From assembly GCA_024278275.1 (NCBI GenBank), contig JAJRTN010000063.1, positions 1 to 32,559 of the forward strand: DNA of 32,559 nt, given 5' to 3'. Source of the stretch: Candidatus Hydrogenedentota bacterium (GTDB taxonomy: Bacteria; Hydrogenedentota; Hydrogenedentia; Hydrogenedentales; JAJRTN01). A model generated the notes under the pieces. It had not been told where the DNA came from. It made no database searches and saw only the letters and a list, made by a program, of their open reading frames with translations. This document shows, piece by piece, positions 1 through 32,559 of the stretch (position 1 is the first letter of the stretch; each line of letters starts with the position of its first letter). The translations under genes were made by a program, and so were the position numbers.

Positions 1-42
1 CGCGTCCAGACCAACAAATATGATATTCTCCTTCATGGACAT
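1..42 (-). CDS. IS110-family transposase, N-terminal 14 codons (cut by window edge)
   Basis: Only the first 14 codons are inside the window, reading MSMKENIIFVGLDA. IS110-family transposases typically begin with a short stretch ending in IxVGLDxHK, the first strand of their RuvC-like (DEDD) domain, so this looks like the start of such a gene. An AAAGGA Shine-Dalgarno sequence lies just upstream (about 48-53). The second ATG at 34-36 is an alternative start. The identification rests on a very short segment and needs the flanking sequence. Confidence 0.5.
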   Translation of the reverse strand, partial: MSMKENIIFVGLDA

Positions 43-137
43 GACCGGTTCCTTTCGTATGTAGCGCTGGGCTACGGTGGACCTTAAGTATAGCTTAACC
101 TACGAATAGGCGATCCGAGCCGGTCGGTCCATTATGT

Positions 138-491
138 CTACAGGCCCCGTTCCAGGCGATCCTCCCAATCATGGCGCTGCGAGGTGATTACGTCTTCCAG
201 GTGGCGCAGCCGCTGGTCGATGCCTTCGAAAGCACGCCGCGACCGGGCGGGCCTTTCCCCGGCGCGTTCCATCATATACCGCGGTTCGGGACGCAGCAAC
301 AGGCCCAGCACGGTGTAGGCTATCACCACCGGCCAGAAGGCCGTAAACACCGCCAGGGCCACCACCAGCACCCGCGTCCAGAATACGCTGATGCCCCAAT
401 GTTCGGCCAGTCCCCTGCACACGCCCAGGACCAGGCCCCTTCTCGACCGGAAGGGCCGCGCCCGTGTACCGTCGCATTCGTATCGTTCCAT
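138..491 (-). CDS. pspC: PspC-domain membrane protein
   Basis: 117 aa. PspC is a small inner-membrane protein of the phage-shock envelope-stress response that in known systems binds PspA when the membrane is damaged. The PspC domain occupies residues 14-70: a basic stretch (RSRRGLVLGVCRGLAEHWGI) leads into a hydrophobic segment (about 36-66) ending LLLRPEP. The C-terminal 45 residues are charged and probably form a short coiled coil (IDQRLRHLEDVITSQRHDWEDRLE). A GGAGG ribosome site precedes the ATG. The gene lies 21 nt downstream of pspA on the same strand and is almost certainly co-transcribed with it. It ends with a TAG codon, which shows that TAG is a normal stop in this genome. Confidence 0.88.
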   Translation of the reverse strand: MERYECDGTRARPFRSRRGLVLGVCRGLAEHWGISVFWTRVLVVALAVFTAFWPVVIAYTVLGLLLRPEPRYMMERAGERPARSRRAFEGIDQRLRHLEDVITSQRHDWEDRLERGL

Positions 492-512
492 TGTCTTGTC
501 CTCCGGGAGGGG

Positions 513-1199
513 CTACGGCTGGTCCGGGGTGGCGGACGGCTGGGGCTGACGGCGGGCCTTCAGCTCGGCCAGCTCCCGGTCGATGTCATCGCCCGCTTCC
601 AACTCGGCGAACTGCTCGTCCAACGAGGGCTTCCGGCCGTAATTCACCATTTCCGCGTCGGCCTCCATGCGGTCGATACGCTGCTGGAAGTGCTCGAACT
701 TTTGAAAGGCGTCCGACGTGTCGAACTTGCGGATACCCTGCTGGGCGCGCTTCTTGGTCCGGGCGTTCTTGTGCCGCTGCACCAGCACCCGCTGCTTGTC
801 CCGCGCCGCACTCAGCTTGTCTTCGAGCTGCATGATGTCGCTCTGGCACGACGCCACGAGCTGCTTGGCCTGCTCGAACTCGTCCTCCAGGGCCTCGCCC
901 CGCTCGACGAAACGACGCTTCTCCACCAGCGCCTCCCGCGCCAAATCCTCGCGCCCTTTGTCGATGGCGAGCTGGGCCTTGGCGTCCCACGTTTTCGCGT
1001 GGTCCAGGATGGCTTCCATCTCCCGCTTCACCTTCTTCTTCGTCGCCATGGCGGCGGCGCAGTTGGCCTTCACCTCGATCAGCGTGTCTTCCATCTCCCG
1101 GATGATCTGCTTCACCATTTTTTCCGGGTCTTCCGCCTTGTCCAGCATGGCGTTGATGTTCGAGCTGATAATGTCGCGTACCCGTGTAAACACTCCCAT
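513..1199 (-). CDS. pspA: Phage shock protein A (PspA/IM30 family)
   Basis: 228 aa, the usual family length. PspA is a peripheral membrane protein of the ESCRT-III-like superfamily that coats damaged inner membrane and, in enterobacteria, inhibits the activator PspF. The N-terminus MGVFTRVRDIISSNINAMLDKAEDPEKM is the family signature: an amphipathic helix followed by the conserved EDPEKM turn (residues 23-28). Residues 30-190 are almost entirely long heptad-rich helices. The tail is Pro/Gln-rich. An AAAGGAG ribosome site sits 7 nt before the ATG. The gene is first in the pspA-pspC operon and lies behind a sigma-54 promoter, with pspF divergent, so stress-dependent sigma-54 transcription is expected. 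Confidence 0.95.
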   Translation of the reverse strand: MGVFTRVRDIISSNINAMLDKAEDPEKMVKQIIREMEDTLIEVKANCAAAMATKKKVKREMEAILDHAKTWDAKAQLAIDKGREDLAREALVEKRRFVERGEALEDEFEQAKQLVASCQSDIMQLEDKLSAARDKQRVLVQRHKNARTKKRAQQGIRKFDTSDAFQKFEHFQQRIDRMEADAEMVNYGRKPSLDEQFAELEAGDDIDRELAELKARRQPQPSATPDQP

Positions 1200-1365
1200 G
1201 ATTCTGCTCCTTTACCGCTTGTTTCAGGCGGCGGTTTAGTTACCTGGCGTGTTCGGCCTTTATTCATTGCCTGGACGAACACGGGCTCGAAGGGCCGGTG
1301 GTCCGTGTGGGTCCGCGTTCGTCCATGCCCGTCCAGGATTCTTCAATTGTCTTCCCTCCAGAAGG

Positions 1366-1380
1366 GCAAGCACCATGCCA
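1366..1380 (-). promoter_or_regulatory. Sigma-54 (-24/-12) promoter of pspA-pspC
   Basis: On the minus strand the sequence reads TGGCATGGTGCTTGC. This matches the sigma-54 consensus TGGCACG-N4-TTGC at all but one position, with exact spacing. It points toward pspA, giving a predicted start near 1355 and a 5' UTR of about 155 nt. The divergent gene is a PspF-type sigma-54 activator, which is the expected partner. Confidence 0.8.
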
Positions 1381-1403
1381 AGGCCATATGTTTCGGTAAG
1401 TCC

Positions 1404-1414
1404 TTGTATTACAA
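1404..1414. promoter_or_regulatory. Palindrome in the pspA-pspF intergenic region, possible activator site
   Basis: TTGTA-T-TACAA is a perfect 11-bp palindrome about 50 bp upstream of the predicted pspA start. It could be part of a PspF upstream activating sequence or an autoregulatory operator. The surrounding 1380-1510 stretch is markedly AT-rich, as is usual for IHF-bent sigma-54 control regions. The assignment to a protein is inference only. Confidence 0.3.
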
Positions 1415-1462
1415 TAGTATACGCCGTGGAGCAATCAAGCTGCCCGTTGTATTGTGGATCTT

Positions 1463-1468
1463 TATAAT
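1463..1468 (+). promoter_or_regulatory. Possible -10 element for pspF
   Basis: A perfect TATAAT lies 50 bp upstream of the pspF start, in the AT-rich divergent region. No good -35 hexamer is present at 16-18 bp spacing, so this is a weak or activator-dependent promoter candidate. Confidence 0.3.
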
Positions 1469-1517
1469 CTTTTTTGGTAAAATTAACCATATTTTAGCTT
1501 ATATGCACAGGGAAGCC

Positions 1518-2609
1518 ATGCCGCACGAATATGAAACCGCCACTCCCTACCAGGAAGCCTTGGGGCAGTCGGATGCCTTTCTGGCCTTCCAGGAGCGGCT
1601 GTCCAGGGTCGCCCCGGTGGACCGGCCGGTCCTCATCGTGGGTGAGCGGGGGACGGGCAAGGAGTTGGCGGCCCGGCGCATTCATTTCCTGTCGGGACGG
1701 TGGGAAGAGCCGCTGGTGGAAGTGAACTGCGCGGCCCTGACGCCTTCGCTGATTGAGTCGGAACTGTTCGGCCACGAGGCGGGGGCTTTCACCGGGGCCA
1801 CGGGCCGTCGTGAAGGCCGCTTCGAGGCGGCGAACGGGGGGACGCTCTTTCTTGACGAGATTGGCAACATTCCGCTCCAGGTCCAGGAAAAGATCCTGCG
1901 TGCCGTCGAATACGGCGCCTTCCAGCGGGTCGGCTCCTCGCGGGTAATACAGGTGGATGTGCGCATCGTGGGCGCGACCAACGCGGACCTGCCGGCCCTG
2001 GCGGCGGAAGGGCGTTTCATGCCGGACCTGCTGGACCGGCTTTCCTTTGACGTGCTTACGGTACCCCCGCTCCGCGCACGGCAGGAGGACATCATGCTCC
2101 TGGCAAAGCATTTTGCCGCGCGCATGGCCTATGAATTGGGACGCGACGCGATGCCCGAGTTTTCCCCGGAAGTGGTGGCGGCCCTGGAGGGTCACCCCTG
2201 GCGGGGCAACATCCGGGAGTTGAAGAACGTGGTGGAGCGGGCGGTCTACCGGACGGAAGGGGCGGTTTTGACCGATCTCGTTTTCGACCCCTTTGACTCG
2301 CCTTACGCGGGGATTCGCAGGGTTCGTCTCGGCGCACCGGGTGAAAACAGGGAGGCGGGCGGGCCAGGGCCCTGTCCGGCTCGGAATCCCACCCGGAATT
2401 CTTCCGAACACACCCCGGAACTAGGCCGCTTCACGGAACAGGTGGAAGCGCTCGAAGTCAGCCTGCTTGCGCGGGCACTGCGTGAAAGCCGCTATCACCA
2501 GCGGCATGCGGCGGAACGGCTGGGGCTTACGTACAACCAGTTTCGTAACCTCTACCGGAAGTACAAGGACCGCCTGGCCGGGGCAGGGCCCGGGGATGAG
2601 GGACCGTGA
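1518..2609 (+). CDS. pspF: PspF-like sigma-54-dependent transcriptional activator
   Basis: 363 aa from the ATG at 1518, chosen because an AGGGAA site precedes it; an in-frame ATG at 1503 is possible. The protein begins directly with a sigma-54-interacting AAA+ domain and has no receiver or sensory domain, as in PspF. Visible motifs are Walker A GERGTGKE (residues 42-49), the sigma-54-contacting loop GAFTGA (89-94) and Walker B TLFLDE (109-114). The C-terminus carries a Fis-type helix-turn-helix (RHAAERLGLTYNQFR, within the last 45 residues), closely resembling the PspF DNA-binding domain. A Pro/Gly-rich linker of about 50 residues separates the two. The divergent position to pspA-pspC with a sigma-54 promoter supports its role. 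The frame stays open far upstream, but that part is antisense to pspA/pspC and is not coding. Confidence 0.92.
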   Translation: MPHEYETATPYQEALGQSDAFLAFQERLSRVAPVDRPVLIVGERGTGKELAARRIHFLSGRWEEPLVEVNCAALTPSLIESELFGHEAGAFTGATGRREGRFEAANGGTLFLDEIGNIPLQVQEKILRAVEYGAFQRVGSSRVIQVDVRIVGATNADLPALAAEGRFMPDLLDRLSFDVLTVPPLRARQEDIMLLAKHFAARMAYELGRDAMPEFSPEVVAALEGHPWRGNIRELKNVVERAVYRTEGAVLTDLVFDPFDSPYAGIRRVRLGAPGENREAGGPGPCPARNPTRNSSEHTPELGRFTEQVEALEVSLLARALRESRYHQRHAAERLGLTYNQFRNLYRKYKDRLAGAGPGDEGP

Positions 2610-2648
2610 TATGATGGCGCGCGGAAGGACGATGGAAAGGAAAAGACG

Positions 2649-4226
2649 TTGCCGGTGACTGGAAAAGAGCGGCGCGGTATGGCACTGCGCGCGGGATCCG
2701 TGGTCTTGTTGTTGGCCATTCTTTTGTCGGGGCTGCTTTTGCTGCTGGCCCCTCGCCAGGCGCGGCGCATGACCGCCACCCTGGGGAGCGGACTTCGGGG
2801 CGATACGGACGCCACGCTGACCCTGGCTACCGCCGAACGGGACGGCGCTTATTTCGCGCTGGGTAAGTGCCTCGCCGAACACTTGGAGATGCAGGGCTAT
2901 GGCGAAGTCTCCGTCCTGGAAACGGCCGGGTCGCTGGAAAATATCGGACGTCTCCGGGCGGGCACGGCGGACTTCGCCCTGATACAGGGCGGCCTGACGG
3001 AAGACCTTTCGGACCTGGCCCAGGTCTCCAGGCTGAATCGCCAATATGTTCACGTGCTGGTGCCGGCCGCGTCGGCCATCACCGAATTCCGTCAACTTGC
3101 GGGCCGCCGTTTGGGGGTGGGGCCCGAGAGCGGCGGGTCGGCGGCGCTCGCTCGGCAGGTGCTGGGATTCTATGACTTCGACGACCCGCCCACGTTGGTG
3201 ACCAACCATGGCCCGCTGGACGCCGCCTTCACCGACGGCACCATCGACGCGGCGTTCCTCGTGTACGGACTCTTTGCCCCTGCCATGGAATCCGTGTTGG
3301 AAACCGGGTACTATCGTTTGGTGCCGCTGCCCGAAGCCGAGGCCATTGCCGCCTTCCAGCCCGGCGTAACCCGCGCCGTGTTACCCGCCCATTGCTATGG
3401 CCCGGACCGTACCCTCCCCGGTTCGGCGGGATTGACCACCCTGGCCGTGGACACCCTCCTGGTGACCCGGGCGGACACGCCGGCGCGTCACGTGAGCGCC
3501 ATGCTCATGGCGCTGTACGATGTGAATGTCCAGTGGCGCGCGCGTCTGCACCGTCTGACCGAGGCGGAGGGCCGCATTACGCGTCAACTTCCGCTTCACC
3601 CGGCCGCGAACGCTTTTTTTTCTCGGAACGACCCGGTCTCCTCGGACCGGTTCGAGATCGCCTCCTTTTTCCTGGCGGGCCTGGTTTGCGTAACCAGCCT
3701 GGTCCATTATCTGCTGGGCCGCCGCCGGCACCGCTTGGCGGAGAAGCGGCGCAAGGTCATTACACCTTTTTTCGAGTTCATGCTGGACATGGGCGAAGCG
3801 ACCGAGGCCGCCGACAACCCGGAGACCCTGGCCCGCCTGGTCAAAGATATGATGGCGGAACAGCGCCGCGCCGAGCGGGCCTGGCTGGCGGGGGCACTGG
3901 ACACGGAGCACATGGAAAACCTTTACGCCATCTACAATATCCGCACCCGTAATGCCTACAGCAAGATGCACAACCTCCAGCTTCAGCGCCTTGGACTGCC
4001 CCGGGAAAACACCGCGCCGCCCCAACCCGATCCGGATTCTCGGACACCATCCCGGCAGGAAGTGCCCCCCGGCTGGCGCGAAGCCGGCGCGTGGGACGGT
4101 CTCGACGAGGGCATTGTGGGAGAGGTTCGCGTACGGCGGAAGTCGGCCGAACCCGCCGAAATGGACGTCGCCGTGGATGAGGACGTGCCCAACGGTGATG
4201 ACGGCGGGCAGATGATGCTTTTTTGA
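2649..4226 (+). CDS. Membrane-anchored TAXI-family (TRAP-type) solute-binding protein with cytoplasmic tail
   Basis: 525 aa from a TTG start backed by an AAGGA site 7 nt upstream; ATG at 2679 is an alternative. The N-terminal membrane segment is about residues 15-34. Residues 55-330 match the TAXI solute-binding fold: TLATAERDGAYFALGKCLAE, GSLENIGRLRAGTADFALIQGG, and RRLGVGPESGGSAALARQVL are the usual binding-protein landmarks. A second membrane segment (337-357) is followed by a basic stop-transfer patch (GRRRHRLAEKRRK) and a tail of about 165 residues predicted to be cytoplasmic, helical first and then Pro-rich and acidic. TAXI proteins normally deliver ligands to TRAP permeases; no permease gene is present here. 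The topology suggests a ligand sensor rather than a free binding protein, but that is inference. It starts 39 nt after pspF on the same strand. Confidence 0.8.
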   Translation: MPVTGKERRGMALRAGSVVLLLAILLSGLLLLLAPRQARRMTATLGSGLRGDTDATLTLATAERDGAYFALGKCLAEHLEMQGYGEVSVLETAGSLENIGRLRAGTADFALIQGGLTEDLSDLAQVSRLNRQYVHVLVPAASAITEFRQLAGRRLGVGPESGGSAALARQVLGFYDFDDPPTLVTNHGPLDAAFTDGTIDAAFLVYGLFAPAMESVLETGYYRLVPLPEAEAIAAFQPGVTRAVLPAHCYGPDRTLPGSAGLTTLAVDTLLVTRADTPARHVSAMLMALYDVNVQWRARLHRLTEAEGRITRQLPLHPAANAFFSRNDPVSSDRFEIASFFLAGLVCVTSLVHYLLGRRRHRLAEKRRKVITPFFEFMLDMGEATEAADNPETLARLVKDMMAEQRRAERAWLAGALDTEHMENLYAIYNIRTRNAYSKMHNLQLQRLGLPRENTAPPQPDPDSRTPSRQEVPPGWREAGAWDGLDEGIVGEVRVRRKSAEPAEMDVAVDEDVPNGDDGGQMMLF

Positions 4227-4393
4227 GCCGCGTGAGCGACATAGACGCTACCTTATTCAATAGAGAACACCCTTGTAATGCACCGCCCTCATGTATGGAA
4301 AAGGGCTTCTTTTCGCCCCAACGTGTTGGGCCGATTTCTGAACAAACCACCACGGGTAGCGGTTATGGTGACGAAAATGCCCCAAAAAAAGAC
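4227..4393. other. Spacer between the TAXI gene and the porin promoter
   Basis: 167 bp with no convincing gene. Open frames here lack ribosome sites and family resemblance. A weak hairpin (AGCG-7 nt-CGCT) follows the TAXI stop codon but has no strong T run. Confidence 0.4.
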
Positions 4394-4422
4394 TTGATAT
4401 ATGGTTCCTTTTCTGGTAGACT
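4394..4422 (+). promoter_or_regulatory. Sigma-70-type promoter of the porin gene
   Basis: TTGATA (4394-4399) and TAGACT (4417-4422) are separated by exactly 17 bp, giving a predicted start near 4429. It lies 374 bp upstream of the porin ATG, which implies an exceptionally long leader. Confidence 0.65.
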
Positions 4423-4428
4423 CTCGCC

Positions 4429-4795
4429 TGAAGTAAACAGGGCAACCTTGCGGAAGGATGAAATCAGGCGTTGAGAGGGGGTACTGAGGTACGGACGAAC
4501 GGCGTATGCCGTGTATCCAGAATCCGACAACAGCATCGAGACCGGTTACTAAACTGGAGGCGAAAGGAGGGATGGACGCGGTTTGAGAAAACCCACCTCC
4601 CGTGACCGGACAAGAACTCGGTGATAGAACGATATAGGGCCTGGAAGCGTGTTGCGCTGACAGGTACCGTCGCCAACCCCGACTCCGGCGCCCGTCATCG
4701 GGTTCGCCGTAGAGACGAGGGGGAGGTACGAAACGCGGGCCGTCAGTGTGGTGGCACGCGGTAAGTAAGAGAAAATCCAAAGGAGATAACGCAAA
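4429..4795 (+). ncRNA. Long structured 5' leader RNA of the porin gene (candidate cis-regulatory RNA)
   Basis: About 365 nt without a credible ORF but dense in complementary segments. ACGGC-GTAT-GCCGT lies near 4499-4512. CCGGTT/AACTGG forms a hairpin near 4542-4557. GGTTT-GAGA-AAACC is nested inside GGAGG/CCTCC (4566-4600). CCTG-GA-AGCG-5 nt-CGCT-GA-CAGG (4640-4664) includes a tandem G-A internal loop. GGCG-CCCG-TCAT-CGGG-TT-CGCC occupies 4687-4708. ACCTCCC (4595-4601) is also perfectly complementary to GGGAGGT (4721-4727), closing a multibranch domain and competing with the local GGAGG/CCTCC stem. The same ACCTCC could pair with the porin ribosome site (AAAGGAG, 4779-4785). Mutually exclusive pairings are typical of riboswitches or translational attenuators. 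I do not recognise a known Rfam class. The pairings were found by eye and were not energy-scored. Confidence 0.5.
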
Positions 4796-6214
4796 ATGCG
4801 TTCACTTAAATTTATGTTGATCGCCGCCCTGGTGCTGAGCCTTGGTGGTGCGGCGTATGCCGAGCTGCAGAGCGCCGAAGTTAACGGCAGTATCCGCATC
4901 CGCGGAAACATGTACAATTGGGACGATTCCGGTTCCCGTACCCCCGCGGGCGTGGCCCGGGACATGTCCTTCGTCGAGCAGCGCACGCGTCTTGGCGTGA
5001 AGGCCGATTTCACGGACGAAGTGTCCGCGGTCATCGAGTTTGACAGCTACGACGTCTGGGGCGAGGATTTCCGCTCCAACTACATCACGGGTGTTGACGC
5101 TCGCGCCGCCACCGGTAATGACGTCGAAGTCTATCAGGCGTACATCGAAGCCCGCGAGATGTGGGGAACGCCCCTGCAGCTTCGGGTTGGCCGCCAGGAA
5201 ATCAGCCTGGGCAGCGAGTGGCTCATGGGCGTGAACGACACGTCGGCGTTCTTCCGTGGCCTTTCCTTCGATGCGCTGCGTCTTGACTATGTCGCCGACA
5301 CCTTTACCGTGACGGCCCTGTGGGCCAAGCTGGCCGAGCGTTTCGGTGATTTCGCCGACAACGACGTCGACCTGTACGGCATCTACGGCAGCTACACGGG
5401 CCTCGAAGACGTCGTCCTTGAAGCCTACTGGCTGTACACGCGCGAAGACACCGATGTTCGTGGCGCGGGCGGCGGCCCGAAGATCCCCGCGGGTACCGTG
5501 GGCGCCGTTTTCGGCGGCACCAGCCTTGACCTTCACACCTTTGGCCTCCGCGCAGCGGGAGAATATGGCGCCTTTGATTACGAAGCGGAAGCGGCCTTCC
5601 AGACGGGTAATGTGGACCGTCCGAAGGTTTTCTTCTGGCGCGATAATGACCTTGACTATGACAACTGGGGCCTGAACCTTGAGGCCGGTTACACCTTCGA
5701 CATGAACTGGACGCCTCGCGTCTTCCTTGGCTTCGCCTTCCTGGGCGGTGAGAACCTGGCCAATCGCTGGGGTGTCGCCAATCGCGACCTCTCTTTCAAC
5801 CGCTTGTTCTCCAATTGGGAATACAGCGAGTTCCTGGCCAACACGGACATGTCGAACATGTTCATCTATCGCGCTGGTATCAGCGCTCAGCCGACCGAAG
5901 CCATTGAAGTCGGCCTGAACGCTTCTTACTTCGTGGCGGATGAAACCACCGACCTGGGTATCTTCCGTGGCAGCACGGATGACAACCTTGGTATCGAGAC
6001 CAGCCTGTGGGCGGCCTATCAGTACAGCGATGACCTTGCCTTCAACGCCGGTTGGGCACACTTCTTCGGCGATGACGGTCTGGGTAGCTGGAGCAGCCGT
6101 CGCGGCATCACGGAGCCGGGCAACAACGTTGTCAGCAATGGCCTTGCCATTTTCCAGGGCGACGACAACGCCGACTACGACTACCTCTGGGTCGAGACCA
6201 CCATCAGCTTCTAA
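4796..6214 (+). CDS. Outer-membrane beta-barrel porin, alginate-export (AlgE-like) type
   Basis: 472 aa with a clear Sec signal peptide (MRSLKFMLIAALVLSLGGAAYA, cleaved before ELQSAEV). The mature protein alternates hydrophobic and polar residues, as in a barrel, and ends in a C-terminal phenylalanine (TTISF), the usual outer-membrane insertion signal. RVGRQEISLGSEWLMG followed by FDALRLDY resembles the core of the alginate_export/AlgE family, which forms channels for anionic polysaccharides or oligosaccharides. An excellent AAAGGAG ribosome site precedes the ATG. Its own promoter, long structured leader and strong terminator make it a single-gene transcription unit, probably highly expressed. 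The substrate cannot be read from the sequence. Other carbohydrate-selective porin families remain possible. Confidence 0.82.
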   Translation: MRSLKFMLIAALVLSLGGAAYAELQSAEVNGSIRIRGNMYNWDDSGSRTPAGVARDMSFVEQRTRLGVKADFTDEVSAVIEFDSYDVWGEDFRSNYITGVDARAATGNDVEVYQAYIEAREMWGTPLQLRVGRQEISLGSEWLMGVNDTSAFFRGLSFDALRLDYVADTFTVTALWAKLAERFGDFADNDVDLYGIYGSYTGLEDVVLEAYWLYTREDTDVRGAGGGPKIPAGTVGAVFGGTSLDLHTFGLRAAGEYGAFDYEAEAAFQTGNVDRPKVFFWRDNDLDYDNWGLNLEAGYTFDMNWTPRVFLGFAFLGGENLANRWGVANRDLSFNRLFSNWEYSEFLANTDMSNMFIYRAGISAQPTEAIEVGLNASYFVADETTDLGIFRGSTDDNLGIETSLWAAYQYSDDLAFNAGWAHFFGDDGLGSWSSRRGITEPGNNVVSNGLAIFQGDDNADYDYLWVETTISF

Positions 6215-6247
6215 TGCTTGTTAGACAAAGCGTGTAACGCTTTCTCG

Positions 6248-6285
6248 CGCCCCCGTGGGACTCTAATCCCGCGGGGGCGTTGTTT
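6248..6285 (+). terminator. Rho-independent terminator of the porin gene
   Basis: A 13-bp nearly perfect stem (CGCCCCCGTGGGA / TCCCGCGGGGGCG) with loop CTCTAA is followed by TTGTTT, starting 33 nt after the porin stop codon. Confidence 0.9.
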
Positions 6286-6862
6286 ATTGCCTGACGAATG
6301 CTTCGTGTTACAGGAAGGGCCTGCTTCGCGAAGGGGCTTCAACCGCCAACGGGCAAGCAGGAACCTGTCCCCCCCCCGTGCCGCATGGCGAAATGGAACG
6401 GGTAGAAGCCTCCGCGATAAGGGTGCAACGGCCTTTTCCAGGTTCAACCACGAAATACACAAAATACACGAAATCGGTGGACCTTGGCCCACCATAACCT
6501 TCCCCCATGGCAAAATGGTATCGCCTCAAACACATAGGCTTGGTGGGCCAAGGCCCACCCACCACGCTCTGCATGGGAACGAGAGAATCTGCGTTCATCT
6601 GCGCCATCTGCGGATACATAATCATGGAACCCCGCCTTTGCGAGAAAACGTAGAAGCGGCTTCCAGCCGCTTTTGAAGAGACTGGAAGCTGCTGTTTTAC
6701 GTTGCTTCGCAACCACGGTTTTCCGTGGAGACGATGCCTGGTTTCGGCTACGCCGGGTTAGGGTTAAGCCGGGTTGGGTGTTGAAAACGGTCTTTCCGCA
6801 CATGGTACCCGCAAGCGTTGATGGGCGTGGTCAACGTGGGGGGGAAGCGGCTGGCTGGCTCG
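6286..6862. repeat. Repeat-rich intergenic spacer
   Basis: About 580 bp without a supportable gene, built from interspersed repeat fragments. It contains an ACCACGAAATACACAAAATACACG unit (about 6447-6471), which recurs in variant form around the GxxExxY gene. A pair of GGTGG-CCTTGG-CCCACC-type palindromes lies near 6476-6496 and 6540-6562. A GCTCTGCATGGGAACGAG fragment (about 6569-6586) is related to the GTTCCCACG repeats elsewhere in the window. Hairpins are AGCGGC-TTCCA-GCCGCT-TTT (6655-6674) and CCACGG-TTTT-CCGTGG (6713-6728). Several open frames cross it, but none has a ribosome site or a recognisable product. Confidence 0.55.
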
Positions 6863-6886
6863 AACAAAGGCGCCCCGGGGAGCGCC
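6863..6886 (-). terminator. Rho-independent terminator of the GlmU-like gene
   Basis: Read on the minus strand, GGCGCTC-CCCG-GGGCGCC forms a 7-bp GC stem (one G-T pair) followed by TTTGTT, 23 nt after the stop codon of the leftward GlmU-like gene. Confidence 0.65.
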
Positions 6887-6909
6887 AACCTCCCGACAGG
6901 CTGTTTCCC

Positions 6910-8106
6910 CTATTCCATCAGGTCGCGTTGGATCACAGCGCCGGGCCGGGTGGTGGTATGGGGCCACAACTTTCGCCCGCCGTAGATGCAGGTGTGGATG
7001 CCCGTGTGTACCCCGTCCCCCACGATGGCCCCCAACTTCCGGCGGCCCGTGTCCAGCAGCACGCCGCCCACCATGGACCGGTGATTCCTGCCGTCATGCC
7101 GGAAGTTCGCCGTCACCGTGCCGCAGCCGAAGTTCACCTGTTCCCCGAGCACGCTGTCGCCCACGTAATTCTGGTGGGGCGCGGCGGCCCGCTCCATGAA
7201 AATGGCGTTCTTGATTTCGCTGCCCTGTCCCACCTTCCCATGATTTCCAATGGAGGTTCCGGGGCGAAGATAACAATTCGGGCCGATAGTACAGTGATCA
7301 CCGATAAGTACCGGTCCTTCGATCACCACCCCGGGCTTAATCACCGACCCCGCGCCCACGGCGACCGGCCCCGACAAGTGGGCCTTTTCGCTCACCTGGC
7401 CATGGCGCAAGGGCTCGAGGAAGTTTTCCAGGAAATAGGCATTGGCGTCCAGCAGGTGCCAGGGATAACCAATGGGCAGCCAGTAGCCTTCCATCTCGAC
7501 CACGCGAAAGACGCCCCGATCCGCAAGCATCTGGATCGCGGAAGTAATCTCGATTTCGCCCCGTTCGGAAGGAGCGGTGCTGCGAAGCATGTCGAAGATG
7601 GACGGTGAAAAATGGTAGGCCCCCACGTTCGCCAAATGGGAGAACACCTCGACCGGCTTTTCCACCAGTCTCACGACGCGGTCCCCTTCGGTGACCTCGT
7701 AGATACCGTAGAGCTGGGGATCCTCGACCTCCTTGACCAACGCTGAATCCACGGTGGCCGCCAGCCGCGCCAGGTCGGCGGGATCGAAAAGATCATCCCC
7801 GTTCATGGCCAGGAACGGTCCGTCGATCACTCTGGCGCACTGCAAGATGGCATGGCCCGTTCCCTTTTGCTCCTCCTGCATGACATATTCGATGGCAAGC
7901 CGCCCGAAGCGGTCGCCCAGGCGTTCCCGGATCATCTCGTGCCGATAGCCGACCACCAGCACCACGCTCTCCACCACCTCCGGCAGCGCTTCGAGCTGGT
8001 GCTCGATAATGGGGCGGTTTGCCACGGGGAGCAGCGGCTTGGGCCGCGTGAGGGTAAGGGGGTAGGTACGCGTGGATTTCCCCGCGGCCATGATGACGGC
8101 TTTCAT
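6910..8106 (-). CDS. Bifunctional sugar-1-phosphate nucleotidylyltransferase / acyltransferase (archaeal-type GlmU-like)
   Basis: 398 aa from the ATG at 8104-8106, which has a GGGAGG ribosome site; the open frame continues upstream but without family resemblance. The N-terminal half is a nucleotidyltransferase domain with the signature MKAVIMAAGKSTRTYPLT and the PKPLLPVANRP segment (residues 1-35), followed by NGDD for metal/nucleotide binding. The C-terminal half (about 240-390) is a left-handed beta-helix of hexapeptide repeats, as in acyltransferases. The layout matches the archaeal-type GlmU family (UDP-GlcNAc pyrophosphorylase with glucosamine-1-phosphate acetyltransferase) and related dTDP/UDP-sugar enzymes. 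The product would be a cytoplasmic UDP-sugar precursor for peptidoglycan or LPS. The exact substrate is inference. Confidence 0.85.
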   Translation of the reverse strand: MKAVIMAAGKSTRTYPLTLTRPKPLLPVANRPIIEHQLEALPEVVESVVLVVGYRHEMIRERLGDRFGRLAIEYVMQEEQKGTGHAILQCARVIDGPFLAMNGDDLFDPADLARLAATVDSALVKEVEDPQLYGIYEVTEGDRVVRLVEKPVEVFSHLANVGAYHFSPSIFDMLRSTAPSERGEIEITSAIQMLADRGVFRVVEMEGYWLPIGYPWHLLDANAYFLENFLEPLRHGQVSEKAHLSGPVAVGAGSVIKPGVVIEGPVLIGDHCTIGPNCYLRPGTSIGNHGKVGQGSEIKNAIFMERAAAPHQNYVGDSVLGEQVNFGCGTVTANFRHDGRNHRSMVGGVLLDTGRRKLGAIVGDGVHTGIHTCIYGGRKLWPHTTTRPGAVIQRDLME

Positions 8107-8221
8107 GAGTAACCTCCCGGGATCGCGCGGCGTTTCCGCGTGCCTGCAATCCCATTCCCCGGCATGGTATCGAACCCGGCTTCCATGCCGCAATACCCCG
8201 GCGGTCGGTCCTGAAACGGTC

Positions 8222-8250
8222 TTGACACAAGCCGCCAAACGTGATTAAAT
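8222..8250 (+). promoter_or_regulatory. Sigma-70-type promoter of lexA
   Basis: A perfect TTGACA (8222-8227) and TTAAAT (8245-8250) are separated by 17 bp. The predicted start is near 8257, inside the palindrome that overlaps it. Confidence 0.7.
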
Positions 8251-8254
8251 ATGC

Positions 8255-8270
8255 CTGAATAATAGTTCAG
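8255..8270. promoter_or_regulatory. Candidate LexA operator (SOS box) at the lexA promoter
   Basis: CTGAA-N6-TTCAG is a perfect 16-bp inverted repeat beginning 4 bp after the -10 element and covering the transcription start. Its position is ideal for autorepression by LexA, which is the rule for lexA genes. The sequence differs from the E. coli (CTGT-N8-ACAG) and Bacillus (GAAC-N4-GTTC) boxes, so it would be a lineage-specific operator. I noticed no second copy elsewhere in the window. Confidence 0.6.
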
Positions 8271-8306
8271 CTACCGGGCGTTTCAATCCATTGGAGACCC
8301 AAAGAG

Positions 8307-8924
8307 ATGGCCAAGGGCCTTACACAACGCCAGCGGAAGATTCTGGATTTCGTTATCGAGTGTATCAGGGATCGGGGTTGTCCGCCCACCATCGCGGAAA
8401 TCTGCGATGAATTCGGCATGGCATCGACCAACGGCGCCCACGACGCCCTGGTGGCGCTGGAAAAAAAGGGTTATATCGAACGGACTTCCAAGGCGCGGGG
8501 AATCCGCATCACGGAAAAGGCGGCGCCGGGGCTTTATCAAAGCGACGTGGGGGTCTTGCCCCTCGTGGGCCGCGTCGCGGCCGGACAACCCATCCTGGCC
8601 GAGGAGAACATCGAGGGCCATGTCCCCGTCACCGCCTCCCTGGCCCGGGAGAGCGCCTATTGCCTGCGGGTCTCGGGCGACAGTATGATCGAGGACGGCA
8701 TCCTCGACGGCGACGTGATCATCGTGGACCAGGGCCGCGAAGCGCGCCGGGGCGACGTGGTGGTGGCGCTGGTGGACGACGAGGCGACGGTGAAGCATTA
8801 TCATCCCCACGGCGCGGAGGTGGAGTTGCGGCCCGCGAACGCCGCCATGAAGCCCATGCGCTACCCCAGCCACGCGGTGCGCCTCCAGGGGGTGGTGGTC
8901 GCGTTACAGCGCGTGATTCATTGA
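8307..8924 (+). CDS. lexA: LexA SOS repressor / self-cleaving S24 peptidase
   Basis: 205 aa, the normal LexA length. LexA represses DNA-damage genes and cleaves itself when RecA filaments form. The N-terminal winged helix-turn-helix (residues 1-70) contains TQRQRKILDFV and the recognition region STNGAHDALVALEKKGYI. The cleavage site is Ala92-Gly93 in GRVAAGQP. The catalytic dyad is Ser126 (SGDSM) and Lys163 (EATVKHYHP). All self-cleavage residues are present. The recognition helix is unlike the E. coli one, in keeping with a different operator. The gene stands alone, with the kdsD-like gene following behind a separate promoter. Confidence 0.95.
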   Translation: MAKGLTQRQRKILDFVIECIRDRGCPPTIAEICDEFGMASTNGAHDALVALEKKGYIERTSKARGIRITEKAAPGLYQSDVGVLPLVGRVAAGQPILAEENIEGHVPVTASLARESAYCLRVSGDSMIEDGILDGDVIIVDQGREARRGDVVVALVDDEATVKHYHPHGAEVELRPANAAMKPMRYPSHAVRLQGVVVALQRVIH

Positions 8925-8954
8925 AAAGGAGCAAGACATTTCCCGCGCGCCTTT

Positions 8955-8984
8955 TTGAACCCGCCCCGATGGCTGCGCCATAAT
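8955..8984 (+). promoter_or_regulatory. Sigma-70-type promoter of the kdsD-like gene
   Basis: TTGAAC (8955-8960) and CATAAT (8979-8984) are 18 bp apart. The predicted start near 8991 leaves a leader of about 40 nt before the ATG at 9031. Confidence 0.5.
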
Positions 8985-9030
8985 CCCCCATCCGATTTTC
9001 CCCTCACCGGACAGGCCATCACGCACCGCC

Positions 9031-9999
9031 ATGGACATCCTCGCCGCCTATCGCCAATCCCTCACCCTGGAACGCGACGCCCTTTCGGCGTTCATCGCGC
9101 GGACGGACGCGGCGATCCTGCCGGCCATTGACCTCCTCCACGGCTGCCGGGGCCGGGTGGCCGTGGTGGGCATGGGAAAATGCGGCTACGTGGGCCGGAA
9201 GCTGGCCGCCACCTTTTCCAGCACGGGCACCCCGGCGGTCTACGTCCATCCGGCCGAGGCGCTCCATGGCGATCTCGGTTTTATCGGTCCCGACGACGTG
9301 GCGCTGATCCTGTCGAACAGTGGAGAAACCAGTGAGATCTGCGAACTGCTCCCCCACCTCAAGCGGCGGCAACTGCGCGCCATCGCCATGACCGGCCGGC
9401 CCGGCTCGACCCTGGGGCAATACAGCGACGTGGTCATCGACACCTCGGTGGCGCGGGAAGCCGACCCCATCGGCATGGCGCCCACGGCGAGCACCACCCT
9501 CATGCTGGCCGCGGGCGATGCCCTGGCGGCGGTGCTCATGGCGCGGCGCGGCTTCACGAAGGAGCACTACGCGGCGTGCCATCCGGGCGGCAGCCTGGGG
9601 CAGAAGCTGCTCTGCCGCGTGGAGGAACTCATGCACGGCGGTAAGGACTTGCCCGTGGTGGCGGAGGACGTCCCCCTGCGGGACGCCATCTTCGAGATCA
9701 CGTCGAAGCGCCTCGGCATGACCCTGGTAACCAACGACCGGGGCGGGCTCGCGGGGATTATCACCGATGGCGACCTGCGGCGGATTTTTCAGCGGGAACC
9801 CGATGCGCTGGCGCTGCCCGTGCGCGGGCTGATGACGCGCAATCCCCGGCGTATCATGAGGAGCGCCTTGGCCGTGGAAGCCCTGCGGTTCATGGAAGAC
9901 TGTCTCATCACCAGCCTGGCGGTGATGGAAAACGGCGACAGCGACCGGGCGGTGGGCGTACTCCATATTCATGACCTCGTTCGGGCCGGTATTCAGTAA
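9031..9999 (+). CDS. kdsD: D-arabinose-5-phosphate isomerase (KpsF/GutQ/KdsD family)
   Basis: 322 aa, matching the family. The enzyme converts ribulose-5-phosphate to arabinose-5-phosphate, the first committed step to Kdo. The SIS sugar-isomerase domain covers about residues 40-175: VAVVGMGKCGYVGRKLAATFSSTGTP, then HGDLGFIGPDD and LSNSGETSEI, the family's phosphosugar-binding and active-site landmarks. EHYAACHPGGSLGQKLL marks the end of the isomerase part. Two CBS domains follow (about 200-320; MTLVTNDRGGLAGIITDGDLRR is typical). No clear ribosome site precedes the ATG, but the start agrees with family alignments. kdsA lies about 630 bp downstream, so this is a Kdo pathway cluster interrupted by the GxxExxY gene. 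Confidence 0.92.
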   Translation: MDILAAYRQSLTLERDALSAFIARTDAAILPAIDLLHGCRGRVAVVGMGKCGYVGRKLAATFSSTGTPAVYVHPAEALHGDLGFIGPDDVALILSNSGETSEICELLPHLKRRQLRAIAMTGRPGSTLGQYSDVVIDTSVAREADPIGMAPTASTTLMLAAGDALAAVLMARRGFTKEHYAACHPGGSLGQKLLCRVEELMHGGKDLPVVAEDVPLRDAIFEITSKRLGMTLVTNDRGGLAGIITDGDLRRIFQREPDALALPVRGLMTRNPRRIMRSALAVEALRFMEDCLITSLAVMENGDSDRAVGVLHIHDLVRAGIQ

Positions 10000-10078
10000 C
10001 ACGGGAGCCAATTCAAGGCATAATGAATGTCTACTATTGTTTTGTCTTCACTTGCTTTAGAACAATGAAGGCAGGCCT

Positions 10079-10489
10079 ATGAAAATGGAACCACGGAATA
10101 CACAGAATACACGGAAAGATTTATTGTATGAAGCGGAAACATACCTTATTCGTGGAGCAGTTTTTGAGGTTTACCGAGAAATGGGGTGTGGCTTTTTAGA
10201 GGCAGTATATCAGGAATGCCTTGAGAAAGAATTTCGGGCGCAAAAAATCCCCTTCCTTTCACAGCAAGAGTTGAGGTTGGTTTATAAAGGTGAGAAACTT
10301 GAACAAACTTACAGGCCTGATCTTATCTGTTTTGAGAAAATAATCGTTGAACTCAAGGCGAGAAAAACTATTGAAGATGAACACCGTGCTCAACTGCATA
10401 ATTACTTGAAGGCAACGGGATTGAAACTTGGATTGCTGGTGAACTTTGGGCATTATCCCAAAGCGACCATCGAGAGAATAATCAGATGA
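10079..10489 (+). CDS. GxxExxY family protein
   Basis: 136 aa. The family-defining motif is seen as GFLEAVY (about residues 37-43). The PD-(D/E)xK-nuclease-like pattern YRPDLICFEKIIVELKA follows (about 77-93), together with an AQLHNYLKATG motif. The family is widespread in environmental bacteria and has no firmly established function; a nuclease fold is suggested. Base composition is clearly AT-richer than the neighbours, which suggests transfer. The first dozen codons (MKMEPRNTQNTRKD) are encoded by a copy of the ACCACGGAATACACAGAATACACGG-type interspersed repeat, and an inverted pair of the same repeat follows the stop codon. It separates kdsD from kdsA. ATG at 10085 is an alternative start. 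Confidence 0.85.
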   Translation: MKMEPRNTQNTRKDLLYEAETYLIRGAVFEVYREMGCGFLEAVYQECLEKEFRAQKIPFLSQQELRLVYKGEKLEQTYRPDLICFEKIIVELKARKTIEDEHRAQLHNYLKATGLKLGLLVNFGHYPKATIERIIR

Positions 10490-10496
10490 AGAGTCG

Positions 10497-10567
10497 AACC
10501 ACGGAAAACACAGAAAACACGGACAAAAGGAGTATAAATGTCCGTGTATTCCGTGTTTTCCGTGGTT
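10497..10567. repeat. Large inverted repeat following the GxxExxY gene
   Basis: A 71-bp near-perfect palindrome. The left arm starts AACCACGGAAAACACAG and the right arm ends CCGTGTTTTCCGTGGTT, with about 29 bp per arm, two mismatches, and a 13-nt AT-rich loop. It starts 7 nt after the stop codon. The arms are the same repeat unit that encodes the protein's N-terminus (10088-10112), and a relative lies at about 6447-6471. It could end transcription as a stable hairpin, although it lacks a T run. Confidence 0.75.
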
Positions 10568-10631
10568 AATAAACCCTCTTCCCTCATGTAGGGGCGCGAT
10601 CTTTTTGTGTTGTTGCACTTGGAGTAAAGTA

Positions 10632-11408
10632 TTGGTGCTAGAACAGGATTTTATCTACATCGCCGGGCCGTGTGTCCTGGAGAGTGCCGAGATCGCCCTG
10701 GATATCGCGGGGCGGCTCCAGGCCATGACCGAGGGCCTGCCCGTGAGCTTCGTCTTCAAGGGGAGCTTCGACAAGGCCAACCGGACGAGCGCGGATGCTT
10801 ATCGTGGGCCGGGGCTGGAGGCGGGGCTCGAAATCCTTCGGACGGTGAAGGAGACATTCAATGTCCCGGTGCTGAGCGATGTCCATGACGTGGGCCAGGT
10901 GAAACCCGCGGCCGAGGTGCTGGACATCATCCAGATCCCCGCCTTCCTCTGCCGCCAGACCGACCTGCTGGTGGCGGCCGCGGAAACGGGAAAGACGGTG
11001 AACATCAAGAAGGGCCAGTTCGTCGCCCCCGCCGACATGGGCCACGCGGTGGACAAGGTGATCGGCGCGGGTAACGACGACGTGATGATCACGGAGCGTG
11101 GCACTTGCTTCGGCTACAACAACCTCGTGGTTGATTTCCGGTCCTTCAGCATCCTGCGCGGCTTGGGCTATCCCGTCATTTTCGACGCCACCCACGCCGT
11201 GCAGATTCCCTCCATGGGCGGGGCGTCCTCGGGGCACCGGGCGTTCGTCGAACCCCTTGCCCGCGCCGCGGCGGCTTACGGGATCGACGGCCTGTTCACG
11301 GAGGTTTATCCCGACCCCGAACAGGCCCGTTGCGACGGCCCCAACTCCCTGGCCCTGGACGACGTGCCGCGTCTGCTGGACGCGGTGCTCCGCATAAGGG
11401 ACCTATAA
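10632..11408 (+). CDS. kdsA: 3-deoxy-8-phosphooctulonate synthase (Kdo-8-phosphate synthase)
   Basis: 258 aa from a TTG at 10632, chosen because GGAG lies 7 nt upstream; GTG at 10635 is equally possible and no ATG is available. The enzyme condenses phosphoenolpyruvate with arabinose-5-phosphate to Kdo-8-phosphate for LPS inner core. Family motifs appear in order: AGPCVLES (11-18), FKGSFDKANRTS, YRGPGLEAGL, QIPAFLCRQTDLL, KKGQFVAP, FDATHAVQ and RCDGPNSLAL. Cys14 replaces the Asn of the metal-independent E. coli enzyme. With the later His (DATHA), Glu (FTEVYPDPE) and Asp (CDGPN) this makes the full ligand set of the metal-dependent class. The downstream gene begins at the base after the stop codon, so the two are translationally coupled. 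Confidence 0.94.
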   Translation: MVLEQDFIYIAGPCVLESAEIALDIAGRLQAMTEGLPVSFVFKGSFDKANRTSADAYRGPGLEAGLEILRTVKETFNVPVLSDVHDVGQVKPAAEVLDIIQIPAFLCRQTDLLVAAAETGKTVNIKKGQFVAPADMGHAVDKVIGAGNDDVMITERGTCFGYNNLVVDFRSFSILRGLGYPVIFDATHAVQIPSMGGASSGHRAFVEPLARAAAAYGIDGLFTEVYPDPEQARCDGPNSLALDDVPRLLDAVLRIRDL

Positions 11409-12638
11409 ATGGGGACAGACACCGTTTATATCGCGCTGCTGTCGAAACCCGGCGGACCGGGTTCCGGAATACACGGCGACAGTCCCTACTTGATGAGGCG
11501 GTGGCTGGAAGAACATCCCCGTACACCGGTGGAAATCGTGGCCGACAATGACCGGGCCGAGGCCTGGTTCCGGGACTTTCCCGGGGTCCGGCGGGTCATT
11601 CGGCTGGACCGGGAGGATTGGACACTGCCCGACGGTGACACGCCGCGGGTGGTGCTCCCCCTTTCGACGGATAATGAACTGCTGCACTTCCATCACCCTG
11701 TTCAGGCGCCGTCGCTGCAACCTCACTATCCGCTGATACGGCGGTTGTGGTCGTTGGGCTTCCGGGAGATCGCGTGGTATTCGCTCTGTGGCGCGCGGAC
11801 CTATGGCATTCCACACCTGCTGGATGAATACCGGGACCGGCATCGCGGGCAGCGTTGCTTCGTGGTGGGAAACGGCCCCAGCCTGGCGCGGACCGACATG
11901 CCCCGCCTGAAGGATGAGATTACCCTGGGATCCAACCGCTGTTTCCTGGGGTACGAGCAATGGGGATTCCCTTTCACCTATTGGGGCATTTACGACCGCT
12001 TCCAGATCGAACAATACGGTCGTGAATACGAAAAGGCCGTGCCCCGGGAAACCACGAAGTTCTTTCCCGTCGAATTCCTGCCGCTCCTTCGCTTCGAGAA
12101 CGCGTGCCCCTTGAACGTGGTTTGGAGCCGCGGTGCGGCCCACGCTTTCTCGGTGGATGCCGGCCGGCTTTTCGTGGGCTACACGGTCACCCACATGCTG
12201 TTGCAGATCGCCGCGGTGATGGGATGCAATCCCATCGTGCTGGTCGGCGTGGACCATCGTTACGCGCTCAAGCGCCGGTACTATGCCCCGGTGTTGCGCC
12301 GGGCGCGCCGTCGCGTCACGCGGGCGTTGCGCGGGGGGCTGGCCTATGACCTGGCCTTTGCCATGCACCAGGCGTGGCGCAAGCGGCGCCAAGGCACGGA
12401 GATGCCGGATCCCGAACGCCTGTGGTGTACCGACGACGCCCTGGCGCCGACCCATTTCGACGACCGTTACGCGGGGGGGGGGAACAAGCGTTTCCTGCCG
12501 CCCGAACCGGAGGAAGCGGCGCGGGATTTCGCCCGTGCCCGGGCATGGGCCGACCGAGCGGGCGTGGAGATCCTGAACGCCACCCCGGATTCCGCCCTCG
12601 ATACTTTCAAGCGCGTGGCCCTTGCCGACATTCTTTAA
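11409..12638 (+). CDS. MptE/DUF115-like protein, possible glycosyltransferase-related
   Basis: 409 aa. The central region holds RCFVVGNGPSLARTDMPRLKDE followed by LGSNRCFLGY (about residues 148-182), a nucleotide-binding signature shared by the MptE/DUF115 family and by CstA-like sialyltransferases. MGCNPIVLVGVDHRY (about 275-290) matches the next conserved block of the same fold. The N-terminal 130 residues look like a separate Rossmann-like half (IALLSKPGGPGSGIHGDSPYLM, VVLPLSTDNELLHF), reminiscent of a glycosyltransferase donor domain. The ATG abuts the kdsA stop codon with no gap, so it is co-translated with kdsA and plausibly works on a Kdo-containing or other surface glycan. The substrate is unknown. 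Confidence 0.6.
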   Translation: MGTDTVYIALLSKPGGPGSGIHGDSPYLMRRWLEEHPRTPVEIVADNDRAEAWFRDFPGVRRVIRLDREDWTLPDGDTPRVVLPLSTDNELLHFHHPVQAPSLQPHYPLIRRLWSLGFREIAWYSLCGARTYGIPHLLDEYRDRHRGQRCFVVGNGPSLARTDMPRLKDEITLGSNRCFLGYEQWGFPFTYWGIYDRFQIEQYGREYEKAVPRETTKFFPVEFLPLLRFENACPLNVVWSRGAAHAFSVDAGRLFVGYTVTHMLLQIAAVMGCNPIVLVGVDHRYALKRRYYAPVLRRARRRVTRALRGGLAYDLAFAMHQAWRKRRQGTEMPDPERLWCTDDALAPTHFDDRYAGGGNKRFLPPEPEEAARDFARARAWADRAGVEILNATPDSALDTFKRVALADIL

Positions 12639-12643
12639 GCGGT

Positions 12644-12753
12644 ATTTGTGAAATCGAGGATCTTTCTTGGTGCCATCCTGTATGTTGCGGCTAAGATAGC
12701 CGAAACATACAGGATCATGTGGCACTTATGCTGAAAATCGTTTTTTCACAAAT
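12644..12753. repeat. Nested inverted repeat (cruciform or MITE-like)
   Basis: The outer arms are ATTTGTGAAA (12644-12653) and TTTTCACAAAT (12743-12753). Inside them sits a strong stem: ATCCTGTATGTT (12675-12686) pairs with AACATACAGGAT (12704-12715), and CGGCT pairs with AGCCG closer to the loop. It fills the spacer between the MptE-like gene and the DUF6807 gene. The inner stem could act as a transcription end signal. The nested symmetry also fits a small non-autonomous mobile element or a regulatory site. Confidence 0.5.
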
Positions 12754-12779
12754 GGCACTTTAACCCGGAGGAAACCGAG

Positions 12780-13742
12780 ATGTCCCGTTTTCTGCTTGTC
12801 CTTACGCTCCTGTTGTTGGCCCGCCCCGCGTCCACCGCGTTTCGTGTCGAAAACGATGGCGGCGCCCTGCACGTTTACGAAGACGGCACTCCCGTCATCG
12901 CCTACCGTTACGCCCAGGTGAATCCCCCGGCGGGCGTGGATGCCCGTTACCGGCGCGCGGGCTACTTCCACCCACTCTATGACCTCCAGGGCAACATCAT
13001 TTCCGAGGATTTCCCCGACGACCACCATCATCACCGGGGGATTTTCTGGGCGTGGCCCGAGTCCACCCTGGGGGACCGCAAGCTGAACGTGTGGGCCCTT
13101 GACAGCGTTCGGCCCCGCGCGGTGAATACGCAGGTAAAAGAATGCACCCCGGAACGGGTGGTGCTGGAACTCGATAACCGGTGGTCCTATGACGACGCCC
13201 CCGCCGTGGCCGTGATGCGCGAGAAGGTGATTGTCACGATCCATCGGCGCCGCGCAATGCAGCGGGCCATGGATTTCGAACTGACCTTCACCAACACCAG
13301 CCAGGAGACCATCACGCTCCGGGGATCGACGGCGAAGATCTCGAACGACGACCTCACCCCCAAGGGTTACGGCGGCTTCTGCTTCCGTCCCCGCGCCGAG
13401 CACAAACCCTTCACCTTCACCGGGAAAGACGGCGTGGTGCCCGATGATGTGCTCGAACTCGACTCCCCCTGGGTCGATATCGCTTTCTTCCCCAAGCACG
13501 ACGGCCGACTCGCCGGGGTCACCATCGTGCAGAACCCCGGCAATCCCGGCTACCCGGGCCACGGCTGGATCCTGCGGCACTACGCCTTCCTGGGCGCTTC
13601 CTGGCCCCACCGGGAGCCGTGGCCCCTCGCCCCCGGGGAAAGCGTGACCCTGCGCTACCGCCTCATCGTCCACCAAGGCAATGCCGAGACGGCGGGCGTA
13701 TCCGAAGCCTGCAAGGTCTACGCCGCCGAAGCGGAAAAGTAA
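12780..13742 (+). CDS. Secreted DUF6807 (PmoA-like) family protein
   Basis: 320 aa with a Sec signal peptide (MSRFLLVLTLLLLARPASTA). DDHHHHRGIFWAW (about residues 80-92) corresponds to the DHPHHRG hallmark of the DUF6807 family, often labelled methane oxygenase PmoA because of a misleading family name. Members are common in polysaccharide-degrading Planctomycetota and Verrucomicrobiota and have a beta-sandwich resembling aldose-epimerase/galactose-mutarotase-like folds. The conserved His cluster suggests metal or sugar binding, but no reaction is established. Other conserved parts are YPGHGWILRHYAFLGASWPH and the final SVTLRYRLIVHQG. A CCGGAGGAAA ribosome site precedes the ATG. It is followed by a hairpin at 13769-13799. 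Confidence 0.8.
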   Translation: MSRFLLVLTLLLLARPASTAFRVENDGGALHVYEDGTPVIAYRYAQVNPPAGVDARYRRAGYFHPLYDLQGNIISEDFPDDHHHHRGIFWAWPESTLGDRKLNVWALDSVRPRAVNTQVKECTPERVVLELDNRWSYDDAPAVAVMREKVIVTIHRRRAMQRAMDFELTFTNTSQETITLRGSTAKISNDDLTPKGYGGFCFRPRAEHKPFTFTGKDGVVPDDVLELDSPWVDIAFFPKHDGRLAGVTIVQNPGNPGYPGHGWILRHYAFLGASWPHREPWPLAPGESVTLRYRLIVHQGNAETAGVSEACKVYAAEAEK

Positions 13743-13768
13743 TGGCTCCGTGCCGGTCCGTGTTCACA

Positions 13769-13799
13769 CCTTGTTCCCACGAGTTGTGTGGGAACAAGG
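13769..13799. repeat. Hairpin repeat of the GTTCCCACG type after the DUF6807 gene
   Basis: CCTTGTTCCCAC-GAGTTGT-GTGGGAACAAGG is a perfect 12-bp stem. It belongs to the same loose family as the hairpins at 29704-29845 and the fragment near 6570. It may also serve as a transcription end signal, although it has no T run. Confidence 0.65.
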
Positions 13800-13845
13800 C
13801 GAAGAATCGTCATTCGGAAATGTAGTGAGGAAAAGGAGATTTCGC

Positions 13846-13870
13846 TAATCACGCTTGACGTTAATCACGC
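13846..13870. promoter_or_regulatory. Direct repeats overlapping the higA promoter
   Basis: TAATCACGC occurs at 13846-13854 and again at 13862-13870, 16 bp apart, flanking and overlapping the -35 element. HigA antitoxins repress their own promoters, so these are candidate binding half-sites. Confidence 0.35.
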
Positions 13871-13883
13871 GTCGCGTTATACA
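13855..13883 (+). promoter_or_regulatory. Sigma-70-type promoter of the higBA remnant operon
   Basis: TTGACG (13855-13860) and TATACA (13878-13883) have 17-bp spacing, placing the start near 13890, at the higB-like ATG. Confidence 0.65.
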
Positions 13884-13889
13884 GTATTT

Positions 13890-13961
13890 ATGATTGTGAG
13901 CTTTAAGTGTGCGGACACGAAGGCCCTCGCCCGAGGGAAGGAAAATCATGGAAAAACTTAA
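13890..13961 (+). pseudogene. higB: HigB-type toxin remnant (N-terminal stub)
   Basis: A 23-codon frame begins MIVSFKCADTKALARG, which matches the N-terminus of RelE-superfamily HigB toxins of the MIxSFKCKDTEALFxG type. After about 16 codons the resemblance stops. The frame runs into the higA leader, passes over the higA start codon and ends at a TAA. A full HigB has about 90 codons, so roughly 75 codons, including all catalytic residues, are missing. The most economical explanation is one internal deletion that left the operon promoter and the antitoxin start intact. The fragment is short, but its position immediately upstream of higA supports the reading. Confidence 0.6.
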
Positions 13962-14256
13962 CCCTGTGACCCCTGGCGAGCTGTTGCGTGAGGAATTCCT
14001 GATCCCCATGGGCCTCTCCCAGTACCGTTTGGCGAAGGAGATCGGCGTGCCCGCCCAACGGATCGGTGAAATCGTGGCGGGAAAACGTGCCGTAACGGCA
14101 GACACCGATTTGCGTCTATGCCGCTTTTTCGGATTGTCCAATGGCTACTGGTTGAGAGCCCAGGCAGCCTACGACACGGAGGTGGCGGAGAAAGCTCTCG
14201 CCAAGACGTTGGCGAAAATCAGGCCGTGGAGCGGGTCGCGGTCCGCTGTGGGATAG
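13948..14256 (+). CDS. higA: HigA-family antitoxin (XRE helix-turn-helix)
   Basis: 102 aa from the ATG at 13948 with a GAAGGA ribosome site; an upstream in-frame extension is the higB-overlapping leader. The protein has the canonical HigA pattern: NPVTPGELLREEFLIPMGLSQ, then the helix-turn-helix YRLAKEIGVPAQRIGEIVAGKRAVTADTDLRLCRFFG, then YWLRAQAAYDTEVAEK. It would bind DNA and, in an intact system, neutralise the HigB mRNA endonuclease. Here the toxin is reduced to a stub, so this is an orphan antitoxin that could still repress its own promoter or protect against a related incoming toxin. Direct repeats at the promoter are candidate operators. Confidence 0.92.
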   Translation: MEKLNPVTPGELLREEFLIPMGLSQYRLAKEIGVPAQRIGEIVAGKRAVTADTDLRLCRFFGLSNGYWLRAQAAYDTEVAEKALAKTLAKIRPWSGSRSAVG

Positions 14257-14312
14257 TTGTGAGGAGGGCCGCGGTTCCATCATGGGGGCAACACCCTCCC
14301 CGGGGCTCCGTG

Positions 14313-15446
14313 TCAGTCCATGCCGGTCCGTGTTGCTCCGTGCGTTAACGTGGCCCGCTCCAGGTACGCCGCGATACGCCCCGCGATCATCCGGTGCGCC
14401 TTTGGGGTGGGGTGGCCGTCGTGGGGGATCGCAAAGCCATCATCACCGAGATCGAAGGCGTCCGTGCAATCGAGATAGGGCAGGCCGGCGGCTTCGAGGT
14501 AGGGGATGAAAGCGCGCCCGCTCATGCTGCGTTCCGAATAGCGGACATCCCCCGGATAGAGCACGATGCAGGCGCGGTCCGGACCGTACTGCTTCGCGAA
14601 GACCTCCACGGCACGCCGAAGTACATCGGCGGTCAGGCGCATGTGATCGGTAGTCAACCGGGGCGGCCAATCCATCTCGAAATACCGCATGCACTGTTCC
14701 CGCTGCAACAGGCCGTACCAGCGCTGCCGCCAGGGACGGCCGGTGGCGAAGGATCCGAAACGCCGGATCACGCCGTGGCCGTCGTAATCGTAATAGGGAA
14801 ACCGGTCACCATAAGCCCAACCGCACACCACCTTGCGTGAACCGATGACGCGGCGGATATGATCGGGGATGAAAACATACAGGAGGAAGGCCCGGTTCTC
14901 GTCAAGCTCGTCCGCAAGGGTATCTTCCTCCAGTTTGGCCAGCATGTGCTGGGGGCCATAACCCTGGAAGGCATAGTTGTACACGTGGAAACGCGGCAGG
15001 TCCTGCGCCATGTAGGCGGGAAGGGTTTCGTCATCCTCCACGCCCGTGCCGAAAGTGAAGGAGCACCCGAAGAAGAGCAAGGCTTCGGTGGCCTTTTCCG
15101 CGGCCTTCGGCTTCGGCACCACGCGCCGGCTGAAGGCGTCGATGGTGTAGGTGGCATCGAAGACCAACTTGTCCTGGAAATACTTGGCGTGCCGCGCGCG
15201 GATACCGGGAATCGGCTTCACCCCCAAGTCGTCGTCAGACACGCGATACTCCGGCTCACGCACATAGCGGATGCCCTTTTCCGCGATCTTGCGTTGGTTG
15301 AGCACATGGAAGCCCCCCTCGAAGAGGCCCAGGATCCCCAGCACCGCCACCAGGCCAAACAAAGCCGCCACGAGATTGCCATGACGTTGAAGCAGACGTA
15401 TTCCACCTCCGCCGCTTCCGTGGTGCTGTGCTTTCGGGGCAGTCAT
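14313..15446 (-). CDS. Membrane-anchored SGNH/GDSL-family hydrolase
   Basis: 377 aa with a GGAGG ribosome site before the ATG. One membrane segment at about residues 26-45 (LVAALFGLVAVLGILGLFEGG) anchors a large external domain. The SGNH catalytic serine motif is FFGCSFTFG with Ser129. NYAFQGYGPQHML resembles the second conserved block, and DGHPTPKAH (343-351) supplies the catalytic Asp/His block near the C-terminus. Relatives act as esterases or acetyl-transferring enzymes on surface polysaccharides; this one's substrate is unknown. The last few codons run into a degenerate GTCCGTG-type repeat (14303-14345), so the C-terminus may have been altered by repeat insertion. It is convergent with higA. 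Confidence 0.72.
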   Translation of the reverse strand: MTAPKAQHHGSGGGGIRLLQRHGNLVAALFGLVAVLGILGLFEGGFHVLNQRKIAEKGIRYVREPEYRVSDDDLGVKPIPGIRARHAKYFQDKLVFDATYTIDAFSRRVVPKPKAAEKATEALLFFGCSFTFGTGVEDDETLPAYMAQDLPRFHVYNYAFQGYGPQHMLAKLEEDTLADELDENRAFLLYVFIPDHIRRVIGSRKVVCGWAYGDRFPYYDYDGHGVIRRFGSFATGRPWRQRWYGLLQREQCMRYFEMDWPPRLTTDHMRLTADVLRRAVEVFAKQYGPDRACIVLYPGDVRYSERSMSGRAFIPYLEAAGLPYLDCTDAFDLGDDGFAIPHDGHPTPKAHRMIAGRIAAYLERATLTHGATRTGMD

Positions 15447-15566
15447 CTGAATCCTCCATGGGCGCGGGGGCGTTTCGCGTGGGTCCGAGCAGTGTAGCGC
15501 CCGGGCGCCCCTTCATCCAACCATGGCGCTCGGGATGAATCATTCCGTCCGTCTCTTGACGGCAAT

Positions 15567-15593
15567 CCCCGCAAACGCTGATTGCGGGGTTTT
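15567..15593 (+). terminator. Terminator-like hairpin upstream of the sulfatase gene
   Basis: CCCCGCAA-ACGCTGA-TTGCGGGG is a perfect 8-bp stem followed by TTTT. No rightward gene ends just before it, so it is either a leftover terminator or an attenuator. The only rightward gene upstream is higA, 1.3 kb away. A TATACT at 15615-15620 just downstream is a possible -10 for the sulfatase. Confidence 0.5.
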
Positions 15594-15707
15594 ACGCCGT
15601 TTTGGACCCCGTGCTATACTCGGCGGCACGGCACCCTGTTGTGCCGGTTTCCCAGCTCAACAGGTCCTTTCCCGCATGTGGCACGTCCCCGGTGCCAGGA
15701 GAGTTCC

Positions 15708-16388
15708 GTGGCCCGATTCATGATTGCGGCAGTTTCCCTGCTCTTGATCGCCAGTGCCGGCGCACAGGCGGCGCCCCCGGTGTCGGCGCAGGCAAACAAT
15801 ACGCCCCCCAACGTGATCTTCGTCATTATTGACACGCTTCGGGCGGACCGGATCGCCGCCGAACGCAATGGCCGACCCGTCATGCCGAACCTGCGTCGCT
15901 TCGCCGGGGAATCGTGGTGGTTCACCCATGCCGTGGCCCAGGCCTCCTGGACGAAGCCCTCCGTGTTGTCCATGCTGACCAGTCTCTATCCGCGCACACA
16001 CCGGGTGCAATTCGGTGTCCGCAGGCGCTTCGTTGACGAACAGCGCCTTGCCGTTCAGACGGTGCCCGAATCAATTAAAACCATGGCGAGCCTGTTCAAG
16101 AAGGCCGGGTACACCACGGCGGGTTTTCAGACCAATATCCACCTGCAAGCCAAGTATGGCTTTGCCCGGGATTTCGATACCTACGTGTCGGCGCAGGATT
16201 GCCTGCAATCCGGCGAGCACATGGTCGATTACGTGCTGGATCGACTGGACACCCTGAAAACGCCTTATTTCATCTACCTTCACCTCATGGATCCCCATGC
16301 GCCCTACGACCCGCCGCCGCCCTTTCGTGATATCTTCGGACCGCTCCCGAAGGTGACGGCGCGGGATGCCCGGTTGCTCAGGAAATAG
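15708..16388 (+). CDS. Sulfatase, 5' part of a gene interrupted by an in-frame TAG
   Basis: 226 codons from a GTG at 15708, chosen for the AGGAGAG ribosome site; ATG at 15720 is also possible. A signal peptide (about residues 1-22) is followed by NVIFVIIDTLRADR, the sulfatase N-terminal metal-binding strand with Asp42. The active-site region reads SWTKPS (80-85), where cysteine-type enzymes have CxPxR. Ser80 would be the residue converted to formylglycine if this is a serine-type sulfatase. HLMDPHAPYDPP is the next family block. Codon 227 is TAG, and the same frame continues with clear sulfatase sequence. TAG ends normal genes in this window (pspC, the pseudopilin), so it is probably a nonsense mutation or a sequence error rather than recoding. 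Confidence 0.82.
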   Translation: MARFMIAAVSLLLIASAGAQAAPPVSAQANNTPPNVIFVIIDTLRADRIAAERNGRPVMPNLRRFAGESWWFTHAVAQASWTKPSVLSMLTSLYPRTHRVQFGVRRRFVDEQRLAVQTVPESIKTMASLFKKAGYTTAGFQTNIHLQAKYGFARDFDTYVSAQDCLQSGEHMVDYVLDRLDTLKTPYFIYLHLMDPHAPYDPPPPFRDIFGPLPKVTARDARLLRK

Positions 16389-17267
16389 GACTTCGGCGGC
16401 AATTACTACATGGACAAGATGTTGTACGATGTGGGGGCGAGTGTCCATCGCAAGTACGGTGAGTTGACCATGGCGGCGCGGGAAAAGATCCGTTACCTCT
16501 ATGATGGCGAATGCCGGTACGTGGACGGGAAAGTTCAAACACTTATCGAGGCGGTCCGGGATGGCGACCCGCGGAGCGTGATCGTTATTGGGGCCGACCA
16601 TGGCGAGGAGTTTTGGGAACATGGCGGTATCGGTCACGCGAAAACGGTGTATAACGAACTGATTCGCGTGCCGCTGATCATGTCGATCCCCGGCACCCGG
16701 CCTCAAGTTATTGAAACACCGATGGAGAACATCGACATTCTGCCCACCCTGGCCGGATGCCTGGGACTGCCCCGGGATCCCCTTTGGCAGGGGGTGGACC
16801 TTTTTTCCCCGAATCCGGCGCGAACGACTCCCGGGCGCCCGGTCTATTCCTACACGCGCGGTTCGATTCCGGAGTTCGGTTTGTATCTCGAATCCGTCGA
16901 TTTCGAACAAAAAGGCCGTGCGTTCAAGCTGATCATCGACCACAAAACATGCCGCCGCCGACTGTATGACACCATGCGTGATCCGGGAGAGGCGGTCGAT
17001 CTGGCACGGGAAGAACCCGGCCCCGTATCCGCGGGCACGCTTCTTCTGGAGGAACACGTTCGTGCCGCCGGCGAACATCCCTTGGCCCGGGTACCCGTCC
17101 CCGTGCTCTCCCTGGAAGCCGATTCCCCCGAGATGGAAAAACTTGAGGCCTTGGGCTACGTCCAGGCCTCCGACACGGCGTCCGGTTACCGAGAGGCCAT
17201 CCAGGCGCACCGTTGCAAGACGTTTGACCTCGATTCGGCCGGCGATTCGGGTGAGAAATCGCCTTGA
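16389..17267 (+). CDS. Sulfatase, 3' part of the same interrupted gene
   Basis: 292 codons in the same frame as the upstream part, directly after the TAG. They begin DFGGNYYMDKM; the first ATG is at 16410 but has no ribosome site. The part contains the second metal-binding block VIGADHGEEFWEHGG and ENIDILPTLAGCLGLP, both typical of the sulfatase/alkaline-phosphatase superfamily C-terminal half. With the upstream part this gives a 519-codon gene, a normal sulfatase length. No frameshift is seen; one base substitution would restore it. If translated alone this half would lack the active site. Confidence 0.78.
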   Translation, partial: DFGGNYYMDKMLYDVGASVHRKYGELTMAAREKIRYLYDGECRYVDGKVQTLIEAVRDGDPRSVIVIGADHGEEFWEHGGIGHAKTVYNELIRVPLIMSIPGTRPQVIETPMENIDILPTLAGCLGLPRDPLWQGVDLFSPNPARTTPGRPVYSYTRGSIPEFGLYLESVDFEQKGRAFKLIIDHKTCRRRLYDTMRDPGEAVDLAREEPGPVSAGTLLLEEHVRAAGEHPLARVPVPVLSLEADSPEMEKLEALGYVQASDTASGYREAIQAHRCKTFDLDSAGDSGEKSP

Positions 17268-17536
17268 ACGTGTTTTTTCACGCTCCCGTCCAAAGCGCTC
17301 GGTCCGCCCCAAACGTGCCCGGCAGTGCGGGAAAGCATCCCGCCTCATGGCCTTGCGGCGACAGGGTGCATGACACCTGACCCGCGGCTTCAAGACCGGG
17401 GACGGGCTTTGATCGTTTAGATGTAAGTACTTTGAAATAAATTACTTACGATACACAAGGCGTTTCCTTGGGCGAGCCTGTCCGGTCGTTTTGGGTGTCG
17501 ACTTTGGCGATGGGATCAATTCCCGGGCCAGGGGGG
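17268..17536. other. Non-coding spacer after the sulfatase gene
   Basis: About 270 bp without a supportable gene. It contains the inverted repeat GTAAGTA (17423-17429) / TACTTAC (17443-17449) with an AT-rich 13-nt loop, possibly an operator or a weak transcription end signal. Nothing else is recognisable. Confidence 0.4.
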
Positions 17537-17565
17537 TTGACATCCAGACCGGTTTGTGCTACAAA
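17537..17565 (+). promoter_or_regulatory. Sigma-70-type promoter of the small secreted protein gene
   Basis: A perfect TTGACA (17537-17542) and TACAAA (17560-17565) have 17-bp spacing. The predicted start near 17572 gives a leader of about 120 nt. The leader contains the hairpins CCGCTT-CCCT-(G)AAGCGG and GGATC-GGTG-GATCC before a GAGGTG ribosome site. Confidence 0.6.
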
Positions 17566-17694
17566 CTAGTTGTGTTTGGGGAGGAATCCCCGGAGATTTG
17601 AAAGGGTATGGGCTGTAGGCCGCTTCCCTGAAGCGGTTGGATCGGTGGATCCGTTAGACAGTAAGTCTCACAACGAAAGCGAGGTGAAAACAAC

Positions 17695-18255
17695 ATGAAG
17701 AAACTTGGTATCGTAGCAATCGCGCTGGTTATTGGCACGAGCATGGCGGTCGCCAGCTCCATCAGTGTCCCGTGGTTCATCGATAACGCTCCCGAGGCCA
17801 ACCGGGTTCCCGGCATCAACCCTGGTGTTATGACCCTGGTTACCCTCAAGAGCACCATCGGTGGCGACCCCTTGGTCTGCTCGATTGATTACTATGCGTC
17901 CGATGGTACCCCGCTTGGTGCGTTGCATCCGGACCCGGCGCTTGCCGCGCTCGGTCAGAACACGTTCACCATCGCGCCCTTCTCGTCGCTGCAGTTCCGT
18001 CCTGTACAGGTCGATCCCAGCGCGACGACGACCGATCCGCGTACCGGCGCTGCCGGTGCCGCCGGTGGTCAGGAAGGCCCGCAGGGCGTTCTGGTTCCGG
18101 ACCGTCCCCGTGACGTTGACCCGAAAGCCAACGGTAGTGCCACCATCTCCTGGGTTGGTGAGCCTTCCTGGATTACCGGTCAGATTACGTTCATTCAGAC
18201 CGCCGCCGACGGTGGTTTGATTTCCTACGCGCACCTCCTGGGTTCCGCCAGCTAA
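17695..18255 (+). CDS. Small secreted protein of unknown function
   Basis: 186 aa with a classic signal peptide (MKKLGIVAIALVIGTSMAVA, cleaved before SSISVPWF). I do not recognise a family. The mature protein has no cysteine pair beyond one Cys (LVCSIDYY). It contains beta-rich segments (VMTLVTLKST, FSSLQFRPVQVD, SATISWVG, GQITFIQTA) and a low-complexity Gly/Ala/Pro-rich middle (about 115-140). This fits a single extracellular beta-sandwich with a flexible loop. The gene has its own good promoter, hairpin-containing leader, GAGGTG ribosome site and strong terminator, so it is an independent and probably well-expressed unit. A structural or surface role is a guess. Confidence 0.72.
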   Translation: MKKLGIVAIALVIGTSMAVASSISVPWFIDNAPEANRVPGINPGVMTLVTLKSTIGGDPLVCSIDYYASDGTPLGALHPDPALAALGQNTFTIAPFSSLQFRPVQVDPSATTTDPRTGAAGAAGGQEGPQGVLVPDRPRDVDPKANGSATISWVGEPSWITGQITFIQTAADGGLISYAHLLGSAS

Positions 18256-18294
18256 TCACTGCGTCAAGACTCAGCGCGTTTAATAGCATTTTTT

Positions 18295-18329
18295 GAGCGA
18301 GAATGTCGTAAGACATGCTCGCTCTTTTT
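18295..18329 (+). terminator. Rho-independent terminator of the small secreted protein gene
   Basis: GAGCGAG-A-ATGTC / GACAT-G-CTCGCTC forms a 12-bp stem around a GTAA loop with one mismatch, followed by TTTTT, 39 nt after the stop codon. Confidence 0.9.
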
Positions 18330-18534
18330 ATGTGTCCGGAAGGGGGCGAACCCCCTGGCGCCGCGCGGGTTTTCGGCGAGCCGGAACGTCCGTGTTGCGC
18401 GGTTCATCACCGGGCCACACATTCGTTTTTTTTCCCTGCAATAAGCAGTATTTTACGCTTGAAATCCTGTTGTGGTTTAATGGAGACACGTTTACTCCCT
18501 TCGGGTCAATGATTCCGAACACCAGGAAACGGTC

Positions 18535-21500
18535 ATGGCTTATCCAACCCTGCGCGCTTTTATCCTATGGACCCTGTTGGCGGTAACCGCCGGACCCCTC
18601 GCCCGCGGGGACGTGGTGTTTTTCCCAGGGAACTCGTTGGCGGGCTGGACGGTCCGGGGCGAGGACATCTGGCGCCTGTCCGAGATCCCGGGCGGGAAGG
18701 AACGCTGTTACGGCGTGACCTCCCGGATGCTGGGGGAGGAAAAGACGGGCCGGCTGGTCTCGCCGCCTTTCACCCTCGCCGCCCCCATCCAGCGATTCCT
18801 GGTGGCGGGGGCCGACGGCACGAAGACAGGCCGCAACGATGGCGACATGAATTTCATCGTGCTCCGTTCCTGGCCCGATGGCGAGGAACTCCGCCGGATG
18901 CGTCCGCCGGGCACGCATATCTGGCAGCCCGCGCAATGGCTGGTACCGGAACTGATGGGGCGCAAGGTCTGCCTGGAACTGGTGGACGGCAATCCCCGCC
19001 TTCGGGACGACGGCTTCGCCTGGATCGGGCTGGGACACTACGAGCAGTACACGCCGGAGCTGGAACGTCCTGTTGAAACGGATGCGCTCTCGGGACTGAA
19101 TATCGACAACAACGCAAAACTCGGGCTGTGCCGGTCGCTTCCCTTTCTCGTGTCCGATCCGCGCGGCCGGGGCGGCAAGCGCGTGATCGATGGCGAGACG
19201 GAGACCCTCCCCGTGGGGGCCACGGCGAAGACCCTGTACCTCCTGGGCATGATCAACCAGGGCTGGGACTGGGGCGTGGCCCACTGGGGCGAGCATCCGG
19301 AGTTGAACGAGAAGAACGCCCGGCCCGACCAGACGCAGATCGGGGTGCGTATAGGTGATCTGGAACTGCACTATGCCGATGGTAATGTTGATACCATCCC
19401 TCTGGTGCTGGGTTCGACGGCTTGGTACTACAACAATTGGGTATATGGCACTTCCCACGGCGTGAAGGTGGGGTGCCGCGAGCCCATCGCGTCGCGGCCC
19501 GACGCGAAAGCGGCCTTCAAGGCGGCGTTCAAGCTCGCCCAGGCGGAGGAGAACCTGGGTCCCCATGCCCAGTTCTATCTCGCGGTGAAACCCCGCGCCC
19601 GGCGCATCGAATCCATTGTGCTGCGCGACAACCCGGAGAAGCGGGGCCGTCCGATGGTAACGGCGGTGACCCTGCGAGGCGCGGAGGGCGGGGAGAATCT
19701 CAAGCCGCTGGGCGCGTGGACCGTGGATGAGCAAGACCTGGAGCCCCGCGTGGACGTGGCGAAGCCCGTCGATTACCAACGGGCGGCGAAAGCCCTGGCG
19801 GACGTGCTCTACATGTCCGAGGCGGACCTTCCGGCGTCGGTGGCGCTGCTCCCCTTCCCCGAAGACTTGGACGCCACGCGCATCCGCTTTCTCGGTGGGG
19901 TGAAAGGGGACATGCTTACCAACGTGTGGACGGCCAACCTGCAACTCATCGACGAAAAGTTCCCGGCGGATACGGGCGTGTTCTGGGAGTCCGTGCCCAA
20001 GATCGGCCCCTGGTACGGCGGCTACAACGGTTTCGGGACCTGGGCGCCGGTGGGGGTGTATTGGGGAGAAAACACGGCCTTCGCCCGATGCAGCGACCAC
20101 TACGCCACCCTGGCGCTCCGGCTCATCCATAACGACCGACGGCTCACGCATTTCGTGGATTTCGTGGACCACTGGCTCTACTTCTTCCGTCATGATCACG
20201 ATCCCGCGAACGGTCCGGACAACCAGGCCCTCGACCTGGGCCAGTACCCCGAGGGGGCCTATCCCAACTGGGCCTTCGTGTTCTCCAATCCCATGGGGAT
20301 GCCCCTGCCCATCGATCCTGTCCCGGGCGACCAGGAAACCGGCGGCCACGGCGCCACCATGGTGGCGCGATGGGTGGCGTGGCGGAACCTGGGCGCGCCC
20401 CGGGGCGACTGGCTGACGGCCCCGCGCAACAATGTATTCGGCAAGAGCCGGTGGGACAGCACGAAGGACGCGGCGGAGTTCATCTGCTGGTACCTGGATT
20501 ACACCGGCATGGACGTCCTGTTCACCGAGGGCGAGACCACGGGCTGGGCGGCCGGGGGCGCGGACGCGCCCCTGGGGCTCATTCCCGGGCGTCCCGCCGA
20601 CGCGAAGGATATGGCGGCGGTGCGGCGCTTCTACGCCAACGCGAACATGTACGAGCCGTACCCCACGTGGGTTGGCCAAGTGGCCCTTCGGTGCAGCGCC
20701 GACCTGGCGGAAGCCGTGGGCGACACGGCGTCGGCCGAACGCTGGCGGGCCTACGCCCAACGCCTGCGCGACGGCATGCTCCGCCTGCTCCGTGTGGGCG
20801 ACCACCGCAAACTGATGTGGCGGGTCAGCCCGAACTCGGTCTACCCCAGTTTGCAGGATTCGCTGGTGCAGGCGTGGTTCGCCTTCTACCGGGACGGCTA
20901 CGACCCCACCACGTGGGACCCCCAGCTTACCCCCATCACCTACAACACCCTGGACCGGCAACTCGATCAGCCCTACGGGCACGCGCCCGTCCTCGCCATG
21001 GGCTACGGCCAGGGATGGCTGACCAAAGCCGCCCTGCTCCTCGACGAAATGGACGACGCCGGGCCGCTGCTCTGGAACATCGCCAAGTACAGCTACGACA
21101 AGAACATGGATTTCGTGGACGAGGAGCGGGGTATCGACTGGCGGCGCTGGCTTTACATCATCCCCGAGGGCACGAACATCCTGCCCGACGGCCGGTGGTA
21201 CCGCATTGGCGATCTCAGCAACGGGGCCAACGAAGGGCCGGCCATGCACGCCCTGGAAATCTGCGCGGGCGTGGACGACACCCAACCCCGCGCGCTGAAG
21301 ATCATGCCCCGCGTGCCCGACCCGCTCACGGGCATCGAGGTGGCGAACCATTTCACCCTCGTGCCCGGCGGCGACGGCCTGAAACGGGCGCGGGTGGCCT
21401 ACACCTATCATCGAGACGGGCGATTCACCCTGAAGAGCGACGTGGCGTTGCCCTCGTTGGCGGTGCGCCTGGGGCCCTTCACCGAGGACGGCGCGCGGGC

Positions 21501-21639
21501 CTTCGCCGACGGCGGGAAGTTCCCCAAGGGCGCCGCCGTGCGATCCCAGGCCTCCGGGCATCACGGGAATGGCGTGGCCTGGTGGGTCTGGGTCTCGGGG
21601 ATGAAGGACGTGAGGTCGGTGGGAATCACCCCGAAGTGA
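18535..21639 (+). CDS. Large secreted six-hairpin glycosidase-like protein A
   Basis: 1034 aa with an N-terminal signal peptide (about residues 1-25, ending PLARG). Residues 27-175 form a beta-sandwich-like accessory domain: LAGWTVRGEDIW, TGRLVSPPFTL, RMRPPGTHIW, KVCLELVDGN and FAWIGLGHY. It closely resembles the C-terminal domain of the glycosidase-like gene downstream. Residues about 180-400 look like a second beta-rich domain. From about 410 to 900 the chain is helix-rich with many Trp/Tyr/Asp/Glu, as in (alpha/alpha)6 six-hairpin glycosidases (WTANLQLIDEKFP, EFICWYLDYTG, NEGPAMHALEIC). A short beta domain ends the protein. AGGA lies 9 nt before the ATG. I cannot assign a GH family or substrate. 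The long opposite-strand open frame is a codon-bias shadow. Confidence 0.72.
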   Translation: MAYPTLRAFILWTLLAVTAGPLARGDVVFFPGNSLAGWTVRGEDIWRLSEIPGGKERCYGVTSRMLGEEKTGRLVSPPFTLAAPIQRFLVAGADGTKTGRNDGDMNFIVLRSWPDGEELRRMRPPGTHIWQPAQWLVPELMGRKVCLELVDGNPRLRDDGFAWIGLGHYEQYTPELERPVETDALSGLNIDNNAKLGLCRSLPFLVSDPRGRGGKRVIDGETETLPVGATAKTLYLLGMINQGWDWGVAHWGEHPELNEKNARPDQTQIGVRIGDLELHYADGNVDTIPLVLGSTAWYYNNWVYGTSHGVKVGCREPIASRPDAKAAFKAAFKLAQAEENLGPHAQFYLAVKPRARRIESIVLRDNPEKRGRPMVTAVTLRGAEGGENLKPLGAWTVDEQDLEPRVDVAKPVDYQRAAKALADVLYMSEADLPASVALLPFPEDLDATRIRFLGGVKGDMLTNVWTANLQLIDEKFPADTGVFWESVPKIGPWYGGYNGFGTWAPVGVYWGENTAFARCSDHYATLALRLIHNDRRLTHFVDFVDHWLYFFRHDHDPANGPDNQALDLGQYPEGAYPNWAFVFSNPMGMPLPIDPVPGDQETGGHGATMVARWVAWRNLGAPRGDWLTAPRNNVFGKSRWDSTKDAAEFICWYLDYTGMDVLFTEGETTGWAAGGADAPLGLIPGRPADAKDMAAVRRFYANANMYEPYPTWVGQVALRCSADLAEAVGDTASAERWRAYAQRLRDGMLRLLRVGDHRKLMWRVSPNSVYPSLQDSLVQAWFAFYRDGYDPTTWDPQLTPITYNTLDRQLDQPYGHAPVLAMGYGQGWLTKAALLLDEMDDAGPLLWNIAKYSYDKNMDFVDEERGIDWRRWLYIIPEGTNILPDGRWYRIGDLSNGANEGPAMHALEICAGVDDTQPRALKIMPRVPDPLTGIEVANHFTLVPGGDGLKRARVAYTYHRDGRFTLKSDVALPSLAVRLGPFTEDGARAFADGGKFPKGAAVRSQASGHHGNGVAWWVWVSGMKDVRSVGITPK

Positions 21640-21670
21640 TGAATGGCCTGGCGGTGAACTAGTGGACCCA

Positions 21671-21711
21671 GTGGACATAGTGGACACGGCATTCTCGTCC
21701 ACTACGTCCAC
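21671..21711. repeat. Inverted repeat of GTGGAC units between the two glycosidase genes
   Basis: GTGGACATAGTGGAC (21671-21685) pairs with GTCCACTACGTCCAC (21697-21711) with one mismatch around an 11-nt loop. Another AGTGGAC unit lies just before it. This looks like an interspersed hairpin repeat filling the spacer. Confidence 0.65.
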
Positions 21712-21745
21712 CAACCGGGCATCACCCACCCTGCGGAGAAGCGTC

Positions 21746-22516
21746 ATGTTGAAAAAACCGGGACCCGGCGCGCTTCTGCGGACCGTGGTCCTCGTGGGCT
21801 GGATCATGGCCGGGGCTTTCGCGTGGGAGGAGCCGCCCCGTATGCCGGATCACCGCCTGGCCGCCTGGCACCGCACCATCGTGTCGGTCAATGAAACCGT
21901 GCCGAACACGGGGGTCTTCACCTACCTCACGGAGCGGCGGACCGCCACCCTGTCGAACGTGCTGGTGAAGTTCGCCCCCGCCATCGGCGGGACGGGCGCG
22001 ACCGGGGCACAGGACATCACCGTGGAGGATTTCCCCGGCGGGGTGACCGCCCGCTTCACCCTGGACGACACGCGGGTGACCACGGAAATCACGCCGCTCT
22101 TCATCGGCCGGGGCACGCCGACCTGCGAGGGGGCGGCGCTTTACACGGTCAGCACCGATCCGCCTACGCCCATCACGGTCGGCATCGGCGGACCGGGCGA
22201 ACAGACCATGGGTACCACGCCGGATCTCACGCGGGATACGCTGGTGCCCATCGAAGCGTTGACCCTGGATGGCGCGCGCGCCCGCTTTGTCTCGGGCCGG
22301 GAAAAACTGCACGCCGGGGTTGCCGCGTCGGCGGTCCTGGAAACGCGGGCCGTGGCGGGGGGGCAAGCCCTTGCGGCGACCTTCACGGAGGGTCATGGAA
22401 CGCTCCTCCTCGCCTACGGCGACGACCCCGCGCGGGTCGAGGAATTGCTCGGGCTGGATGGCGCCCGGGAACGCGCCAGGGTGGATGCCTATTACGCGAA
22501 GCTGCTTCAGCAATAA
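21746..22516 (+). CDS. Large secreted glycosidase-like protein B, 5' part (ends at in-frame TAA)
   Basis: 256 codons from the ATG at 21746, which has GGAG upstream; the open frame reaches further upstream into repeat sequence. A signal peptide (MLKKPGPGALLRTVVLVGWIMAGAFA) is followed by a beta-rich N-terminal domain (residues 30-230; ATLSNVLVKFAPAIGG, GGVTARFTLDDTRVTTEITPLF). In six-hairpin glycosidases such a domain precedes the catalytic barrel. The chain ends YYAKLLQQ then TAA, and the same frame continues without shift into the catalytic helices. The TAA is therefore inside one ancestral gene of about 1329 codons, not at a natural domain end. Confidence 0.7.
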   Translation: MLKKPGPGALLRTVVLVGWIMAGAFAWEEPPRMPDHRLAAWHRTIVSVNETVPNTGVFTYLTERRTATLSNVLVKFAPAIGGTGATGAQDITVEDFPGGVTARFTLDDTRVTTEITPLFIGRGTPTCEGAALYTVSTDPPTPITVGIGGPGEQTMGTTPDLTRDTLVPIEALTLDGARARFVSGREKLHAGVAASAVLETRAVAGGQALAATFTEGHGTLLLAYGDDPARVEELLGLDGARERARVDAYYAKLLQQ

Positions 22517-25500
22517 GTGGATACCCCGGAGGACGCTATTGACGGGGCGTTCCGTTCCGCGCTCTACAACTTCGAATACAACTGGAACGAACCCTACGGC
22601 TGGAACGAGTGCATTCACCACTGGCTCGCCATGTGGCACAACCAGCACACGGCGGGCGCGGAGTGGATTGGCCAGGAAGACCGGTCCCGTCTCTGCACGC
22701 TGACCCTCGCGGAAAATCTCCTGCCCTCCGGCGCGGTGCCCCAGTTCACCCTGGACGGCAGCAAACGGCGCGACTTCGGCGGATCGAACCAGTTCTGGGC
22801 CTGGCAGGCGCGGCACTACTGGAAGTTCACCGGGGACCGTGATTTCGCCAAGGCGGTCGCCCCCGCGCTGGACAAGGTGCTGGCCCAGACCTTCGCGGAA
22901 CACGACCCGGACGGCAACCTCTTGTTCGCCTGGGGCTTGCAAATCGGGAACCAGGAGGACTTCATTCAGTTTTACCACGACGGCGCGACGCCCACCCTGG
23001 AGGTGATCAACATGATGCGCACGCGGGCCGAATTGGCGGAAGGCTTGGACGATAGGGAAACCGCCCTGCTCTGGCGGGGGCGCGTGGCGCGGGCGAAATC
23101 GACGCTCATGAAAAAGCTCTGGCTCAAGGATCTGGGCCGCTTCGGGAGCTACGTCGATGAACACGGCAAGATGCGGCTCGACGGGCAATACCACACCTTC
23201 CTGTACCCGGTGATCGGGGACCTGGTGGACGACCTGGACGGCTACACCAGTTTGCGGCATGTCCATGGCACCCTCACGGGCGCGGACGGCGAGGTGTATT
23301 GCTCGAACAATTTCCCCAACCACGACAACGGCACCTGGGGCATGCAGGCGGGTGCGGCGCAGCAGCCGTGGGCCGCATGGGCCTACGCCAGGGCCGGGCA
23401 GCGCAACCACACCTACCGCCCCCTGCTCGCCATCGCCCGGGAAGTGATGAACCGGAACCTGCGTGGCGCGTGGCCCGAGGTGATGCTCGAACACACGCCC
23501 GCCTATTTCTCGCCCCCCGCCGGGCTCTTCATCGCAAGCGTCACCGAGGCGCTTTTCGGCCTCCACGTTGACCGGCCCGCCGGGGAACTCCGGGTGGCGC
23601 CCTCCTTTCCCGACACCTGGCCCAAGGCACGAATCCACCTTGCCCAATACGGCGCGGAATATAAACGCGACGGGAACCACATTACCTACACGGTGACCAG
23701 CGCGGACGCCATGCCACGCCGGTTACGCTGGTCCCTGCCCCCGGCGCGGGATATCCGCGTCACCGCCAACGGAAAACCGCTGGCCGTCCGGGTGCGTGCC
23801 GGGGTGGACCAGGTCGTCGCGGAAGCCCTCGCTCCCGCCGGCATGGAAACACGTTTCGAGATAACGTGGGAGCCGGTAGACTACCGCGTCCATCACGCGG
23901 GTTCCGTCGCCGAGGGCGACACGCTGACGGTGGAGATCGAGGGGGCGCGTATTGTCGGGGTGGAGGACCGCTGCGGCGTGCTGGATGGCTGGCGCATTCT
24001 CGATGGAACAAGCCTGAAAGCGCGGGTAAACCGGGATCTCCTTTCCGCTTACCGGCCCTATGGCCGTCTCGGCCAGGTAACCTTTTCCCGCCGCACCTTC
24101 TTCCTCGACTGCGAACAGGAGGGTGTACGCTTTTGGGCGCCCGTGGATCTGACCGTGCTTCCACCCTTCGAAGCCGCGCCCGTGGAGGATCTTCGCGTGA
24201 CCGGGCATGGCGTGAGCGCCAAGGTGCTCCTGCGCAACAACACGACGGAAGAGGCCGTGGGCCGCGCGTGGCTTCACCTGGCGCGGCACGACATCCCCTT
24301 CGCGGTACGCCTCGCGGCCCGCGCGGAGCGTGTCTTCGAGGTCTACCTGCCCGCCAACACGGCGGGCCTCCTCTCGGTGGGTGACAACACGGCCCACGTG
24401 ACCCTGCCGAACGGAACGTCTCTCGCCCTTAACCTGGCCTTTACCCCCACGGAGGCCGTGGAGCCGCTCCTGTCCTTCGCCAGGGAACGTCTCGTGAGTC
24501 TGCCTTTGCCGGCGGAAAGCCTGTCGCCCTGTACGGCGTGGAAGGGCCTGCGTCAGGGCTCCCACGGCGGGGCCATGCCGTGGCCGGGCTGGGTCGAACC
24601 GCTGAAGGGTATCGAGGAACAGGCGGTCTTCGAGTCCCCCGAGTTGCCCGGGGTCCGTTTCGAGGTGACACCCGGAAAATGGGTGCTCGTGGGCGAGCGG
24701 ATCGGCCGGCCCGCTTTCCGCCTCGACGTGAAGCCGGGAAATTACAAGAAGTTCTACCTCCTCGTGGCCACCTTCGCGGACAACCATGACATGTATACCC
24801 AACTGGGGCACATCACGGTGCGAGGCGACGAGGGCGTGTTAAAGGCCCGGTCGCTTTACCTGCCCGGCGACGTGGATTGGTGGGAACGCCACGGCATGGC
24901 CGACACCATGGGCACGGCGCGTTTCCCGCGCAAGGATCGCTTCGGCCTGCTGCCCCGGCTCGGTTCGGACGACACGGAGTGGGATGAAGCGAAGCCGCCC
25001 GACTTGCCCGTGCATGACGGGCTGCTGCTGGGACGCTGGCGCAAGGTGCGGCCTTCGTGGACGCCGCCATCGTTTCCGCAGCCTGAATACTGGGCTGCGA
25101 GTCGTGTTATCAGTACGCCCAACTGCACCTTCAACGTCATTGAGCTGGACCTCGGTCGCCCCATGTCGGTCACCTCCATCGCCTTGGACACAACGGGCAT
25201 CTGTCCCGGCTTTGCGCTCTACGGCGTGGTGGCCGAGACGGTTGGCGGCATGGAAAACCTCGTGGGGACACCGTGGTTGCCGGGCGGTAAGTTCCGCGAT
25301 TCCCAACTCGTTTTCAACCTTGGCGCGGCCACCGGCCTGTCCGGCTGGACCCTCGATGGCGCGGTCCTTGGCGCGGCCCTTGGGCAATTCTCCCTTAACA
25401 CCCTCGTTCCCGGGGGCGAGTCCGCCACGGGTCGCGCCCTGTCCCCGGCCTTCAAACTGCCCGACGATGCGCGTGCGCTGGAAGTGGAGATTCACGGCGG

Positions 25501-25735
25501 CAACAACCGTGTCGTGGACGGAAAGGACAACCTGGTCCTGCGCCTGATTGATGGGAAGACCGGCGAAGTCCTCGCCCGCATGACGCCGCCCGGTACGCAT
25601 CGCCTCACCATGCAGCGTGTTCCGATCCGCGACTTCGCCGGGAGAACGGTGCGGCTGGAACTGTGCGACACGAACACGGACCCGTCCTTCGCCTGGATTG
25701 GAATCCGGCGGGTGAGCGTCATTGCCGGGGAGTGA
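22517..25735 (+). CDS. Large six-hairpin glycosidase-like protein B, 3' part (catalytic and C-terminal domains)
   Basis: 1072 aa following directly after the TAA in the same frame. The codon right after the stop is GTG (TAAGTG), so re-initiation is conceivable, but no ribosome site is visible. Residues about 1-390 form an (alpha/alpha)6 glycosidase-type barrel: YNFEYNWNEPYGWNECIHHWLAMWH, GGSNQFWAWQARHYW, GNQEDFIQFYHDGATPT, CSNNFPNHDNGTWGMQAGA and WPEVMLEHTPAYFSPPAG. Conserved acidic residues in NECIHHW and NQEDF are plausible catalytic candidates. Several beta domains follow. The last 140 residues (LSGWTLDG, TGRALSPAFKL, RMTPPGTHRL, VRLELCDTN, FAWIGI) duplicate the N-terminal domain of protein A. 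Family and substrate are unknown. Without the 5' part it has no signal peptide. Confidence 0.75.
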   Translation: MDTPEDAIDGAFRSALYNFEYNWNEPYGWNECIHHWLAMWHNQHTAGAEWIGQEDRSRLCTLTLAENLLPSGAVPQFTLDGSKRRDFGGSNQFWAWQARHYWKFTGDRDFAKAVAPALDKVLAQTFAEHDPDGNLLFAWGLQIGNQEDFIQFYHDGATPTLEVINMMRTRAELAEGLDDRETALLWRGRVARAKSTLMKKLWLKDLGRFGSYVDEHGKMRLDGQYHTFLYPVIGDLVDDLDGYTSLRHVHGTLTGADGEVYCSNNFPNHDNGTWGMQAGAAQQPWAAWAYARAGQRNHTYRPLLAIAREVMNRNLRGAWPEVMLEHTPAYFSPPAGLFIASVTEALFGLHVDRPAGELRVAPSFPDTWPKARIHLAQYGAEYKRDGNHITYTVTSADAMPRRLRWSLPPARDIRVTANGKPLAVRVRAGVDQVVAEALAPAGMETRFEITWEPVDYRVHHAGSVAEGDTLTVEIEGARIVGVEDRCGVLDGWRILDGTSLKARVNRDLLSAYRPYGRLGQVTFSRRTFFLDCEQEGVRFWAPVDLTVLPPFEAAPVEDLRVTGHGVSAKVLLRNNTTEEAVGRAWLHLARHDIPFAVRLAARAERVFEVYLPANTAGLLSVGDNTAHVTLPNGTSLALNLAFTPTEAVEPLLSFARERLVSLPLPAESLSPCTAWKGLRQGSHGGAMPWPGWVEPLKGIEEQAVFESPELPGVRFEVTPGKWVLVGERIGRPAFRLDVKPGNYKKFYLLVATFADNHDMYTQLGHITVRGDEGVLKARSLYLPGDVDWWERHGMADTMGTARFPRKDRFGLLPRLGSDDTEWDEAKPPDLPVHDGLLLGRWRKVRPSWTPPSFPQPEYWAASRVISTPNCTFNVIELDLGRPMSVTSIALDTTGICPGFALYGVVAETVGGMENLVGTPWLPGGKFRDSQLVFNLGAATGLSGWTLDGAVLGAALGQFSLNTLVPGGESATGRALSPAFKLPDDARALEVEIHGGNNRVVDGKDNLVLRLIDGKTGEVLARMTPPGTHRLTMQRVPIRDFAGRTVRLELCDTNTDPSFAWIGIRRVSVIAGE

Positions 25736-25754
25736 TGTGCGAAACGCATCCGAA

Positions 25755-27020
25755 TCAGCCGTTATGGTATTCCTTACGGGCGGCGGGGGGGGCTTCGATC
25801 CGGTAGTCATAGCGCAGGTCGGCATACTCCCAATGGAGGCGTCCATCACCCAGCACGGCGAAACGCCGCACCACGTCCTTGTAAAGGTCCCTGGTTCCGT
25901 CCTGGATTTGAACCTGCAGGATGTAGAGGCCCGGGTTGATGGGCCAGTCGGGGATATCCACGCCGAACCGCACCCCGCCTTCGCGGACCCCCCGGAGCAC
26001 GGCGCCGTTACGGGAGGAAATACCGGTCATGCGCGTCCAGTCCTCACGGAAGATCCAGATCCCCACGTTCAGGTCCGCCACGGGACGCTGGAGGGTAAAT
26101 TGGACGTTAATGGTAACGGCGGCGTGTACGGGAAAGGCGTCCACCATCTCCCCGTCCACCACCAACGTTGCTGAAACATTCTCCACCTGTTCCCCGCGGG
26201 GTGTTTCCCGTGGAGCGGTGGCGGCCTTTTCCTGAGCCTCGCCATGGTCGAGCTGCTCCGCGTTTTCCTCGGCGAGGTGATCCAGGTAGCGTTGAACGGT
26301 TTTCTTCGCGGGGCCGGCCATGCGCGTCTTGCCGTGGTCGAGCCACATGGCCCGTTCGCAAAGCTGCACCACCTGGGTGTGGCTGTGCGAGACGAGGATG
26401 ATGGTTACGCCGCGGTTTTTCAGTTCGTGCATGCGAATGAAGCACTTGTTCTGGAAGGCGAAATCACCCACCGAGAGTATTTCGTCCACGAGCAGGATGT
26501 CGGGATCGAGGTGAATACCCACGGCAAAGCCGAGCCGAGCCTGCATGCCCCGGCTGTAACTGGAAAAAGGGCTTTCGATGACATCCGCCAACTCGGCGAA
26601 ATCAACGATTGCTTCCTCCAGGGCCGCGGTCTTGCGCCTCCCCAACCCCAGTAAGGCGGCCGCGTTGTAGATATTGTCACGCCCGGAAAGGTTGGGATGA
26701 AAGCCGGCGCCGAGGTTGATGAGCGCCTGCACCCGGCCCGATACGATGACCGATCCCGCGTCGGGCTTGACGAGACCGTTGATCATCTTCAGGAGGGTGC
26801 TTTTGCCCGAGCCGTTCCGGCCGATGATGCCCAGCGATTCCCCGGGTTCGAGAAAAAAAGAAGCCCGGTCCACCGCGTAGAACTCATCTTCGCGCAGGGT
26901 GTTGTCGGCGCGATGTCCCATTAACTCGCGGAAAATATCGCCAATCCCATACGACAGGTGCCGGTAGGTGTTGCGCGAGTATTTCTTGGACGCGCGATCC
27001 ACGACAATCACCGGCTTCAC
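25755..27020 (-). CDS. Wzt-like polysaccharide ABC exporter ATPase (second copy)
   Basis: 421 aa from a GTG that overlaps the upstream ATPase stop codon (GTGA), so translation is coupled. The ATPase domain (residues 1-240) has Walker A GRNGSGKS (67-74), an LSGGQ-equivalent SYSRGMQ (154-160) and Walker B ILLVDE (175-180). INLGAGFHPNLSGRDNIYNAA is characteristic of Wzt/TagH-type exporters of O-antigen or teichoic acid. Residues 270-421 form the Wzt C-terminal beta domain, which in O-antigen systems recognises the glycan end. A charged Glu/Gln/Ala-rich linker (about 240-265) joins them. It is last in the leftward permease-ATPase-ATPase operon. Confidence 0.88.
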   Translation of the reverse strand: MKPVIVVDRASKKYSRNTYRHLSYGIGDIFRELMGHRADNTLREDEFYAVDRASFFLEPGESLGIIGRNGSGKSTLLKMINGLVKPDAGSVIVSGRVQALINLGAGFHPNLSGRDNIYNAAALLGLGRRKTAALEEAIVDFAELADVIESPFSSYSRGMQARLGFAVGIHLDPDILLVDEILSVGDFAFQNKCFIRMHELKNRGVTIILVSHSHTQVVQLCERAMWLDHGKTRMAGPAKKTVQRYLDHLAEENAEQLDHGEAQEKAATAPRETPRGEQVENVSATLVVDGEMVDAFPVHAAVTINVQFTLQRPVADLNVGIWIFREDWTRMTGISSRNGAVLRGVREGGVRFGVDIPDWPINPGLYILQVQIQDGTRDLYKDVVRRFAVLGDGRLHWEYADLRYDYRIEAPPAARKEYHNG

Positions 27021-28657
27021 GATACCACCTCCGCGGGCCAGGGTCGCTCCTGTTCGGCAAGCAGCGTGTCGCCCCCGTAGGCACGGACCCGCAAGACCGC
27101 GTTCTCCGGCAACGGATCCGGAACCGCCCCGTTGAACTCGAAACCCCCGTGGTGGTTCATGTAGGCGGGGTGGCTCCGGGCCACGTCGTTGCGTATCAGG
27201 CCACGCGTGGCATCACCGAGAAACAGATCCCCGAGAAAAACAGCCACGCGGGTGACGGGTTTGGGTGCAAGCCCCCAGCCGCGAATATGAAGCCGGCCAT
27301 CGCTTACCGTCACCTGTCCGATGGAAAGGATGGACGGCAGACCGGGGTCCGGCTCATACGTGACGGTGCGCTCCACCCCGTCGGCCACCACATGCGCGGT
27401 ATACCGCAGGTCGAGGGGATTCCAATAGAGCCGGCCGTCTCCGGCCACTTCAAAGCGCTTGGCCACATTGCGGTGCAGGTAGCTTCGGCCCTCGTGAATG
27501 GGCAAGAGCAGCACATACTTCCCGGGGGCCAGGCAGAAGTCGGGCAAATGGACGGAACAACGGACCTCGCCTTCATGCACGTCGGTGAGCAAATCCCCGT
27601 TGAGGGTGGAAAAGGCGGTGATTTTCACGCCGTCCTCCGTGAAGATGACGCAACTCACGTTGAGGTCGGTGACCCTTTTTTTCAGACGAAAGCCATACTC
27701 CAGGAGCACGTCGTCGTGGCAACGCAACCCGTCCACTTCCCGGCCATTCACGAGAAACCGCAGGCGCACCCCCTCGACATGGTCCTCCTCGTCGTGGATG
27801 GGGCCGTAGCGGGTATCGGCGCGGCGTGCGATGTGGTGGGTCATGATTTCCGCGGTGGCCGCCTTCAACGCCTGGAGGTGACGCTCCTGCTCCGCCACCT
27901 GGGCGGTCATGAGGGAATCAAGATAGGCGCGGACGGTTTTCTCGGCGGGACCATCGGCCATGAGCCGGCCCTGGTCAAGCCAGATGGCGCGGTCGCAGAA
28001 CTCCGTGATGCTGCCGTGGTTGTGCGACACGAGCACGATGGTGACCCCATCCCGCTTGAGCCTGCGCATGCGGGCAAAGCACTTCCGCTGAAACCCGAAG
28101 TCACCCACCGACAGGATCTCGTCCACCAGCAGCAATTCGGGTGCCAGGTGGATGGCCACGGAAAAGCCGAGACGCGCCTTCATCCCCTGGCTGTAGGTAC
28201 CCACGGGACTGTCAATGAAATCTCCTATCTCGGCGAAGGCGACGATGTCGCCGTAAATCCGCTTCACCCTGTCTTGGGAGAGGCCGGCCATGGAGGCGGC
28301 GTTCCGGATGTTCTCCCGGCCGGAGAGGTTCATGTTGAAACCCGCGCCTAGGTTCATGAGCGCCTGCACGCGACCCCGCACCGTGATGCGGCCCGTGTCG
28401 GGCTTGGTGAGGCCGGCCATCATGCGCAACAGGGTGGTCTTACCCGACCCGTTCCGGCCGACAAAAGCAAGGGTCTCCCCCCGTTTCACCTCGAAAGAAA
28501 CATGGTCCACCGCCCAGAACTCGTCCCGGCGCAAGGTCTCCCGGCGCTTCGCCCCGGTGAGTTCCCGAAAAAGATCCGTGATGCCGTAGGTAAGGTGGGC
28601 GTTGGCCCGGCGCGGGTATTTACGCGAGGCATTCTCGACTGCAATGAGCGGTGTCAC
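27017..28657 (-). CDS. Wzt-like polysaccharide ABC exporter ATPase with extra C-terminal domain (first copy)
   Basis: 546 aa from the GTG at 28655-28657, one base after the permease stop codon. The open frame extends upstream only through the permease gene. Walker A GRNGSGKT (67-74), the SYSQGMK-like signature (TYSQGMKARLGF), Walker B LLLVDE and MNLGAGFNMNLSGRENIRNAA mark it as a Wzt-type ATPase. The first 80 residues align with the second copy without gaps, so the two are paralogues from a tandem duplication. A Wzt-like beta domain (about 290-420) is followed by an additional domain of about 105 residues (VSDGRLHIRGWGLAP, VAVFLGDLFLGDATRG, GGFEFNGAVPDP). This resembles beta-sandwich modules found attached to surface-glycan enzymes, and most Wzt proteins lack it. 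Confidence 0.88.
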   Translation of the reverse strand: MTPLIAVENASRKYPRRANAHLTYGITDLFRELTGAKRRETLRRDEFWAVDHVSFEVKRGETLAFVGRNGSGKTTLLRMMAGLTKPDTGRITVRGRVQALMNLGAGFNMNLSGRENIRNAASMAGLSQDRVKRIYGDIVAFAEIGDFIDSPVGTYSQGMKARLGFSVAIHLAPELLLVDEILSVGDFGFQRKCFARMRRLKRDGVTIVLVSHNHGSITEFCDRAIWLDQGRLMADGPAEKTVRAYLDSLMTAQVAEQERHLQALKAATAEIMTHHIARRADTRYGPIHDEEDHVEGVRLRFLVNGREVDGLRCHDDVLLEYGFRLKKRVTDLNVSCVIFTEDGVKITAFSTLNGDLLTDVHEGEVRCSVHLPDFCLAPGKYVLLLPIHEGRSYLHRNVAKRFEVAGDGRLYWNPLDLRYTAHVVADGVERTVTYEPDPGLPSILSIGQVTVSDGRLHIRGWGLAPKPVTRVAVFLGDLFLGDATRGLIRNDVARSHPAYMNHHGGFEFNGAVPDPLPENAVLRVRAYGGDTLLAEQERPWPAEVVS

Positions 28658-28658
28658 G

Positions 28659-29522
28659 TCACGCACGCTCCGCGAGCACCGGTATGGCCAGATGGAAAAC
28701 AAGCCAGCCCGTCAGGAAAACCACGCCGGAGGCCACGGAAACGACAATCCAGCCGGTGAGATGGTGGGTGGCGTTCGCCGTCGCCAGCAGACGGAGGTTG
28801 TTGATCATGTAAGCGACCGGATTCACGCGATCCAGGACGGCCATCGTCCCGGTCAGGTTCCACAGCACCGGGGAAAGGTAGCGCAAGGGCATCAGTATAA
28901 TACGCACCACCCGCCCCACGTCGGCATAGATGGCGTGGAAGGGGGCGAGGAAAATACCGATGGACATGCCGCACAGGATGAGGAGCGGGAAACAGGCGAC
29001 AAAGTTCACGAAGCCCAGCGGGGAAAAGGAACTCAACCCGTCGGCTTCCGCGGCGTGCCACAGAAACACGGAGAAGCAGAACATCACCGCGATTCTGAAC
29101 AGGCTGTAAAAACCCACGCGAAAAAACACCGACATGATAAGTGCCTCGGCGGGCAGCTTCACGTGGGTCAGCAGGTTCTTCGAGCGCGAGATGAGTTGGG
29201 TGGATTGAATCGTGGCCTCGCTGAAGGTCTGGTAAAGCAGCAGACCATAGATGACAAAGACCGAATAGGGCATGGGCATGGCACCGGGATCCACCACGGC
29301 GGCGCGGCGCAGGTAATAGAAAATGGTGCCCAGGATAAAAGGCTCGACAAAATCCCAGAGGAAACCAAAAGCCGACCGGGCATATTCGTTGGCAATATCC
29401 TTCCGGCAGAGCCGGTAGGCCATGTAGGGCGAGACGCGGCACCCTTCGGCCATGTTTCGGATGACCCGTGAAAAGTCCCGGACCTGGGATTCGGCCGTAT
29501 ATACACGTTCTATCGTGGGCAT
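28659..29522 (-). CDS. Wzm-like polysaccharide ABC exporter permease
   Basis: 287 aa with the ABC-2 type membrane domain. The N-terminus is cytoplasmic with an amphipathic stretch (RVSPYMAYRLCRKDIANEYARS) leading into AFGFLWDFVEPFILGTIFYYL. About six membrane helices follow, including PYSVFVIYGLLLYQTF, a central pair around 150-200 (FPLLILCGMSIGIFL), and LTGWIVVSVASGVVFLTGWLVF at the end. NPVAYMINNLR before the last helix is a family landmark. With the two downstream ATPases it would export a lipid-linked or protein-bound polysaccharide across the inner membrane. No strong ribosome site is visible before the ATG, and an internal start cannot be excluded. Confidence 0.88.
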   Translation of the reverse strand: MPTIERVYTAESQVRDFSRVIRNMAEGCRVSPYMAYRLCRKDIANEYARSAFGFLWDFVEPFILGTIFYYLRRAAVVDPGAMPMPYSVFVIYGLLLYQTFSEATIQSTQLISRSKNLLTHVKLPAEALIMSVFFRVGFYSLFRIAVMFCFSVFLWHAAEADGLSSFSPLGFVNFVACFPLLILCGMSIGIFLAPFHAIYADVGRVVRIILMPLRYLSPVLWNLTGTMAVLDRVNPVAYMINNLRLLATANATHHLTGWIVVSVASGVVFLTGWLVFHLAIPVLAERA

Positions 29523-29973
29523 GTTGGGTGGGTGGTTCCAAGGGCGCGGGATGGACGTACCGCGTTAATTTCAGGGGCGATGCTGATGGGAAGAAACTAC
29601 CACATTGCCCCGGCCCCCTACAAACCCGGCCGCTCGGACCGTGTTTGCCAAGGCCCGCCCGAAGCGACAATCCAGGCGAAGCCCCGCGATCCCCCCCTAC
29701 CTGCTCGTTCCCACGGTCCTCCGTGGGAATGTATAAGGCCGCCGTCCCCGGCGGCATATCGCGATGGGCCGGTGTATGCAGGGCATGGAAAGATTCGACC
29801 GGGGACAGTCGAGATAGGCATTCCCACGCAGAGCGTGGGAACGAGCGGGAAGGGCCATTTCCACCCACGGTGGCCCGAGGCTTCCCCGCAATGACGGTCT
29901 TTTGGTTCCGGCTGGGACGGGTCAGGGGAATGCTGACAACGAGCGATGAACAAAGAACTTCTCAAACACGCTC
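29523..29973. other. Spacer between exporter operon and LacI gene, repeat-filled
   Basis: 451 bp with no supportable gene. The upstream third is featureless. The middle carries the inverted hairpin repeat pair described separately, and the rest shows nothing recognisable. Open frames here are low in coding character. Confidence 0.5.
29704..29845. repeat. BIME-like pair of inverted GTTCCCACG hairpins
   Basis: The left unit CTCGTTCCCACGG-TCCT-CCGTGGGAATG and the right unit GCATTCCCACGC-AGA-GCGTGGGAACGAG are each hairpins and are inverted copies of one another, bounding about 85 bp. Another hairpin, GCCGCC-GTCCCC-GGCGGC, lies between them. The arrangement resembles bacterial interspersed mosaic elements (paired REPs). 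Related units are at 13769-13799 and near 6570. Confidence 0.65.
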
Positions 29974-31044
29974 TCAGGCACCGGGCGGGGCGGTGGAACT
30001 TCGAATGACGAGTTCGGGCGTCAGTTCAACCGATTGCTGGCCGGTGGGCTCGTCCTTGGCCTCGAGCACGTGGCGCAAAATCCGCAGCGGCGCCCCCACG
30101 ATCTCGTCGGTGAGGTTTTCCACGGCGCTCAAGTCGAAAAGCTCGGCAAAATCCGAGTTGTCATAAACGGCCAGGGACAAATCCTCGGGAATGCGCAGAC
30201 CGCGTTCCTGGGCGGCGCGAATGATCCCCATGGCCAGCAGATCGTTTCCCGCGAAGATGGCCGTGGGCCGCGGGGCCTGATCCAGCAGACGGCGGCCCGC
30301 GGCAAGGCCGCCCTGCAGCGTCGATTCACAAAGCACCAGTCTGTCGGGCGCGACTTCCCCGCCTCGTTCCGCCAGCGCGCGGGACAGGCCGCTGTAGCGT
30401 CCATCTCCGGGCGGCATGAGGGCGCGATCCACGGAAGTTTTCGGGCCGCCCAGGGGAACCCCCAGCAGGTCGATGACTGCCGCGACACGCCGGTGTCCCA
30501 GGTCGATAAGGTGACGCGTCATGGTGTACCACCCCATCTCAATGTCCATGGCGACCCAATGCACCCGTTCATTCAGGCATTTTCCCATGATGACGATGGG
30601 AATGTGCTTTTCGGGTAACTCCAGCAAGGGTTCCAGGAGGTGCGCCGAGTGCATGGGGTAAATGACCAAACCATCCACGCGCCGCTCCCGTGCAAAGAGT
30701 TCGATGTAGCGCCGATACTCCTCGAAATCCTCCAGGTAGCAGCCCAGGGCGATGTGGCAGCCATCCGCCCTGGCCAGGGCCTGCATACGGTCAATCACGC
30801 GCCCCACATAGGGGGTGGCGGCCCGAGGCACCAGCAATCCATACACACTCGTGCGGCCCGTGGCCATGATCCGCGCGCCGATATCGGGCTGATAGCCCAA
30901 CCGGTCGGCGACGGCGCGAACCCGTGCGATGGTTTCCGGGCTGACCAGTTTTCCCTGGAGCGCCCGCGATACGGTGGATCGATTGATACCCAGGTGGCGG
31001 GCGATGTCTTCCGTGGTAACCTTCACGCTCCCCCCATTCCCCAT
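29974..31044 (-). CDS. LacI-family transcriptional regulator
   Basis: 356 aa from the ATG at 31044. A GTG at 31024-31026 would give the more typical LacI start VKVTTEDIARHLGI and is equally plausible. The helix-turn-helix (about residues 7-30) reads VTTEDIARHLGINRSTVSRALQGK and is followed by the hinge region (RVRAVADRLGYQPDIGARIMATGRT). The ligand domain (70-330) is of the periplasmic-binding-protein type, with VDGLVIYP, IVIMGKC and TAIFAGNDLLAMGIIRAAQERGLRIPEDLSLAVYDN. It would bind a sugar or sugar derivative and release or repress nearby promoters. The divergent pseudopilin gene is the most direct candidate target. The effector cannot be read from the sequence. Confidence 0.92.
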   Translation of the reverse strand: MGNGGSVKVTTEDIARHLGINRSTVSRALQGKLVSPETIARVRAVADRLGYQPDIGARIMATGRTSVYGLLVPRAATPYVGRVIDRMQALARADGCHIALGCYLEDFEEYRRYIELFARERRVDGLVIYPMHSAHLLEPLLELPEKHIPIVIMGKCLNERVHWVAMDIEMGWYTMTRHLIDLGHRRVAAVIDLLGVPLGGPKTSVDRALMPPGDGRYSGLSRALAERGGEVAPDRLVLCESTLQGGLAAGRRLLDQAPRPTAIFAGNDLLAMGIIRAAQERGLRIPEDLSLAVYDNSDFAELFDLSAVENLTDEIVGAPLRILRHVLEAKDEPTGQQSVELTPELVIRSSTAPPGA

Positions 31045-31123
31045 CCAATCGGTGCATCAGAGTGCATAACATTGGATTTTGCCGCACTTTCCATGTTTTT
31101 TAGTTTATCAAAATGATGAAGGC

Positions 31124-31152
31124 TTGACAAGGTGGAGGGCTTGCTCTATGAT
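31124..31152 (+). promoter_or_regulatory. Sigma-70-type promoter of the pseudopilin gene
   Basis: TTGACA (31124-31129) and TATGAT (31147-31152) are separated by 17 bp, a near-consensus promoter. The start is predicted near 31159, 117 nt before the ATG. Confidence 0.75.
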
Positions 31153-31156
31153 GGAT

Positions 31157-31186
31157 TGCACGCTGGTGCACGTACTGGGTGCGTGC
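31157..31186. promoter_or_regulatory. Candidate LacI-type operator at the pseudopilin transcription start
   Basis: GCACGC (31158-31163) and GCGTGC (31181-31186) form an inverted repeat immediately after the -10 element, and TGCA-CGCTGG-TGCA (31157-31170) lies within it. The position over +1 to +28 is suitable for repression by the divergent LacI-family protein. Related TGCAT motifs lie at 31053-31065, close to the lacI-like start. Confidence 0.35.
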
Positions 31187-31275
31187 GGGTTTGGCATGAT
31201 GACATTATGGCGCGGCACATCCCGTCGGATGCTGCAACCGCCGTGAAATGCTGCGGCAAATGGAGGAAGGGTCTA

Positions 31276-32358
31276 ATGCGAAAACAGGGGTTTACACTGA
31301 TCGAGCTGCTGGTGGTGATCGCCATCATCGGCATCCTGGCGGCGATCCTGCTGCCCGCGCTGGCCCGGGCACGCGAAGCCGCGCGCCGCGCAAGCTGCGC
31401 GAACAGCCTCAAGCAATGGGGGCTCATCTGCAAGATGTACGCCGGAGAGAACCGGGGGAAGTATCCCGCGGGCAGCCGGGTGATCCCCCATGACGGAGCC
31501 CATGTTTATGCGTGGATGTTCGGCGTCAATGGTGGCGCGCTGTATCCCGATTACTGGACGGACCCCAATATCGCGATCTGTCCGTCCGACGCACGGGGCA
31601 CTTATGATCCCTTCGCCAACCTGGACATGGCCAACGGGTTCCTGAACATGACCGATGGGGATTACACCAAGCGCATCCAGGATACGGGAGCGCTCGTGGC
31701 GGCCGCGGGTAATCCGCCCATCGGCCAGGCGTGCCTGGACTACCAGTTGTCCGTACCCATTTCCTACATTTATGTACCCTATGCCGTTCGTACCACCAGC
31801 CAATTGCTTATGATGATGTTCACCTATGGCACGCAGGCTCGCAAGGCCTATGACCTCAATGTGGGCATGGGCGGGGTCGCCCAGTACGGTTGCGGCGAGG
31901 TCGGACTCTGGAAGGTCACGGGTGCGAACCGCGAAGCGGACCTGACGGATGTCATCACTGGTTGGGCGGTGTGGAACAATCCTTTTTACGACGATGGCGG
32001 CGCTCCCCTGCCCAGTACGCTCCATCGGACGCAGGACGGTATCGAGCGTTTCTTCATTACCGATATCAACAATCCCGCATCCGGCGCGCTCGCGCAAAGT
32101 GAGCTCATCATCATGTACGATGCCTTCGCCAACCAGGAAGACGTCTGGAGCCTTAGTGGCGATACGACCCGTGGCGGGGGTGGCATCATGAGCTTCAACC
32201 ATGTTCCCGGCGGATCGAACGTACTGTACATGGACGGACATGTCGAGTTCGTCAAGTACAAGGAAGCCACTCCGCTGAAGATCACGACGGGCCAGAACCC
32301 CGTCGCCTTGAGCCAGCACTGGTTCTTCTATGCGCCGCTCATGGGGGGCTATGAGTAG
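31276..32358 (+). CDS. Pseudopilin with prepilin N-terminal methylation motif (DUF1559-like)
   Basis: 360 aa from the ATG at 31276, backed by GGAGGAAGG. The N-terminus [34 protein letters not shown] is a class III prepilin signal: prepilin peptidase would cut at Gly5/Phe6, Glu10 is the conserved assembly residue, and a hydrophobic helix follows. [14 protein letters not shown] near the C-terminus is the H-Xn-DG signature of the DUF1559 group, here with ten residues between His and DG instead of the usual nine. This group is strongly expanded in Planctomycetota, Verrucomicrobiota and Lentisphaerota. It is assumed to form type II secretion or type IV pilus-like fibres. Divergent from the LacI-family gene, it may be sugar-regulated. 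It ends in TAG. Confidence 0.92.
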
Positions 32359-32364
32359 CATTTG

Positions 32365-32555
32365 AAACAATCCGGCAACGGCCTCCCCTTACCCAGTTTT
32401 TTCCCGCAAATGAGTAATAGGGCCTGCGTCAATTTTGGGGGTTTTCATGCGGCGCGCTGCTCCCAGTATTCCTCGAACCGTCCTGATTGAATGACGCAAC
32501 GCAGTGCGGTGATTGCGTTTGCGCCGCGTACGGTCCACTCCATGCCGGATTGTTT
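32365..32555. repeat. 13-bp inverted repeat at the right-edge IS
   Basis: AAACAATCCGGCA (32365-32377) and TGCCGGATTGTTT (32543-32555) are exact inverted copies. One lies in the spacer after the pseudopilin gene and the other within the transposase C-terminus. It may be chance or related to element end recognition. Confidence 0.35.
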
Positions 32556-32559
32556 GAGC
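32445..32559 (-). CDS. ISKra4-family transposase, C-terminal fragment (cut by window edge)
   Basis: 38 codons and the stop are inside the window. The sequence contains SGMEWTVRGANAITALRC and ends SGRFEEYWEQRAA. This matches the well-conserved C-terminus of ISKra4-family transposases (GMRWxVxGANAIxALRC...FEDFW). The gene would continue beyond the right edge. The intervening 86 bp up to the pseudopilin stop codon probably include the end of the insertion sequence, but I cannot define the terminal repeat. Confidence 0.7.
   Translation of the reverse strand, partial: LKQSGMEWTVRGANAITALRCVIQSGRFEEYWEQRAA

What the first reader, a model, noticed from the sequence alone, without database searches (positions are those of the whole stretch)
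4429..4795. Long, highly structured RNA leader before a porin gene, with mutually exclusive stems
A good promoter sits 374 bp upstream of the porin ATG, and the whole stretch between is free of credible ORFs but full of complementary segments. ACCTCCC (4595-4601) can pair locally with GGAGG (4566-4570), at long range with GGGAGGT (4721-4727), or with the porin ribosome site at 4779-4785. The hairpin at 4640-4664 has a tandem G-A internal loop, a mark of evolved RNA structure. This would suit a riboswitch, RNA thermometer or sRNA-target platform controlling outer-membrane permeability. It does not resemble any RNA class I know.
Basis: partly seen in the sequence, partly recalled or inferred. 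Interest (0 to 1): 0.65.

Follow-up and report, generated by a model that had tools for sequence, protein, structure and literature searches.

The report
Phylum-wide structured leader of porin mRNA
The stretch before this outer-membrane porin gene is a real, so far uncatalogued RNA structure kept across the bacterial phylum Hydrogenedentota, and it displays a fixed 13-letter word whose first nine letters match the ribosome's mRNA-grabbing tail, which suggests that it docks ribosomes to stabilise or boost the porin message.

Summary
Comparative work found a ~110-nt RNA core (window 4530-4641) with four helices. P1-P3 covary strongly: 93.5% of cells pair in 86 copies (65% in shuffles), and 94.6% in 37 copies less than 50% identical. 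A near-invariant 13-mer, GAAAGGAGGGATG (4562-4574), lies in an asymmetric internal loop. The covariance model hits 52 of 68 Hydrogenedentota genomes and none of 318 genomes from outside the phylum. Of 86 copies, 84 sit directly upstream of one porin family. Rfam has no match. The 13-mer's first nine bases are exactly complementary to the 16S rRNA 3' tail (CCUCCUUUC); 19 of 20 substitutions there are A-to-G, which keeps G-U pairing. The motif's AUG shows no coding signal. CsrA is missing from nearly all genomes of the family richest in the motif. The closest functional analogue is STAB-SD of Bacillus cry3A, a non-initiating Shine-Dalgarno that holds a 30S subunit and stabilises mRNA; but RNase J, its antagonist there, was not found (RNase E/G present). 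Best reading: a scaffolded ribosome-docking site that supports high porin expression. A riboswitch or protein site is not excluded. The mechanism is inferred, not shown.

The parts
4394..4422 (+). predicted sigma70-type promoter (TTGATA-17-TAGACT, TG before -10)
   Evidence: similarly placed promoters in 62 of 84 relatives
4429..4529 (+). 5' part of the predicted leader; no similarity to relatives was found here
4530..4641 (+). conserved structured RNA core (model R2 match, 55.7 bits)
4534..4540 (+). P1 5' arm CATCGAG (pairs with 4617-4623)
4542..4549 (+). P2 5' arm CCGGTTAC (pairs with 4602-4609)
4550..4555 (+). J23 bulge with a conserved A (80 of 86)
4556..4560 (+). P3 5' arm GGAGG (pairs with 4596-4600)
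4562..4574 (+). near-invariant 13-mer GAAAGGAGGGATG; 4562-4570 is the exact complement of the 16S rRNA tail CCUCCUUUC
4580..4593 (+). P4 hairpin GGTTT-GAGA-AAACC
4596..4600 (+). P3 3' arm CCTCC
4602..4609 (+). P2 3' arm GTGACCGG
4617..4623 (+). P1 3' arm CTCGGTG
4632..4634 (+). conserved ATA downstream of P1 (A 79, T 80, A 85 of 86)
4639..4770 (+). linker with stable local hairpins; folding strength is general in relatives, sequence varies
4779..4785 (+). porin Shine-Dalgarno AAAGGAG
4790..4801 (+). possible small start-codon hairpin CGCA-AAA-TGCG; the full 5-pair version is in 34 of 84 leaders
4796..6214 (+). porin gene (PF13372 Alginate_exp)
6247..6280 (+). terminator-like hairpin after the porin gene

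Best explanation
The leader carries a structured RNA core (P1-P4) that holds an extended, non-initiating Shine-Dalgarno word (GAAAGGAGG, followed by NAUG) in an internal loop, in this window 221 nt upstream of the porin start codon. The most likely working is that a 30S subunit pairs its 16S tail with the word and stays docked on the leader. This either protects the porin mRNA from decay, as STAB-SD does in Bacillus, or keeps ribosomes near the porin start, and so supports high synthesis of a major outer-membrane protein. Shown: the conserved structure, the near-invariant word, exact complementarity to the 16S tail, and near-exclusive linkage of the folded RNA to this porin family. Inferred: ribosome binding, and its effect on stability or translation.
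For: Structure: all 15 model pairs show changes on both sides, 93.5% of cells paired against 65.3% in shuffles; 94.6% against 65.8% in 37 copies under 50% identical; an independent fold parse beats the 95th percentile of shuffled flanks in 46 of 55. Distribution: 52 of 68 Hydrogenedentota and 0 of 318 outside genomes; 84 of 86 copies directly upstream of the porin. Word: the 13-mer occurs 72 times in 68 genomes, its reversed control once. Hydrogenedentota 16S genes read CACCTCCTTTCT at the 3' end in 8 of 8 seen. Within the nine bases 19 of 20 substitutions are A to G and none is G to A. The AUG opens no conserved frame: open lengths resemble another frame, the porin start lies in all three frames, and spacer lengths after the AUG are not multiples of three. 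Porin codon usage is the most biased of the 14 window frames examined (ENC 36.4, CGT and GGT favoured). The same 13-mer without the scaffold lies 91-176 nt before five prepilin-type genes. A non-initiating Shine-Dalgarno that binds 30S stabilises mRNA in Bacillus (PMC4113751), and strong Shine-Dalgarno sequences can stabilise E. coli mRNAs without start codons (PMC7509114).
Against: The nearly invariant AUG one base after GGAGG is not explained by 16S pairing (that spacing is too short for normal initiation, from general knowledge). RNase J, against which STAB-SD protects in Bacillus, reaches the family cut-off in 0 of 68 genomes, while RNase E/G does in 61, and a 5'-bound ribosome failed to protect downstream lacZ from RNase E in E. 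coli (PMC3997798). The word sits about 110-140 nt from the predicted transcript start, not at the 5' end. A to G could also be tolerated in a protein or ligand site. The nine bases are only moderately unpaired in predicted ensembles (mean 0.53 against 0.40 for the whole leader).
Confidence: 0.45

Rival explanations
1. Riboswitch: the 13-mer, the J23 adenosine and the 3' ATA form a pocket for a small molecule or ion, and binding changes porin translation or mRNA decay.
For: Near-invariant unpaired bases inside covarying helices look like an aptamer; leader position; variable linker with stable hairpins that could act as expression platform.
Against: Linked to one porin family, never seen before metabolic genes. 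No intrinsic terminator found in the leader, and the porin ribosome site is not predicted to pair with the core (pairing with motif 0.00, 5' arms 0.01, 3' arms 0.07). The same word occurs without the scaffold before prepilin genes. The nine bases exactly match the 16S complement.
Confidence: 0.2
2. Binding site of an RNA-binding protein or a small RNA that represses or protects the porin mRNA (CsrA would be the obvious candidate, since AGGGAUG matches the CsrA consensus ARGGAUG as I recall it).
For: GGA motifs in a loop; porin mRNAs are classic targets of RNA-level control (general knowledge).
Against: CsrA (PF02599) is found in 45 of 68 genomes but in only 1 of the 18 genomes of family f10, where the motif is abundant. 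Exact 13-mers away from porins are few and no conserved second locus for a trans-acting complement appeared.
Confidence: 0.17
3. Upstream ribosome decoy: the Shine-Dalgarno plus AUG traps ribosomes in an unproductive complex and so lowers porin synthesis or makes it depend on free ribosome supply.
For: AUG conserved in 84 of 86, one exception being GTG; A-rich bases after the AUG as at real starts.
Against: No conserved frame; porin codon usage points to high expression; decoy action from 200 nt away is not an established mechanism as far as I know.
Confidence: 0.1
4. One reading: ACCTCCC alternates between GGAGG 4566-4570, GGGAGGT 4721-4727 and the porin ribosome site.
For: The complementary words exist in the window.
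Against: None of the alternatives is conserved: GGGAGGT in 3 of 86 leaders; the alternative motif pairing fits 12 of 43 informative copies against 30 for P3; the ribosome site does not co-vary.
Confidence: 0.04

Closest known systems
STAB-SD of the Bacillus thuringiensis cry3A (cryIIIA) mRNA
   Same: A Shine-Dalgarno word complementary to the 16S tail, far upstream of the true start, that does not start translation; linked to very high expression (PMC4113751).
   Different: Here the word lies inside a covarying scaffold, carries a nearly invariant AUG, is about 110-140 nt from the predicted 5' end, and the phylum shows RNase E/G rather than RNase J. Whether cry3A carries the same 13 letters is my memory only and was not checked.
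ompA 5'UTR and other ribosome-stabilised leaders of E. coli
   Same: Leader of a major outer-membrane protein; ribosome binding without a start codon can stabilise (PMC7509114).
   Different: From general knowledge ompA stability rests on a 5' terminal hairpin and the gene's own Shine-Dalgarno; no homology was sought.
Ribosome standby sites
   Same: Ribosome contact upstream of the real start in a structured leader.
   Different: Standby sites as I know them are defined by accessible, often unspecific single strands, not by a nearly invariant word in a conserved fold; the porin site here is not predicted to be sequestered by the core.
Riboswitch aptamers in Rfam
   Same: Near-invariant loop inside covarying helices, in a leader.
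   Different: No Rfam family matches in the window or in 18 relatives; single-gene association; no expression platform seen.

Membership tests
STAB-SD mRNA stabiliser | Shine-Dalgarno-like word complementary to the 16S 3' end, in the 5'UTR and away from the start codon | tested here: met
   GAAAGGAGG against CCUCCUUUC; 221 nt from the ATG in the window
STAB-SD mRNA stabiliser | does not direct translation initiation | tested here: inconclusive
   no conserved frame after the AUG; no ribosome profiling available
STAB-SD mRNA stabiliser | close to the mRNA 5' end | tested here: not met
   predicted -10 about 110 nt upstream of the word in most relatives, 139 nt in the window; an end created by processing cannot be excluded
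STAB-SD mRNA stabiliser | acts by blocking RNase J1 | tested here: not met
   no genome above the RNase J cut-off; RNase E/G in 61 of 68
STAB-SD mRNA stabiliser | prolongs mRNA half-life independent of translation | not testable with these tools
   needs half-life measurement
Riboswitch | conserved folded aptamer across species | tested here: met
Riboswitch | expression platform (terminator or sequestered ribosome site) | tested here: not met
   no + strand terminator between core and ATG in the window; ribosome site not predicted to pair with the core in 84 leaders
Riboswitch | specific ligand | not testable with these tools
   needs binding assay
CsrA-regulated leader | CsrA present where the site is conserved | tested here: not met
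   CsrA in 1 of 18 f10 genomes, a family that is rich in the motif
Any Rfam 15 family | covariance model score above gathering threshold | tested here: not met

The most novel reading that the evidence does not exclude
A new class of structured cis-acting RNA: a folded scaffold that presents an extended Shine-Dalgarno word plus AUG, not to start translation but to hold a 30S subunit (or a pre-initiation complex) on the leader of a major porin, in a phylum that shows RNase E/G and no detectable RNase J.
Probability: 0.35. Interest if true: 0.8.

Novelty: new variant of a known kind. Interest (0 to 1): 0.66.

Why it matters
It is an apparently undescribed RNA family, tied to one porin family across a phylum without cultured models as far as I know, found from sequence alone. 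If the 30S-docking reading holds, non-initiating Shine-Dalgarno elements are not a Bacillus curiosity, and can be built into conserved folds in bacteria that show RNase E/G. That makes the question of how a parked ribosome controls mRNA fate testable with a simple reporter.

Tried and rejected
Rfam at gathering and permissive thresholds: only a chance atpB match on the other strand, nothing in relatives. RNAalifold on a plain MAFFT alignment did not recover the fold, because P2 has no sequence conservation; a helix parse anchored on the 13-mer did. CsrA site: rejected by gene distribution. Upstream open reading frame: rejected. RNase J barrier: enzyme not found. Copies on plasmids: none. Papers with both Hydrogenedentes and riboswitch: none.

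Full report
Setting. The window lies in a Candidatus Hydrogenedentota genome: the closest porin relatives are Hydrogenedentota MAGs. The gene at 4796-6214 is an Alginate_exp-type porin (PF13372, E 6.5e-33).

Checking the observation. The named complementary words are at the stated positions. By folding energy alone the leader is not remarkable (z -1.5). A DNA search in the order found partial matches in other families, mostly within window 4526-4638, most sharing GGAGGCGAAAGGAGGGATG or a close variant. The 13-mer GAAAGGAGGGATG was found 72 times in 68 genomes against once for the reversed control, mostly 90-220 nt before a porin start.

Structure. Sequence alignment alone did not show the fold, because the main helix P2 has no sequence conservation. 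Anchoring on the 13-mer and searching for nested helices gave one consistent architecture: P1 (CATC/GATG in most, compensated to GCGT/ACGC, CGCG/CGCG, TATC/GATA and others in family f10), P2 (7-10 pairs), a 5-6 nt bulge with a conserved A, P3 (GGAG/CTCC), the 13-mer on the 5' side of an asymmetric internal loop, and hairpin P4. Without any sequence bonus, 46 of 55 real leaders score above the 95th percentile of leaders with shuffled flanks. On the seed alignment all 19 pairs show double changes; that alignment was fitted to the structure. On a covariance-model alignment of 86 copies, many not in the seed, 93.5% of cells pair against 65.3% in shuffles and at most 51% when partners are slid, and all 15 pairs show double changes. 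Restricting to 37 copies under 50% identical outside the 13-mer leaves 94.6% paired against 65.8%. P4 is supported in the seed only. P1, P2 and P3 are therefore well supported; these alignments still lean towards the modelled structure, so a tree-aware test remains to be done.

Distribution. Model R2 finds the RNA in 55 of 68 Hydrogenedentota genomes at E 0.01, and in 52 of 68 and 0 of 318 outside genomes at E 0.001. Of 86 copies, 84 lie directly before the same porin family (..AELQNVEVGGSIRIRG..), one runs into a contig end, and one is before a prepilin-type gene. Tandem porins can each carry their own copy (for example G002:C96). The own genome has five porin matches and one leader. Several further porins missed by the model in the genome search still carry the word (AAAGGAGGTATG, AAAGGAGGAATG, AGAGGAGGAATG).

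The conserved word. Over 86 copies the commonest form is G(A/G)AAGGAGG(G/A/T)ATG. Within the first nine letters there are 20 substitutions: 19 are A to G and one is G to T; none is G to A. The 3' end of 16S rRNA in eight of eight Hydrogenedentota loci reads GGATCACCTCCTTTCT, so GAAAGGAGG is its exact nine-base complement, and A-to-G changes keep G-U pairs. Copies are related, so these counts are not independent events; four different A positions are affected. The following AUG (84 of 86) is not explained by this pairing. No reading frame follows it: spacer lengths vary outside multiples of three, open lengths look random, and the porin start lies in all three frames.

Surroundings. In 62 of 84 leaders a sigma70-like promoter stands upstream above chance, commonly about 110 nt before the word, so the core lies inside the transcript. 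Between core and porin start lie one or more stable hairpins whose sequence varies but whose stability does not (mean z -2.7, 50 of 75 below -2). The porin ribosome site is not predicted to pair with the core. The porin has the lowest effective codon number of the window frames examined and favours CGT and GGT, which fits high expression.

Where the P3 3' arm is not CTCC (43 copies), the P3 5' arm pairs fully in 30, the 13-mer's GGAG in 12, and the porin ribosome site stays GGAG in 41 of 43; GGGAGGT is in 3 of 86 linkers. The proposed mutually exclusive stems are not what evolution has kept.

Mechanism. A Shine-Dalgarno word that matches nine bases of the 16S tail, sits far from the start, opens no frame and belongs to an apparently highly expressed gene recalls STAB-SD of Bacillus cry3A, which binds a 30S subunit, does not start translation and stabilises the mRNA against RNase J1 (PMC4113751). 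The same 13-mer also stands, without the scaffold, 91-176 nt before five prepilin-type genes in three genomes, which favours a sequence-level partner such as the 16S tail over a folded pocket. Against a literal STAB-SD: RNase J is not found above its cut-off in any of 68 genomes and RNase E/G is in 61; in E. coli a 5'-bound ribosome did not protect downstream lacZ from RNase E (PMC3997798), although strong Shine-Dalgarno sequences stabilised other E. coli mRNAs without start codons (PMC7509114); and the word is not at the predicted 5' end. I therefore claim that it works like a 30S docking site (0.45), not that it is a STAB-SD. A riboswitch (0.2) or a protein or small-RNA site (0.17) remains open; CsrA is unlikely, being missing from 17 of 18 genomes of family f10, where the word is common.

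Verdict. Real, conserved, uncatalogued RNA family; function inferred. The finding deserved its second look, with a different anatomy from the one proposed.

Noticed in passing
L082, L083, L084, L095, L098 (13-mer 91-176 nt before the start): The exact 13-mer without the P1-P3 scaffold lies before [24 protein letters not shown] prepilin-type genes in three genomes (G036, G044, G067), in some apparently just after an upstream stop codon.
   Followed up: partly
window 4779-4801 and relatives: The porin start region is conserved as GGAGATaACGCAnnATGCGT; ACGCA/TGCGT can form a small hairpin around the start codon, all five pairs in 34 of 84 leaders.
   Followed up: partly
68 Hydrogenedentota genomes: CsrA is missing from 17 of 18 genomes of family f10 but present in most others; RNase J was not detected above cut-off in any genome while RNase E/G is nearly universal.
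   Followed up: no
linkers of family f5 leaders, e.g. L085, L087, L088, L140: A second recurring stem of the form CAGCG...GCTGG between the core and the porin ribosome site may be another conserved element in that family.
   Followed up: no
G000: C11, C198, C137 (upstream stretches L202-L204): The own genome has further porin paralogues without the leader, so the RNA goes with one porin clade only.
   Followed up: partly
L036, L043, L044, L063, L066, L070, L072: Several f10 leaders keep the 13-mer exactly but do not fit the consensus helices by the parse; they may have a variant fold.
   Followed up: no

Follow-up and report, generated by a model that had tools for sequence, protein, structure and literature searches.

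What recognizes the inverted repeat that stands in front of the lexA gene at this locus, and does it mark a damage response shared by the phylum? The window analyzed here, a stretch of 32,559 nucleotides, carries CTGAATAATAGTTCAG at positions 8255-8270, 36 bp upstream of the lexA ATG. The preliminary description called this site a perfect 16-bp palindrome. Perfect symmetry holds for the 5-bp arms, but of the three central pairs just one is complementary (A8262-T8263). The exact pattern CTGAA-N6-TTCAG occurs a single time in the 32.6-kb window, and none of 100 dinucleotide-preserving shuffles contained an exact match. When up to two mismatches were allowed, six matches were found as compared to 7.5 expected; it is thus the exact site alone that is distinctive. 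The lack of any excess at two mismatches would suit a palindrome that arose in the promoter region by chance, but conservation refutes this explanation, to which we give practically no credence: every one of the 27 genomes in which a full-length primary lexA was found has the box ahead of that gene, while arms with permuted letters reach at most 7. The features of the locus are collected in Table 1.

Table 1. Predicted regulatory and coding features of the lexA locus (window coordinates).
Feature	Position	Strand	Basis
LexA operator (SOS box) CTGAA-TAATAG-TTCAG	8255..8270	.	predicted; conserved before lexA in 27/27 genomes
Inferred -35 element of lexA, TTGACA	8222..8227	+	sequence; TTGACA/TTGACT at the same distance in relatives
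-10 element TTAAAT, weak match, inferred; 17-bp spacer	8245..8250	+	sequence
Possible ribosome-binding site GGAG	8293..8296	+	sequence only
lexA, 205-aa repressor/autoprotease	8307..8924	+	TIGR00498; PF01726 + PF00717
Recognition-helix region STNGAHDALVA, residues 40-50	8424..8456	+	alignment to E. coli LexA
Autocleavage site Ala92-Gly93	8580..8585	+	alignment to E. coli LexA (VAAGEP)
Catalytic Ser126	8682..8684	+	alignment to E. coli LexA (GMSMKD)
Catalytic Lys163	8793..8795	+	alignment to E. coli LexA (EVTVKRL)

The box begins 4 bp past the putative -10 hexamer, which itself lies 17 bp after TTGACA, and should thus cover the transcription start, predicted near 8257, as had been proposed for an intact lexA gene. 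TTGACA or TTGACT lies exactly 33 bp upstream of the box at 15 of the 27 lexA loci, and many relatives have TTAAAT, TTCAAT, TTTAAT, or TTGAAT at the -10 position. A promoter scan of the window did not list the TTGACA-17-TTAAAT pair of lexA because its rule demands an A at the second position of the second hexamer. Two further elements were seen nearby. A partial second site with two mismatches (CTGAAACGGTCTTGAC, 8211-8226) overlaps the lexA -35 element. On the minus strand, a promoter-like TTGAAA-16-TATTAT (8259-8286), whose second hexamer falls within the box, leads away from lexA and toward a sugar-1-phosphate nucleotidylyltransferase gene (6910-8115, minus strand), which LexA might repress as well.

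The encoded protein is a whole-length member of the LexA repressor family, scoring 205.3 bits against TIGR00498 (cut-off 110.95), and alignment to E. coli LexA (chain 7b5g_A) places both the Ala-Gly cleavage site and the Ser/Lys dyad, so the gene is intact as first described. A profile search found lexA in a single copy in this genome. The nearest named lexA genes are those of Candidatus Hydrogenedentota, with 77 to 45 percent identity, and the window LexA forms one clade with the Hydrogenedentota LexAs (support 100/99); on this basis the genome is assigned to that phylum. The recognition helix of the window LexA diverges from that of E. coli LexA, as had been noted, and also from its relatives: STNGAHDAL in the window as compared to mostly STNGVNDHL elsewhere, an AHDAL for VNDHL change that is accompanied by no visible change in the box arms.

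If the repeat is a LexA operator, it should recur before lexA in relatives and before other SOS genes. Thirty related genomes, the window's own included, were compared. Upstream of lexA, the box was found at zero, up to one, and up to two mismatches in 18, 26, and 27 of the 27 loci, as compared to maxima of 0, 2, and 7 for 59 letter-permuted versions of the arms. The corresponding counts were 0, 19, and 23 of 25 loci for recA (permuted maxima 0, 1, and 8), 2, 11, and 16 of 20 for dinB (1, 2, and 5), and 17, 21, and 25 of 25 for a Hel308-like helicase gene (1, 4, and 5). When gap lengths of 3 to 9 were compared, the signal appeared at gap 6 only, with two loci at most for gaps 3, 4, 5, 7, 8, and 9. 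Among ten named Hydrogenedentota lexA loci, seven carry the exact box, two have one mismatch, and one has two; this named set overlaps the larger one, since identical upstream DNA shows that some of its loci come from genomes already counted there (L013 from G010, L016 from G029, L021 from G006). In the recA copies the outer left base is mostly G (GTGAA-N6-TTCAG). No box was found before recA in G024 and G012 or before dinB in G003, G009, G016, and G027, and the dinB copy of G029 is poor.

These counts refer to defined sets. The lexA set leaves aside two paralogs that lack the box (L188 of G022 and L192 of G003), the UmuD-like L190, and second copies in G024 and G014; G008 and G017 gave no lexA match in the profile search. 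The recA set omits three cut genes (L129, L130, L133) and two ImuA-like ones (L131, L132), the helicase set L250, cut before its start, and the weak matches L255-L258, and the uvrA set L299, L310, and L312-L315. The dinB, umuC, and imuB genes were separated by profile score among 30 PF00817 matches. Ties affect the collection of 91 sites at three loci, recA in G006, recA in G023, and lexA in G001, where a different site with the same score was taken.

The umuDC operons and imuAB cassettes extend the list of candidate targets. Within 1-1.5 kb upstream, all three umuDC operons carry the box ahead of umuC, and five of the seven imuAB cassettes carry it ahead of imuB, all five exactly. The genes imuA and imuB, suggested at the outset as places to look for the motif, are thus borne out in relatives only; neither imuB nor dnaE2 was seen in the genome of the window, where a single Y-family polymerase and a single DnaE were found. 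The imuB cassettes of G003 and G024, which lack a CTGAA box, each adjoin a LexA paralog (L192, on C84 of G003, and G024 C88:147223); these paralogs may control the cassettes, and the paralog beside such a cassette probably has an operator of its own. For uvrA the box is patchy: it was found at up to one mismatch in 6 of 24 loci (permuted maximum 1) and at up to two in 7 of 24 (permuted maximum 8), with none of 119 tiles of uvrA coding DNA holding a site at one mismatch. We therefore rejected uvrA as a core regulon member.

In the genome of the window itself, candidate boxes precede recA (GTGAACGTTTATTCAG, C138), dinB (CTGAATAAATTATCAG, C45), ruvAB (CTGAACGTGTGTTCAG, C128), the Hel308-like helicase gene (CTGAACATATATTCAG, C3), and a gene for an MrfA-like helicase with an MZB domain (PF09369, MrfA zinc-binding), where CTGATGTTATATTCAG lies just ahead of the likely start (C132:8995-9010, L138). 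The uvrA copy, CTGAACATATATTCGG (C134), is about 270 bp ahead of the likely ATG (-313 from the profile match). Exact matches are barely enriched, at eight as compared to two for the reversed control, and with three of the eight in coding sequence (C7, C102, C197) they were rejected as stand-alone proof. A one-mismatch search gave 76 matches as compared to 45 for its control. The tighter pattern STGAW-N6-WTCAG gave 26 forward matches as compared to four for the reversed pattern. The tighter-pattern search marked 36 distinct places; six are the promoters of lexA, recA, dinB, ruvAB, and the two helicases, and genomic context was read for part of the other 30. Two more of the eight exact matches were set aside as probably unrelated and probably due to chance or to another regulator: one on C135 before a LacI-type gene, whose AACGTT centre resembles that regulator's own operator, and one on C84, which has a mixed centre and is separated from gapA by about 105 bp. 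A further candidate site, GTGAATGTTCGTTCAG (C196:82888-82903, L194), is found about 50 bp upstream of a small gene whose product resembles a Rieske-type ferredoxin, as judged by the translation alone.

At the level of sequence, then, the marks of an SOS box are found: a dyad site lies in the lexA promoter in 27 of 27 genomes, and it also lies before recA and other damage genes. The operator reading is strongly supported by comparative genomics, and 8255-8270 is very probably the LexA operator of lexA and a copy of a Hydrogenedentota-wide SOS box, CTGAA-N6-TTCAG. The outcome that the preliminary description named as contrary to it, a motif absent upstream of lexA in relatives and of other SOS genes, was looked for and not found.

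From this arrangement we infer where transcription starts, that LexA binds the box and represses the genes behind it, and that DNA damage induces them. A LexA dimer would contact one CTGAA half-site with each subunit and, sitting on or just past the -10 element, would block RNA polymerase; lexA would thereby repress itself, as we propose. Upon DNA damage, RecA filaments would stimulate LexA to cleave itself at Ala92-Gly93 and so release the regulon, which in the genome of the window would comprise lexA, recA, dinB, ruvAB, and the Hel308-like helicase gene, probably with the MrfA-like helicase gene and uvrA, and which in relatives that carry them would include umuDC or imuAB. In a different arrangement, another damage-responsive regulator would bind the palindrome and LexA would play a small role. 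Myxococcus xanthus lends this some plausibility: its LexA has just five genes under direct control, and most SOS genes there answer to other pathways (PMC9705874). We regard such a regulator as very unlikely here: the box is two-fold symmetric and most constant before lexA itself, and its outer base pair changes in one family, f7, where the LexA recognition helix has changed as well.

That family, made up of G006, G013, G019, and G025, shows GTGAA-N6-TTCAC before recA (4/4), dinB (3/3), and the helicase gene (2/2), and GTGAA-N6-TTCAG or the same with a TTCAT arm upstream of lexA (4/4). Its LexA helix reads STNGVVGHI or STNGVAGHI. While a box shift paired with helix changes is useful material on how LexA changes specificity, f7 is one clade and represents one event, which makes it a lead rather than proof that box and helix vary together.

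After lexA, the predicted target that carries the box most constantly appears to be the Hel308-like helicase gene (L229-L254, among them C3:35263-37863 of the window's genome), and this link looks new. In 21 of 25 loci the box plus one base makes up the exact 17-bp spacer between TTGACA-like and TATAAT-like hexamers. The protein shares the DEAD, Helicase_C, and archaeal helicase domain 4 architecture of Hel308/HelQ (NF002654, NF040935), and differs from it in an additional C-terminal winged-helix (Trans_reg_C) match, in the LexA box upstream, and in its scores. The winged-helix match narrowly misses the cut-off in the protein from the genome of the window (25.9 as compared to 26.2) and exceeds it in four of five relatives tested. 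Since the protein scores 276.7 bits against NF040935 (cut-off 1200) and 368 bits against NF002654 (cut-off 887), "Hel308-like" is the right wording. Hel308/HelQ has been characterized in archaea, human, and C. elegans, where the part of the review consulted ties it to blocked forks and recombination intermediates (PMC4999840); within that part, SOS occurs in a reference title only, and a search of the open-access literature found no link between Hel308 and LexA. That a predicted LexA box stands before this gene at all 25 loci suggests a part in bacterial DNA damage repair for a kind of helicase known from work on archaea and animals.

How, then, does this box relate to those already described? 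The SOS box of E. coli and other gammaproteobacteria is CTGT-N8-ACAG, and the DinR box of Bacillus and other Firmicutes is GAAC-N4-GTTC. The initial view that the site matches neither held up: both exact forms are absent from all 27 lexA and all 25 recA upstream regions, the E. coli form occurring in 1 of 20 dinB and 1 of 25 helicase regions and the Bacillus form in 0 of 20 and 1 of 25 (1 of 97 overall). Parts of each are nonetheless recognizable. The outer CTG-N10-CAG is common to the E. coli and Hydrogenedentota boxes, CTGTA half-sites occur in some relatives, and in G002 the box before the helicase gene, CTGTAAAAATATACAG, matches CTGT-N8-ACAG exactly, but both half-sites have A rather than T as their fourth base in 78 of the 91 Hydrogenedentota sites. 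The inner GAA-N6-TTC frame is common to the Bacillus box, and the window site also has the G before TTC; Hydrogenedentota boxes do not, however, require the C and G that the Bacillus box has within the GAA/TTC core.

Taken together, we find it moderately probable that a composite box, E. coli-like outside and Bacillus-like inside, governs the SOS response across the phylum, with a winged-helix Hel308-like gene as the most constant target after lexA and the box set in its 17-bp spacer, and that the one family shifted to GTGAA-N6-TTCAC with a changed helix shows LexA specificity caught in the act of changing. The titles and abstract openings of the open-access literature yielded no prior report of an SOS response in Hydrogenedentota. 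The symmetric phylum-wide consensus, the GTGAA-N6-TTCAC variant of one family, and the helicase target look new. They provide a defined and testable SOS motif with a target list for a little-studied phylum, represented here almost entirely by metagenome bins, and a box that merges parts of two textbook boxes is useful for studying the evolution of LexA specificity.

LexA boxes vary strongly among bacterial groups, with 17 distinct motifs reported by 2021 in the part of the survey consulted (PMC8565304). The nearest published one is that of M. xanthus, CTRHAMRYBYGTTCAGS (PMC9705874), which precedes lexA and has the arms and half-site spacing found here (CTRHA-N6-TTCAG). When the window site is extended by one base, 14 of 17 positions fit this consensus by hand count, the three that are off being central. 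The helix STNGVNDHL is likewise common to most Hydrogenedentota LexAs and to five of six Myxococcota ones (L022, L028, L031, L045, and L067, but not L041). It could well be, although we lean slightly the other way, that an ancestral Myxococcus-type box was kept by LexAs with this helix and that the Hydrogenedentota form is merely more symmetric. This reading opposes the term "lineage-specific" of the preliminary description and not the identification of the site as a LexA operator, and the confidences we attach to the several readings do not add up to one. The Myxococcota lexA upstream regions, however, retain GTTCAG and lack a CTGAA left arm, several of them with two GTTCAG copies 18-31 bp apart; in the tree, Hydrogenedentota and Myxococcota LexAs fall into clades of their own, with no support for a sister relation; and the window helix is itself not STNGVNDHL. 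The Hydrogenedentota box further differs from that of M. xanthus in its symmetric CTGAA-N6-TTCAG form and A/T-rich centre, and classical repair genes are among its candidate targets, while few genes are under the direct control of LexA in M. xanthus. The arms and spacing are thus shared beyond the lineage, while the symmetric, phylum-wide consensus appears to be its own. Given the likeness to M. xanthus in both box and helix, the Hydrogenedentota box is best filed among the known LexA motifs, near the Myxococcus type.
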